A stretch of 42,889 nucleotides of DNA, from IMG/VR virus record IMGVR_UViG_3300045996_001122, positions 1 to 42,889 of that record; one strand, written 5' to 3'. Under the pieces are notes generated by a model that did no database searches, was not told the DNA's origin, and saw only the letters and a list, made by a program, of their open reading frames with translations. Every line of letters starts with the position of its first letter. The first letter of the stretch is position 1. Source of the stretch: a virus. A program made the translations under genes and the position numbers. Shown here in pieces: positions 1 through 42,889 of the stretch.

Positions 1-45
1 AGAATGGCGAAGATTACACAATACCTCTACATCCTAAGTTACGTC
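1..45. repeat. Terminal direct repeat, left copy (circular contig)
   Basis: The first 45 bases are identical to bases 42845-42889. Joining the copies restores one continuous integrase frame, so this is the overlap of a circular or circularly permuted molecule rather than a biological repeat of the virion. Confidence 0.95.
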
Positions 46-332
46 CTTGGTGTGAACGTCAGAGTGGGCAAACACCGACGACGCCGTTGCTTCCTCAATA
101 CGCGGACCCACACGCTGTTAGTCAACTCTTCAGACGCCTTAAAAAGCGGCACGGCGTAGAGGGGTTTCGATTTCACGATTTCCGTCACAACGTCGGCACG
201 AAGTTAGCTGAGGCGGGGTTAGACGTGAAAGGACGGATGCAACTGTTAGGGCATAAGGACTCACGTATGGCGATGAGGTACACACACATCGCTGAGGACG
301 TGTTAGGGAAAGCAATGGAGGCTGCGTTATAA
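1..332 (+). CDS. int: Tyrosine integrase, C-terminal part (starts at 42358)
   Basis: This is the 3' part of the integrase whose start lies at 42358; bases 1-45 duplicate the window end. It carries the remaining catalytic residues of the tyrosine recombinase family: H221-x-x-R224 in FHDFRHN, H247 in LLGHKD, and the nucleophile Y256 in MRYTHI (numbering of the joined 272-residue protein). All six signature positions (R, K, H, R, H, Y) are therefore present, so the enzyme looks active. The stop at 330-332 is followed four bases later by the next start, which suggests that integrase heads the early plus-strand operon. Confidence 0.93.
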   Translation, partial: NGEDYTIPLHPKLRPWCERQSGQTPTTPLLPQYADPHAVSQLFRRLKKRHGVEGFRFHDFRHNVGTKLAEAGLDVKGRMQLLGHKDSRMAMRYTHIAEDVLGKAMEAAL

Positions 333-336
333 CACT

Positions 337-546
337 ATGCGAGCCGAACTCACCGAGAAAGCACAGCGTCAGATAGAAGAGAAATGGCGGTTACAACGTG
401 CGGCGGTCAGATTGCTTGGCCTGGTTGTGGCCGAATGGAAGTCTGATCCTGTAAGCGTTCAATGCTTCGACCTGCGAATAGTAGAAGACGCAAAAACGGT
501 CATAGCTAGACTGGAAAAACTCAGAGGGCCATTTGACGACTACTAA
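337..546 (+). CDS. Small helical protein of unknown function
   Basis: This 69-residue protein starts four bases after the integrase stop, without a clear Shine-Dalgarno site, and is probably translated by coupling. It is charged and predicted helical, with no recognised motif. A position next to int is where an excisionase might sit, but nothing in the sequence shows a DNA-binding fold, so no function is assigned. Confidence 0.6.
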   Translation: MRAELTEKAQRQIEEKWRLQRAAVRLLGLVVAEWKSDPVSVQCFDLRIVEDAKTVIARLEKLRGPFDDY

Positions 547-556
547 AGGAGTCCCC

Positions 557-880
557 ATGACGACCGCCGCGAAGGGAGCGCATACGCCAGTGCCTTGGCG
601 CTTACTGGACAATACGGGAGGAGGCCGCAATCTAGTCCACGTCGAATGCGAGGAAACATTGGAACCTGTGTGTTCCATACCGAAGGCTAGAATTGCTGAC
701 GCTGAACTGATTGTCAACGCCGTCAACTGTCACGCTGACTTGCTGGAGGCGCTGGAGACAGTGCGTAGGTGCATCGCGGCAAATATGGGCTTACGGAATG
801 AGTATCAAGACTTCGAAGAAACGATTGAGTTTATCGACAAAGCCATCGCCAAAGCCCGCGCAGGGGGAGGGGGTAACTAA
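557..880 (+). CDS. Phage accessory protein of the HTPxPW...LLEAL type
   Basis: This 107-residue protein is preceded by an AAAGGAG site, which fixes the start at ATG 557 rather than an upstream in-frame alternative. It has the recurring layout of a very common small phage family: an N-terminal HTPVPW motif, a variable beta region, then a helix of the type ADAELIVNAVNCHADLLEAL (usually ANARLIAAAPDLLEAL in relatives). The role of that family is unknown. The C terminus is a glycine tail. Confidence 0.72.
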   Translation: MTTAAKGAHTPVPWRLLDNTGGGRNLVHVECEETLEPVCSIPKARIADAELIVNAVNCHADLLEALETVRRCIAANMGLRNEYQDFEETIEFIDKAIAKARAGGGGN

Positions 881-1035
881 TGACACCTGAAGACTCGTCT
901 GAAACGTACGCACAGATTAACGAGTTACTAGAGAGTATGCGTTTTCAAACTGAAGTCGCTAAACGCTTGTTAGAAAAGCTCCACACGCTCCACATGGCCA
1001 CGAAAGGAGAGACCGTATGTCAACCCTCGAATTGA
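880..1035 (+). CDS. Small helical protein, unknown
   Basis: This 51-residue frame starts at an ATG that shares its A with the preceding TAA stop (TAATG coupling). It is rich in Glu, Leu and Lys and probably forms a helix or coiled coil. The next gene starts inside its 3' end. No family is recognised. Confidence 0.55.
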   Translation: MTPEDSSETYAQINELLESMRFQTEVAKRLLEKLHTLHMATKGETVCQPSN

Positions 1036-1184
1036 AAGCCGCAACGGAACGGAGAGAATACTTCCTTCAGATGGTTGCACTACTGGAAGAACTTAGCGAA
1101 AATATCGAAACCGGCAATCTCGCGGCGTGTCGGTTTATCAACATGGACGTGAAGAAGTTGTTAACGAAGGTGCGGAAGGCGTAA
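1017..1184 (+). CDS. Small helical protein, unknown
   Basis: This 55-residue protein overlaps the previous gene by 19 bases and has a good AAAGGAGAG ribosome site. It is predicted to be almost entirely helical. It has no recognised motif. Confidence 0.6.
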   Translation: MSTLELKAATERREYFLQMVALLEELSENIETGNLAACRFINMDVKKLLTKVRKA

Positions 1185-1197
1185 CGAAGGAGGCGTT

Positions 1198-1275
1198 ATG
1201 GACTGGTTTGACGTGTTGGCGTGTGTAGTGTTTGCCGTCCTCGTCGTACTTGTAGCACTTTCGTTTATGGCGTAA
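1198..1275 (+). CDS. 25-residue single-span membrane microprotein
   Basis: ATG 1198 follows a strong GAAGGAGG site. The 25 residues form one transmembrane helix (VVFAVLVVLVALSF) behind a short acidic N terminus. It is the last gene before a clear terminator at 1301. Such microproteins in phage early regions often act on membrane targets, but no function can be deduced here. Confidence 0.6.
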   Translation: MDWFDVLACVVFAVLVVLVALSFMA

Positions 1276-1300
1276 CAGAAGTTCCATAGTCAGTCTAACT

Positions 1301-1333
1301 GGGGCGTTGGGGAAACCTGACGCCCTTTTTGTT
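1301..1333 (+). terminator. Rho-independent terminator
   Basis: A GGGCGT stem (1302-1307) pairs with ACGCCC (1320-1325) around a 12-base loop and is followed directly by TTTTT (1326-1330). It closes the int-proximal operon. Confidence 0.8.
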
Positions 1334-1350
1334 TGTCCAAAGGAGGGGCG

Positions 1351-1569
1351 ATGGACGAGAAGGCGTTGTGTGTGATCTTAGCGGAACGGTTGCAAGGGTT
1401 GAAAACGGCGATTGAGCGGAACCCGTGGAGTCATTACGCGGACAACTTCAAAGAGATGGACGTGGAGCTACGACGCTCTGAGGCAGTCCTCAACATCGCA
1501 CGAGGAAAAGGGGTGAACTATGGAAGCAACGATATTCACATTCGCATGTGCGGTGCCAGTGGTTCTTAG
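1351..1569 (+). CDS. Hypothetical early protein
   Basis: This 72-residue protein starts at ATG 1351, placed by an AAGGAGGGG site directly before it. The first 50 residues look helical; the Gly/Asn-rich C terminus overlaps the next small gene. It begins right after the terminator, so the T-tract region may also hold the start of a new transcript or be read through. Confidence 0.55.
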   Translation: MDEKALCVILAERLQGLKTAIERNPWSHYADNFKEMDVELRRSEAVLNIARGKGVNYGSNDIHIRMCGASGS

Positions 1570-1609
1570 TGTCGTAATGGTCGTAGTCAACTGGTTCGTG
1601 GAATACTGA
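1520..1609 (+). CDS. 29-residue membrane microprotein
   Basis: An ATG at 1520 opens a 29-residue frame that is one hydrophobic span (FTFACAVPVVLSVVMVVVNW). An AAGGGG stretch lies at SD distance. It overlaps the 3' end of the preceding gene by 50 bases in another frame. The hydrophobic profile and close packing with the next start support it, but it is too short for certainty. Confidence 0.45.
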   Translation: MEATIFTFACAVPVVLSVVMVVVNWFVEY

Positions 1610-1611
1610 CC

Positions 1612-1794
1612 ATGACGAAACGCAAACGACCACGCTTTGTCCTCAAGTGGTATTACGCGGCGAGAACAAACTACATGGGCGCTGCCGCGGAGGACGATCA
1701 ACCCATGATGTTACTTGCCGACGTGGAGAAGTTAATTGACCGGGTATGGGCTAGGGCAGTGAAGTTTAACCAAAAGGAGGGGCGTCCTACATGA
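1612..1794 (+). CDS. Small basic protein, unknown
   Basis: This 60-residue protein has a basic N terminus (TKRKRPR) and a helical C-terminal half. It starts two bases after the previous stop and overlaps the next start by four bases. No family is recognised. Confidence 0.55.
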   Translation: MTKRKRPRFVLKWYYAARTNYMGAAAEDDQPMMLLADVEKLIDRVWARAVKFNQKEGRPT

Positions 1795-2051
1795 TGGTGG
1801 TCAATATCAAGAACCTCGACACAGCACGAACGATGGTACGACAACTCGCAGTTCGTCAACTCGTGACGGGTCTCATCCGTCAATACGGCTTCGATGAACT
1901 TATGACAGGCGTACATTACTGTTACCGCGAGAACGTGTTAGCGCCGTCCCGGCACAACCCCGAAGTCCAACGTCGGGCGGCGGTACTAGACGAAGCAATC
2001 CGTAACCTTCAACTCTCAAAAGGGGGCAACGATGAAGCTCACACCTCATAG
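1791..2051 (+). CDS. Hypothetical early protein
   Basis: This 86-residue protein starts at one of two tandem ATGs (1791 or 1794) behind an AAAGGAGGGG site. It is mostly helical with alternating hydrophobic and basic residues. No motif is recognised. Confidence 0.58.
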   Translation: MMVVNIKNLDTARTMVRQLAVRQLVTGLIRQYGFDELMTGVHYCYRENVLAPSRHNPEVQRRAAVLDEAIRNLQLSKGGNDEAHTS

Positions 2052-2202
2052 TCAGTACGACGAAACACCTCAAGTCCTCGATAGCCGTCTGTATTACGAC
2101 ACGAAGGAGAAGGTCTATCTGTATCACGAGAAGGGTCAACTCGTGGGGGCGTATAACACGTTTGCGGACGCGGCGAAACAATTAAGCCAGAGGGGGAACT
2201 AA
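2032..2202 (+). CDS. Small hypothetical protein
   Basis: This 56-residue frame starts at ATG 2032 behind AAAGGGGGC and overlaps the preceding gene by 20 bases. It has a Tyr-rich beta-like centre (SRLYYDTKEKVYLYHEKG) and a short C-terminal helix. The stop shares a base with the next start (TAATG). Confidence 0.55.
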   Translation: MKLTPHSQYDETPQVLDSRLYYDTKEKVYLYHEKGQLVGAYNTFADAAKQLSQRGN

Positions 2203-2582
2203 TGAAATTGTCGGCAGCGATATTGTTGGGGAGTGTGAGTACTGCACAGGGTTTCGGGGTAGATACTGCGTATCGTAACAGTATAGACAAATGTGTCATT
2301 GGAGCAGCCTTAGCCGCGGTGGGGTGTGAAGTGGATATTGAGGGTCGAGACATGGAATTACCCTATAGTCGCATTAAAACCCTATGGCCGTGGACACGGG
2401 AGCGAGTGAATGCGCCCGTTGATTTTGGGCCAGGGCCGCTTACTGTCGTTACCATTTTGTGGCGTCTCAACGACATTGTTAAGTGGACCCGCCCACAAAT
2501 CGCCGCCTGGGTCGCCTCTATCGAACCTCAAGACGCCCCCGTTACGACGGAACAGGTAGAGCATGACCGAACCCGAGTTTGA
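2202..2582 (+). CDS. Phage protein of the MKLSxAIxLGS family, unknown role
   Basis: This 126-residue protein starts by TAATG coupling. Its opening MKLSAAILLGS, the GFG segment, CVIGAALAAVG and the later WPW motif match the pattern of a small phage family that I recognise by layout but whose function is not known. The conserved CxxGAALxAVG stretch is a helix, and the C-terminal part contains WRLND and a second helix. Its last 20 bases overlap the start of the sigma-like gene, so the two are likely co-translated. Confidence 0.62.
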   Translation: MKLSAAILLGSVSTAQGFGVDTAYRNSIDKCVIGAALAAVGCEVDIEGRDMELPYSRIKTLWPWTRERVNAPVDFGPGPLTVVTILWRLNDIVKWTRPQIAAWVASIEPQDAPVTTEQVEHDRTRV

Positions 2583-3162
2583 AGCCCTCTACCTCAAACA
2601 TCGGGCGGATTGGTTGACCCTCGCACGGAAACTCACGAAAAATAGCGCCGTGGCTGAGGATGTACTGTCAGAGGTGATGTTGATTGTAGCCCGTGAAGGT
2701 CTCCCGAAGTTCCGTATCGAGGAGAACCCCGAAGCGTGGATACGTCAACGCCTCGTGTGGTACGTCAAACGGTTTGTGTGGTTTAACGAGGAGACGAAGG
2801 ACCACATTGACCAACATACGGTGAGCATGACGGGCTACGAGAACGTCCTCCCACAACAGGTTGAACTGGATCATAACGCACCAACGCCCCTCGAAGCACC
2901 GCTCCGAAGGGCGTTAGAGACGTTAGATGTGGTTCAACAGGACGTGGTGTGTCTTCGCGTATTCGGGAAGCTCACCTTTACGGAGATAGGGCGGATACTG
3001 GCCCTAGATGAGAACTCAGCGAAGGCTGAGGAGTCGGCCCGGTGGAAGTATCGGAAGGCAATTCCACGCCTTCAATTAGCTTTGGAGAGTGTCGGCATTT
3101 CAGCCCTGACATGCGGCGGAAGTATGCTGAACGCGATAACCCAAAGCGAGTCTTCACGATAG
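2563..3162 (+). CDS. ECF-like sigma-70 family factor
   Basis: This 199-residue protein reads as a two-domain group IV (ECF-type) sigma factor. Residues 7-75 resemble region 2 (LARKLTKNSAVAEDVLSEV, then PEAWIRQRLVWYVKRF, the core-binding and -10 recognition helices). Residues 113-172 resemble region 4 (ALETLDVVQQDVVCLRVF, then LTFTEIGRILALDENSAKAE, a helix-turn-helix, and a final RKAIPRLQ helix). An acidic linker joins them. It should recruit host RNA polymerase, most plausibly to phage promoters of the late minus strand, as no phage RNA polymerase is present. It overlaps the preceding gene by 20 bases. Its last 61 codons are antisense to the 3' end of the RepA-like ATPase gene. Confidence 0.72.
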   Translation: MTEPEFEALYLKHRADWLTLARKLTKNSAVAEDVLSEVMLIVAREGLPKFRIEENPEAWIRQRLVWYVKRFVWFNEETKDHIDQHTVSMTGYENVLPQQVELDHNAPTPLEAPLRRALETLDVVQQDVVCLRVFGKLTFTEIGRILALDENSAKAEESARWKYRKAIPRLQLALESVGISALTCGGSMLNAITQSESSR

Positions 3163-4006
3163 GAGCTAACTGACTATGAGACTGGCCGGGGAACTCGTCA
3201 CACAAGGCGATGAGTTTCTCGGCCTCGTCTCGTATCTCACTTTCTTGTGGGAACACGAACAACCCCGTTTCAGAATCCCGAATCGCCTGTAACTTAATAT
3301 CCTCGTCAAACCGTGACTCCGCCCAAAACAACGCTTGGTTGTCCCCCGTGGGCCAAAACAACCAATTCGCGTCCACTTCACCCCCAATGAATCCTGACCC
3401 TCGACCCGCGGTAGAAGGACGCGGAATGTACCCCGTAGACTTCTTCTCCTTATCGTCAGACACCGTAATCCCTGCACCCTTGGCGGTGTGGTGAACCACA
3501 ATAAGCGTAATCCCCTCGAAGATGGCGTTGAGAACGTCCCATATACGCTTACAGTCTCGGGCGGTGTTCTCGTCTAAGTGGTGAATCTTTGAGAGTACGT
3601 CCAACACAACAAGTTTTGGTTCGACGCGGGCGACGAGTTTATTGAGAAGCGTCTTACATCTATCGTTCATTAAATCAAAAGGCTTCTCAACCGTAGCGGG
3701 GTGGACCTTCACAATATCTCCCGAGAGGTCCACGCCGTTCGTGTCCAAGTCGTCAAGTCGTTCCTTCCATATCGAGTCGGGTGTGTCGAATTGGAGATAC
3801 AACACGCGCCCTTGTTTCGTCTCACGCCCTAAGAACGGTCTACCTTGAGCGACGGCTAGGGCAATCTGAAACGCGAGGAACGACTTTCCCGCCTTAGCTG
3901 GACCGACGAGGGCAATACGCGCCCTCTCAGGAATCAACCTATGAACAAGGTAGGGAACGGACAAAGTAGGAAGCTTCCGATACTCCGCAAGCGAAATCGG
4001 TTCCAA
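2978..4006 (-). CDS. RepA/AAA_25-like ATPase, candidate helicase or loader
   Basis: This 342-residue protein has a RecA-like NTPase core: Walker A GPAKAGKS at 35-42, an FDTPDS segment near 73-78, Walker B LVVLD at 132-136, and a HHTAKG motif near 172-177. This order matches RepA-type hexameric ATPases that act as replicative helicases or loaders in phages and plasmids. Residues 258-303 look like a winged helix, followed by a Ser/Pro-rich tail. The start is TTG 4006 behind a GGGGG run. It is the only minus-strand gene in the early block; its last 61 codons overlap the sigma-like gene by 185 bp in convergent orientation. Confidence 0.72.
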   Translation of the reverse strand: MEPISLAEYRKLPTLSVPYLVHRLIPERARIALVGPAKAGKSFLAFQIALAVAQGRPFLGRETKQGRVLYLQFDTPDSIWKERLDDLDTNGVDLSGDIVKVHPATVEKPFDLMNDRCKTLLNKLVARVEPKLVVLDVLSKIHHLDENTARDCKRIWDVLNAIFEGITLIVVHHTAKGAGITVSDDKEKKSTGYIPRPSTAGRGSGFIGGEVDANWLFWPTGDNQALFWAESRFDEDIKLQAIRDSETGLFVFPQESEIRDEAEKLIALCDEFPGQSHSQLAPIVKTRFGLSRSAYFRRMSGLKCRHSPKLIEGVELPSDTSTGPTPQPSLSSHLGPVSALSP

Positions 4007-4115
4007 GATACCCCCATTAAAGTGTTTGCGAGGCGGTTAGTAAGCGTGAAGCGGATACCCCGGTCTCCGCCCCACGTTTATGAACCGCACCCGAAAATTT
4101 GAATAAGGAGACTGT
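4007..4115. promoter_or_regulatory. Divergent intergenic region
   Basis: This 109-base gap separates the start of the minus-strand ATPase from the start of the plus-strand nuclease. It must carry the minus-strand promoter and perhaps a plus-strand one. I see no convincing consensus -35/-10 pair; an AATAAGGAG ribosome site precedes 4116. Confidence 0.4.
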
Positions 4116-4997
4116 ATGGACGGAAACGCCCCCGTATTTTCACCGTCCGCAACGGAAACCTTCTCGAAGTGTCCGCGGAAATGGATACTCAATCGAGAAG
4201 GGTGGAAGTCGCGGATCATTTATTACCCCGAACTGTGCGCGGTACTCGGTGACGGGTTCAGTGCGTCAATGAACCTCTATAACGCGATGGTGATTGAAGG
4301 CGCGACGACGTTTCCCATGGCGGAAATTGTCGGGATCGGTAATCGCACCATGTCTGAACGCCTTGCCGCCTATCAAGACGCGGGGCGACGGATTGACGAG
4401 AAGTTTATCGAGTTTAGTGACTTACTCCCGTTACGTCTCGACCAAGCCGTCCAAGTGTATATGGCACAGAATCCGCTGAAGGATTGGAAACTTCTCCAAA
4501 GTGAAAAGACGTACGACGAGTTTGGGCGATGTCGGATTGACCTTCTTGCTGAAGACGAAGTAGGCCAAGCGGTTCTCGACTATAAAGTGAAGGTGAAGTT
4601 AGACCCTGAGTGGGAGTCGAAGAGTGTCAATGATCACGCGAACGGAAACCAACGTTTCCACTATCAACACGCGACGGGGGCCAAACGGTTTGGAATCATC
4701 CTCGTGGTGTTGGGTGGGAATAGAAAGAAGGTGAAACCCTATACGAAGGTGTTCCTGTTTGGTGACTCACCCTATTACGACTCGGGCTTGTGGTTCAACG
4801 ATGCCCGTGAACACTGGCAACGGATGAGTGTTTACAAACATGCCCGAGAACAGTTTGGCGATAGGGTGTTCATTCCAGGGTCAGTGGTTCACGAGGATAA
4901 GTTTGGTCCGTGTGAGTACGAGGACGCTTGTATGGTCCACAATTTAGACCCGCAAGCGATGGCAGTTCAATACGTCAAGATAGAAAGGAGTAAGTAA
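4116..4997 (+). CDS. Cas4/RecB-like PD-(D/E)XK nuclease
   Basis: This 293-residue protein belongs to the RecB/Cas4 branch of PD-(D/E)XK nucleases. It opens with SPSATETFSKCPRKW (residues 9-23), the usual first motif containing an Fe-S cysteine (C19). The active site is D142 in RCRIDLL followed by D155-Y-K157 in VLDYKVK, and a QxxxY-like helix around 178-184. C266 and C272 (C-x5-C) near the C terminus are the expected partners of C19 in a 4Fe-4S cluster; the fourth ligand is not obvious. It should degrade or resect DNA ends. Its pairing with the Sak4-like ATPase two genes on suggests a phage recombination module. Confidence 0.78.
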   Translation: MDGNAPVFSPSATETFSKCPRKWILNREGWKSRIIYYPELCAVLGDGFSASMNLYNAMVIEGATTFPMAEIVGIGNRTMSERLAAYQDAGRRIDEKFIEFSDLLPLRLDQAVQVYMAQNPLKDWKLLQSEKTYDEFGRCRIDLLAEDEVGQAVLDYKVKVKLDPEWESKSVNDHANGNQRFHYQHATGAKRFGIILVVLGGNRKKVKPYTKVFLFGDSPYYDSGLWFNDAREHWQRMSVYKHAREQFGDRVFIPGSVVHEDKFGPCEYEDACMVHNLDPQAMAVQYVKIERSK

Positions 4998-5006
4998 AAG
5001 GTGCAG

Positions 5007-5159
5007 ATGAAAAAAGCAATGGTATGTACGCTCAATTTGAAGGGGAAAAATTTAGTGGATGAGTTCCAAGAGTTCGTTGACGCTATTCAAAATGAGGGTA
5101 TTTCTAACGTCCTTACGGTAGGACTTCTTGGCGATAAGTTAGTTATTGAGGTTAAGTAA
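5007..5159 (+). CDS. Small hypothetical protein between nuclease and Sak4-like ATPase
   Basis: This 50-residue protein starts at ATG 5007 (an in-frame GTG at 5001 is an alternative) and ends by sharing a base with the next ATG. A beta-helix-beta-beta pattern is suggested by the alternation of VCTLNL, an amphipathic helix and LTVGLLGDKLVIEV. Base composition is more AT-rich than its neighbours. No function is assigned. Confidence 0.6.
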   Translation: MKKAMVCTLNLKGKNLVDEFQEFVDAIQNEGISNVLTVGLLGDKLVIEVK

Positions 5160-6007
5160 TGGCCTACTCCTCAAACCGAGACATTGACACCCTCCGTAAG
5201 AAGTTCCGTCGTGTCCTTCTCAACGGTCCCCCCAACAGTGGGAAGACCACGAGTCTACGGTCCTGGCCTGGACCTGTGATCGGGCAAGTATTCCCGAAGG
5301 AGAAAGGGTCGTCGTCGATGCCGTTTACCACGTTGGACGGACAACCCTTGCTCGCGTTGATCCCTGACGACATTGACGTGACAAAGCCCCAAGACTGGCG
5401 GGCGATTGCAGCGGAAATGCGGAAGGTGACGATTGACATTCTCGCTGGGAAACACGGGGCGGTGCGGACGTACTTCGGGGACGGACTTCACAAGGCGTAC
5501 CAAATCATCCTCGCTGCCTGTACGGGCGGGGCGAACTTCACGGGTGAGGAGTTTGAACCGAAGCTCTACGCCAAAGCTCACTCGCTCTTTTGGGAGTACA
5601 TCGACCTCATCCTCAACTCGTCTGTTGAATACGTCGTCTTGACGTGTTGGGACGGGGCGGAACAGGACAATAAGCTCGACCAGTCGAACGAGGGTAAGAA
5701 GAAGGTTCATGTCTACCCCGACCTCCCCGGGCAAGCGGCGAAGAAAATTATGGGGGAGTTTTCGTTAGTCCTCAACGCGGGAATTGAGGGCGTCGGCGGG
5801 GCAGCGCGGTACTACTGGCAAACCCAACCGGGCGGGTGGGTGTGGGGGGCGGGTATGAAACTCCCTCTCGAAGTCACAGCGAAACTCAAACTATCACGGG
5901 AGGTGGAACAGAACTGGACGAAATTAGACGCTCAAATCACGAAAGCCTTAGACGACGTGTACGCGACGGTGAACCCACAACAGAAGGAGGCGGTAAGTGC
6001 AAGTTAA
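5159..6007 (+). CDS. Sak4-like P-loop ATPase (single-strand annealing/recombinase)
   Basis: This 282-residue protein has a RecA-fold ATPase layout of the AAA_24/Sak4 type. Walker A is GPPNSGKT (23-30), and a likely Walker B is YFGDGLHKAY near residue 105. A VVLTCWDG strand follows near residue 158. Sak4 proteins are core-only RecA homologues of phages that assist single-strand annealing, normally together with an SSB and sometimes an exonuclease, and both types of partner flank it here. The gene is TAATG-coupled to the preceding small gene and overlaps the next by 11 bases. A structural ATPase of another AAA group is possible but less likely from context. Confidence 0.68.
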   Translation: MAYSSNRDIDTLRKKFRRVLLNGPPNSGKTTSLRSWPGPVIGQVFPKEKGSSSMPFTTLDGQPLLALIPDDIDVTKPQDWRAIAAEMRKVTIDILAGKHGAVRTYFGDGLHKAYQIILAACTGGANFTGEEFEPKLYAKAHSLFWEYIDLILNSSVEYVVLTCWDGAEQDNKLDQSNEGKKKVHVYPDLPGQAAKKIMGEFSLVLNAGIEGVGGAARYYWQTQPGGWVWGAGMKLPLEVTAKLKLSREVEQNWTKLDAQITKALDDVYATVNPQQKEAVSAS

Positions 6008-6218
6008 GGAGTTTAGATCACGCCCCGCTTTTACGGGCGACTCGCTTGAAGACATTGTGAACCGTGAAGACGGCGAAGGGGTGGAGTTAAACACACTCGA
6101 CACGGGCGGGTGGTCGTGTGACGTGTACGAGATTGAAGACAAGAGCGGCGATAAGGGTACGTTGATATGGGTTCCAAGCATTGAAGCGGCTGAACTTTTC
6201 ACAAAGGAGGATGAATAA
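5997..6218 (+). CDS. Small acidic hypothetical protein
   Basis: This 73-residue protein starts at GTG 5997, fixed by an AAGGAGG site just upstream. It is acidic and beta-rich in the middle, ending in a short acidic helix. It sits between the ATPase and the candidate ssDNA-binding protein with no spacing, so a role in the same recombination module is possible. Confidence 0.6.
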   Translation: MQVKEFRSRPAFTGDSLEDIVNREDGEGVELNTLDTGGWSCDVYEIEDKSGDKGTLIWVPSIEAAELFTKEDE

Positions 6219-6752
6219 GTGGTTGACGTTGACGTGAACGCAGCAATGGACGAGGAAGTCTCCGCGGACCTGATTAAGGCGGCACAGGAAGCGGACCTTA
6301 TCGAAGGCGGACGGTATCGGTTCCAAGTGGAGACGGCTGAACGTGTCGAGAACATGAAGGAGTTCTTTGACGAGGAACAGACCCGTAAGAATCCCTTCTA
6401 CGGGAAGAACGTCTACAACCTTCGTATGCGCCTCACCGCCAAGCGTGACGGGAAGGACAAGAAGGCCCCGTTCGTGACGTTGGATCGTCCCCGTACGCAC
6501 TTCCAGAAGGTGACGGCGGCGACGGTGTTGAACTCTCGCGGTGAACTGTCCACGGAGTCGGTGTTGTTCGGACAGATGGCGGGTATTTACGCCAAAGCGA
6601 CCGGCGAGAAGCCAACAGTCGGCGCGGTGTTGGGGTACTTCTCCGATAACGCGGCGGAAGTCCACATTACGAAGTCCGAGGAAGCTGAGAAGAACGGTGT
6701 TACCTACGCCGCGAAGAACTGGGTGCGTGGGATTAAGGCGATTACTGAGTAA
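6219..6752 (+). CDS. Candidate ssDNA-binding protein
   Basis: This 177-residue protein starts at GTG 6219 directly after the preceding stop, with AAAGGAGG upstream. It has an acidic N-terminal segment, then a basic, aromatic, beta-rich region (RYRFQVETAERV, NVYNLRMRLTAKRDG) and a HFQKV segment. The order nuclease, Sak4-like ATPase, this gene, polymerase is where phages often place an SSB. No acidic C-terminal tip like that of E. coli SSB is seen. Assignment rests mainly on context; an unrelated replication accessory protein is an alternative. Confidence 0.45.
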   Translation: MVDVDVNAAMDEEVSADLIKAAQEADLIEGGRYRFQVETAERVENMKEFFDEEQTRKNPFYGKNVYNLRMRLTAKRDGKDKKAPFVTLDRPRTHFQKVTAATVLNSRGELSTESVLFGQMAGIYAKATGEKPTVGAVLGYFSDNAAEVHITKSEEAEKNGVTYAAKNWVRGIKAITE

Positions 6753-6859
6753 TGTACCAGGAAATCCTGTCCATTACCGCCCATTGGTTGACGATTGTTG
6801 CGGCGGTGCTCGTGATCGGAACGATTGTTAAGGAGTGGTGGGTAGATCGCGGTTGGTAG
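6752..6859 (+). CDS. 35-residue membrane microprotein
   Basis: TAATG coupling starts a 35-residue protein with one transmembrane helix (WLTIVAAVLVIGTIV) and a Trp-rich cytoplasmic or periplasmic end (KEWWVDRGW). It is followed at once by a strong terminator. Confidence 0.6.
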   Translation: MYQEILSITAHWLTIVAAVLVIGTIVKEWWVDRGW

Positions 6860-6879
6860 TTCAACCTCAGTAAAAGGAC

Positions 6880-6914
6880 GGGGGTAGGCTTAATCGGTCT
6901 ACCCCCGAGTTTTA
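6880..6914 (+). terminator. Rho-independent terminator
   Basis: GGGGGTAG (6880-6887) pairs perfectly with CTACCCCC (6899-6906) around an 11-base loop, followed by GAGTTTTA. It ends the recombination operon before the polymerase gene group. Confidence 0.78.
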
Positions 6915-6919
6915 TCTAC

Positions 6920-7063
6920 ATGAGTTATTACAGCGACGACAGGTACGACGTAGCGTATCACGAAGCAATGGCCGCTGAACACGAAGCGGGGCTAGCGGCA
7001 CAAGCTGAGGCAGAAGCCGAAGCCGCTAACGAACAGTTAGACAAAGTGGTTGCCGATAAATGA
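6920..7063 (+). CDS. Small Ala/Glu-rich helical protein
   Basis: This 47-residue frame starts at ATG 6920, six bases after the terminator T-tract, with no Shine-Dalgarno site. Residues 11-40 are a long Ala/Glu helix. The end overlaps the next start (ATGA). Confidence 0.45.
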   Translation: MSYYSDDRYDVAYHEAMAAEHEAGLAAQAEAEAEAANEQLDKVVADK

Positions 7064-7191
7064 ACACCGGAACTCGTGGCCGCTTTCGATCATGGCTCGC
7101 ATCCGTCAAGAACATGACGTACTCGAAGTATTCCACGCTCAAGGTTGAGGAGAAGGTAGCAATTCAGAAGGAGTATCGGGGGGTGAAGTGA
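7060..7191 (+). CDS. Small basic hypothetical protein
   Basis: This 43-residue basic protein begins at an ATG overlapping the previous stop by four bases, and its stop overlaps the next GTG start. No motif is recognised. Confidence 0.5.
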   Translation: MNTGTRGRFRSWLASVKNMTYSKYSTLKVEEKVAIQKEYRGVK

Positions 7192-7382
7192 GGTTTTCAA
7201 TGTATAACGACCAACTCGACCCCTTTAAGTGGCGTCCCTGGTTTGCGTGGTATCCCGTGTACATCCACTCGTCGGGACATAAGACAGAAGGCGCGTTAAC
7301 CAAGTGGCGAGACCATTACGTGTGGTTGGAGTGGGTAGAGAAGAAAGGGCGTTGCTTACCTGACTATAGGCTCCCGAAGTGA
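7188..7382 (+). CDS. Small Trp-rich hypothetical protein
   Basis: This 64-residue protein starts at GTG 7188 behind a GGGGG run (ATG 7200 is an alternative). It contains an unusually high number of Trp and Tyr residues (FKWRPWFAWYPVY, HYVWLEWVE). The function is unknown. Confidence 0.55.
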   Translation: MRFSMYNDQLDPFKWRPWFAWYPVYIHSSGHKTEGALTKWRDHYVWLEWVEKKGRCLPDYRLPK

Positions 7383-7519
7383 CGGCAACCGCACCCGACG
7401 ACGAGGACGAGAAGGACGAAATGCACGAAGTCTATTCCTGTGACTGTGCGGAGTGTCGAGAGTGGCGGTTCGATCAATGGCTTGAACATGAATACGACCG
7501 AGTGAGGGGGTACGGGTGA
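7379..7519 (+). CDS. Small CxC-x2-C protein
   Basis: This 46-residue protein starts at a GTG overlapping the previous stop. An acidic N terminus is followed by SCDCAEC, a tight three-cysteine cluster that could bind zinc with a further ligand, and an aromatic helix. It is tightly coupled to both neighbours. Confidence 0.5.
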   Translation: MTATAPDDEDEKDEMHEVYSCDCAECREWRFDQWLEHEYDRVRGYG

Positions 7520-7659
7520 CGGGTAATACGTTCGTGTATTGCTTAATGACTCTCAACGCGGGGGCTTCGATTACCTACTTTATTCAGGGTGACGCGTGGC
7601 GGGCGGGGTATTGGGCGTGTGCTTTCGCTTTTAACTTGTGCTTCCTCAACTTGAAATGA
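7516..7659 (+). CDS. 47-residue membrane microprotein
   Basis: A GTG start overlaps the previous stop. The protein has two hydrophobic segments separated by a QGDAWRAGY turn, so it is probably a two-span hairpin. Its stop overlaps the ATG of the polymerase gene (ATGA). Confidence 0.5.
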   Translation: MTGNTFVYCLMTLNAGASITYFIQGDAWRAGYWACAFAFNLCFLNLK

Positions 7660-10220
7660 TCGCTAAACCTGAAACGTGTGTCAGTTGTCCATTAGCGGGA
7701 GATATGAAGGGGTTTGTTCCCGACCGTCTCGTTGAAGGTTCACGCCTCCTCGTCCTCAATCAGTCCCCCGGTAAGGAGGATGAAAAGGGGCAACGGATTA
7801 CGGGGTACGACGGGAAGATCCCGTTGTACGAGACTGTTACCCCTCAACCCTTAATCGGCGCAACCGGCTACCAACTCGCCAACACGTACCTCCCCTTAGC
7901 CGGGGAGACGTTTGAGGGGGTGTCTACCGCCTCCCTCCTCAAGTGTCGGTACAAACACTCGAATACTTTACCCCCAGGAGACGTATTACGTGACGCCGTA
8001 TCTCATTGTACTACTCATCATCTTAGTGTGCCTAGCTCTGTACAACTTATTGTCGCGTTAGGAGGACCACCATTTGAGTTCACACAACCGGAACTTGTCA
8101 AACAACACAGGAAAACCAAAAAGGGTGTCACGAAAGAAGGCGAACGGGAAAAAGGTGGACCGATCAACTCGTGGCGGGGGTTCCTTGGACCTGAAACGTA
8201 CGAAGGGCGCAAGGTGTTCGCCGTCGTCCACCCCGCGGACCTCTTCAGAGACGCCGCGCAACGTATTCCAGCGAGACTTGATTGGAAGCGCATTGGTCGA
8301 GTCCTTCGAGGAGAGTGGCCTAAACCGATACCGTCCAGACTTACAGTCTCGAGTAATGTCGAAGCCCTTAATGCTGCCTTCGACGACGCGGAGAAAGCCG
8401 AGTACGTTGCAATCGACACGGAGTTTAACCCCGAAACGAAGTTCCTATCCCTTATCGGATTGGGTTGGCCGGTACATGGCGAACGTACGGAGGTACGTAC
8501 AGTTACGGGACTCCAGTTGCGTTGGGTCGGTGACGATTCTATCGGGTCTGAAGTTCGAGCGTGTTTCATACGCCGACTTGCCCGATTGGTTAGACAAGTT
8601 CCAATCGTCTTACAAAACGCGAAAGCTGACCTATCTGTAATCAGTAAAAACTTACACATTGCCCCGAAGTCGTACCGTCAGATTGAAGACACCATGCACA
8701 TGCACAGTGTCTTGTGGTCGGAAATGCCTCACTCGTTAGACTTCCTTGCGTCGATCTACGGGGGGTACACGAAGCTCAAACACCTTCAGTACGTGGATGA
8801 GCTTCTATATAACTGGGGAGACGTAATTGAAACGATAGAAGTGTATGAAGCCTTACGGCGGGAGTTTAAGGCTGATCCACTGACGGAGAAGGTATATCGG
8901 GAACAGTCATTACCACTTATTCCTATCACACTAGAACGGGAAACACTTGGAATTAGAATCAATCAAACGCGACGTGATGAACTCGTCAACGCCTACACTG
9001 AACGTGTCACTCGGTTTGCTGCAATGGCTGAATGTTACGCGGGGTACCCTCTTAATCTCGTGTCAAGTGGATGCAACGGGCAACTTGCAAGCCACCTACG
9101 CACTTATGAAGGACTAGACCTTGACTCGGTTGACGAAGAGACGATTGCTACTGAGCGTGACAAGTTCCTCCCCTTCGAGCGTGAGACGGAAGACAAGCAC
9201 GGCTTCACGCCCGAGTACGTCCAAGGGCGGATCAACGAAGGGGCGCACCCGCTCTTAGAGTTACGGGCGGCGTTCATTTACTACTCACAAGCCCTCAACC
9301 AAGACCTTCTCCCCCTCAAGGGGAAGGTGAGGGTGTACCCGTCGTTCCGTCCTGACGCGCAAGCAAGCGGACGGTGGAGTACGACCCGTCCCGCATTGGC
9401 TAAGGTCCCCAACGACTTCCTGTCTATTTATGTACCGGATGAAGGGAAGATTCTGTTCGGGGCAGACTACGACGCCCAAGAACCCCGAATCTTCATGGCG
9501 GAAGCGAAGTCTACGTACCTCAAACGCTCCTTCGACGACGCCTTAGACATACACACCATGCTCGTGTGTGACATGTTCGGCTGGCCACACCCCCCGAACC
9601 TCACGAACCCTCACAACACCCCTGAGTGTGAGGCGTGGCGTAACCAAGTGGGGTGGGGTGGGAAAGAGGACAAACGCCGTACCGTGTCGAAGAACGTGCG
9701 GTATGAGCGGTACTACATGGGTACGGGGAAACAGGCTATTAAAAAGGCCGTCAAACTGGGGCTACCTAAGGAAGCAATGGAACGAGCGTCACGTCTCGTG
9801 ATCCAGCAAGACCCGAACGTAGCCGACTTCCATAGGGGTATTAAGAAGCTCGCCAAAACCAAGCGTGTCCGGTCGTGGTTTGGGCGCTTACGGGTGTGTT
9901 TAGGCACGGGCGAGCAAGTTGAACGGGAAATGTGTAACCACAAAATGCAAGCGGGGGGTGTGGACATTCTGAACTTAGGGTTAATTGAGGTCGCACAGAA
10001 GTACCCCTTCGCCTCAATGTTCTACACCCGACACGATAGCTTTTGGTTTGAAATCCCCGAGTCACTATTCACCGAGGAGGTAGCGAACGGCATACGTCAA
10101 ATCTGTGAGCAACCGAGACCTATTAACGGAATGATGGTCAAGTTCCCCGGGTCGTGGAAGACCATGACGAGTGACGGTGTAATGAAGTCCTACAAATTCA
10201 CAAAGGAGGTTTCTAAGTGA
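7656..10220 (+). CDS. UDG domain-3'-5' exonuclease-family A DNA polymerase fusion
   Basis: This 854-residue protein (ATG 7656; an in-frame GTG at 7638 is possible) combines three modules. Residues 1-210 resemble a family 4/5 uracil-DNA glycosylase: Fe-S cysteines C8, C11, C97 and C118, a NQSPGKEDE motif at 35-43, and VVHPAD near 190. Residues 245-400 are a DnaQ-like exonuclease with D254/E256 (DTEF), N321/D325 (NAKAD) and Y385/D389 (YNWGD). Residues 430-854 are a PolA polymerase: SGRWSTTRPALAKVP (571-585), motif A GADYDAQEPR with D604, O-helix R675, K679, Y683 and Y687, and motif C HDS (793-795). Motif C is normally HDE. Tyr at the Klenow F762 position resembles T7 polymerase. It is the replicative polymerase. 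Confidence 0.92.
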   Translation: MIAKPETCVSCPLAGDMKGFVPDRLVEGSRLLVLNQSPGKEDEKGQRITGYDGKIPLYETVTPQPLIGATGYQLANTYLPLAGETFEGVSTASLLKCRYKHSNTLPPGDVLRDAVSHCTTHHLSVPSSVQLIVALGGPPFEFTQPELVKQHRKTKKGVTKEGEREKGGPINSWRGFLGPETYEGRKVFAVVHPADLFRDAAQRIPARLDWKRIGRVLRGEWPKPIPSRLTVSSNVEALNAAFDDAEKAEYVAIDTEFNPETKFLSLIGLGWPVHGERTEVRTVTGLQLRWVGDDSIGSEVRACFIRRLARLVRQVPIVLQNAKADLSVISKNLHIAPKSYRQIEDTMHMHSVLWSEMPHSLDFLASIYGGYTKLKHLQYVDELLYNWGDVIETIEVYEALRREFKADPLTEKVYREQSLPLIPITLERETLGIRINQTRRDELVNAYTERVTRFAAMAECYAGYPLNLVSSGCNGQLASHLRTYEGLDLDSVDEETIATERDKFLPFERETEDKHGFTPEYVQGRINEGAHPLLELRAAFIYYSQALNQDLLPLKGKVRVYPSFRPDAQASGRWSTTRPALAKVPNDFLSIYVPDEGKILFGADYDAQEPRIFMAEAKSTYLKRSFDDALDIHTMLVCDMFGWPHPPNLTNPHNTPECEAWRNQVGWGGKEDKRRTVSKNVRYERYYMGTGKQAIKKAVKLGLPKEAMERASRLVIQQDPNVADFHRGIKKLAKTKRVRSWFGRLRVCLGTGEQVEREMCNHKMQAGGVDILNLGLIEVAQKYPFASMFYTRHDSFWFEIPESLFTEEVANGIRQICEQPRPINGMMVKFPGSWKTMTSDGVMKSYKFTKEVSK

Positions 10221-10426
10221 AAGTAACCGCCGGTCGGAAGTCTGTCACCCTCACCCTGACGTTAGAAGACGACGAGATACAGCACCTTCAAACGATTCTG
10301 TACCCCGCTAAGAAATATCTTAATGGGGCTGAGAACGATTTCGAGTTTAACTTGTGGTCTCAGATCAAGGACGAGACGGGCATTAAGCAACGTGACGCGA
10401 TTGACGACGAGGGTGACGACGAGTGA
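10217..10426 (+). CDS. Small acidic hypothetical protein
   Basis: This 69-residue protein starts at a GTG overlapping the polymerase stop by four bases, with AAAGGAGG upstream. It has an N-terminal beta hairpin (KSVTLTLTLEDDE), a helix, and a very acidic C terminus. No function is assigned. Confidence 0.6.
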   Translation: MKVTAGRKSVTLTLTLEDDEIQHLQTILYPAKKYLNGAENDFEFNLWSQIKDETGIKQRDAIDDEGDDE

Positions 10427-10668
10427 GCGCTACCCAGTTGAAACTCTTCACCCCCACCGCAAAGGACCGTAGCAGGTTTGGTAATCAGCGTGAGTTAATC
10501 CTCAGCATGTTGGAGAAAGGGCCGGTGTTACGGTCGGAGTTGGTCAACGTGGCACGAAACGTCACCGCGAGGATTTCAGAGTTACGGGCGAGTGGGTACG
10601 ACATTCAATGTCAACGGTATAACGACACGGGGGAAACGGTGTATTGCTTGTTAGGGGGTGTGTCGTGA
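10423..10668 (+). CDS. Winged-helix phage DNA-binding protein
   Basis: This 81-residue protein starts at a GTG overlapping the previous stop. Its core (residues 22-72) fits a small winged helix common in phages: a first helix NQRELILSMLEKG, the turn VLRSELVNVARN, a recognition helix VTARISELRASGYDI, and a wing QRYNDTGETVYCLL. It could regulate or assist replication. The partner site is unknown. Confidence 0.65.
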   Translation: MSATQLKLFTPTAKDRSRFGNQRELILSMLEKGPVLRSELVNVARNVTARISELRASGYDIQCQRYNDTGETVYCLLGGVS

Positions 10669-10865
10669 GGGTGTACTACAAACGATACCTTGCTGACGCC
10701 ATTTTGAAGTTGAAGCACGACGCCGACGTGGCACACCGTACCATTGAAAAGATTGTCTTAACGAAAACTGAAGGACACCAACTTGAGTGGGAATTGAGTC
10801 AAGTGTTGTGCGGGTTCGACTCGAACAAACTATACGGCATCGTCGTTGAGATTGAGGGCAGTTAA
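10665..10865 (+). CDS. Hypothetical protein
   Basis: This 66-residue protein starts at GTG 10665, overlapping the previous stop by four bases; an upstream TTG is less likely. It is largely helical and charged. The stop shares a base with the next ATG. Confidence 0.58.
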   Translation: MRVYYKRYLADAILKLKHDADVAHRTIEKIVLTKTEGHQLEWELSQVLCGFDSNKLYGIVVEIEGS

Positions 10866-11602
10866 TGGTTGAGAAGCTGAAACGTGTCCTCATCCTCCCC
10901 GACCTCCACGCCCCCTTTCACGACAAGACCGCGTGGAAGTTGGTGTTACAAGTGGCGAAGGCGTTTGAATGGGACACCATCGTCTCACTAGGCGACTTCT
11001 ACGATTGCTACAGCGTGTCCCGGTACGTGAAAGACCCGAAGATAAAGGCGTCGTTCGATGAGGAGATTGAGAAGGGGCGGAAGCTGTGTCTCGAACCCCT
11101 CAACCGTATCCCATGTCGTCAGAAACTCATCGTGTTAGGCAATCACGAGGAGCGCCCGCGGGATTACCTCAAGGACAAAGCCCCCGAAATCTACACGAAG
11201 TTCGATAAGGAGGATTGGTTGGGGTTCAGGTCTACGGGGTGGGACGTGTACGAGTACCACGACCACGCCCGAATGGGGAAGTTACTGTTCACTCACGAGG
11301 TCGGGGCGTCGGGGGCGTTGGCAGTACTCAACGCGGTACAGGGGAACATTGTCACCGGCCATGACCACCAGTTGAACTACGTCGTACGAGGGACGGCACT
11401 TGGAATAATGCACGTCTCAGCGACGTTCGGGTGGTTGGGGGATCGGGTTCACGCCAAGTACATGCACTCGATAAAGGCCATGCGGAATTGGGCGTTAGGG
11501 TTTGGCTATGGGTATGTGAGAGACAACGGGTGGGTATATCTGAAGCCCGCGACGATTATTAAAAACTCTGTTGTGGTGGAAGGGAGACTATTTACAGCAT
11601 GA
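10865..11602 (+). CDS. Calcineurin-like metallophosphoesterase
   Basis: This 245-residue protein shows the complete metal-binding signature of the family: D13-x-H15 (LPDLHAPF), GDFYD with D44, GNHEE with N93 and H94, H144 (LFTHE) and GHDH at 165-168. It should bind two divalent metals and hydrolyse a phosphoester. Phage relatives are often found beside DNA polymerase genes, where 3' phosphate removal, 2',3'-cyclic nucleotide or signal-nucleotide hydrolysis have been proposed; the substrate cannot be told here. It is coupled to both neighbours by one- to four-base overlaps. Confidence 0.85.
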   Translation: MVEKLKRVLILPDLHAPFHDKTAWKLVLQVAKAFEWDTIVSLGDFYDCYSVSRYVKDPKIKASFDEEIEKGRKLCLEPLNRIPCRQKLIVLGNHEERPRDYLKDKAPEIYTKFDKEDWLGFRSTGWDVYEYHDHARMGKLLFTHEVGASGALAVLNAVQGNIVTGHDHQLNYVVRGTALGIMHVSATFGWLGDRVHAKYMHSIKAMRNWALGFGYGYVRDNGWVYLKPATIIKNSVVVEGRLFTA

Positions 11603-11742
11603 CCGTAAAAGACCTTCGCAAGTGGCTAGAAGACGTGTCCATAGACGCCATTATTGAGGTACGGGAAGGTTACTCACTATACGAACCGCTAGACATAAAG
11701 CGGTTGCGGGCCGTCCGGGTTGAACGTGAGGACGAAAAGTAA
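11599..11742 (+). CDS. Small hypothetical protein
   Basis: This 47-residue protein starts at an ATG overlapping the phosphoesterase stop and ends in TAATG coupling to the next gene. The pattern TVKDLRKWLEDVSIDAIIEV resembles a common short phage fold in which an N-terminal helix precedes a strand, but no function is known. Confidence 0.58.
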   Translation: MTVKDLRKWLEDVSIDAIIEVREGYSLYEPLDIKRLRAVRVEREDEK

Positions 11743-11987
11743 TGGCTCAACCGAAACGTCCGTTAACGTACCTCGTTCACCCGTTGTTATTGGAAACACC
11801 TGAAGTACAAGCGCTGATCCGTAAGGGACACACCGTCACCACGGAGAAGACACTCGACGGTCCTGACTTGGTAATCGGCCCTAACTGTTACCGTATCAGT
11901 CCTGAGACGATTAACCTTCTCGACATGGCGACGTTAAGCGCGAGACTCAGTAAGTACGGACCACCGCCGAGACGGGGGGAGAAATGA
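11742..11987 (+). CDS. Hypothetical protein
   Basis: This 81-residue protein has a Rossmann-like opening pattern (TYLVHPLL, VQALIRKGHTV, DLVIGPNCYRI) with alternating strands and helices. A basic, Pro-rich tail follows. No family is recognised. Confidence 0.58.
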   Translation: MAQPKRPLTYLVHPLLLETPEVQALIRKGHTVTTEKTLDGPDLVIGPNCYRISPETINLLDMATLSARLSKYGPPPRRGEK

Positions 11988-12124
11988 AAGGACCAAATAA
12001 CGCTCACGTTATTGGTGCTGTTTATATCGCGGCTGGCTTTGTCGCGCCTATACCTGCCGTAACAATCATTTTCGTGGCAGTAGGTCTGATTTACAACTTA
12101 CTAGCCTTGATGGTGACTGACTAA
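11984..12124 (+). CDS. 46-residue membrane microprotein
   Basis: ATG 11984 overlaps the previous stop. The protein carries two hydrophobic segments (VIGAVYIAAGFVAPIPA and VTIIFVAVGLIYNLLALMV) that would form a transmembrane hairpin. The stop shares a base with the next ATG. Confidence 0.55.
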   Translation: MKGPNNAHVIGAVYIAAGFVAPIPAVTIIFVAVGLIYNLLALMVTD

Positions 12125-12441
12125 TGAAGGGACGTTGGCAAAAACATAAAGGACAAAAGTGTGGCGGTGTCGAGGCGAAATGTTACTACTGCCTCAACCC
12201 GCCAATTGGTCCAACAAGTAACGTCGTCCGATCCAGTGCGAAGGGCATTAAACTAACGAGGAGATCATGGAAACTTGTAGCGGGAATGTGGAGACAACAG
12301 TTGTTGAGCAAGGTTCAGGAGACCTCACCGGAGAAGGAATCGCCGGTATCGCAGTTATCATTGCCGTTGGACTCTTCGGGTTGTGGTGGTCCTTCCACAC
12401 CCCCGAACCCCGATACCACGCCGGTCAATGCGTCCAGTTAA
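12124..12441 (+). CDS. Small Cys/basic protein overlapping next gene (uncertain)
   Basis: TAATG coupling opens a 105-residue frame with a basic N terminus and CYYC (residues 20-23), possibly half of a zinc knuckle. Its last 175 bases overlap the better supported membrane protein gene at 12267 in another frame, where the sequence becomes Ser/Pro-rich and of low complexity. The first 47 codons are the most believable part; the true product may be shorter or absent. Confidence 0.35.
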   Translation: MKGRWQKHKGQKCGGVEAKCYYCLNPPIGPTSNVVRSSAKGIKLTRRSWKLVAGMWRQQLLSKVQETSPEKESPVSQLSLPLDSSGCGGPSTPPNPDTTPVNASS

Positions 12442-12626
12442 ACGACGACGCTGAGTCATGGGAGCCGTTCACACGAGCGCGGATTGAAATGATCGGGAAA
12501 CGTAAATACCTGTATCGCTTCATCCCTGAAAACCTCTACCGAGATAGTGAGGGCCGGTCCCGTACGTTTGCTGACTTTGAAAGCATCTATATACCGATTA
12601 CATGTCCAACGAAAGGAGCCAAGTGA
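12267..12626 (+). CDS. Single-span membrane protein with soluble C-terminal domain
   Basis: This 119-residue protein starts at ATG 12267 behind an ACGAGGAG site. Residues 20-43 form one transmembrane helix (GIAGIAVIIAVGLFGLWWSF), followed by a soluble domain with strands and aromatic residues that resembles a small beta barrel. The last four bases overlap the next GTG. It forms a pair with the exported protein that follows, suggesting an envelope role during early infection. Confidence 0.6.
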   Translation: METCSGNVETTVVEQGSGDLTGEGIAGIAVIIAVGLFGLWWSFHTPEPRYHAGQCVQLNDDAESWEPFTRARIEMIGKRKYLYRFIPENLYRDSEGRSRTFADFESIYIPITCPTKGAK

Positions 12627-13072
12627 TTAGACGCTTACTCAGCTACTTACTGTTTATGGCCGCGTGTCTTGGGGGTGCAGTCTTGGTTGCGAACATTGCC
12701 AAGGGGGACGACACTATGCCCCTCATCCAAGAGTTACGCCTCAGTGACGACTACTCCGTCTCGTTGTTCGCGTGTCATGTGCCTCAGAAGACAGCCCGGT
12801 TGATCGACACGAACCCCCGTAACCTTCACGGGAAACAGGTTATTACGATCATGGCGGACAGGAATTACGACGGTTCCCCCGACATGATGCTTGTGTTTGA
12901 CTTGATACGAGACGGTGAACCGGCACCGTTCCCTCATTACTACGTGTACGACTTGGAGTTTACCGGTCGTCCCAATAAGGCGTATCGAGACGTGAATGGA
13001 AATGGGGTGTGTCAGGAAATGGAGGAGGTTCCGGTAAGTTATGTGGTGCAAGGGGAGGGTAAGGAGCTATGA
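12623..13072 (+). CDS. Exported early protein with two EF-hand-like loops
   Basis: This 149-residue protein starts at GTG 12623, chosen because AAAGGAG lies just upstream and the codon overlaps the previous stop; ATG 12602 is an alternative. The N terminus is a signal sequence (RRLLSYLLFMAACLGG), and AAC could be a weak lipobox. The mature part contains DRNYDGSPD and DVNGNGVCQEME, both like the Ca-binding loops of EF-hand or dockerin repeats, and two cysteines. Its role is unknown. An early envelope protein would suit host-surface modification or superinfection exclusion, but this is inference from location signals. Confidence 0.6.
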   Translation: MIRRLLSYLLFMAACLGGAVLVANIAKGDDTMPLIQELRLSDDYSVSLFACHVPQKTARLIDTNPRNLHGKQVITIMADRNYDGSPDMMLVFDLIRDGEPAPFPHYYVYDLEFTGRPNKAYRDVNGNGVCQEMEEVPVSYVVQGEGKEL

Positions 13073-13719
13073 AGGTTGGGGATAAGGTTCGCGTACTGTA
13101 TGACGGGTATACAGAAGATCGCCCTAACGACGGCGGGCTATGGCACGCCTTTCAGAAAGGTTCAATATGTGAAGTTACTTTTATATATGACGATGGCACC
13201 TTAGAGTTGCGGGGTACGAACAATCAAGGCGAACCTTGCGACAGCCTGAATCAAACGTTAAACGCGTTCCAAGTTGCCCCGTTGTGTCCCCCACAATTCG
13301 CCCAACCCCAACCGGCGACGATTGAGCCGCCGTTTGAGGACGAACCGAGTGTTGAATTGTGCGACGAGTACGAACGGGTAGCCCCACACCCCCCGTTGAA
13401 TGTGCTTCCGTCTACCTCAAGCGAACGTAAAGCTATCCCTATTACGTCGGGCGTCCTCGACTACTTCCCCGCGGCGTTGGCAGAAGTGGCGAAGGTCTCG
13501 AAGGCGGGCAACGATCAACACAACCCCGGCGAACCGTTGCACCACGCCCGGGGGAAGTCAATGGATCACGCGGATTGTCTGTTACGACACCTCATTGAAC
13601 GGGGAACACTCGATACGGACGGTCTCAGCCATACGGGTAAGCTCGCGTGGCGGGCGTTGGCGTTACTTCAAGAAGAGTGTGAAGCGAACGGGGCACCGTT
13701 GCCGAGGGGGGCGAGGTGA
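13069..13719 (+). CDS. dATP/dGTP diphosphohydrolase-like protein with N-terminal SH3-like domain
   Basis: This 216-residue protein has two parts. Residues 1-75 look like an SH3/KOW-type small barrel (GDKVRVLYDGY, GSICEVTF, GTLELRG). A Pro-rich linker leads to residues 118-205, which match the phage family annotated as dATP/dGTP diphosphohydrolase N-terminal domain (DUF5664): RKAIPITSGVLDYFPAAL, SKAGNDQHNPGEPLHHARGK, DHADCLLRHL and KLAWRALALLQEE. Relatives are thought to act on purine dNTP pools, and some occur in phages with modified DNA. No partner modification enzyme is seen here. Confidence 0.68.
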   Translation: MKVGDKVRVLYDGYTEDRPNDGGLWHAFQKGSICEVTFIYDDGTLELRGTNNQGEPCDSLNQTLNAFQVAPLCPPQFAQPQPATIEPPFEDEPSVELCDEYERVAPHPPLNVLPSTSSERKAIPITSGVLDYFPAALAEVAKVSKAGNDQHNPGEPLHHARGKSMDHADCLLRHLIERGTLDTDGLSHTGKLAWRALALLQEECEANGAPLPRGAR

Positions 13720-14096
13720 GTGACGAGGAAATAGGTAAAGCGTACGGAATGCTAAATGATTGCGAAGAACGTTGCCAAGCCCTAGAGGCCAGTCTCGCCT
13801 ATGCTCACGATGCCGCGAATACCGACACGGCAAGTACGAACCTGCTACTGAGAAGAATCACGCAGTTGGAAGGGGCGCTGAAGGGCATGATCCCGCGCTT
13901 TATCGAGTTGATGAATTTCTATAAGCGGGCTGAGGGATCAACTTGGACCACTGACTTTGACATAGCCTTACAGCACGCCCAGCAGGTCGTCCTAAGGGAT
14001 ACGCCCGTGAAACCCCCCTACAAAGAATGGTGTCGCACCCCTGAAACGTGTCGGGGGTTGAGTAGTTGTCCGTTAGACCCGACGTGCGCGGATTAG
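13716..14096 (+). CDS. Hypothetical protein with C-terminal Cys cluster
   Basis: This 126-residue protein starts at a GTG overlapping the previous stop. Residues 5-90 are helical. The C-terminal 24 residues hold four cysteines (EWCRTPETCRGLSSCPLDPTC), a spacing that suggests a small zinc-binding knuckle. No function is recognised. Confidence 0.6.
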   Translation: MSDEEIGKAYGMLNDCEERCQALEASLAYAHDAANTDTASTNLLLRRITQLEGALKGMIPRFIELMNFYKRAEGSTWTTDFDIALQHAQQVVLRDTPVKPPYKEWCRTPETCRGLSSCPLDPTCAD

Positions 14097-14124
14097 TTTA
14101 AACCTAAACCTAAAGGAGGTTCGT

Positions 14125-14466
14125 TTGAAAGTTCAGCGGAAAAATGAGGCGCATTGGGATACCAAGCTAGTGTGGGATGTAATTGACCAATCCCCAAATT
14201 ACTATATTTGTCGGGGCGTGTTTGGTGACCATTTCAGCGCCCCAAAAGCTGACTACGAAGAGTTCAAAGAACGCACGTATTCAATCGGGCAACGTCTCCG
14301 TATTTGCGGCGCAACGTACATCATCGGGACGCCAGAGTGTAACAAAATATCCCTTATCAATATTGATACAGGGTGCCGGTGGGGTGAATTAAAACCCGTT
14401 CAAAATACGCGACACATTACCAAGGCTGAACTAAACATTATAGACCCGTTCACAGTCGTCTCGTAA
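14125..14466 (+). CDS. Hypothetical protein, last gene of early block
   Basis: This 113-residue protein starts at TTG 14125, strongly supported by an AAAGGAGGT site eight bases upstream. It appears to be a mainly beta protein. Its sequence is more AT-rich than the surrounding genes. A perfect terminator follows. Confidence 0.65.
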   Translation: MKVQRKNEAHWDTKLVWDVIDQSPNYYICRGVFGDHFSAPKADYEEFKERTYSIGQRLRICGATYIIGTPECNKISLINIDTGCRWGELKPVQNTRHITKAELNIIDPFTVVS

Positions 14467-14488
14467 TCGTCTCCCGTAGACACACGAA

Positions 14489-14527
14489 GGCCCGTCCGGT
14501 CGTAACAGACTAGACGGGCCTTTTTGT
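14489..14527 (+). terminator. Rho-independent terminator ending the early block
   Basis: GGCCCGTC (14489-14496) pairs perfectly with GACGGGCC (14513-14520) around a 16-base loop and is followed by TTTTTGTTT. It lies where plus- and minus-strand transcription converge; the minus side has no U-tract after the stem. Confidence 0.88.
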
Positions 14528-14535
14528 TTGTCTAC

Positions 14536-14697
14536 TTACTTATGCGACAGAAATAACGCCAGTAACCCTGCGTACGCTCCCGCCAACGCTACTTTAATAT
14601 AGTCCACCGTCTGCTTAAACCCTAACACTTGGTCGATCTTCTGTTCCATCCGTTCAAGGCGGGCGTCGATCCGATCTATGGGGTTCTCGTTAGTCAC
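14536..14697 (-). CDS. XhlA-like small membrane lysis protein
   Basis: This 53-residue protein starts at a GTG that overlaps the stop of the holin-like gene by eight bases. It has an N-terminal amphipathic coiled-coil (NPIDRIDARLERMEQKIDQV) and a C-terminal transmembrane helix (VALAGAYAGLLALFL). This architecture is that of XhlA/hemolysin-type phage lysis accessory proteins. As the last gene of the late operon, beside holin and endolysin, a lysis role is likely. Confidence 0.6.
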   Translation of the reverse strand: MTNENPIDRIDARLERMEQKIDQVLGFKQTVDYIKVALAGAYAGLLALFLSHK

Positions 14698-15262
14698 GGT
14701 GATTTACGACACGATCAATAGTGGCGTCCTTCTGTTGTGATCCATGACTAGTGCCCCAACGAAACGAGAGAAGTAACATGAATGCGGCGTCTACCGTACC
14801 AAGCACACGCCCGATGAGAACGGACGCGCCGGGGTCCATGCCCGTTAACGTTGCGTGAGAAAACACCCAATACTCAGCATACCCGAATGCGGCACACACA
14901 CCCGCGGCAAGAAACGGTTCATAGTCGAACTTCCCGCTTGAGAGCCAGTGCTTCTTGAGGTCTTGCGCCCCCTTGACGCTCTCAGCTTCAAGTTGTTCGA
15001 GGTACTTTGTAATGTCAATCTCTAACCGTTTGAGGTCGAGGGTAAACTGTTGCTCCGCGGTCTTCAGCTTCAGCAGGACTTCAGGATTAGCCCCGGTAAG
15101 CACCTTCGCAAGGTACTCTTCAGGCTTGGCGGGGGGCGCTTCACCTTCGGGGAGAATAGCGTCGAGAATTGCCGTTACCCCCATCCCCGCAAGTGGAGTA
15201 CCGAATACGGACGCAATGGTCGGGGCAACGGTTTTAACGATCTTTTTCCAATCGAAGTCCAT
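14690..15262 (-). CDS. Three-TM holin (GTA/3TM holin family-like)
   Basis: This 190-residue protein starts at ATG 15262 with GGGAGGAAG just upstream; the ATG shares a base with the endolysin stop. It resembles the 3TM holin family found in podoviruses and gene transfer agents: an N-terminal hydrophobic Gly-rich segment (VAPTIASVFGTPLAGMGV), a charged helix near 65-100, and two C-terminal spans (FLAAGVCAAFGYAEYWVF and GRVLGTVDAAFMLLLSF). It should permeabilise the inner membrane at lysis. Confidence 0.75.
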   Translation of the reverse strand: MDFDWKKIVKTVAPTIASVFGTPLAGMGVTAILDAILPEGEAPPAKPEEYLAKVLTGANPEVLLKLKTAEQQFTLDLKRLEIDITKYLEQLEAESVKGAQDLKKHWLSSGKFDYEPFLAAGVCAAFGYAEYWVFSHATLTGMDPGASVLIGRVLGTVDAAFMLLLSFRWGTSHGSQQKDATIDRVVNHRD

Positions 15263-15606
15263 TACTTCCTCCCGTTCCACTCGAAACTAAAGTGATTACC
15301 GTCTTGAAACCGCCCACCCCAACGTAACGGCAACCCGTGTTCAATCCCCATCACCTCCCACAACTCGCCCGCCTTCTGATAGTCAAGCGTGTTGGTGAGG
15401 TACTTCTTGTCCTTGTACAACAGTAAATCAGCGGCTAACCCTAACTCGTGTAACGACCCTTTCATGTGATCCGTCGTGGGGTCTTTCGGGGTAATCCGAT
15501 CCGTTACTTCATCGAACGCAACCTCGTACCCCTCCCACGTAGACACTTCCACCACAAACCACGCGAGTTGTTTGCTAAAGGCGCACCGGGCTTCTCGGAG
15601 TGTCAT
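15262..15606 (-). CDS. M15-family endopeptidase endolysin
   Basis: This 114-residue protein starts at an ATG overlapping the preceding stop (ATGA). It has the zinc site of peptidase family M15 (VanY/L-Ala-D-Glu peptidase type): SLHELGLAADLLLY, giving the H and D ligands, and LRWGGRFQDGNHFSFEW, giving the catalytic and third zinc-ligand residues. It would cut peptide bonds in peptidoglycan. No signal peptide is present, so release depends on the adjacent holin. The length fits single-domain phage M15 endolysins. Confidence 0.87.
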   Translation of the reverse strand: MTLREARCAFSKQLAWFVVEVSTWEGYEVAFDEVTDRITPKDPTTDHMKGSLHELGLAADLLLYKDKKYLTNTLDYQKAGELWEVMGIEHGLPLRWGGRFQDGNHFSFEWNGRK

Positions 15607-16064
15607 AACTTCACACACTCACGAAACGTAGGGTCGGTGCTGAGATACCCCCCAACCCACACGTTCATGTTTTGGAGTTCATTACTGGCGTTTGACAGCG
15701 CCCCCGTGAGCATGAATCCAGGGGGAAGTACTAACGGGACCGTCGTATGAATTGACGGTTGTTGTTCGGTAATCGTGATCGCGTCCCACAACATGAGGTA
15801 GTTGTTCCGGTGGGTGCCGTTGTTGAAGATGTTCTTACTCGAAAAGTGAAAGTCGGTGAGACCGAGGTACTTTCCCGCGGGGACAATGTACGGGAAGCTA
15901 TACCCGTAGGGAGTGTAAGGGGGTTGGTACGAGAGAGAGGTAATAAACTGTTGCGTCCACGGGGGCACAGCGGCCACGTTTGCCGTAATTTGAATAAACT
16001 CACACGTCGCATGAGCAAGGGCAGGGGAGAGAAGGGCGAGGGTAAGGAGGAGGGCGCGTAACAT
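15603..16064 (-). CDS. Exported late protein with N- and C-terminal cysteines
   Basis: This 153-residue protein opens with a clear Sec signal peptide (LRALLLTLALLSPALAHA) and a predicted cleavage before a Thr-Cys. The mature protein is beta-rich, with many Pro, Tyr and Thr residues. It holds exactly two cysteines, one at the mature N terminus and one four residues from the end, which could form a closing disulphide. It lies between the tail fibre and the endolysin. The function is unknown: an exported fibre-associated protein or a host-envelope protein are both possible. Confidence 0.65.
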   Translation of the reverse strand: MLRALLLTLALLSPALAHATCEFIQITANVAAVPPWTQQFITSLSYQPPYTPYGYSFPYIVPAGKYLGLTDFHFSSKNIFNNGTHRNNYLMLWDAITITEQQPSIHTTVPLVLPPGFMLTGALSNASNELQNMNVWVGGYLSTDPTFRECVKL

Positions 16065-16067
16065 GGC

Positions 16068-17324
16068 TTACCTTTCGTACATAATGTTGATGGACCCTGC
16101 GTCGAACGCGTCAGTCCCGTTCACGGTGGTAATCCGTACCCGGTCAAGCGCCGCTGATAACGCTTTCACCCCTCCGGTCGCAATGAAGCTCGTCGAATTC
16201 GAGAGTCCGATGTTCCCGTGCGCGGCCCACAAAAACGTCGCCGCGTTCATAAGCGTCAACACGACGGTCCCGTGTAAGATGTTTGCTGCCGACGCGGAGT
16301 TGATACCGAAGCCGGTCGTGAAGTTTGCGACCGCAACTGCCGAGCTGTCGTCGAGTGCCGTGGACGACCCTAAATAGCCAGTCGGTTCAATGCCCCCGGC
16401 GTCGCCTATTTGGATGAGCGGTTTACTGGTGCCGTTGGTCGATACCCCACTCAACATAATCGTGATACGTGTTACCCCGGCTGGAATACTCGTGAAGTCA
16501 ATAGACGTGCCCGAAGTCGTGGCTTGCAGGGTGGCGAGCTTTTTCGCGCCGATGTTCTCAGGTTTGACTTTTTTCGCGGTTGAGGCACTTGCGTCATAGG
16601 TCAGGAGAAAATCCGCCGCGGTGTCCGGTGTCGTATCTTCGGTGAGGGCGTTTGTTCCTTGGCCTAAGATTTCTACGACCGTTGTACGTCCGCCTGTGTC
16701 TTGGTCTACGTCTCGGTAGGCGAATTGATCGCCACTTGCTAACACCGCCCCGTGATCACTCAACCCATCCCCGATTAACGTATTAACGAACGTGTCCCCG
16801 TCCTCGTCGTCAAGCAACGTCTCAGTAAAGGCCGTCGTGAGGGCAGTATCAGTTGGAGCGGTGGAAACGGTCGGGTCGCCGTCAGCGTCGAAAATGAGGT
16901 ACTTCGAGGCGCGGGTCACTTTCGCAGGGAGTTCACCAATCGCCGCGGAGTCGCCGTTCGGTTGACGTAAGGAACGGTCAATCAACGCCGCCACTTCCTG
17001 AGAAATCTTCACGTTCTTATCAAGCGCGGCTTCTACCGTTGCCGTAGGAAGGGCGTCATTCTCCACAAGGTCCACGAGTTGAGTCTTTGCCGTGACACGA
17101 CTAATCACCCACCGAACCGTAGAGGCGGGGGCGGACACCGCTTCGACGTTTTGACCGGAAATGGTGTAGTGCGTGGTGAGGGTTTTGACGGTTTCAACCC
17201 CCGTCGCAATGATCACTTCCGTCACAACAATTTCGGTATCCGCGTCAATGTCGAAGGTGAAGGGGAAGGTCGTGGTAACGCCGTTCCCAGTGTACGAAAC
17301 GGGGGCGTAGGTAGTTTCAATCAC
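16068..17324 (-). CDS. Tail fibre protein with T7 gp17-like N-terminal anchor
   Basis: This 418-residue protein starts at GTG 17324 behind AAGGAG. Residues 10-130 match the T7 tail-fibre N-terminal domain that docks on the tail: SYTGNGVTTTFPFTFDIDAD, then VTAKTQLVDLV and a long helix ending in DRSLRQPNGD. The middle (170-260) is a repetitive shaft with Asp/Gly/Thr motifs. The C-terminal 150 residues form a beta-rich tip, presumably binding the receptor. It contains no cysteine, in contrast to the exported proteins of the same operon. Confidence 0.82.
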   Translation of the reverse strand: MIETTYAPVSYTGNGVTTTFPFTFDIDADTEIVVTEVIIATGVETVKTLTTHYTISGQNVEAVSAPASTVRWVISRVTAKTQLVDLVENDALPTATVEAALDKNVKISQEVAALIDRSLRQPNGDSAAIGELPAKVTRASKYLIFDADGDPTVSTAPTDTALTTAFTETLLDDEDGDTFVNTLIGDGLSDHGAVLASGDQFAYRDVDQDTGGRTTVVEILGQGTNALTEDTTPDTAADFLLTYDASASTAKKVKPENIGAKKLATLQATTSGTSIDFTSIPAGVTRITIMLSGVSTNGTSKPLIQIGDAGGIEPTGYLGSSTALDDSSAVAVANFTTGFGINSASAANILHGTVVLTLMNAATFLWAAHGNIGLSNSTSFIATGGVKALSAALDRVRITTVNGTDAFDAGSINIMYER

Positions 17325-17358
17325 GGTGGGACTCCTTACGGGGGTGGGGGCGGGGGGA

Positions 17359-20300
17359 TTAATTACCGGCGATGGTGAGGGCGTCGAGGTCTACGGTGGA
17401 GTTCTCAATGGCGTCGTCTGAGGGGACTACGGGAACGGACTTCATCTTACGAGCTTTCTCTTTCGCGGCGTCTTTCATGGCTTGCTTGATTTCGGGGTGC
17501 TTCTTGAGCATCTTCAACTCGCCCATTTCCACGAAGGCGTGGACGAGGTGCCGGATCATTAAAGACTTCCGACCGTCAGGGCCGTCACTTCCACGCTTGT
17601 AGGTGCCGGTTTCCATCATGTGGGCAAGGGACTCGTGGAGGTTCCGCCCGCCCTTTTTGACCTCGTGAGTAATGATCTTCTGTAACTCGTGGGCCGCTTC
17701 AGGGGTGAGCTTCACACCATGTATCTCGTCGTCAGCGGTGGAGACTTGCGTACCATGTTTCACAATCTCGTTGAGTACCTTATCGTCCTTAAACTCCCCC
17801 TTGAGTGGGGAGAAGACGACAGGTTCTCCCGTGATCGGGTGGAGGCGGGGTAGTAAGTCCTTCGAGAGGCCGGGGGTACGTTTACGGGCTTCCTCAATCA
17901 ACCCGTCAGCTTCACGGACAACGGGGTCGAGTTGTTTCGTGGCGAAGTTCGTCATACCCGCCCCAAGTCCCGGGGTCAACGAAATAGCTTCCTTCTCAAG
18001 GGTGGACGTAAGGAACTCATCGGGCATAGCGAACGCTAACATGGTACGTGACAACCCCTGAATCCACGTCTTAGAACTCATCGCCTTGAACGTGGCCAGG
18101 GCTAACGACGCGGCTAAGTCTTCCGCCTTGTCGTAGCCGTTCGCTACTAACTCGTAATAGTTCGCCGCCATTGAGAGCATTGACCCGAGGGGTTCGATAC
18201 GGTTGATCGGTTTGAGTACGTCGCCCTTTCTCCACGACGGGTCTTCCCCGAGGGCTTTACGTTTAGTAGCCGACACGTTCCACGAGTAGGGTATATACCC
18301 TGCTTCGCGCCACACTTTCGCTTGGTCGGGGAACTTCTTGGAGTCTGGACCCGCGCCCGTGATCAACCCATCCGACGCCCACAACACCCCTAAGCCTGTG
18401 AGGAGTGCGCCGGTCTGAAGTTTCGCTAGGGCTAACTCCGCACGTGCGCCCCCTTGGTTCAGTTCGTGATACGTAGACTTGGCGAAAAGGGCGAGGGGGG
18501 TACGTTCCCCGACGATTTTGAAGATGTTCAAGGGGGCTTTGAGGAACGGGACGACGAGCTTGACGGCCAGGAACTTATTCGCCCCTTCCTGCATCCATTG
18601 ACCAAACTCGCCTAACTGAGTGGAGGCGGTGTTGTAGGCGGCGAACTTTTCCGCCTTCTGTTGAATGTCTACAGGAACGTCAGCGCGATACTGTTCCGTC
18701 AGCTCCTTCACCTTCGCCGCGAGCTTCTTCCCGGTCAACCCTTCCGCGTTGGCGACGTTGTACGCTTCCCGTAACGAGAGGGCGTGTATCTCCATCTGAA
18801 AGTTAATGGACTTGAAGAACTCGTCAGCCGTCAACAGTAACCGCCCGCCCGCGCCTTCCATAAAGGCGGACAGGTAATCGAGCGGGGCACCGAACGGACC
18901 TAACTTCTCCACGTCTGAGAACATGGCTTTCGGGGGACGTTCACCCTTCGACGCGCCAAACTTTGCCGCGGCTTCCCCGTCACGGGCAACCTTCGCCGCT
19001 AACGTGAGGGCGTCCCCGAACCCCGCAAACATGCCCTGAACCATTGCAAGGGCTTCGGTAGGGCGGACTTCTCCACCCGCGAGACCCGCTACCCCGCGTT
19101 CAAAGATCGACATAGCGGACATGGTAGCGTTGCCGAGGGAGTTGAAGACGTGAGTAGTCGGGGCGCTTAACAGTGAATTAATGAACAACGGTACGAAGGC
19201 GTCCTTAAACTCAGGCTTGACGGCGTTCTTGGCGAGAGAGGCTAACTGTTCAGGCGTCTCAAGTTCCTTCACCATGTCCACAAGACGTTGCGCGGACATG
19301 CCCGTCTTGGCCTCGTTGAGGAGGTCGCTAAACTGGTCAAGGAAGAGGCGCATGGCCTCCATTTCAACGGGCTTATCTACCCCAAGGATACGTTGCGCCC
19401 GTCCACTCTCAGCCGCCGCCCCGAAGCGTTTAGGGTCGAGCACCATCCCGTGAGTCCAAAACGCCTTCAGGAACTCTTGTAAGGAGGCGTCGTCCGTCAC
19501 ACTTCCCGCGAGGTCTAACACTTGTCGCCCCGACTCGGTGAGGACTTTATGGAGGGCGTAGGTTTCCTCGACGTTGAGGGCGGTTCCCGGCATGAGGCGT
19601 TGAATGGTCTCGGGTGTAATCGCGGCGTAGTCGATTAACTTCTCACCCCCCGCCATTGCTTCGGGGTCGGACACCACCCCACGCTTCTGAAATTCAACCA
19701 AGTTACGGTATTGGTTTTGAAAGTGGCCTATGTCGAGGGACGGTTGCACAACGGACGCCGCTTCCACGCCGCCCGCTGTTTGTCCCCCGACCTTGGGAGC
19801 TTTACCTTTCGCACCCTTCACGAGTCCCGCGATACGTTTGATAAGGGCGGGTGAGGCTAACCCACCCCCTAGCGCACCAATAACGGCGTTCCGTACAGCG
19901 TTCTCCTCGTCACCCGCCATTGATCCCGCAACCGCGCCGAGTATGGCACGGGTGAGGAACATCGCCGGTTGAACGTTGACAGACCCCTTCTCGTTGCCGA
20001 TGTTGTTACGGATTATTTTAGGTAACGACTGTAAATACTCGTCAACTGCTTGGAAGGTGCTACCCATTAACGACTGAGGGTTGCGTACGACAGCTTCGGA
20101 CATGGCGGGGGTGACGGGGAGGGAGTGAACTGTTGCAACGCCGTCTTGATATAACCCTTCCCCATGTTGCCGACTGTTTAAGGGGCCGTCACTTACACTG
20201 AATTGAGTCGTCTCAACCTTACTCCCCCACTTCTTCCCGTACTTATTCAAGAAGCGTGGAACAATCTCGTCATAGAAGCCCTTCATCCCTTCGCCGCCGA

Positions 20301-22197
20301 CTTTGAGGTCACCGCCACTAATCACGCGAACGGGTGTACCGTCTTCTTCGATAATAAGGTTTTGTTCCTTCATTAACCGTTCGGCGGCGTCCTTGCCGAT
20401 GTAGTCCACTAACTTCTCAGGCGCAACCATCGGTTCGTCGATTATCTTACGTCCGTCGAGGTCGTATGCCATTAAGTGTTGAACTTCGTCGAGGTATTCA
20501 ACTTTCGAGACTTGCTTACTAAGGTCGTAACGTTCGGCTTGCTGTGCCCCCGTCGTCCACGCAATCCGTTCGTAGCCTTCTTCCGCGGCCATACGGAGGA
20601 CACGCTTGAGGGCTAACTCGTGCCAGGTCTTTTTGAAGGGGGCGTCGGGGACGTTCGACGACTCGGCGCGTTTAAGGTCTTCATTCCCTTGATACCAATA
20701 ACGGTGAGCGTATTCTTTCGCGGCTTGCTCGTCGTAAACAGTGCCCTTGCCGACGTGCAACGGTTTCATGCCTTCGGCTTCAACAATAAACTGATGTTCG
20801 TCTTGACTTACTTTGAACGTCTCAATGTCAGGTATTTCGGGAACGTCCTTACGGTACCCCTGCGTTCTCCCCTTCTGATGCCAGTCTGACTGTATCTCCT
20901 CAATGAATAACGTGCGCTTACCTTCCGCGTCTAACCGATCATTAAGACGCATGTGGACGAGGATGTTAGGCTCTTCAAAATGTGACGAGCGGAACGTAGG
21001 GTTGTTTTTTTGTAACGCGTGGTACTCGTCAGTCTCCCCGAACGATAGACCCTTACCGCTGGTTAAGGCTTCGTCAAGTTGCTCAAGGCGCGGATTGTTC
21101 GGCAACGTCAACAACACTTCCCGATAGTTCGTCCCACCGGGGATGGTGTACGAACTAAACTTGGTGTCGTCAGTTGGATTGGGTTCGGCAGCTTGTAACG
21201 CTTCGTCTTCGGTATGGTGGCGACTCACAATATCGCCACGACCATTTACTGTAACCCACGTATCTGTTTTATCGTCGTATTGTGTCCCTAATGGGTCTTT
21301 CTCAATTCCACCCCCGCGGCTGAGTTCAACCTCCTTCAACTCAACCTGATTCTCCTTCACGAACTGTAGAAGCTCGTCCTTCTTGACCACTTCCTTCCCC
21401 GCCAAGAACCCGTCTAGGTCCATCCACTTAGCTTCTTCGGGGGAGACGCCCGAGTTGGCTAACGTGGCTTGAACCTGTTGCGGCGTGGCAACAGTCGGCA
21501 CCTTCGCTTCAATGACGCGTTGGGTAGGGGAGTAGAATATGTCGGGGGTGAGAAGGCGGTTATTAATCATACCCGCTTCAGAGGCGAGGTCCACGCCCGC
21601 AGCCTTAGACGCCTCGCCCACTTTCGCGGCGACATTCATAACACCTTCACCCACCTTTGTATAGGTGCCTTTAGGGGCGAGACCTATACCGGGGAGGTAC
21701 GTGAGAGGGTCGGTTGCGAGGTTCACAGCTAACTCAGTGACGGCGTGGGAAACTGGATCACCTTCCGTGACGCCCCCCGCAATGTATGCGGCGACGTTCT
21801 CACCCGTTAGCTGAGTGCCCCGAGCCTCGTTAATCTTTTTCGCAATCGCTTCACGAACCACTTCAGCGGGATACTCAAACGCCCCGAGGTCTAACACGGG
21901 GGGTTGGGCGGGGGTGGGCTTAGAGAGGTTCTTGTGGAGCTTCGCCTGACGGTTTACTTCACCTTCCGCTTTATGCTGTTCGATAATCTGAGGGGTGAGG
22001 GTAGGCTGTTCCCCCACTGGCTTACCGGAGTGCATGTCGTACTCGACACCCTCTTGAACGGTAGACTTTTCGCTCTTACCCGTATCACCTTTGGGAATAA
22101 GGCGTATCTCTCTACCCGTAGGGGAGTTATCAAACTCCGCTTCGGTGCGGTGCTTCAAGTACGAGTCGTCGGGGTGTAGCCAAGATGAAAGGTCCAT
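17359..22197 (-). CDS. Giant internal virion/ejection protein (gp16-like position)
   Basis: This 1612-residue protein is the largest product. It is TAATG-coupled to the gp15-like gene, in the position of T7 gp16. Residues about 240-700 form a conserved block also seen in other giant phage and polyvalent proteins (HFEEPNILVHMRLNDR, LFIEEIQSDWH, WHELALKRVLRMAAEEGYER, IAWTTGAQQAERY); its activity is unknown. Gly/Ala-rich hydrophobic stretches near 760 (AILGAVAGSMAG) and near 1330 (LLTGLGVLWASDGLITG) could insert in membranes. I see no lytic transglycosylase motif of the T7 gp16 type. It is probably ejected with the genome to form a conduit across the envelope. Confidence 0.72.
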   Translation of the reverse strand: MDLSSWLHPDDSYLKHRTEAEFDNSPTGREIRLIPKGDTGKSEKSTVQEGVEYDMHSGKPVGEQPTLTPQIIEQHKAEGEVNRQAKLHKNLSKPTPAQPPVLDLGAFEYPAEVVREAIAKKINEARGTQLTGENVAAYIAGGVTEGDPVSHAVTELAVNLATDPLTYLPGIGLAPKGTYTKVGEGVMNVAAKVGEASKAAGVDLASEAGMINNRLLTPDIFYSPTQRVIEAKVPTVATPQQVQATLANSGVSPEEAKWMDLDGFLAGKEVVKKDELLQFVKENQVELKEVELSRGGGIEKDPLGTQYDDKTDTWVTVNGRGDIVSRHHTEDEALQAAEPNPTDDTKFSSYTIPGGTNYREVLLTLPNNPRLEQLDEALTSGKGLSFGETDEYHALQKNNPTFRSSHFEEPNILVHMRLNDRLDAEGKRTLFIEEIQSDWHQKGRTQGYRKDVPEIPDIETFKVSQDEHQFIVEAEGMKPLHVGKGTVYDEQAAKEYAHRYWYQGNEDLKRAESSNVPDAPFKKTWHELALKRVLRMAAEEGYERIAWTTGAQQAERYDLSKQVSKVEYLDEVQHLMAYDLDGRKIIDEPMVAPEKLVDYIGKDAAERLMKEQNLIIEEDGTPVRVISGGDLKVGGEGMKGFYDEIVPRFLNKYGKKWGSKVETTQFSVSDGPLNSRQHGEGLYQDGVATVHSLPVTPAMSEAVVRNPQSLMGSTFQAVDEYLQSLPKIIRNNIGNEKGSVNVQPAMFLTRAILGAVAGSMAGDEENAVRNAVIGALGGGLASPALIKRIAGLVKGAKGKAPKVGGQTAGGVEAASVVQPSLDIGHFQNQYRNLVEFQKRGVVSDPEAMAGGEKLIDYAAITPETIQRLMPGTALNVEETYALHKVLTESGRQVLDLAGSVTDDASLQEFLKAFWTHGMVLDPKRFGAAAESGRAQRILGVDKPVEMEAMRLFLDQFSDLLNEAKTGMSAQRLVDMVKELETPEQLASLAKNAVKPEFKDAFVPLFINSLLSAPTTHVFNSLGNATMSAMSIFERGVAGLAGGEVRPTEALAMVQGMFAGFGDALTLAAKVARDGEAAAKFGASKGERPPKAMFSDVEKLGPFGAPLDYLSAFMEGAGGRLLLTADEFFKSINFQMEIHALSLREAYNVANAEGLTGKKLAAKVKELTEQYRADVPVDIQQKAEKFAAYNTASTQLGEFGQWMQEGANKFLAVKLVVPFLKAPLNIFKIVGERTPLALFAKSTYHELNQGGARAELALAKLQTGALLTGLGVLWASDGLITGAGPDSKKFPDQAKVWREAGYIPYSWNVSATKRKALGEDPSWRKGDVLKPINRIEPLGSMLSMAANYYELVANGYDKAEDLAASLALATFKAMSSKTWIQGLSRTMLAFAMPDEFLTSTLEKEAISLTPGLGAGMTNFATKQLDPVVREADGLIEEARKRTPGLSKDLLPRLHPITGEPVVFSPLKGEFKDDKVLNEIVKHGTQVSTADDEIHGVKLTPEAAHELQKIITHEVKKGGRNLHESLAHMMETGTYKRGSDGPDGRKSLMIRHLVHAFVEMGELKMLKKHPEIKQAMKDAAKEKARKMKSVPVVPSDDAIENSTVDLDALTIAGN

Positions 22198-23786
22198 TAC
22201 TTTTTCTTCACCACGCTAGAGGTTTTGGTAGACGTAGAGGGGGTAGAAACCTTATCGGCGTTCGAGAAGTACCACAACATTTGATCGGACTCGGTACGGG
22301 AAATACGTTTGTCCTCATATAACTTGATTACGTCGCCGGGGGACTTGACACCGTACCGCTCAACAATACCCCCCGTCACGTCAAGGTAATGGTCAGCCAC
22401 GTAGTCCCGATACTTGAGCATGAGACGCCGCCCCTCGGTTTGAGGGTCGAGTTTGGGGTCATTGCGAAGGTTCGTAAATAGTTCGTCCTGAAAGTTTTGC
22501 ATTGCGTCGGACGAGGTTTTGTCAAAGTCGTTAATTCCTGTGACTCGAAGCATAGGCTGAAACGTGTCTACCGCTTCCTTAATGAGCTTCGTACGGACTT
22601 GTTCGGTTTCAGTCTTGAGAGAGTGAATCCGTTCAGTAATCCGGTTGAACATCGTCGCGTGTTGTTGGGCGTCGATTTTGTGGGAGTAGAGGAGGGCGTC
22701 AACATGTCCGTACGTGCCTTGTGTCGGGTTCAACTCAATCTCACGTTTGACCTTGCCAATAGCTCGTGTGTCCTTATCAGTGGGTAAGGGACTCTTGAGG
22801 TATTCCCGCACCCGTCCAACCGTATCGTCGTAATGCGTCCCGAGGGCGAGGCGTGTTTCCTGATTCTGTAACCGTGCGTACGCAGCCCCGGGGTCTTGAA
22901 TCGCTTGCCCGATAATCTCACTCATCACACTTTGGGCGTAGAACTCGTTATTCTCCTTCTCAACCTTACGACGGTGTTCCGCCCGTGACACCTTCGCTTC
23001 GAGGGCTTTATCCGCGTGGGTGACTAACTCACTTCGTAACTTCGGTTCTAAGCGGTCGAACTCGTGTCTATCGTTCCCGTCAAGGAAGCCTTGAGGATCA
23101 CGGGCGACGACTTGATAAGCGCGTTTCGTTTCAACGGTCTCCTTGAACGCTTCTTTCTTGGCCACTATCTGATCATGGTTGTACGCACCGGACTTCTCAA
23201 GGGTGTCGAGGTGCGCGAGCCAACCTTGTACGCCTTGTTGATACCCTTCGTAATCACCGATGGACTCTGCAAGTAACGCCTGATTCATTGCCATGTCGCC
23301 TTGAGAGTCTGTGCGTTTGTGGGTGAGTTCCACGAACGACGTGCGGGCGTGAGTCCGCGCCTTCGTCATGGTGTCGGTGAAGACGTGAGCGAAAGCGTCG
23401 TCTATTGCCCCTTGCGCATAGGGGTTATCGTCAACTTCAAAGTCCGAGCGTAACCGCGCCCGCATGTCGAGCTTAAACCAGTTATCAAACTTTTCCGCTG
23501 CCTTGTCGGGTAAGTCCCCGTGTTGAACCGACTCAACTTCCCACTTTTGCCAGTAGGCGTTTGCTTGGTCTTTCAGGAAATACTCAGCTTCCTTCCCGAG
23601 TTGACTAGCCTGAGTTTTCGCCTGGTGGTCCGCTAAGGAAACGGCTAACTGTAAGCCCTGATTTGCCGTATTTGCTATTTGTTTTCCAGCGGTTGCGAAC
23701 GCGGACCCTTCCCCGGCGTACTGAGCGTTCGGTAGGGCCGTACGATTAGGTAGACTCTGTGACTCCTGAGGGCGTATAATGATCAT
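22197..23786 (-). CDS. Internal virion core protein (gp15-like position)
   Basis: This 529-residue protein is almost entirely helical, rich in Ala, Gln, Lys and Glu, and lies between the gp14-like and giant proteins, the place of T7 gp15. It has a low-complexity Ser/Thr/Lys tail ending in KKK. The start is ATG 23786. No Shine-Dalgarno site precedes it; the upstream bases are pyrimidine-rich because the opposite strand there carries the ribosome site of an inserted plus-strand gene. Its start codons also overlap the promoter of that cassette. Confidence 0.7.
   Translation of the reverse strand: MIIIRPQESQSLPNRTALPNAQYAGEGSAFATAGKQIANTANQGLQLAVSLADHQAKTQASQLGKEAEYFLKDQANAYWQKWEVESVQHGDLPDKAAEKFDNWFKLDMRARLRSDFEVDDNPYAQGAIDDAFAHVFTDTMTKARTHARTSFVELTHKRTDSQGDMAMNQALLAESIGDYEGYQQGVQGWLAHLDTLEKSGAYNHDQIVAKKEAFKETVETKRAYQVVARDPQGFLDGNDRHEFDRLEPKLRSELVTHADKALEAKVSRAEHRRKVEKENNEFYAQSVMSEIIGQAIQDPGAAYARLQNQETRLALGTHYDDTVGRVREYLKSPLPTDKDTRAIGKVKREIELNPTQGTYGHVDALLYSHKIDAQQHATMFNRITERIHSLKTETEQVRTKLIKEAVDTFQPMLRVTGINDFDKTSSDAMQNFQDELFTNLRNDPKLDPQTEGRRLMLKYRDYVADHYLDVTGGIVERYGVKSPGDVIKLYEDKRISRTESDQMLWYFSNADKVSTPSTSTKTSSVVKKK
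23751..23780 (+). promoter_or_regulatory. Sigma-70 promoter of plus-strand cassette
   Basis: TAGACT (23751-23756) lies 18 bases before a perfect TATAAT (23775-23780), inside the 5' end of the minus-strand gp15-like gene. A transcript would start near 23786 and reach the AAAGGAGGG ribosome site at once. Confidence 0.6.
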
Positions 23787-23802
23787 AAAGGAGGGCTTAC
23801 CA

Positions 23803-23886
23803 ATGACCTTTTCAGAGTGGGTGTCAACCGTGCTAATTCATATATTGGCACGAATTTTACCGGGTGAGTGGTGGGAGGATGTATGA
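23803..23886 (+). CDS. 27-residue amphipathic leader peptide of the moron cassette
   Basis: ATG 23803 follows AAAGGAGGG at good spacing. The 27 residues (TFSEWVSTVLIHILARILPG then a Trp/Asp end) could form an amphipathic or membrane helix. The stop overlaps the lipoprotein ATG, and the lipoprotein's ribosome site lies inside this frame. It may be a functional microprotein or only a translational leader. Confidence 0.5.
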   Translation: MTFSEWVSTVLIHILARILPGEWWEDV

Positions 23887-24101
23887 TCTACCTTATAGTG
23901 TTAGCTGCGTTACTGAGTGGGTGTTCAGCGGGACACTTCGTCTTGTTCGATATTGATTACGCCCCAATCGGCTATGAAACGTGTATGTCGAAAGGGGTGA
24001 AGGACGCTGAGGGGTGTTATCAAGAAGCTAAGGCATTAGGACGACGAACGCTTGCATACGGCGTGGACCACGGGATTGTCACCCTTAACCGCGGGTTGTA
24101 A
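23883..24101 (+). CDS. Outer-membrane lipoprotein moron (candidate exclusion protein)
   Basis: This 72-residue protein starts at ATG 23883 behind GGGAGGAT. It has a short signal sequence and a textbook lipobox (LLSGC, lipidated C14) with Ser at +2, which favours sorting to the outer membrane. Two further cysteines (ETCMSKGVKDAEGCYQ) can pair in the periplasm. It is on the plus strand inside the minus-strand structural operon, with its own promoter, and overlaps the gp14-like 3' end by 17 bases. This fits a moron, expressed from the prophage. Small phage lipoproteins such as T5 Llp and phi80 Cor block receptors; an outer-membrane spanin is an alternative. Confidence 0.65.
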   Translation: MIYLIVLAALLSGCSAGHFVLFDIDYAPIGYETCMSKGVKDAEGCYQEAKALGRRTLAYGVDHGIVTLNRGL

Positions 24102-24582
24102 GCGGGGCGCTTCCAGTCTGTCCTAACTTATACGAAAGCCCCGTCTGTCCAAAGCCCGTCAGTAACGTCGAACCCGCCCCAATCCAACTATTTTTCTGTG
24201 CGACTTCACCCTGATACCGTGACTGTTGGGCGCTGAACAGGTAGCCTTGTTTGGCTAATCGTCCCTGTTCCTGAATCCTGAACGTATCCATGTCTTGAAT
24301 GTTGGCGGTTTCCGTCAACACTTCTAACGCCGACCCCGACCGCTTCACCCCCGCCGCCGCATACCCCGCCCGTTGCTTCCCACCGATCACGCTAAACTTC
24401 CTCGCCAACTGGTCGAGTTGGTCGTGCATGGCAAGGTCGGACTGTTGGGCGTTGAGTTCGGCAATGTGGGCGTTTTGTTCGCCTACACGTTTAGCGGCGT
24501 TCCCGGCCTCAAGCTGTCCAAAAGCACTCATCCCTATTCCAGCGAGGGAGATTGCGGCGAATACGGGGGCGGCTACGGCCAT
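24085..24582 (-). CDS. Internal virion protein, gp14-like
   Basis: This 165-residue protein is TAATG-coupled to the gp13-like gene. It begins with a hydrophobic Ala/Gly-rich segment (AAPVFAAISLAGIGMSAFGQ), followed by a long helix (AKRVGEQNAHIAELNAQQ) and the AAAGVKRSGSALEVL motif that is typical of T7 gp14-type core proteins of podoviruses. Such proteins form part of the internal core and insert into the outer membrane during ejection. Confidence 0.78.
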   Translation of the reverse strand: MAVAAPVFAAISLAGIGMSAFGQLEAGNAAKRVGEQNAHIAELNAQQSDLAMHDQLDQLARKFSVIGGKQRAGYAAAGVKRSGSALEVLTETANIQDMDTFRIQEQGRLAKQGYLFSAQQSRYQGEVAQKNSWIGAGSTLLTGFGQTGLSYKLGQTGSAPLTTRG

Positions 24583-25013
24583 TACAACACCTTCGAGTAG
24601 AGGTAGTACGTTTCACCGTTCGGGCCGTAATTGGCTAACCCGTTCGGTGTGTCGTTGGTAAAGCCTAACTTCTCGACAAACTTAACGGCGTCGGGGAAGT
24701 TCGCGGCGATGGTCGCTTGAATCCGTCGATAGTGGGGGGCGGCTACGTTAAGGTACGCCAACGCTTGGCGGTAGACGAAGGCGGCGTGTTTCTTTCCTTC
24801 GGGGGTAACGGCGAACCATGCTTCCCCCACACCAGGCCATACGCGAACGATACCGCCAGCAACCAGTAGCCTATTATCCTTTGTCCCGACATACGAGACC
24901 CCTTTCAATAACTTCTCCGTGAGGTCTGAATCGAGGAGGGACCACGAGGCGTCTTTCGACCCGTCACGTAACCATTCAATATCGTCACACTGTAACCGGC
25001 GTACGTCGTACAT
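24582..25013 (-). CDS. gp13-like internal virion protein with GNAT-type fold
   Basis: This 143-residue protein lies between the gp12-like and gp14-like genes, the position of T7 gp13. Its layout (strand VRRLQCDDIEWL, VAGGIVRVWPGVGEAWFAVT, then YRRIQATIAANFPDAVKFVEKLGF) resembles a degenerate GNAT acetyltransferase, as is common for this virion protein family. The usual acetyl-CoA loop is not convincing, so a structural or assembly role is favoured over catalysis. Confidence 0.7.
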   Translation of the reverse strand: MYDVRRLQCDDIEWLRDGSKDASWSLLDSDLTEKLLKGVSYVGTKDNRLLVAGGIVRVWPGVGEAWFAVTPEGKKHAAFVYRQALAYLNVAAPHYRRIQATIAANFPDAVKFVEKLGFTNDTPNGLANYGPNGETYYLYSKVL

Positions 25014-26971
25014 TAGTCTTCTATTTCCAATCGTCCGTAGTGGCCGAGGATGGTTGAGGGGAGGGGTTGAATCTGTGCGAAGGTGAGTTGTCCATTACGG
25101 TCCCACCCACTGGTTGACACGCGCACGTCGCCGGTAAACTCGGGGGGCGGGGCATCCATCGGGTCCGAGGCGGAACGGAAGGGGTATTGATCCCCTTCAA
25201 TCGTCATTCCAAGTGTTTCAACTACACGTACAAATATCTCACTCCACTTCTTCCGTTTCCCTTGGGACGTACCCCCGTCAGCCATTTTCACTTCAGGGCG
25301 TAGGGTGATAATGGTGGAGTTGTAATGAAGTCCTACTTGAATCTCTTGAGCCGCGGGGCCGTCTAACGTAATCTCCCCACTGTCCACGGTTTCACGCGGG
25401 TACACCGCCCCGTCGCCAACACTCACCACAACTTCACCCTCTAAGTGATCTAACCCGGACACGGCGGTTGTGGCTGAACCGTCGTACGTCAACGCACAAT
25501 CCATTTGTAGGTTCGGATCAAAGTATTCCACGTACCGTTTTGTGGTTCCGTTAATCGTCCGCTTCACCACAACCCACGTTTCGTCGTAGCTCCCGTCTGA
25601 CGAAGGAATAGTTGCGACGGCTTCAAAGAGTCCGGTAGCGTCCGTGGTGTGGCGGGCGAGCGCGATTACTTCTTGTGCGGGGTTGTACGTGAGCGAGACG
25701 AGTACCCCGTCACTCCGCACGAGCCATACTATGGAGTCGGGTTCCTGTTGGTAGGACATATCGACGATAGAGGGGGTCGTGATATGTTCCGCGAGAAGGG
25801 TTAAGTCAGTAGCGAGGTACGTTCCCCCCGCGGCGTCGAACTTCAACTCACGTATCTTTTTCCCCGAACGTTGAATGAACAGCGCAGCGTTACCGACGAG
25901 GGCGATGGTGCCACTTAACGACCCATGTGTAGACTGACGGCGAACGGTGACGTTGGTTGGGGTAAGGGGTGAATCACTCCCGCCGAATAACGCAAACTCT
26001 CCACCGACTGTCCCAACGAGTAAACCCACACTCGACGCTAACCACTTAATCGCGTTCACCTTGTTTGCGGCGATGGTGTACGTGAGGGCGTCGTCGTCGT
26101 TTGCCCCGGGGGTGAAGTCCTCGTAATCACTCGACACACTCAACCACACTGTCTGAGGTTGATCGGTTGACCCGCCAAACGCTAACCGTTCCTCGAAGAA
26201 GGTCACGGCGGACGGGTAGCCAGTCGTCGCACTCCACGCGCCTAACCGCCACACTTCCTTAGCGGTAGTATCGGTGAGGGTGGACTGAATCGAAATGGTG
26301 ACTTCGGTTGGACTCGTGTACCCCGTGATAATCGCCCACCCCCATACAGACCCCTCTTGCATCCGTACGAAGCGGCCTACGTCGGTGGAGACGAACACGT
26401 TTCCCGACGCCGTGAGGGTGACGCCGGTTCCGGTTGCCGCGGAAGGGGTGAGGGTAGCGGTGGAGAGGTTCCCCGACGAAAGGAGAAGGTTCGGGTCGAG
26501 GTAGGGGCCGTCCCAAAAGGAGACCGCGTTTAACGACCAGGACGTGTGAGAGGAGCGGGTGAGCTTACGAGGGGCGTAGGAGGGGTGACAGATGTAGAGG
26601 GTATCGGCGGATTGAGCAAACGTAAGGTCGAATATGTCCGCTTCGAGGTAGGGGGTAGCGAGTTCCGTCGGGGTGCCTAATACTTCAATCCTACCGTTAT
26701 CCCGGTAGAACCGCATGTACTGATCACCCACTTCGATAATATAGGCTTGCGTGGTGGAGAACTCGAAGGGGATGAGACGGGTAGCTTTGGCGGACGTTTT
26801 CACCTCAGCGACGAAGTGAGTCCCGTTCCGCCGAGATACGCCCCCATGAGGAAGGGTGATGTAGTTCTCTTGCGTCTCTAACCCGTTCGCGTACTTGTTA
26901 AAGTCTACGCGTAACGAGAGACGCGGAGAGAGTTCACCCGCGGTGTAGTTGGTTTGGATTGGGTAGGCCAC
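25013..26971 (-). CDS. Tail tubular protein B (nozzle, gp12-like)
   Basis: This 652-residue protein starts at GTG 26971. The opening (PIQTNYTAGELSPRLSLRVD then NGLETQENYITLPHGGVSRR) is diagnostic of the podovirus nozzle family. Further motifs are RLIPFEFSTTQAYIIEVGDQ, ADTLYICHPSYAPRKLTR, and TFFEERLAFGGS near residue 255. It forms the distal tail tube beneath the gp11-like adaptor and contacts the fibres. It is coupled to the gp13-like gene by TAATG. Confidence 0.9.
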   Translation of the reverse strand: MAYPIQTNYTAGELSPRLSLRVDFNKYANGLETQENYITLPHGGVSRRNGTHFVAEVKTSAKATRLIPFEFSTTQAYIIEVGDQYMRFYRDNGRIEVLGTPTELATPYLEADIFDLTFAQSADTLYICHPSYAPRKLTRSSHTSWSLNAVSFWDGPYLDPNLLLSSGNLSTATLTPSAATGTGVTLTASGNVFVSTDVGRFVRMQEGSVWGWAIITGYTSPTEVTISIQSTLTDTTAKEVWRLGAWSATTGYPSAVTFFEERLAFGGSTDQPQTVWLSVSSDYEDFTPGANDDDALTYTIAANKVNAIKWLASSVGLLVGTVGGEFALFGGSDSPLTPTNVTVRRQSTHGSLSGTIALVGNAALFIQRSGKKIRELKFDAAGGTYLATDLTLLAEHITTPSIVDMSYQQEPDSIVWLVRSDGVLVSLTYNPAQEVIALARHTTDATGLFEAVATIPSSDGSYDETWVVVKRTINGTTKRYVEYFDPNLQMDCALTYDGSATTAVSGLDHLEGEVVVSVGDGAVYPRETVDSGEITLDGPAAQEIQVGLHYNSTIITLRPEVKMADGGTSQGKRKKWSEIFVRVVETLGMTIEGDQYPFRSASDPMDAPPPEFTGDVRVSTSGWDRNGQLTFAQIQPLPSTILGHYGRLEIED

Positions 26972-26986
26972 GAGAAACGAGGGGGA

Positions 26987-27565
26987 TTAGTAACGTATGT
27001 CGGTGAGAATCGAGGAGGTCTGTTCTTCCTGGTAATCGTCTTGCCCGTCCGCAACCTTCGCTTCCTTCATCTTCTCTAGGTACTCACCCCACATGGACTC
27101 ACGGTAGTTTTGTTTCCCCGTGATCGCGTTAGCGAGTTCAAAGGCTAAGAGGGCTTCGAGGGCGTCTACGTGGAGGGAGTCGTAGGAGGCAACGTCGCTA
27201 TTGTCGAATACGTATGTGATGTAAATGGACGACTCATCCGTGACGAGTACCCGTTGACCGTTATACGTTTCGAGCTTGTAGGCTTCGTCGTATTGGTCAA
27301 TGGAGGTTTTGACCATCTTCATAAAGTCTGACGGGAGGGCGAAGATGTACGTGTATTCCCACGCGGGGGTGGCGTCGATCTGTGCGAGGGCGACACGTTT
27401 GATAGAGTCGTTCCAGTTCCCCTTACGCAAGAGGGCTTGTCGGGTGGTATCGAACTTCCGGTTACACCACCGGGCGCGGTTGGAGTTATCGCTGAGGGAC
27501 GTTATCGAATCGTCGCCTAACTTCCCGAGAGCGTTTGAGCAAATAGAAACGGTTGTATTAGCCAT
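26987..27565 (-). CDS. Tail tubular protein A (adaptor, gp11-like)
   Basis: This 192-residue protein has the gp11 adaptor pattern: an N-terminal ICSNALGKLGDDSITSLSD, then a helix NRARWCNRKFDTTRQALL, WEYTYIFALPSDFMK, and a second helical part with ALLAFELANAITGK. It joins portal to nozzle. The start overlaps the previous gene by eight bases, and only 15 bases separate it from the gp12-like gene. Confidence 0.87.
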   Translation of the reverse strand: MANTTVSICSNALGKLGDDSITSLSDNSNRARWCNRKFDTTRQALLRKGNWNDSIKRVALAQIDATPAWEYTYIFALPSDFMKMVKTSIDQYDEAYKLETYNGQRVLVTDESSIYITYVFDNSDVASYDSLHVDALEALLAFELANAITGKQNYRESMWGEYLEKMKEAKVADGQDDYQEEQTSSILTDIRY

Positions 27566-27773
27566 GACGTAGTGGGGCTTCCGTGGGGTGTTCCTTCACG
27601 CCGTAGAGCTTGTGAAAGTCGGCGCGGGCTTTGTCGAGTTGGTGAGAAAGGCGGGCGTACTCAATGCGGTCGTTGCGATGTTTCACCATGTCACGAACGA
27701 GGAGTTGGACCTTGCGTTCTAAAGCCCCTCGTCCCGCTCTGTCAGGTAAAGGAAGGTTCGGTACGTGTTCCAT
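27558..27773 (-). CDS. Small coiled-coil protein before the tail tube genes
   Basis: This 71-residue protein starts at ATG 27773, sharing a base with the stop of the large exported protein (TAATG). Residues 12-58 form a basic amphipathic helix or coiled coil. The role is unknown; it may be a tail assembly chaperone given its position. Confidence 0.6.
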   Translation of the reverse strand: MEHVPNLPLPDRAGRGALERKVQLLVRDMVKHRNDRIEYARLSHQLDKARADFHKLYGVKEHPTEAPLRHG

Positions 27774-30538
27774 TAGTTCCCCCCACCCGCCATTACCGGC
27801 GTCGTGGTGAGACACGCCCCGGCGCTAGGGGTGTATGCGTCCATCGGTAGTTCAGTTTGATGGTATTCTTTGAAACAATACGTCTTCCCCGACGCAACGG
27901 ACGACGCAAATTGGATGACACTTCGTCGCACGATTGAAGCGTTTTGCGCGAGGTCGAACAGTGGAACAGCCGACGCGGTGAATTGTGTACTTCCGTCCGT
28001 GCAACTCAACGCCCCTGTCAACGGACATGTAACCGCGCCCGACACGACGGTACTATCTGACGTATTGCCATAGAACGATACGCCGTCCGACGTGGGGGCG
28101 TCAGGGAGTGGAAGGAAAGTTCCCCCGTCCACGTTGTAGTACAACTTCAACCCTGTCGGGTCGCAATTCGCTACCGTACAATCAATCTGTGTGATGAGTT
28201 CTAACGCCCCGCCGACAATCACGAGGGGGGTAATACCGTTCGCGGTGCCATTAATTGTGAGGTCGTCCGCGGTGCCGCTGATATTCTTTCGTAATCGTTG
28301 CCATTTATGGGTCTTCTGTTCAAAGGTGCCTACGGGGTCTGAAGCAACTTGATTCCAGGCGGTGTAGTCGTCGGCAACTTCTTGGGCTGTTAAGGCGGAC
28401 GTGTAGAGTTTGAAGTCGTCGATTGTGGCCCCGGTTGTTCCACCGGCAATCCCACCAATGCGCCCGAGTTCAATGTTGCCGCTTAACGTAAAGCTCGTAT
28501 ACGCCTTGACCGCCGCCGCCGAGGTCCCCGCTACCCCATTCACATATAAGGTTGCGATGTCGGTTCCGCTATTGAACACCGCACATACACGAGTCCACGT
28601 CGCTTGAACCGCAAATTCCGTTGCCGTACCTGACGGGCTTGATTGCACCCCTAAGCCCCAGGTCGCCGATACACCGTTTGAGTCCCACGAGATATAAAAG
28701 CGTTGGTTCGTCCCAAGTGGCGCACCGAGGAGGCCGTGATTTGCGAGTAACGCCGTGGCGGTAGGAAGCACCCCGACGCACATCGTAAGACTTTGCGTCG
28801 AAGGATTGACCCCGCTTCCGTACCCAGTGGCGACGTATTGGCTTGCGTTCTCTGTGAAGAGGACACCGTTCCCCAATTTCCCGAGGGTCCACGCGGGGTC
28901 ATTAGTGAGGGTGCCAGGTTGATCCGCCCCCTCTTCGTCAGCAACGGACGTTCCGGTGCCTTCGTCGAACTTGTAGTACACATGCAAACCACCACTCGGA
29001 GGCGTCCCACCGCTTCCTGTACACGTCGCCGTGACGCTTTGCCCGCTGAAGGCAAGGAGGGATTGATTGAGGGAGTTTCCGAGGAGACTTGAATCGGTGA
29101 CGTTCCCGGGGGTGTACGAGACAGTCCACGTTTGCCCGACCGCACAATTTCCCGTTCCCCCAATACCTGAGAGCGTAAGTTGGATGACGCTATCGCTCCG
29201 TCTCGACGCCGACGCCACAACGGGCGTTCCGCAATCACTCCCCGAACACCCCACCGTAAACCCAGTAATTCCCGACGCGGGAAGGAGGGGGGTGTTAAGG
29301 CTCATTCCTAACGTGACTTCCATTACATTCGCGTCAATGGAGGCGGTCGAGAGGGGAATACTTTCAAACGCGCCAATGTCGGGGGCACTCCCGTTGTGGT
29401 TGTAGCCTGAGAGGGCGGTTCCCGTATTGAGACAGGACGAACCCGCTTTTTGCGTAAAGTCTGTTGTAGAAACCGTACACGAGGTAACGGCGGTAATTGT
29501 GACCTTACTCGACCCGCACGACTCACTACTCGTACACGCGTTAAAGCTGTTCGTCGTACCGGACGCACTGGCCTCGACAAGAATCTCAGTACTTCCGTTT
29601 GCAATCACAAGGTTATTCTGAACGGTCATATTTTGACCGGCCCCGAATAACCCGACGTAAATTCCTACGCCGCTATTATTATAGACAGTGTTATGGGCAA
29701 TGAGGCCTGCGTTACACCCCGTCCCCCCTTCGGGGTAGCCGCACTTAATGGCGTTAAGCGTATTCCCGATAAAGAGATTGTGAACGATTACGTCCCCGGT
29801 GCCGTCAAGCGTAATCCCGTCAGCGTTATTGACGAACCTGTTGTATCGGATCGTACAGTTGTTCGCTTGATCCGCCCCGAGACTCACGTAACATTGGATG
29901 GCGTTCCCGCCCTTGTTATCGTGAAAATAATTGTACTCGTACACGGAGTTGTCGCCTTTTGCGTAAATGCCGTGATATTGGTTCGTGGTGGTCTGTCCGT
30001 TTCTGTCAATCTCGTTATATTGAACAGTGGTAAACGGACAGATATGATTGATCCCGTCTCGGGTGTAATTCGTGATCCGCGTTCGCTTAATGGTAAGATG
30101 GTGACAGGCGGACGTATTCGCGGTTCCGATACCCGTCTCAACAAGTTGTTGCCCGTCAAGCGTGAGGTCTCGAATTTCTAAGTAGGCGACGGCAAACGCC
30201 CCAATGTAAATACCCTGCCGACTAATCGTCGTCGCGCTGACCCCGTCCCCTTCAATAACAATCGGGTTGCCCGCGACACCCGCTTTTGCCGCGGGGATAT
30301 TGAATTGTGCGCCGGTCAGATTTCCCGTGACGTGGACAATATCCCCCGCCGCGGAGAGACAGGACCACGCGGACGAAATGGTTGCTTTATACGTTCCGGG
30401 GTCAGTGTCACCGTCCACGGACGCGCACGCGTTGGCGTCACTTCCGCCCGACTTTACCCAATACTTCGTGGCGTAGGCGGGGAGGGTACAAAACGCAGTT
30501 GTAGCGAGGAACGCAAGCGAAAGAACAAAGGTCCGCAT
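27773..30538 (-). CDS. Exported pectate-lyase-like beta-helix/LamG protein
   Basis: This 921-residue protein starts with a Sec signal peptide (RTFVLSLAFLATTAFC, then LPAYA). Residues 30-390 form a right-handed beta helix like pectate lyase or NosD proteins (repeats such as IRDLTLDGQQ, YNEIDRNGQ, ADGITLDGTGDV) ending in SAPDIGAFE. Residues 390-500 are a beta sandwich (SVIQLTLSG, WTVSYTPGNVTDSSL). Residues 515-730 are a LamG/concanavalin-like lectin (HVYYKFDEGTG, GATIDDFKLYTSAL). A further beta domain follows. The mature chain has 24 cysteines. It could be a polysaccharide-binding or -cleaving spike, but the signal peptide is atypical for a virion protein. The start has AAGGA. Confidence 0.72.
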   Translation of the reverse strand: MRTFVLSLAFLATTAFCTLPAYATKYWVKSGGSDANACASVDGDTDPGTYKATISSAWSCLSAAGDIVHVTGNLTGAQFNIPAAKAGVAGNPIVIEGDGVSATTISRQGIYIGAFAVAYLEIRDLTLDGQQLVETGIGTANTSACHHLTIKRTRITNYTRDGINHICPFTTVQYNEIDRNGQTTTNQYHGIYAKGDNSVYEYNYFHDNKGGNAIQCYVSLGADQANNCTIRYNRFVNNADGITLDGTGDVIVHNLFIGNTLNAIKCGYPEGGTGCNAGLIAHNTVYNNSGVGIYVGLFGAGQNMTVQNNLVIANGSTEILVEASASGTTNSFNACTSSESCGSSKVTITAVTSCTVSTTDFTQKAGSSCLNTGTALSGYNHNGSAPDIGAFESIPLSTASIDANVMEVTLGMSLNTPLLPASGITGFTVGCSGSDCGTPVVASASRRSDSVIQLTLSGIGGTGNCAVGQTWTVSYTPGNVTDSSLLGNSLNQSLLAFSGQSVTATCTGSGGTPPSGGLHVYYKFDEGTGTSVADEEGADQPGTLTNDPAWTLGKLGNGVLFTENASQYVATGYGSGVNPSTQSLTMCVGVLPTATALLANHGLLGAPLGTNQRFYISWDSNGVSATWGLGVQSSPSGTATEFAVQATWTRVCAVFNSGTDIATLYVNGVAGTSAAAVKAYTSFTLSGNIELGRIGGIAGGTTGATIDDFKLYTSALTAQEVADDYTAWNQVASDPVGTFEQKTHKWQRLRKNISGTADDLTINGTANGITPLVIVGGALELITQIDCTVANCDPTGLKLYYNVDGGTFLPLPDAPTSDGVSFYGNTSDSTVVSGAVTCPLTGALSCTDGSTQFTASAVPLFDLAQNASIVRRSVIQFASSVASGKTYCFKEYHQTELPMDAYTPSAGACLTTTPVMAGGGN

Positions 30539-30545
30539 TATGTCC

Positions 30546-31271
30546 TTATGGGAGGATGATAGGAGAAACGGGGCGGAGGGTAATCGCGTTAAGGGGGATT
30601 ACGACGTGCCAGAAGGTTCGAGAAGTCGCCGTCCAGGTGTAGTTCATTGGTGAGATAGTGGCCGTTGTTGTGATAGACACACAGTCCGAGTTACACCCTG
30701 TTCCGTTGTTAATCTGTTGTTGAGTTTGGTCTGCGCCTTGGGAAAAACTGGCCCACGCGGTTTGCGGACCGGCGAGAAACGCAACGGCCAACCCACCGCT
30801 ACCTACCGTGAAGGCGAGTGAATCGCCAGCGACGTTTGCGGTACTCTCCGTTTCGACAATCGTTCCTGTTGGGCTAGACGTATTGACGCCGGTAAACGAG
30901 CAAATAAAAATGTCACAACACCCCGACGAACTTGATGAGGTCACGCGTAACGTTTTGTTTCCCGCAGTAGGATTGGCAAGGCCGAAAGCCCTCCCATGTC
31001 CTGCCCCTACGCCGTTATTGTCAGCTAAGGCGGTCATGGCTTGCGGGGTGCCGCCTTGGTCCCAAGACGCCGCGCTGACGGTTGTTCCCGCGGAGTCGTT
31101 ATCGCCTTGCACGAAGACGACGAGATAATTAGCTCCCGCGCCTACCGTGTGCGCCGTGGTGTCGCAAGTGGTACAGGATGCAGGAGTCGCTTTCGTACAC
31201 GCGTCCAACGCAACGGCAGCAAGCGCCGACGTAGGCCAGAGGAGGCACAGTGTAAGAAGTAACGCCTTCAT
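30546..31271 (-). CDS. Exported Cys-rich beta protein
   Basis: This 241-residue protein has a clear signal peptide (KALLLTLCLLWPTSALA). The mature chain has eight cysteines in local pairs (SCTTCDTT, GCCDIFIC, GCNSDC), suggesting disulphides, and a beta-sandwich pattern rich in Thr, Ser and Gly. The start follows directly on the previous stop. Motifs such as LVVFVQGDNDSAG and FHTPE-like segments do not identify a family. It sits within a run of four exported proteins and is probably surface-exposed after export. Confidence 0.65.
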   Translation of the reverse strand: MKALLLTLCLLWPTSALAAVALDACTKATPASCTTCDTTAHTVGAGANYLVVFVQGDNDSAGTTVSAASWDQGGTPQAMTALADNNGVGAGHGRAFGLANPTAGNKTLRVTSSSSSGCCDIFICSFTGVNTSSPTGTIVETESTANVAGDSLAFTVGSGGLAVAFLAGPQTAWASFSQGADQTQQQINNGTGCNSDCVSITTTATISPMNYTWTATSRTFWHVVIPLNAITLRPVSPIILP

Positions 31272-32291
31272 TTAGTCAGACCGCGACTTCGTGGAGTATT
31301 CGAGCTTGAAGCCGAGAACGTGGAGAGTAGCGACGGCGGTTGTCGTTCCCGTGGCGTCTAATTGCCAACGGAATTGAAGGAGAGTCCCCGCGCCGGTACA
31401 GGTGCCGTTAGGAGTAATGGCCGCGGTTGTAACGGTGTCGATTTTGTTAGACCCGCCTAACGCGGAGTCCATCGCAATCTCAGTACCCCACGTATTGTTA
31501 ATCGTGTCCCCATCCACCCGACACGCCATTGCTACGTCGGCGTTGATGTTTGCGGTATCGGCGGCGGTTTGCACGAACGACCCGAGAAGCGTAACGGTCC
31601 CACCGTCCCACGAGTCGGGCATAGAGATTTCGCCATAGATCGTGGAAGCGTCGTTATCGGTACAAATAATGGTGTATCGGAGAGCGCCTGAGTTGATGGT
31701 ACGTTCGGTCGGTTGTCCGCACTGAGTTCCGTCTGTATTCAAACTGGCGGCGGGGAAAAATACCGACTTCAACGGGCGGTACGTCGAAGCATACGACCAC
31801 ATAGCCTGAACGGACGCGGCGTCAGGGTCCACCGTTTCGATACATTCAGTTGCCTCGACATTGTAGAGGCACCACGTCTGATTGGTCATAATCCGAGTCG
31901 TGGTGTTGGAAGCGGAATCCGGTTCGATAATCAATCCCGCCGTCGCGTCGTCGTAGATCAACCACTTCCGACCGGAGCTACCAATCTTCACCGCATTAGC
32001 GGCACTATTAGCGTTATCGGTTGACGCGCCACGCCCGACGACGGTATCCAGGGTGTCCGACTCTGAAGCGACAATAGCAACACTCACCGACCCGTCCCCG
32101 TTGTCAGTAACAGCGCCGTTCGTGAATTTGAGGGTACTTGCTGAAGCTGAAGGGTTCCCGTCTTCTTCAGCAACGGTTAGTGAACTACCGCTTGTCGCAT
32201 TTCCAGCCGGGGTGGTGACGGATGTACCGGCGTAACCAATCGCCGCAACACCGAGCAATACTAATATGGGTGCCCACAGTTTACGTATCAT
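31272..32291 (-). CDS. Exported fibre-like protein
   Basis: This 339-residue protein starts with a hydrophobic signal (APILVLLGVAAIGYAG). The following SLTVAEEDGNPSASASTLKF and TNGAVTDNGDGSVSV segments are like shaft motifs of environmental phage tail proteins. The C-terminal half is a beta domain ending in TLHVLGFKLEYS. The mature chain has six cysteines. It lies two bases after the previous gene's stop. It is likely a fibre or appendage protein, with export as the unexplained feature. Confidence 0.62.
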   Translation of the reverse strand: MIRKLWAPILVLLGVAAIGYAGTSVTTPAGNATSGSSLTVAEEDGNPSASASTLKFTNGAVTDNGDGSVSVAIVASESDTLDTVVGRGASTDNANSAANAVKIGSSGRKWLIYDDATAGLIIEPDSASNTTTRIMTNQTWCLYNVEATECIETVDPDAASVQAMWSYASTYRPLKSVFFPAASLNTDGTQCGQPTERTINSGALRYTIICTDNDASTIYGEISMPDSWDGGTVTLLGSFVQTAADTANINADVAMACRVDGDTINNTWGTEIAMDSALGGSNKIDTVTTAAITPNGTCTGAGTLLQFRWQLDATGTTTAVATLHVLGFKLEYSTKSRSD

Positions 32292-32293
32292 CG

Positions 32294-32665
32294 TTAGTAC
32301 ATGAAATACACAGCGCCAGTTGCCCCGGTGCCGGTTGTGTTAGTGGTGACGACGTAGTAGTACGTGAAGCTAGACGTAATGACGGAACACGCCGCTTGGT
32401 CCCGGCTCGTGTCGGTAAGGGTAATCGTACAAATCAACGCCCCGTTTGCGGCGTCGTCGTCAATATCACCGTAAATGGCTTGCGTTTGCGTTACAGCGCC
32501 AGTGCCGACCACTTGACCGTAGATGGACTTAAAGGAGTTGGCGTTGAGGCGAATGGGGCCGTACGTATCGTCGGCGTCCATTCCCGTAATGCCTTGAAGC
32601 TGTTGCGCCGACACCAACGAGGTAAGCCCTACCGTCAGCGCCAGAGCGAGGAGTAAACGTTTCAT
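32294..32665 (-). CDS. Small exported beta protein
   Basis: This 123-residue protein has a textbook signal peptide (KRLLLALALTVGLTSLVSA, cleavage before QQ). The mature part is beta-rich and contains two cysteines. AAGGA precedes ATG 32665. It is the first gene of the exported cluster and is preceded by strong hairpins at 32690-32760. Confidence 0.65.
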   Translation of the reverse strand: MKRLLLALALTVGLTSLVSAQQLQGITGMDADDTYGPIRLNANSFKSIYGQVVGTGAVTQTQAIYGDIDDDAANGALICTITLTDTSRDQAACSVITSSFTYYYVVTTNTTGTGATGAVYFMY

Positions 32666-32696
32666 GTGGTGGGTTCCTTGGTTGGTGGGACGCGTA

Positions 32697-32758
32697 GGGG
32701 TGAGGTATTAGCCCCACCCCCTTGCAACCCCTTACGGAGGAGGCATCCGTAAATGGGG
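32697..32758 (-). other. Paired hairpins between decoration protein and exported cluster
   Basis: TTACGGA (32732-32738) pairs with TCCGTAA (32746-32752), and the outer CCCC/GGGG flanks extend the stem. A second stem pairs GGGGTG (32697-32702) with CACCCC (32715-32720). No U-tract follows on the minus strand, so this may be an RNA processing or stability site, or a weak terminator. Confidence 0.5.
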
Positions 32759-32764
32759 GTTTAC

Positions 32765-33256
32765 TTAATTGCCGTGTGCGTAGACGACGACAACAACGAG
32801 GTCGCCCGACGCGGGAGAGTCCGCGGTGTCGAAGGAACACACCACGTCCCAGCCCGATTTGCTGTTGATTTCTTTGACACCTTCGGCGGGAAGTGAGAAG
32901 GCTGCGTCAATTGCCGCCCCGCCCACGTCCAACGAAGCCGCAAAGCCGTCACCGTCGAGCAGCACTGCCTCGCCGTCTTCTTCGGTGTACGCGGACCACC
33001 CAATGTCCAGGTCCGAGGAAGCGGTCCCTTGCGGACACACCACGCGGCACAGGTCCGTGAACACCCGCACTTTCCCTGCGGGCATACGAATTAAAGAAAT
33101 GTCACCCGCGGCTGCTGAAGTCGAACCCGCGGCGGTGAAGGTCAAACGGGCGAACGAGACGCGCAACTTGGACCCCCAATCGGGGGCTTGCACGTTGCCG
33201 GTTCTCCCGCTGTAAATCGTGTACTGAGCAGATTTAGACGGTTCTGAAATAGCCAT
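32765..33256 (-). CDS. Capsid decoration/structural protein (by position)
   Basis: This 163-residue protein starts at ATG 33256 behind AAAAGGAG. It is beta-rich, with an N-terminal extended arm and the strands ISLIRMPAGKVRVFTDL, AVLLDGDGF and LVVVVVYAHGN. Its place directly downstream of the major capsid gene, the abundance expected from its strong ribosome site, and its compact size suggest a head decoration or stabilisation protein. No specific family is recognised with certainty. Confidence 0.6.
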   Translation of the reverse strand: MAISEPSKSAQYTIYSGRTGNVQAPDWGSKLRVSFARLTFTAAGSTSAAAGDISLIRMPAGKVRVFTDLCRVVCPQGTASSDLDIGWSAYTEEDGEAVLLDGDGFAASLDVGGAAIDAAFSLPAEGVKEINSKSGWDVVCSFDTADSPASGDLVVVVVYAHGN

Positions 33257-33343
33257 TGAAGGAAACTCCTTTTAGGAATGAACGGTCAAGGAGTCCCCGC
33301 ACCCACGAAATTGTGAATGCGGAGTTTTGACCTAGTGGAACGC

Positions 33344-34237
33344 TTACGAGAGGTTGTCGTTGTAGCGCATACGAGCGACACCCGCTTGAATGCGAGTTGC
33401 GCCCATCGTTTGACAGAGGTAAACCTGAGTGGCGTACGACTTGTCCGCCCGCTGGTCAATCTTGACCATCATGTCCTTCCCCATTGCGACACCGATTGCG
33501 TCACGGTGGAAGAAGTAGGCGTACTTGTCGTTCGAGTCACCCGAGATATGGGGGATCACTTCATCGCTGTTGATAAACAACCACTCGAACCCGAGCCACG
33601 TATTCAATTCCCCCTTGACCAACGCCTTGACGGTGTTGTAGTCGCTGGACGCGGCTAACGGGGCACTTGAAGCCGTAAGCAACTGAGAGGCGAACGCATT
33701 ACCCCCGACGAAGTAACGACCATCAGCGGGAATGTCCGCACGGTCCAAGTGAACCTTGTACTCTGCAACCTGTGCCGTGGTGACAGCGGCTGCCGAGTTG
33801 TCGTCGTCCTGAAGGTCTTCGTCAGTGAAGGCGACGGTTGTAGAACCATCCTCACCGCTCTTCGCATCGGCGTCCATTGCGAGGATCACTTCATAATCGT
33901 ACGCCCGCTTCATGGCGTTGGCGGCGTTAATGGCGTATTCACTCTCGGGGGTGATCAACAGTCTGATTTTGTCCTGTTGGTCCACGAGGTCGGCCCACTC
34001 GTAGTCAACCATCGTCACCATGCGGCGTGTGTGCTGACTGTTGACGAGGGGGGTATCACTGTGACGAGTCGTCCGTCGCACCGCGGCAGTTGCACCAAGA
34101 CGCTCAAAGAAGTGCGCCTTTCCCGTGACGGACTCTTCACGAACTTTACCTTTCAAAACACTCTGGCTCTGTTGCCAAAGGTGGATAACGTTACCCTTAA
34201 ACTGTAGAACTCTCGAAACTTCAATCGTATCGGACAT
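33344..34237 (-). CDS. Major capsid protein (Phage_capsid_2-like)
   Basis: This 297-residue protein has the pattern of the HK97-fold capsid family seen in BPP-1 and Bcep22-type podoviruses: FKGNVIHLWQQSQSVLKGKV near the start, DTPLVNSQHTRRMVTMVDYE around residues 60-80, a long helix with ITPESEYAINAANAMKRAYD, then YFVGGNAFASQLL and a C-terminal GATRIQAGVARM. It is flanked by scaffold and decoration genes as expected. AGAGG lies before its ATG. Its 5' leader is strongly structured. Confidence 0.85.
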   Translation of the reverse strand: MSDTIEVSRVLQFKGNVIHLWQQSQSVLKGKVREESVTGKAHFFERLGATAAVRRTTRHSDTPLVNSQHTRRMVTMVDYEWADLVDQQDKIRLLITPESEYAINAANAMKRAYDYEVILAMDADAKSGEDGSTTVAFTDEDLQDDDNSAAAVTTAQVAEYKVHLDRADIPADGRYFVGGNAFASQLLTASSAPLAASSDYNTVKALVKGELNTWLGFEWLFINSDEVIPHISGDSNDKYAYFFHRDAIGVAMGKDMMVKIDQRADKSYATQVYLCQTMGATRIQAGVARMRYNDNLS

Positions 34238-34278
34238 GGAAAACCTCTAGGTAGGTAGGCACAAAAACGGTAGGGTTC

Positions 34279-34376
34279 GGTGAGTTGCCCGTCTTACGGA
34301 CTCACCTTCGCCGTAACGAGGCGCTGAATCGGTCGGACTTACCGACGTGCGGACGGACCCCGAAGGGCTACCCGTC
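34279..34376 (-). other. Structured leader of the capsid gene
   Basis: The 175-base gap before the capsid gene holds three stems: GACGG/CCGTC (34352-34376) capped by CCC-TTCG-GGG, a UUCG tetraloop on the minus strand; GTCGG/CCGAC (34332-34346); and GGTGAGT/ACTCACC (34279-34306) with an inner CCGT/ACGG. A TTTTTG tract follows 11 bases later. It could stabilise or process capsid mRNA, or act as a partial terminator. Confidence 0.55.
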
Positions 34377-34413
34377 AGTATCGGGGAATACGTTTCTTCT
34401 TACGTGTCGCCAT
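34375..34413 (-). CDS. Possible 12-residue basic peptide
   Basis: TAATG coupling at the scaffold stop opens a 12-residue frame reading MATRKKKRIPRY. The concentrated basic residues and coupling are suggestive, but the length makes it speculative. Confidence 0.25.
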   Translation of the reverse strand: MATRKKKRIPRY

Positions 34414-35243
34414 TAAATTTCACCCGCTGCAATCTGATAATACCGTTGCATTTCCTCGACGGCTTCCTCGTGTCCCGCCTTCGTCTTGTTAAAGTACGGG
34501 TGGGTCTTGTCGTTCATAATGGCGTTGATCTTTTTCTCAGCCTCAACCTTGCCTATCGCCAACTCACCTGAGGCTGGTTCCATCCCGCCGTGTTCCGCGA
34601 GTTCACGGCCAATCTTCGCCGCAAACTTCACCATTGCGGGGTGATTACCGAGGCCAGTTGTTTCGAGGTAGTTAACGAACTCATCCCCGCCGAACTCACG
34701 TATAGACTTTGTGGCGTAGGCAATGTTTCGTTCGTAGGCGAGTTCCGACCCGTACTCTTCAACCAACTTCGCCTTGTTCTCGTGGGCGACTTTCGAGTGG
34801 TCGGGGTAGAACGATTTCAACTCATTAGCGAATAGACCAAGGACGGCGTTCGCTTGTTCAGTTGTAAGCCCTGCCTCGTGCATTTTCGCCTTCGTGTCTT
34901 TCAAGCGGTTCTCGTCCCACTTAAACGACTCGTGAATGTCGGGGAGCTTGAGGTCGTACTTGTCGGACGACTCAGGGACACCCAGCTTCGTACGAATGTC
35001 CTTCAGCTTGGCGGCTTTGACTTCGGGGGTGTCCTTCTCACTTGGGAGGCGAATTGATCCACCGATTACGCTTTGTGCTTCAACGTGAGACTTCAGAACC
35101 TCTGACAACGGTTTTCCCTTAAACGAGTCGAACACCTTCTCGCTCCCCTTGGGAATGTCCTTACTCCAATCGTAGGGAGTGGGGGCGGGTGTCGGCGTCG
35201 GTTCAGGGTTCGGGGTTGTGGTGGGATTAACTACCGGGTCCAT
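34413..35243 (-). CDS. Scaffolding protein
   Basis: This 276-residue protein lies between the Bbp19-like gene and the capsid gene. It has a Pro/Thr-rich N terminus (PNPEPTPTPAPTPYDWSKD), then acidic and basic helices (KLDIRTKLGVP-type, LTTEQANAVLGLFANELKSF) and a C-terminal helix of alternating charge. This helical, highly charged composition and map position are characteristic of phage scaffolds. It shares 17 bases with the preceding gene. Confidence 0.78.
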   Translation of the reverse strand: MDPVVNPTTTPNPEPTPTPAPTPYDWSKDIPKGSEKVFDSFKGKPLSEVLKSHVEAQSVIGGSIRLPSEKDTPEVKAAKLKDIRTKLGVPESSDKYDLKLPDIHESFKWDENRLKDTKAKMHEAGLTTEQANAVLGLFANELKSFYPDHSKVAHENKAKLVEEYGSELAYERNIAYATKSIREFGGDEFVNYLETTGLGNHPAMVKFAAKIGRELAEHGGMEPASGELAIGKVEAEKKINAIMNDKTHPYFNKTKAGHEEAVEEMQRYYQIAAGEI

Positions 35244-35475
35244 CTAACTCTACGTCCTCCATTATGGGGTTGTTGGTGTACGAGTTGAACATTCTGACGA
35301 CGTTACGCTCCCCCTCGTTACGGGCCATTATCAAGGGGTCGCTATTGAAGGAAGATCGGTCGTTGTACAGGCGGTTAAGGTCTTCGAGGAGTAACTTCCC
35401 GAGGGGCGAGGTAAACAGAGTTTTGATACGTTCGTGAAGGGTTTCAGGCGACTTCGGCGGCTTGCGGGGTGCCAT
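35227..35475 (-). CDS. Bbp19-like head protein
   Basis: This 82-residue protein starts at ATG 35475, the first Met before the conserved region. The core motif LGKLLLEDLNRLYNDRSSF and the downstream IMARNEGERNVVRMF match the small Bbp19 family described from Bordetella phage BPP-1, which lies between portal and scaffold genes. The exact function is not known. It overlaps both neighbours. Confidence 0.75.
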   Translation of the reverse strand: MAPRKPPKSPETLHERIKTLFTSPLGKLLLEDLNRLYNDRSSFNSDPLIMARNEGERNVVRMFNSYTNNPIMEDVELDGPGS

Positions 35476-37129
35476 AGGGGGAGGTGGGTGCTCCTTGTGA
35501 GGCAACGAGTTGTTCGTTTGCACCGGCTAACTTGGACACGGTATCGGCGGCGACGTTTTGCTGTTCGGCTTGCATCGCGGCTTGTTGGGCTTCAGCTTCG
35601 GCAGTCATTAGCGCGTCGGCGTCTTCGTCGGAGAGTTCAAGGTCAACAGGTGCGCCGGTCGCTTTCATTAAAAAGGAGAACGTTTTATTCGTATTCAACT
35701 TCTTCATAATCTTCGAGGTCGGGTCAATCTGTACGACCGCACCGCACCCCATCATTAACTTATTGAAGGATTGAAGCTCACCGCCGCGTTGCGCCCGTGC
35801 AAGTGGACCTTCGTACTGTACGTCAATCCCGACAAGGCCGTGTTGCTTGGCGTACTCGTTCACGATAGGGGGAGCGGGGGGCATTAACCCTGCACGTTCG
35901 AGCATTTTAAAACCGCGGGCAATGAGGGGGTTTAAATACTCGAACTCAAGCCTACCCATCGTCGGACCAAGTATCTGTTGCGCGAGTTCGATACGGCGTT
36001 CAACTTCCGTGGCGGTAATAATCGTTTTATCGGGTAACTGTAACTGATCCGCGAAGAACATCCGTCGAATGGACGTACGCCGGTCTTGCGTGAGGGCTGC
36101 GTTTACGTCCCACTTGCCGCCTTGTTCCATCGGCATGAGGGCGTCCATGTCACGGACGATATTGATACTGGATGGTTGGGTGCGGACACGCCCGATTACG
36201 CCGTCCTCTCTAGCCTTCAATGGGGGTTCGATGATTTTCCCCCACCCTCTAAGCGTCAGTTCGTCAGCCTTGTTGAGGGTCTTAATGTCGGGGAGAGCAA
36301 TGTGCCCGGGTCCACGTCCGACTGTCTCACCGGATGTTTTACTCCATCGTGTGCAGAAGAACGGGTTCTCGTCGAAGCCGTCTTCGTTGAGGAGCTTCTT
36401 CTCCTCTAGTTCAACGTAATACGAACCCCAGGGTTTGTTACGTTTGAGTTTCCCCGGGGCCGTGTGGCGAGGAAGGACCGCGTGGAGAATGTCGATATGC
36501 TCGTCAGGGTTCTTTTGGAACTTCTTACGCGCCTTTTCGCTTAACGCGTCCTCGCCCCACTTCTTCACCGCCGCGCCTACGGACATGTCGAGTTTACGGA
36601 TAACGGTATCGACTAGGCCCTCCGCGTCTTCTGCCATGACGTAGGAGCCAATCGCTTCGGCACGAAAAAGGAAGCCCCCGAAGCGTGCGCCGTTTTTTGC
36701 CTCACGTTCTTCGAGGGACAGATTGCCAAGGCCGAATGTACTCAAGTCCAGGTAGAACTCTTGCGACTCAGTGACAAAGTTCGATTGACGAAGATGAAGG
36801 TAGTAAATGTTCGCGCACTTCTCTAGCCACTCTTGTACTTCCTTCTCCTCGTTCAACTCCTCAGCGTTCATCTTGAGGGAGAACCACCGTATCGCCATGT
36901 TGGTAAGTGACCCAGCGATAAAGGCGGCGAGTTTCGTAGCGGCGTCAGGGGCGGTGGAGTCGAATAGGCGGTCTGTCTGTTTGGACCCTTCCGTACGTTT
37001 GGTAGTAATGTTCTTACGTGTGGTGAGGATGTAGTCAGCGAGTTCTTGCCACACCGCCCGCGCCGTCCCGTAATGGTCGTGGAGGGTGTTGTACCGCTTA
37101 ACGATCTTCTCGCCCTTGGACATGGCCAT
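35444..37129 (-). CDS. Portal (head-to-tail connector) protein
   Basis: This 561-residue protein matches the podovirus head-tail connector family: an N-terminal helical region (WQELADYILTTRKN, FDSTAPDAATKLAAFIAGSLTNM), a central part with PFFCTRWSKTSGETVGRGPG and LPDIKTLNKADELTLRGWGK, then TATEVERRIELAQQILGPTM and a Gln/Ala-rich helical barrel at the C terminus. Twelve copies would form the DNA entry vertex. It is coupled to the preceding small gene by TAATG. Confidence 0.92.
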   Translation of the reverse strand: MAMSKGEKIVKRYNTLHDHYGTARAVWQELADYILTTRKNITTKRTEGSKQTDRLFDSTAPDAATKLAAFIAGSLTNMAIRWFSLKMNAEELNEEKEVQEWLEKCANIYYLHLRQSNFVTESQEFYLDLSTFGLGNLSLEEREAKNGARFGGFLFRAEAIGSYVMAEDAEGLVDTVIRKLDMSVGAAVKKWGEDALSEKARKKFQKNPDEHIDILHAVLPRHTAPGKLKRNKPWGSYYVELEEKKLLNEDGFDENPFFCTRWSKTSGETVGRGPGHIALPDIKTLNKADELTLRGWGKIIEPPLKAREDGVIGRVRTQPSSINIVRDMDALMPMEQGGKWDVNAALTQDRRTSIRRMFFADQLQLPDKTIITATEVERRIELAQQILGPTMGRLEFEYLNPLIARGFKMLERAGLMPPAPPIVNEYAKQHGLVGIDVQYEGPLARAQRGGELQSFNKLMMGCGAVVQIDPTSKIMKKLNTNKTFSFLMKATGAPVDLELSDEDADALMTAEAEAQQAAMQAEQQNVAADTVSKLAGANEQLVASQGAPTSPYGTPQAAEVA

Positions 37130-37278
37130 TAGTCAGACTTCCCGAAGTTGTGACGCCAGATATGGGTGAGAAGGTAGGACAGGGGGACAGTGATTGCGGG
37201 TTCTTTCGGGGGAACGGGAAAGCCCGCTAACCGACGAAGCCAATGAGCACGAAACGTAATCTTTGGATCAAACCACAT
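37129..37278 (-). CDS. Small protein between gp242 and portal
   Basis: This 49-residue frame starts directly after the previous stop (TAA then ATG) and ends in TAATG with the portal gene. It is basic and aromatic (MWFDPKITFRAHWLRRLAG, then YLLTHIWRHNFGK). The function is unknown. Confidence 0.6.
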   Translation of the reverse strand: MWFDPKITFRAHWLRRLAGFPVPPKEPAITVPLSYLLTHIWRHNFGKSD

Positions 37279-38007
37279 TTAACGACCTAACGTTTTGAAG
37301 TTGCCGCCGAGGAGGGTAGGACGCCCAATGTTCTCGTCGTCAGGGACGCCTTGAGACCCCGTGAGAAGCGTACTGTTCTTTCTCCGACGTGGGGAGATTG
37401 CGGGGGAGGCGTCCGGTGACGCGAGGGGTTGGACGGCGGGAGTGGCGGGGAGTTTCGGGGGTTCGGGTTGAAGGGCGGCTTGATAGGATTGTGCGGCGTC
37501 GAGGGAGACACCCCCCGCCGCGCCTGTTTGAGTCGCCGCTGAGAGGATGGCCCCCGCCGCGGCCCCACCCTTCCCTTGTTTCGCTTTCTCGTTAGCGATG
37601 TAGCCAGCCCGGGCGTACTCACTGTAGCCGCCTGTTGCAAAGGCGGCGAGTCCACGAGTGAGGGGGTTATTCAATACCTTCTCTTTGAAGTCGCCTTTGT
37701 AGCGTGAACCTTTGGGGTGTTGGGCGAGGTGATTCAAGCCCCACTCAGTTGCTTCGAGACGGTTATTCTTTTGTGAATACTGTTCGGGAGCTTCGTACGT
37801 TTCAGCTTGCCAGTTACGAAGGATAGCGGCGTCGTCCGCGGTGGGGCGTCCTGCAACGATCCGGTGAAGTGCCGTCGCTTCCTGTTCAGAGATACGAAAG
37901 TACGCGGCGAGGTCTGCCGTGTCGTACCCGAAGGTGAGCATCTTCGAGTCTTCGTCAAACTGTTTGGTGGCTTTTTGCGCGGTAAGGAGGGTATCGCGGC
38001 GGGCCAT
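37279..38007 (-). CDS. Virion-associated protein of unknown role
   Basis: This 242-residue protein lies between terminase and portal. The N-terminal third carries a helix-turn-helix-like segment (TADLAAYFRISEQEATALHR), which may reflect a DNA-binding or terminase-linked function. The middle has Ala/Gly-rich helices (GGAAAGAILSAATQTGAAGG) like small core proteins, and the tail is Pro-rich. A small terminase role cannot be excluded. Confidence 0.55.
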   Translation of the reverse strand: MARRDTLLTAQKATKQFDEDSKMLTFGYDTADLAAYFRISEQEATALHRIVAGRPTADDAAILRNWQAETYEAPEQYSQKNNRLEATEWGLNHLAQHPKGSRYKGDFKEKVLNNPLTRGLAAFATGGYSEYARAGYIANEKAKQGKGGAAAGAILSAATQTGAAGGVSLDAAQSYQAALQPEPPKLPATPAVQPLASPDASPAISPRRRKNSTLLTGSQGVPDDENIGRPTLLGGNFKTLGR

Positions 38008-39383
38008 TAGACACCGTACACGGAGAAGTCAGAATCGGCTGAGGACTGATAAACCCCAAGAGGGTTATATGCTGAGTCCGCGTGAGTTTGTGCGAGTGGG
38101 GGACGACCGGACTTTTCGACGACGGCACCAGTTCGTACGGCGTCGGCAAAGTTGGACGCCCAATCGTGGACAGGCGTTTCGGCGTAACACTTCTTCTCGT
38201 CGTCGTATTCCTTGTGATACTCCTCTAACGCTTGAATGCCCTTCAAACACTTCTTGTCGTTGAACTCCATACGAGGGAGTAACAACCGCACCGCTTCAAT
38301 GCCTTCTGTAATGTGGAGCTTCGGGGCGACGGTAATGTGTGAGAGTCCCAGTGAACGGGCTACGTCGATCCGCTTCACGTTGGAGGAATACTCAGTCACG
38401 TTAATATCGTGAGGGAGGACGTGTTTGTCGTATGTGTAATCCTTCTCACGGACGACTTTGATATAGTGCGCGAGACCTTGCTGACGGTTGTAGTAGAGGT
38501 CGATAGCGCGGGGGCGTCTACCGATATGTTGGACGAACCATATGACGTTAGCGTCGTTCCGTCCTAAGTCCCACCACGTCTCTACGGGAAAACGAGGTTC
38601 CCACGGGAAGTCACCGATCCGGTGTTCCGCGTGGGCGAGCTTCATTAAGTGCCCGTAGTACGCCCCTTCGATTGAGCCGGTGAAGGAACAGTAGTACTCT
38701 TGGTTAATGATGCCTTCATCAGTTCCTCGACGCCTGAGACTGTCGATGTAGGCTTGGTCAATGATTGGCTCGCCAGCTTCATTCTGAGTCTGTTCAACCG
38801 TGAGGAGTTGTCTGAACCATCCTTCGATTCCGGCTCCTTCGTACAAGTCGTATCCATGATTGTGTCCTCGTGGGGTGTAGACAAATAACGCCCACCCCTT
38901 GTTGGCGGCGAGAATGGGTTCAATGAGCTTCCAGGCGATAGGCTTTTGAATGGCGTACTCTGAGAAGACGCACCCGACTGGATTGGTGCCGACGACGCTA
39001 TCAATACGGTCGGTTCCGATAATCTGAATGATTGAGCCGTTAACAAGCTCAACCTGCATATCCGTTTCGTTGATCTTCGGCTTGTTGGACTTGTCGAGGG
39101 CTATGAGTTCTTTCGGGATGTACGAGAGGAACTTCCGTCCTTTGTCGTCCATGCCGTCCCAAATGATCTTTTTACCTTGCCCGTACGTGGGGAACAGATA
39201 GAAGTAGGTGCCTACGCGGTCATAGATTGCTGCGGTGAGGAGGATGTTGAGGGCGGTAATGTCCTTCCCGGCGCGACGGTGCCACACGAGGACGGCGCGT
39301 TTCTTCGCCATGCCGCCGTTGAGCATGTACTGAATGATGGGTTCTTGATACGCCCGGGGGGTGAAGTGGAATTCAATGGCCAT
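38007..39383 (-). CDS. terL: Terminase large subunit
   Basis: This 458-residue protein has the ATPase motor and RNase H-like nuclease of large terminases. Walker A is VWHRRAGKD (33-41), Walker B GCVFSE (137-142), and a coupling motif YTPRGHNHG follows near 169. The nuclease acids lie in TWWDLGRND (D272) and HDWASNFADAVR (D407 and D414). It packages DNA into proheads. The start is ATG 39383; no other in-frame start exists upstream before a stop. No Shine-Dalgarno sequence precedes it: the ten bases upstream on the coding strand are pyrimidines. A structured element lies immediately upstream. Confidence 0.92.
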   Translation of the reverse strand: MAIEFHFTPRAYQEPIIQYMLNGGMAKKRAVLVWHRRAGKDITALNILLTAAIYDRVGTYFYLFPTYGQGKKIIWDGMDDKGRKFLSYIPKELIALDKSNKPKINETDMQVELVNGSIIQIIGTDRIDSVVGTNPVGCVFSEYAIQKPIAWKLIEPILAANKGWALFVYTPRGHNHGYDLYEGAGIEGWFRQLLTVEQTQNEAGEPIIDQAYIDSLRRRGTDEGIINQEYYCSFTGSIEGAYYGHLMKLAHAEHRIGDFPWEPRFPVETWWDLGRNDANVIWFVQHIGRRPRAIDLYYNRQQGLAHYIKVVREKDYTYDKHVLPHDINVTEYSSNVKRIDVARSLGLSHITVAPKLHITEGIEAVRLLLPRMEFNDKKCLKGIQALEEYHKEYDDEKKCYAETPVHDWASNFADAVRTGAVVEKSGRPPLAQTHADSAYNPLGVYQSSADSDFSVYGV

Positions 39384-39394
39384 AGAAGGGGGGT

Positions 39395-39510
39395 TTTCAG
39401 CGGAAGGTGGGAAACGATCCCACTGGCCTACAGGGCCTCACGAGGCTAAAAGAGGTCTCGGTTCGTACTTGAGGCTGATCGGCTGCCACCAGTTCGCCTG
39501 TCCGCTGAAA
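39395..39510 (-). ncRNA. Structured RNA element directly upstream of terL (candidate)
   Basis: TTTCAGCGGA (39395-39404) and TCCGCTGAAA (39501-39510) form a perfect 10-bp stem enclosing 96 bases. Inside are a perfect 6-bp hairpin (39407-39423), GCCT/AGGC (39435-39446) and a 5-bp GU-containing hairpin (39455-39475). This is the geometry of a multi-branched RNA domain. On the minus strand it ends 12 bases before the terL ATG, which lacks an SD site. Function is unknown: translational control of terL, or a packaging-related RNA or DNA site. Confidence 0.5.
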
Positions 39511-39521
39511 GGGGGTAAGGT

Positions 39522-39565
39522 CGTGAGAAAAGAAAGGACGCCCCGACGCTCAACACGTCAGGGCG
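39522..39565 (-). terminator. Terminator-like hairpin on minus strand
   Basis: CGCCC/GGGCG (39539-39543 with 39561-39565) and GACG/CGTC (39545-39548 with 39556-39559) form a stem with one mismatch. On the minus strand it is followed by TCCTTTCTTTTCTC. It may attenuate transcripts arriving from the regulatory operon. Confidence 0.45.
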
Positions 39566-39988
39566 CAAGTGGGGCGAGGTTGAGAAGGCATGGAGGGGGT
39601 TGGGCGTTATTAAACTAGGGGAGGGTGTGGGGAATTTACAACACTTTTCTAACTTGTGGAAAAAATGGTGCCGCGGGAAAATTGATCCCCACGCGGCGAA
39701 CTCACGCCAACAAATTATGGGGTACGGGGGTCAGGACTTCAACAATTCCGCGGACTTACAACGCGATAGACCCTCAGCTTGAGAGGCTGGGGTACTGTAT
39801 AACCCGTGGGATTACAACAACTTAGCGGGAGAGCTACTATTCACCTTATGGGGCACTTTGTCTCACTCTAGCTCCTATTGCTGTTACCTTTGGGTAACGT
39901 TCGTGAGTCTTGTTATTCTAACTCGTTCAAAACGATAATAACGATCTGACTATTAACGTAGCCTATACTATATGCCGTCGCGTAACCC

Positions 39989-40002
39989 CGCGAAATCCCA
40001 TC
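39989..40002 (-). repeat. Partial inverted copy of the 31-bp repeat
   Basis: CGCGAAATCCCATC is the reverse complement of the GATGGGATTTCGCG core found in the direct copies downstream. Confidence 0.6.
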
Positions 40003-40063
40003 ACTATTTACTAGCCTTATCTAACCTATTGAAATCCCTACAACCCCACTTGTCCCACTGGGC

Positions 40064-40087
40064 CGTCCCACGGGGTGTGGTGGGACG
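40064..40087. other. Perfect 8-bp hairpin next to DnaA box
   Basis: CGTCCCAC (40064-40071) pairs with GTGGGACG (40080-40087) around GGGGTGTG. No T-tract follows on either strand, so it is not a classical terminator; it adjoins an AT-rich stretch with a DnaA box. Confidence 0.55.
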
Positions 40088-40091
40088 ACGA

Positions 40092-40100
40092 TTATTCACA
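40092..40100 (+). promoter_or_regulatory. DnaA box (TTATTCACA)
   Basis: TTATTCACA fits the consensus TTATNCACA exactly. A near match, TTATCACA, follows a few bases later in AT-rich sequence. This marks a possible replication origin. Confidence 0.5.
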
Positions 40101-40171
40101 ATTATCACATATTGCTGGTCTATAAGTGTGCGTAATCCCAGGCCTTCTAGCAGCCTGGTCTGTAACTACTG

Positions 40172-40213
40172 GAAATCCCATCTGTTTTGCTAAAATGAAA
40201 CACATGGGATTTC
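40172..40213. repeat. 42-bp near-perfect inverted repeat
   Basis: GAAATCCCAT (40172-40181) and ATGGGATTTC (40204-40213) are perfect complements. One mismatch and a further 5-bp TGTTT/AAACA match extend the stem to about 16 positions. It is built from one inverted and one direct copy of the 31-bp repeat. Confidence 0.7.
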
Positions 40214-40227
40214 GCGCACTTACGAGG
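40197..40227 (+). repeat. 31-bp repeat, copy 1
   Basis: This copy shares ATGGGATTTCGCG and ACTTACGAGG with copies at 40290 and 40370. The first ten bases differ slightly (GAAACACATG against AAAACAGATG). Confidence 0.75.
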
Positions 40228-40232
40228 TTGAG

Positions 40233-40260
40233 CCTATAAACGTGAGTGTAATAATATCAA
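40233..40260 (-). promoter_or_regulatory. Possible minus-strand promoter
   Basis: On the minus strand TTGATA (40260-40255) is followed after 16 bases by TATAGG (40238-40233). It would drive transcription through the inverted repeat towards terL. The -10 match is only partial. Confidence 0.3.
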
Positions 40261-40289
40261 TGCCTTAGAGAATGTGGTGAAATGTGCCG

Positions 40290-40320
40290 AAAACAGATGG
40301 GATTTCGCTAACTTACGCGA
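40290..40320 (+). repeat. 31-bp repeat, copy 2
   Basis: AAAACAGATGGGATTTCGC is identical to the start of copy 3; the remainder (TAACTTACGCGA) is a variant of the CGCACTTACGAGG end. Copies 1 to 2 and 2 to 3 are 93 and 80 bases apart. Confidence 0.75.
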
Positions 40321-40344
40321 AACGCCCGTCAAAAGCCCAATGTT

Positions 40345-40794
40345 TCAGGGGTTCGTTTCACGCTCGTCTAAAACAGATGGGATTTCGCGGACTTGTGAGG
40401 CTTCTACAGTGACAGGCGTTTGGACTGGCTTATTCGCCCTTATTGTGAGGTTCGCCCAAGGGGGTAGGGGAATCTCCACCTTGACTGGTGCTTGACGTTG
40501 TTCAGTCTGCTTACCCGAAGCTCCAAGTAAGTCGATCAACTGTTCACGCGCCTTCGCACGGGCGCTGTGATCGGGTTGTTTATGTACGTCTACGAGCTTC
40601 CCGAAGGCCCACCCTGGCGTCTCCTTCTCAGCGTCTAAGCCGTCAACCGCAGACTCAATGACGGCCTTCATTATCTCCACTTGCTGAGTGTGATCAAAGC
40701 CCGCCGCGTCGAGTAAATCATTCCTCAACTGAACCGCGTTCAGTGGTGCGAGTCTATCGGTGTGGCCTTTAGTGAGAGCTTTCTGTTCACTCAT
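40345..40794 (-). CDS. Candidate terminase small subunit
   Basis: This 149-residue protein starts at an ATG overlapping the previous stop. It is helical (LNAVQLRNDLLDAAGFDHTQ, QVEIMKAVIESAVDG) with a later ARAKAREQLIDLLGASG segment of a kind often seen in small terminase or terminase-associated proteins, then a Pro-rich tail. Upstream of terL on the same strand, and with 31-bp repeats in and beside its 3' end, it would be well placed as a packaging recognition protein. The family is not certain, and a regulatory DNA-binding protein is an alternative. Confidence 0.4.
   Translation of the reverse strand: MSEQKALTKGHTDRLAPLNAVQLRNDLLDAAGFDHTQQVEIMKAVIESAVDGLDAEKETPGWAFGKLVDVHKQPDHSARAKAREQLIDLLGASGKQTEQRQAPVKVEIPLPPWANLTIRANKPVQTPVTVEASQVREIPSVLDERETNP
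40370..40400 (+). repeat. 31-bp repeat, copy 3 (inside coding 3' end)
   Basis: AAAACAGATGGGATTTCGC is identical to copy 2. This copy lies within the last codons of the minus-strand gene at 40345, so the sequence is kept despite also being coding. Confidence 0.75.
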
Positions 40795-40970
40795 TTACGA
40801 GACTCCTCCGCGTACGCCTTCACGCCTTCAGACCCGTAATAATATGTCCAAGTCTCATCACGCTGAACTAACATGTCACCATTCGGTTGTGGGTATTCGT
40901 GATAGGACGCGTGCGGTGCCCAATAATACACGACACAACTTAGCAACAGAGCCACTATTAACCACTTCAT
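40791..40970 (-). CDS. Small signal-anchored membrane protein
   Basis: This 59-residue protein starts at ATG 40970, one base after the previous stop. It has an N-terminal transmembrane anchor or signal (KWLIVALLLSCVVYYW) and a Tyr/Trp-rich exposed part (TWTYYYGSEG). A cysteine follows LLS but without a full lipobox. Its function is unknown; its place in the regulator operon suggests expression in the lysogen or early after infection. Confidence 0.55.
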   Translation of the reverse strand: MKWLIVALLLSCVVYYWAPHASYHEYPQPNGDMLVQRDETWTYYYGSEGVKAYAEESRK

Positions 40971-40971
40971 T

Positions 40972-41190
40972 CTAGTGATCGCTTTTGTCGAGTCCGGTGT
41001 AGTCATTGAGGATTGTCCTTAGTTCCTTTAATGCGTAAGGTAGGTCGTACGGAATACGCCGAATGTCTTTGTGTAAGGCCGTTGCGTCGAGTGGCCCAAA
41101 CACGAGAATGAGTGAATCGTCAGGGATGGTCGGGATTGAGGGGGGTGAGGGTGTCGGGTTTGGGGGGAATGACGAAGGGTCGGAGGACAT
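40972..41190 (-). CDS. Small hypothetical protein with Pro/Ser-rich start
   Basis: This 72-residue protein overlaps the 3' end of the HTH-like gene by 71 bases in another frame. The first 22 residues are Pro/Ser-rich and the rest looks folded (SLILVFGPLDA, ALKELRTILNDY). It is coupled to the next membrane gene. The function is unknown. Confidence 0.5.
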   Translation of the reverse strand: MSSDPSSFPPNPTPSPPSIPTIPDDSLILVFGPLDATALHKDIRRIPYDLPYALKELRTILNDYTGLDKSDH

Positions 41191-41452
41191 TCGCTAACCC
41201 TGGTCCTTTCAGTAAGCGTGATCTAATTAACATAATCTCTTCAGCACTGAGAAGGCGCTTCTTCACCCCAGGCCGACCGAAGCGACGATACACCGCGGGA
41301 TGTTCAGCCTTGTGATGCTTGAGATAATAGTGAAGCGCGTCGTACGTACAGGGAATGAGTTGAGCCGCTAGCCGTAAGTCGTAGAGAGGAACAACGGGTA
41401 AGACGCGGGTAATATCCACGCTTCCCGTCACCTCGACATATTGAAGTGACAT
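41120..41452 (-). CDS. HTH-like DNA-binding protein (candidate Cro/Xis-type)
   Basis: This 110-residue protein contains a MerR/excisionase-like winged-helix pattern at residues 23-80: LYDLRLAAQLIPCTYDALHY as helix-turn-helix, a basic loop HHKAEHPAVYRRFGRPGVKK as wing, and RLLSAEEIMLIRSRLL as the following helix. The tail is Pro-rich. It lies directly downstream of the ribbon-helix-helix gene, so the two may control the lysis-lysogeny choice or excision. Confidence 0.55.
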   Translation of the reverse strand: MSLQYVEVTGSVDITRVLPVVPLYDLRLAAQLIPCTYDALHYYLKHHKAEHPAVYRRFGRPGVKKRLLSAEEIMLIRSRLLKGPGLANVLRPFVIPPKPDTLTPLNPDHP

Positions 41453-41490
41453 GGGGGTTAGTAAACACTGACAGGAACTACTTCCTTGGC

Positions 41491-41706
41491 TTATCGTGCG
41501 TTTGCCCGTTTAAGGGGAAACGTAGGGCGTAGATTGCCGTCTACGCCACCCGCACTTTCTACGGCCTCGAAGTAGAACCGCATGGCCGCGTTCACAATCA
41601 TGGACAATGGGAGCAATGGATAGTTCCGCATGAACTGATCGAGTTCCGCGAGAATATCATCGTCCATGTAAATACTTTTCTGATTGATCCGTCGTTTCTT
41701 GCCCAC
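41491..41706 (-). CDS. Ribbon-helix-helix regulator
   Basis: This protein of 71 residues starts at GTG 41706, eight bases after AAGGAGG; a GTG nine bases upstream overlaps the SD site itself. It shows a ribbon-helix-helix pattern: a short strand (NQKSIYMDDDI), a helix (LAELDQFMRNYP), and a second helix (LSMIVNAAMRFYFEAVES). Members of this Arc/CopG class bind operator repeats as dimers. Palindromes at 41782 and 41811, and tandem repeats on the promoter at 41848, are plausible targets. Confidence 0.68.
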   Translation of the reverse strand: MGKKRRINQKSIYMDDDILAELDQFMRNYPLLPLSMIVNAAMRFYFEAVESAGGVDGNLRPTFPLKRANAR

Positions 41707-41781
41707 CTTTCGCACCTCCTTATTAGGGTGTACACCTTAATTCATTGTCTGACGTTACACCACATAACAGCTGATAAGCAA

Positions 41782-41797
41782 TAACCTAACTAGGTTA
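41782..41797. promoter_or_regulatory. Operator-like palindrome 1
   Basis: TAACCT and AGGTTA are inverted around AACT, upstream of the ribbon-helix-helix gene. Confidence 0.5.
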
Positions 41798-41810
41798 AGT
41801 ACTTTCGCAT

Positions 41811-41828
41811 ACTAGGGGACGCCCTAGT
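41811..41828. promoter_or_regulatory. Operator-like palindrome 2
   Basis: ACTAGGG and CCCTAGT are perfect 7-bp inverted arms around GACG. Part of it, CTAGGGGACGCC, recurs as CTAGGGACGCC at 41925-41935. Confidence 0.55.
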
Positions 41829-41847
41829 TGTGCGTCACGTAACGTAC

Positions 41848-41876
41848 TTGACATTCCCTGACATTCCGTGTACAAC
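41848..41876 (+). promoter_or_regulatory. Sigma-70 promoter with tandem TGACATTCC operator
   Basis: A perfect TTGACA (41848-41853) is spaced 17 bases from TACAAC (41871-41876). TGACATTCC occurs twice at exactly 10-bp spacing (41849 and 41859), overlapping the -35 and spacer, as expected for a repressor binding on one helix face. It points towards the structured RNA and integrase. Confidence 0.6.
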
Positions 41877-41882
41877 ATGTGC

Positions 41883-42033
41883 CTACATGCTATCCCATAG
41901 GAGCATATCACGGCGTAGAAGCGGCTAGGGACGCCGACTCCCACCCGATAAACACTCGGGGCCTAGAGTAGACAGGACGAGGCAGCTACCCGTAAGGGGA
42001 GCCTCGCACCTGGAAAACGCACGAGGCTTTATA
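41883..42033 (+). ncRNA. Candidate structured RNA of about 150 nt
   Basis: Downstream of the promoter four hairpins follow in series: 41887-41906 (ATGCT/AGCAT), 41911-41936 (CGGCGT/ACGCCG), 41944-41960 (CCCGA/TCGGG) and 41978-42006 (CGAGGC/GCCTCG with an inner CCC-GTAA-GGG). The 3' arm of the last stem can instead pair with CGAGGCT at 42022-42028, which is followed by TTATA, giving a second, terminator-like hairpin. No open reading frame with a ribosome site is seen. It may be a small RNA or an attenuated leader of int. Confidence 0.5.
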
Positions 42034-42122
42034 ACGTGATCGGACGATAATACGAAATCATATTTTGTTAGTGTTACTGTGAGTGGATCATTTCTCGCAC
42101 TAGGCAAACCCCTAAATACAGA

Positions 42123-42140
42123 CTGTGATACTACTCACAG
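42123..42140. repeat. Inverted repeat CTGTGA/TCACAG near attP
   Basis: Perfect 6-bp arms surround TACTAC. A further ACTGTGAG copy lies at 42076. They may be sites for integrase, an excisionase or a host factor. Confidence 0.4.
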
Positions 42141-42143
42141 AAA

Positions 42144-42329
42144 AGTAGACAGCGCGGAATGAAGTAGAGTAAGGTGGAGTCTACTAGCCTTCTAAGCTGA
42201 GGGTCGGAAGTTCAAGTCTTCCCGGGCGCACCAGTACAACAGAGTACGACGGACGCCCCCCTCAGTTTTCCCCTAGACAATCAAGGCTAGGATGGTGTAA
42301 ACGTGTAGTGAATGTCTACACCGTCTACT
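42144..42329. repeat. GTCTAC/GTAGAC arm-type repeats flanking attP
   Basis: The hexamer GTAGAC occurs at 42145-42150, and its complement GTCTAC at 42179-42184, 42314-42319 and 42323-42328, with a variant GTAGAG at 42164. Further out, GTAGAC also occurs at 41968-41973. They lie on both sides of the tRNA-derived core, as expected for arm-type sites bound by the integrase N terminus. Confidence 0.45.
42184..42233 (+). other. attP: attP core: 3' half of tRNA-Arg(UCU)
   Basis: The segment contains the anticodon loop CTTCTAA (42189-42195; anticodon TCT), a nearly intact anticodon stem, a perfect T-arm GGAAG-TTCAAGT-CTTCC (42206-42222), and the acceptor end CGGGCGCACCA ending at 42233. The 5' half of a tRNA is missing. 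Phage attP sites that copy a tRNA 3' half rebuild the host gene on integration. The host attB should be in a tRNA-Arg(UCU) gene. Confidence 0.85.
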
Positions 42330-42357
42330 TCACTTCACTACTTCTCAAGGGGGTTGT

Positions 42358-42889
42358 ATGCAGCTTCAGACTTTCATTTACGAGCGGTATTGGCCAACCA
42401 TTAAACCCACGTTGTCCCCCAAGTGGCAACAGCACACGGAACACTTGTTTAAGTTGATTGTGGGGAGGTTGGGGGAGTTCGACGTTAGCGATATCCCACT
42501 CGAATACGTAGACGGATGGTGGTCGTATCTTCAAACACTCTACGAGACGCCGGTAACACCGAATAAGGCACTCGTCAGAGCCAAGCATATTATGAAGGTT
42601 GCTATCCGGTGGAAGCTCGCCCCAAGTAATCCCTTTCTGGATATTCGTAAGCTCAAAGAACCCGAGCGCAAGTTCACCCCGATTAGTGACGTGGTACACG
42701 AGACCCTATTCAACGACGCCTCCCCGAGGCTTCAATGGTATCTCGTGTTCGCACGCTACACGGGCGCACGTCTCTCGTCGTTAGCCAAACTTGAAAGGAG
42801 GGATATTAACCTTGAACGGAATACGGTTACTTTCAGGCGGACAAAGAATGGCGAAGATTACACAATACCTCTACATCCTAAGTTACGTC
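42358..42889 (+). CDS. int: Tyrosine integrase, N-terminal part (continues at base 1)
   Basis: This is the 5' part of a 272-residue tyrosine recombinase split by the linearisation point. It begins at ATG 42358 behind a purine-rich AAGGGGG ribosome site. Residues 1-100 form a helical core-binding (SAM-like) domain. The catalytic domain starts near residue 110 and shows the first active-site arginine in the motif ARYTGAR (R138), followed by the beta-hairpin lysine in RTKNG (K163). The frame stays open to the window end and continues without a break from base 1. The protein should catalyse site-specific integration and excision; the tRNA 3' half at 42184-42233, about 125 bp upstream, is the probable attP. 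Confidence 0.92.
   Translation, partial: MQLQTFIYERYWPTIKPTLSPKWQQHTEHLFKLIVGRLGEFDVSDIPLEYVDGWWSYLQTLYETPVTPNKALVRAKHIMKVAIRWKLAPSNPFLDIRKLKEPERKFTPISDVVHETLFNDASPRLQWYLVFARYTGARLSSLAKLERRDINLERNTVTFRRTKNGEDYTIPLHPKLR
42845..42889. repeat. Terminal direct repeat, right copy (circular contig)
   Basis: Exact copy of bases 1-45. The non-redundant circle is about 42,844 bp. Confidence 0.95.

Follow-up and report, generated by a model that had tools for sequence, protein, structure and literature searches.

Signal-bearing proteins with even cysteine counts as a candidate exported tail-fibre module in environmental tailed phages

The assembly of tail fibres in tailed phages is conventionally described as taking place in the cytoplasm, and in vitro, fibres or spikes are known to attach late to P22 and T4 particles that are complete in all other respects. 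Virion proteins made with signal peptides are represented by the coat proteins of filamentous phages; inoviruses leave the cell by extrusion through the envelope, whereas the viruses considered here are tailed phages with lysis genes. T7-type tail fibres (PF03906; fibres or spikes of epsilon15 and HTVC010P) resemble the proteins described here (P0 to P4, Table 1) in their late-operon position, in their receptor-binding C-terminal domains and in the docking domain of one signal-bearing relative. However, ordinary T7-type fibres are devoid of signals, as seen at 79 of 80 docking loci, whereas the module combines signals with cysteine richness and cysteine pairing. Lom of lambda and the SAR or signal endolysins are also sent through the Sec pathway (PMC12309495, PMC12571629), but these represent membrane or lysis proteins and not tail-fibre homologues. 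Furthermore, one paper describes phage-encoded DGR target proteins as lacking signal peptides. In the open literature searched on signal peptides in phage tail and structural proteins, accounts concern endolysins, Lom and signal predictions, with no exported tail fibres among them; no precedent for an exported tail-fibre module was found there.

The window analyzed in this study is the complete stretch of 42,889 nt of IMG/VR record IMGVR_UViG_3300045996_001122, for which sequence matches indicate a podovirus-type gene set. It encodes a head-tail connector (PF12236, 2e-112), a family A DNA polymerase and tail proteins of the tubular (phrog_394), nozzle (phrog_376) and T7-type fibre (phrog_1640) types, and its closest sequenced portal is that of Pelagibacter phage Baldr (40%). 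The genes for P0 to P3 are tightly packed, with intergenic gaps of 2, 0 and 7 bases. Signal-bearing homologues of P0 and P4 were found in contigs L007 (127 aa, 4 mature cysteines) and L039 (154 aa, 2 mature cysteines), respectively. A small ORF with a lipoprotein-like start (LSGC) is located antisense inside the late operon (positions 23868-24101, plus strand), and in the relative G006 a signal-like plus-strand ORF of 160 aa lies between the nozzle and tail tube genes (L039:15916-16398).

Table 1. Late-operon features of the window, numbered from its first nucleotide.
Feature	Position	Strand	Characteristics
P0, 123 aa	32294..32665	-	Predicted signal ~1-20 (LVSA/QQ) and small domain; 2 Cys
P1, 339 aa	31272..32291	-	Predicted signal ~1-21, variable stem, C-terminal fibre-tip domain, CBM35/36/6-like; 6 mature Cys
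P2, 241 aa	30546..31271	-	Predicted signal, beta domain of lectin/minor-tail-protein-like type, RPVSPIILP motif at the C terminus; 8 mature Cys
P3, 921 aa	27773..30538	-	Predicted signal ~1-23 (AYA/T), right-handed beta helix, LamG 566-722 and a conserved domain at the C terminus; 24 mature Cys
P4, 153 aa	15603..16064	-	Predicted signal ~1-19; 2 mature Cys; between T7-type fibre and lysis genes
T7-type tail fibre, 418 aa	16068..17324	-	Without signal, 0 Cys; candidate cytoplasmic tail-docking adaptor
Endolysin candidate (Peptidase_M15_4)	15262..15618	-	PF13539, 9.8e-6; end of the operon
Holin candidate	14690..15280	-	Proposed from position and hydrophobic C-terminal stretches; no family matches
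Head-proximal protein, 163 aa	32765..33256	-	Without signal; precedes the putatively exported block
Major capsid protein (Phage_capsid_2, 1.3e-62)	33344..34237	-	Without signal, 1 Cys; bounds the variable interval upstream
Tail tubular protein A type (phrog_394)	26987..27565	-	Without signal; bounds the variable interval downstream

Signal sequences were called by a home-made rule requiring a hydrophobic core of nine residues and an AxA-like site. The five late ORFs that the original prediction had described as signal-bearing (123, 339, 241, 921 and 153 residues) are located where it had placed them and all passed this rule; on its basis, P0 to P4 display the Sec-type features of a positive n-region, a hydrophobic core and an AxA-like site. 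Positive calls were also obtained for 18 of 268 non-module ORFs and for 33 of 2850 shuffled proteins (approximately 1%). Since the rule rarely fires on other ORFs or shuffled proteins, five positive ORFs, four of them adjacent, are not a product of chance. A podovirus internal protein of the window (24085-24582) has a signal-like N terminus as well.

A recount of cysteines in the mature chains gave 2, 6, 8, 24 and 2 for P0 to P4, all even as had been claimed, and the tail fibre of the same operon is indeed cysteine-free over its 418 residues. Precursors of P2 and P3 (241 and 921 residues) each carry one extra cysteine, located within the signal. Five even counts within the window alone have a chance of 1/32, and because this is weak, relatives were sought by single-protein and profile scans of IMG/VR and GTDB genomes. 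The resulting set comprised 68 module proteins, 65 of them with at least one mature cysteine, and proteins from the same loci served as controls; P2 to P4 had been chosen as signal-bearing neighbors of P1, which represents selection on the signal but none on cysteine number. Even mature counts were observed for 62 of the 65 cysteine-containing module proteins, compared with 51 of the 113 proteins in the control set (Fisher p = 7e-13), and after clustering at 50% and 30% identity for 42 of 45 (p = 4e-10) and 24 of 27 (p = 2.5e-5), respectively. Parity is therefore decisive once the relatives are included. Pooled cysteine content was 2.0% in the module versus 0.9% in the controls. In 16 proteins the signal itself contains an odd number of cysteines, and the mature count is nonetheless even in 15 of these; for precursor chains, even counts drop to 51 of 68. 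Parity thus appears only with the signal removed, as predicted by cleavage followed by complete pairing. Exported bacterial proteins preferentially contain cysteines in even numbers (PMC7678975). An exception to parity is represented by an unrelated signal-bearing fibre-like protein of 1218 aa with 11 mature cysteines (L145:8491-12147), encoded downstream of a docking-only stub of 236 aa without signal (L145:5959-6669).

Among module relatives, the P1 tip of about 180 residues is conserved and the stem is variable. In the tip alignment, two recurring cysteine pairs, A and B, were recognized, whose members come and go together: both members of pair A are absent from L025, both members of pair B are absent from L053, where two replacement cysteines lie 2 and 5 columns off, the old and the shifted pair B registers are both present in L056, and L058 and L059 feature an additional third pair. 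For P1 of the window, an arrangement of its six mature cysteines as three pairs is proposed. None of seven tips without signal (L060, two in L061, L062, L063, L065 and L066) has pair A or B complete, and most of them retain one lone pair A cysteine, opposite a phenylalanine; gp74 of EBPR siphovirus 2, which also has the tip domain and no signal, contains one cysteine.

These patterns bear on the reading that the N-terminal stretches are uncleaved hydrophobic segments, either in the virion or as a membrane tether, and that cysteine parity is coincidental. The simple rule used for calling signals is in line with it, as are the signal-like N termini of some podovirus internal proteins, such as the one mentioned above. 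However, parity in 62 of 65 mature chains versus 51 of 68 precursors and the pairwise covariation of cysteines argue against it. So does the relative G004, whose capsid protein is 54% identical to that of the window and which has two P2-family members, one of 245 aa with signal (L041:10549-11286) and one of 223 aa without (L010:13274-13945), the latter starting at the position at which the relatives' signal stops. Uncleaved segments are consequently regarded as extremely unlikely. Parity in relatives, its occurrence in mature but not precursor chains and paired cysteine changes restricted to signal-bearing homologues strongly support oxidative folding after export, as the original prediction had proposed, and for proteins of the P0 to P4 type in general, export together with disulphide formation is strongly supported at the sequence level.

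A consecutive signal-bearing set of P1, P2 and P3 was detected in about twenty other virus contigs from public metagenome collections, within unlike late operons (among them L003, L025, L026, L027, L031, L041, L044, L048, L050, L052, L053, L058 and L059). The usual order is P1, P2 (about 250 residues) and P3 (700-950 residues, with beta helix and conserved C-terminal domain); a small P4 frequently comes next, and by the signal rule nearly all members are signal-bearing. The set occupies the interval between capsid and tail tube genes in the window, precedes internal virion proteins in G004, and is located by the portal gene in L003 and by the lysis genes in L027. Since the surrounding late genes are unlike, it represents an exchanged module and not a single-lineage oddity. 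In the nearer capsid relatives L006 and L007 (68-72% identity), signal-bearing cysteine-rich proteins follow the capsid gene too; in distant capsid relatives (54% and below), the capsid-tail interval is devoid of such proteins. The broad alignment of P3 C-terminal domains (A7) was too diverse for scanning, and a narrower one added a single contig, L168, which carries a comparable trio. In L003, putative glycosyltransferase and methyltransferase-like genes, judged by the look of their sequences, are located among the structural genes beside the module (L003:13185-13985 and 18609-20194).

Signals, LamG, beta helices and CBM-like folds are common in exported bacterial proteins, and the capsid-to-tail interval varies among relatives. 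Both features would fit genes for bacterial surface proteins that were captured recently and travel as cargo, without any role tied to the particle. This explanation is considered very unlikely: the order of the three genes is kept across unlike viruses, homologues reside within tail gene clusters, and the 257-Gb collection of GTDB genomes yielded only two matching loci, one of which encodes a signal-less protein within a tail cluster.

Homologues of the P1 tip without signal sit in the tail gene clusters of L060-L063, L065, L066, EBPR siphovirus 2 (gp74) and Xanthobacter tagetidis L069, where the tip protein follows a protein of 1207 residues. Such signal-less fibres (gp74, L069, L061/L062) share the homologous C-terminal tip with the module but have no complete cysteine pair. 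Moreover, the signal-bearing P1 of L064 (1023 aa) is similar to proteins of cultured phages that are annotated as tail fibres or collar domains, and L064 and gp74 are 42% identical over 171 residues; the link of the window's own P1 to tail fibres runs via the shared tip domain only. Homology therefore favours a tail-fibre module over cargo as the identity of the P0 to P4 set. In an AlphaFold model of P1 of the window, calculated for the chain from residue 21, the tip corresponds to positions 154-315 of the modelled chain, is confident (pLDDT ~90) and matches CBM35, CBM36 and CBM6 domains (best Z 13.3 over 125 residues, 2.6 A). The modelled tip thus resembles a carbohydrate-binding fold, a likeness that alone is no proof of sugar binding. 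Searches of PHROGs with the P1 family gave no matches, and its single PDB sequence match, to an antibody, was judged to be due to chance.

For P2, the relationship to minor tail proteins of mycobacteriophages (Tweety, Tonenili and others; phrog_553) was observed at two levels: P2 of L041 matches phrog_553 by sequence (9e-7), and for a model of the window's P2 of moderate confidence (pLDDT 70) the best named viral matches are such proteins (BFVD, TM ~0.6), for which no comparable signal or cysteine pattern is implied. A match of this model to the exported prophage protein XepA (Z 7.8) was too weak for use. Many P2 proteins with differing preceding domains share a short C-terminal motif (RP..PI..Q-like; RPVSPIILP in the window), suggesting a docking peptide. 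In L044 (5292-6062) and L048 (1437-2255), P2 continues beyond this motif as a hydrophobic extension that overlaps with the beginning of P3.

Domain searches bore out the two domains previously assigned to the 921-residue P3, namely LamG (PF13385, 1.8e-11, residues 566-722) and a pectate-lyase-like beta helix, the latter recognized by phmmer against pectate lyase 1ru4 (7e-4, residues 233-392) and by Beta_helix matches in homologues. A right-handed beta helix is shared with tailspike depolymerases and other pectate-lyase-fold spikes, but P3 proteins differ from these in having a signal, 14-24 cysteines and, in some members only, LamG.

A further connection to the particle was obtained from G004, whose fibre of 890 aa consists of a predicted signal of 25 residues, a T7 docking domain, a stem and a tip of a second type, which also occurs in a signal-bearing 456-aa protein of L031. 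Its docking domain scores 28.1 bits against PF03906, above the cut-off of 25.2, and matches phrog_1640 (5e-30). A GAGG ribosome site precedes the start codon of the signal and none is present at the internal Met20; cultured fibres align from about residue 32 on. This signal-bearing docking domain is the only one found on the G004 contig, so that, if it did not join the virion, G004 would have no recognizable tail fibre. Among the 80 T7-type docking loci, a signal occurs in that of G004 alone, and a scan with the 890-aa fibre for further fibres of this build returned only its own contig. In P0 to P4 of the window, no tail-docking domain was seen in the domain search. The 418-aa fibre of the window matches phrog_1640 (4e-23) and scores 20.4 bits against PF03906, below the cut-off. 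The window, G009 and G011 each encode a docking protein without signal and with at most one cysteine, suggesting a particle adaptor that receives the exported fibres.

The same separate docking fibre is also in agreement with a different role, in which P0 to P4 are exported, disulphide-bonded free lectins and polysaccharide degraders that are never part of the virion and that, located in the periplasm or set free at lysis, loosen matrix, block receptors on debris or exclude other phages. Signals and disulphide signature fit this role equally, LamG and beta helix suit matrix binding and cleavage, and in the window the signal-less, cysteine-free docking fibre counts against virion joining, as exported proteins need not sit on virions. 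Moreover, fibres set free by lysis would become diluted on their way to the virions. In contrast, homology to tail fibres and minor tail proteins, the signal on the only docking domain found in G004 and the frequent proximity of the sets to lysis genes or to genes for internal virion proteins speak for the particle, and a purely free role is regarded as less likely, though as a serious rival. Of the three options originally left side by side (an exported appendage, a free adhesin or matrix-degrading system, and virion parts assembled outside the cytoplasm), homology favours virion parts.

Based on these results, P0 to P3 together with P4 are proposed to constitute an exported tail-fibre or receptor-binding module that joins virions at or after lysis, with a probability of roughly 0.6. 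Capsid, portal, tail and T7-type docking fibre would be made in the cytoplasm as usual, while P0 to P4 would be made late, cross the inner membrane by Sec and lose their signals, and all of their cysteines would become disulphides outside the cytoplasm. Lysis by holin and endolysin would then bring virions and folded fibres together, and the fibres would bind the tail. Thereby, the outer layer of the virion would gain carbohydrate binding (P1, P2 and LamG) and probably polysaccharide cleavage (P3 beta helix); in the G004 variant, the docking domain itself would be exported. Use of Sec in the real host, attachment to virions, its timing and enzyme activity are inferred. Whether tailed phages in several unlike environmental groups are built in two compartments by means of one exchanged fibre module is judged to be evenly balanced.

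If this holds true, the last assembly step would be placed elsewhere and the fibres moved into an oxidizing compartment, permitting disulphide-hardened fibres that could be shared among virions released together. In metagenomes, such phages could be recognized by a sequence rule, namely a fibre locus that combines a signal with an even number of cysteines in the mature chain. The 921-, 241- and 339-residue proteins of the window match none of 50,697 phage records by tblastn; P1 and P3 of L026 and P3 of L041 likewise gave no matches to these records, and the searches turned up neither a cultured phage with the module nor a virion proteome or structure that includes it. One contig, L031 (1-7674), carries two successive signal-bearing fibre-like gene sets belonging to different families.
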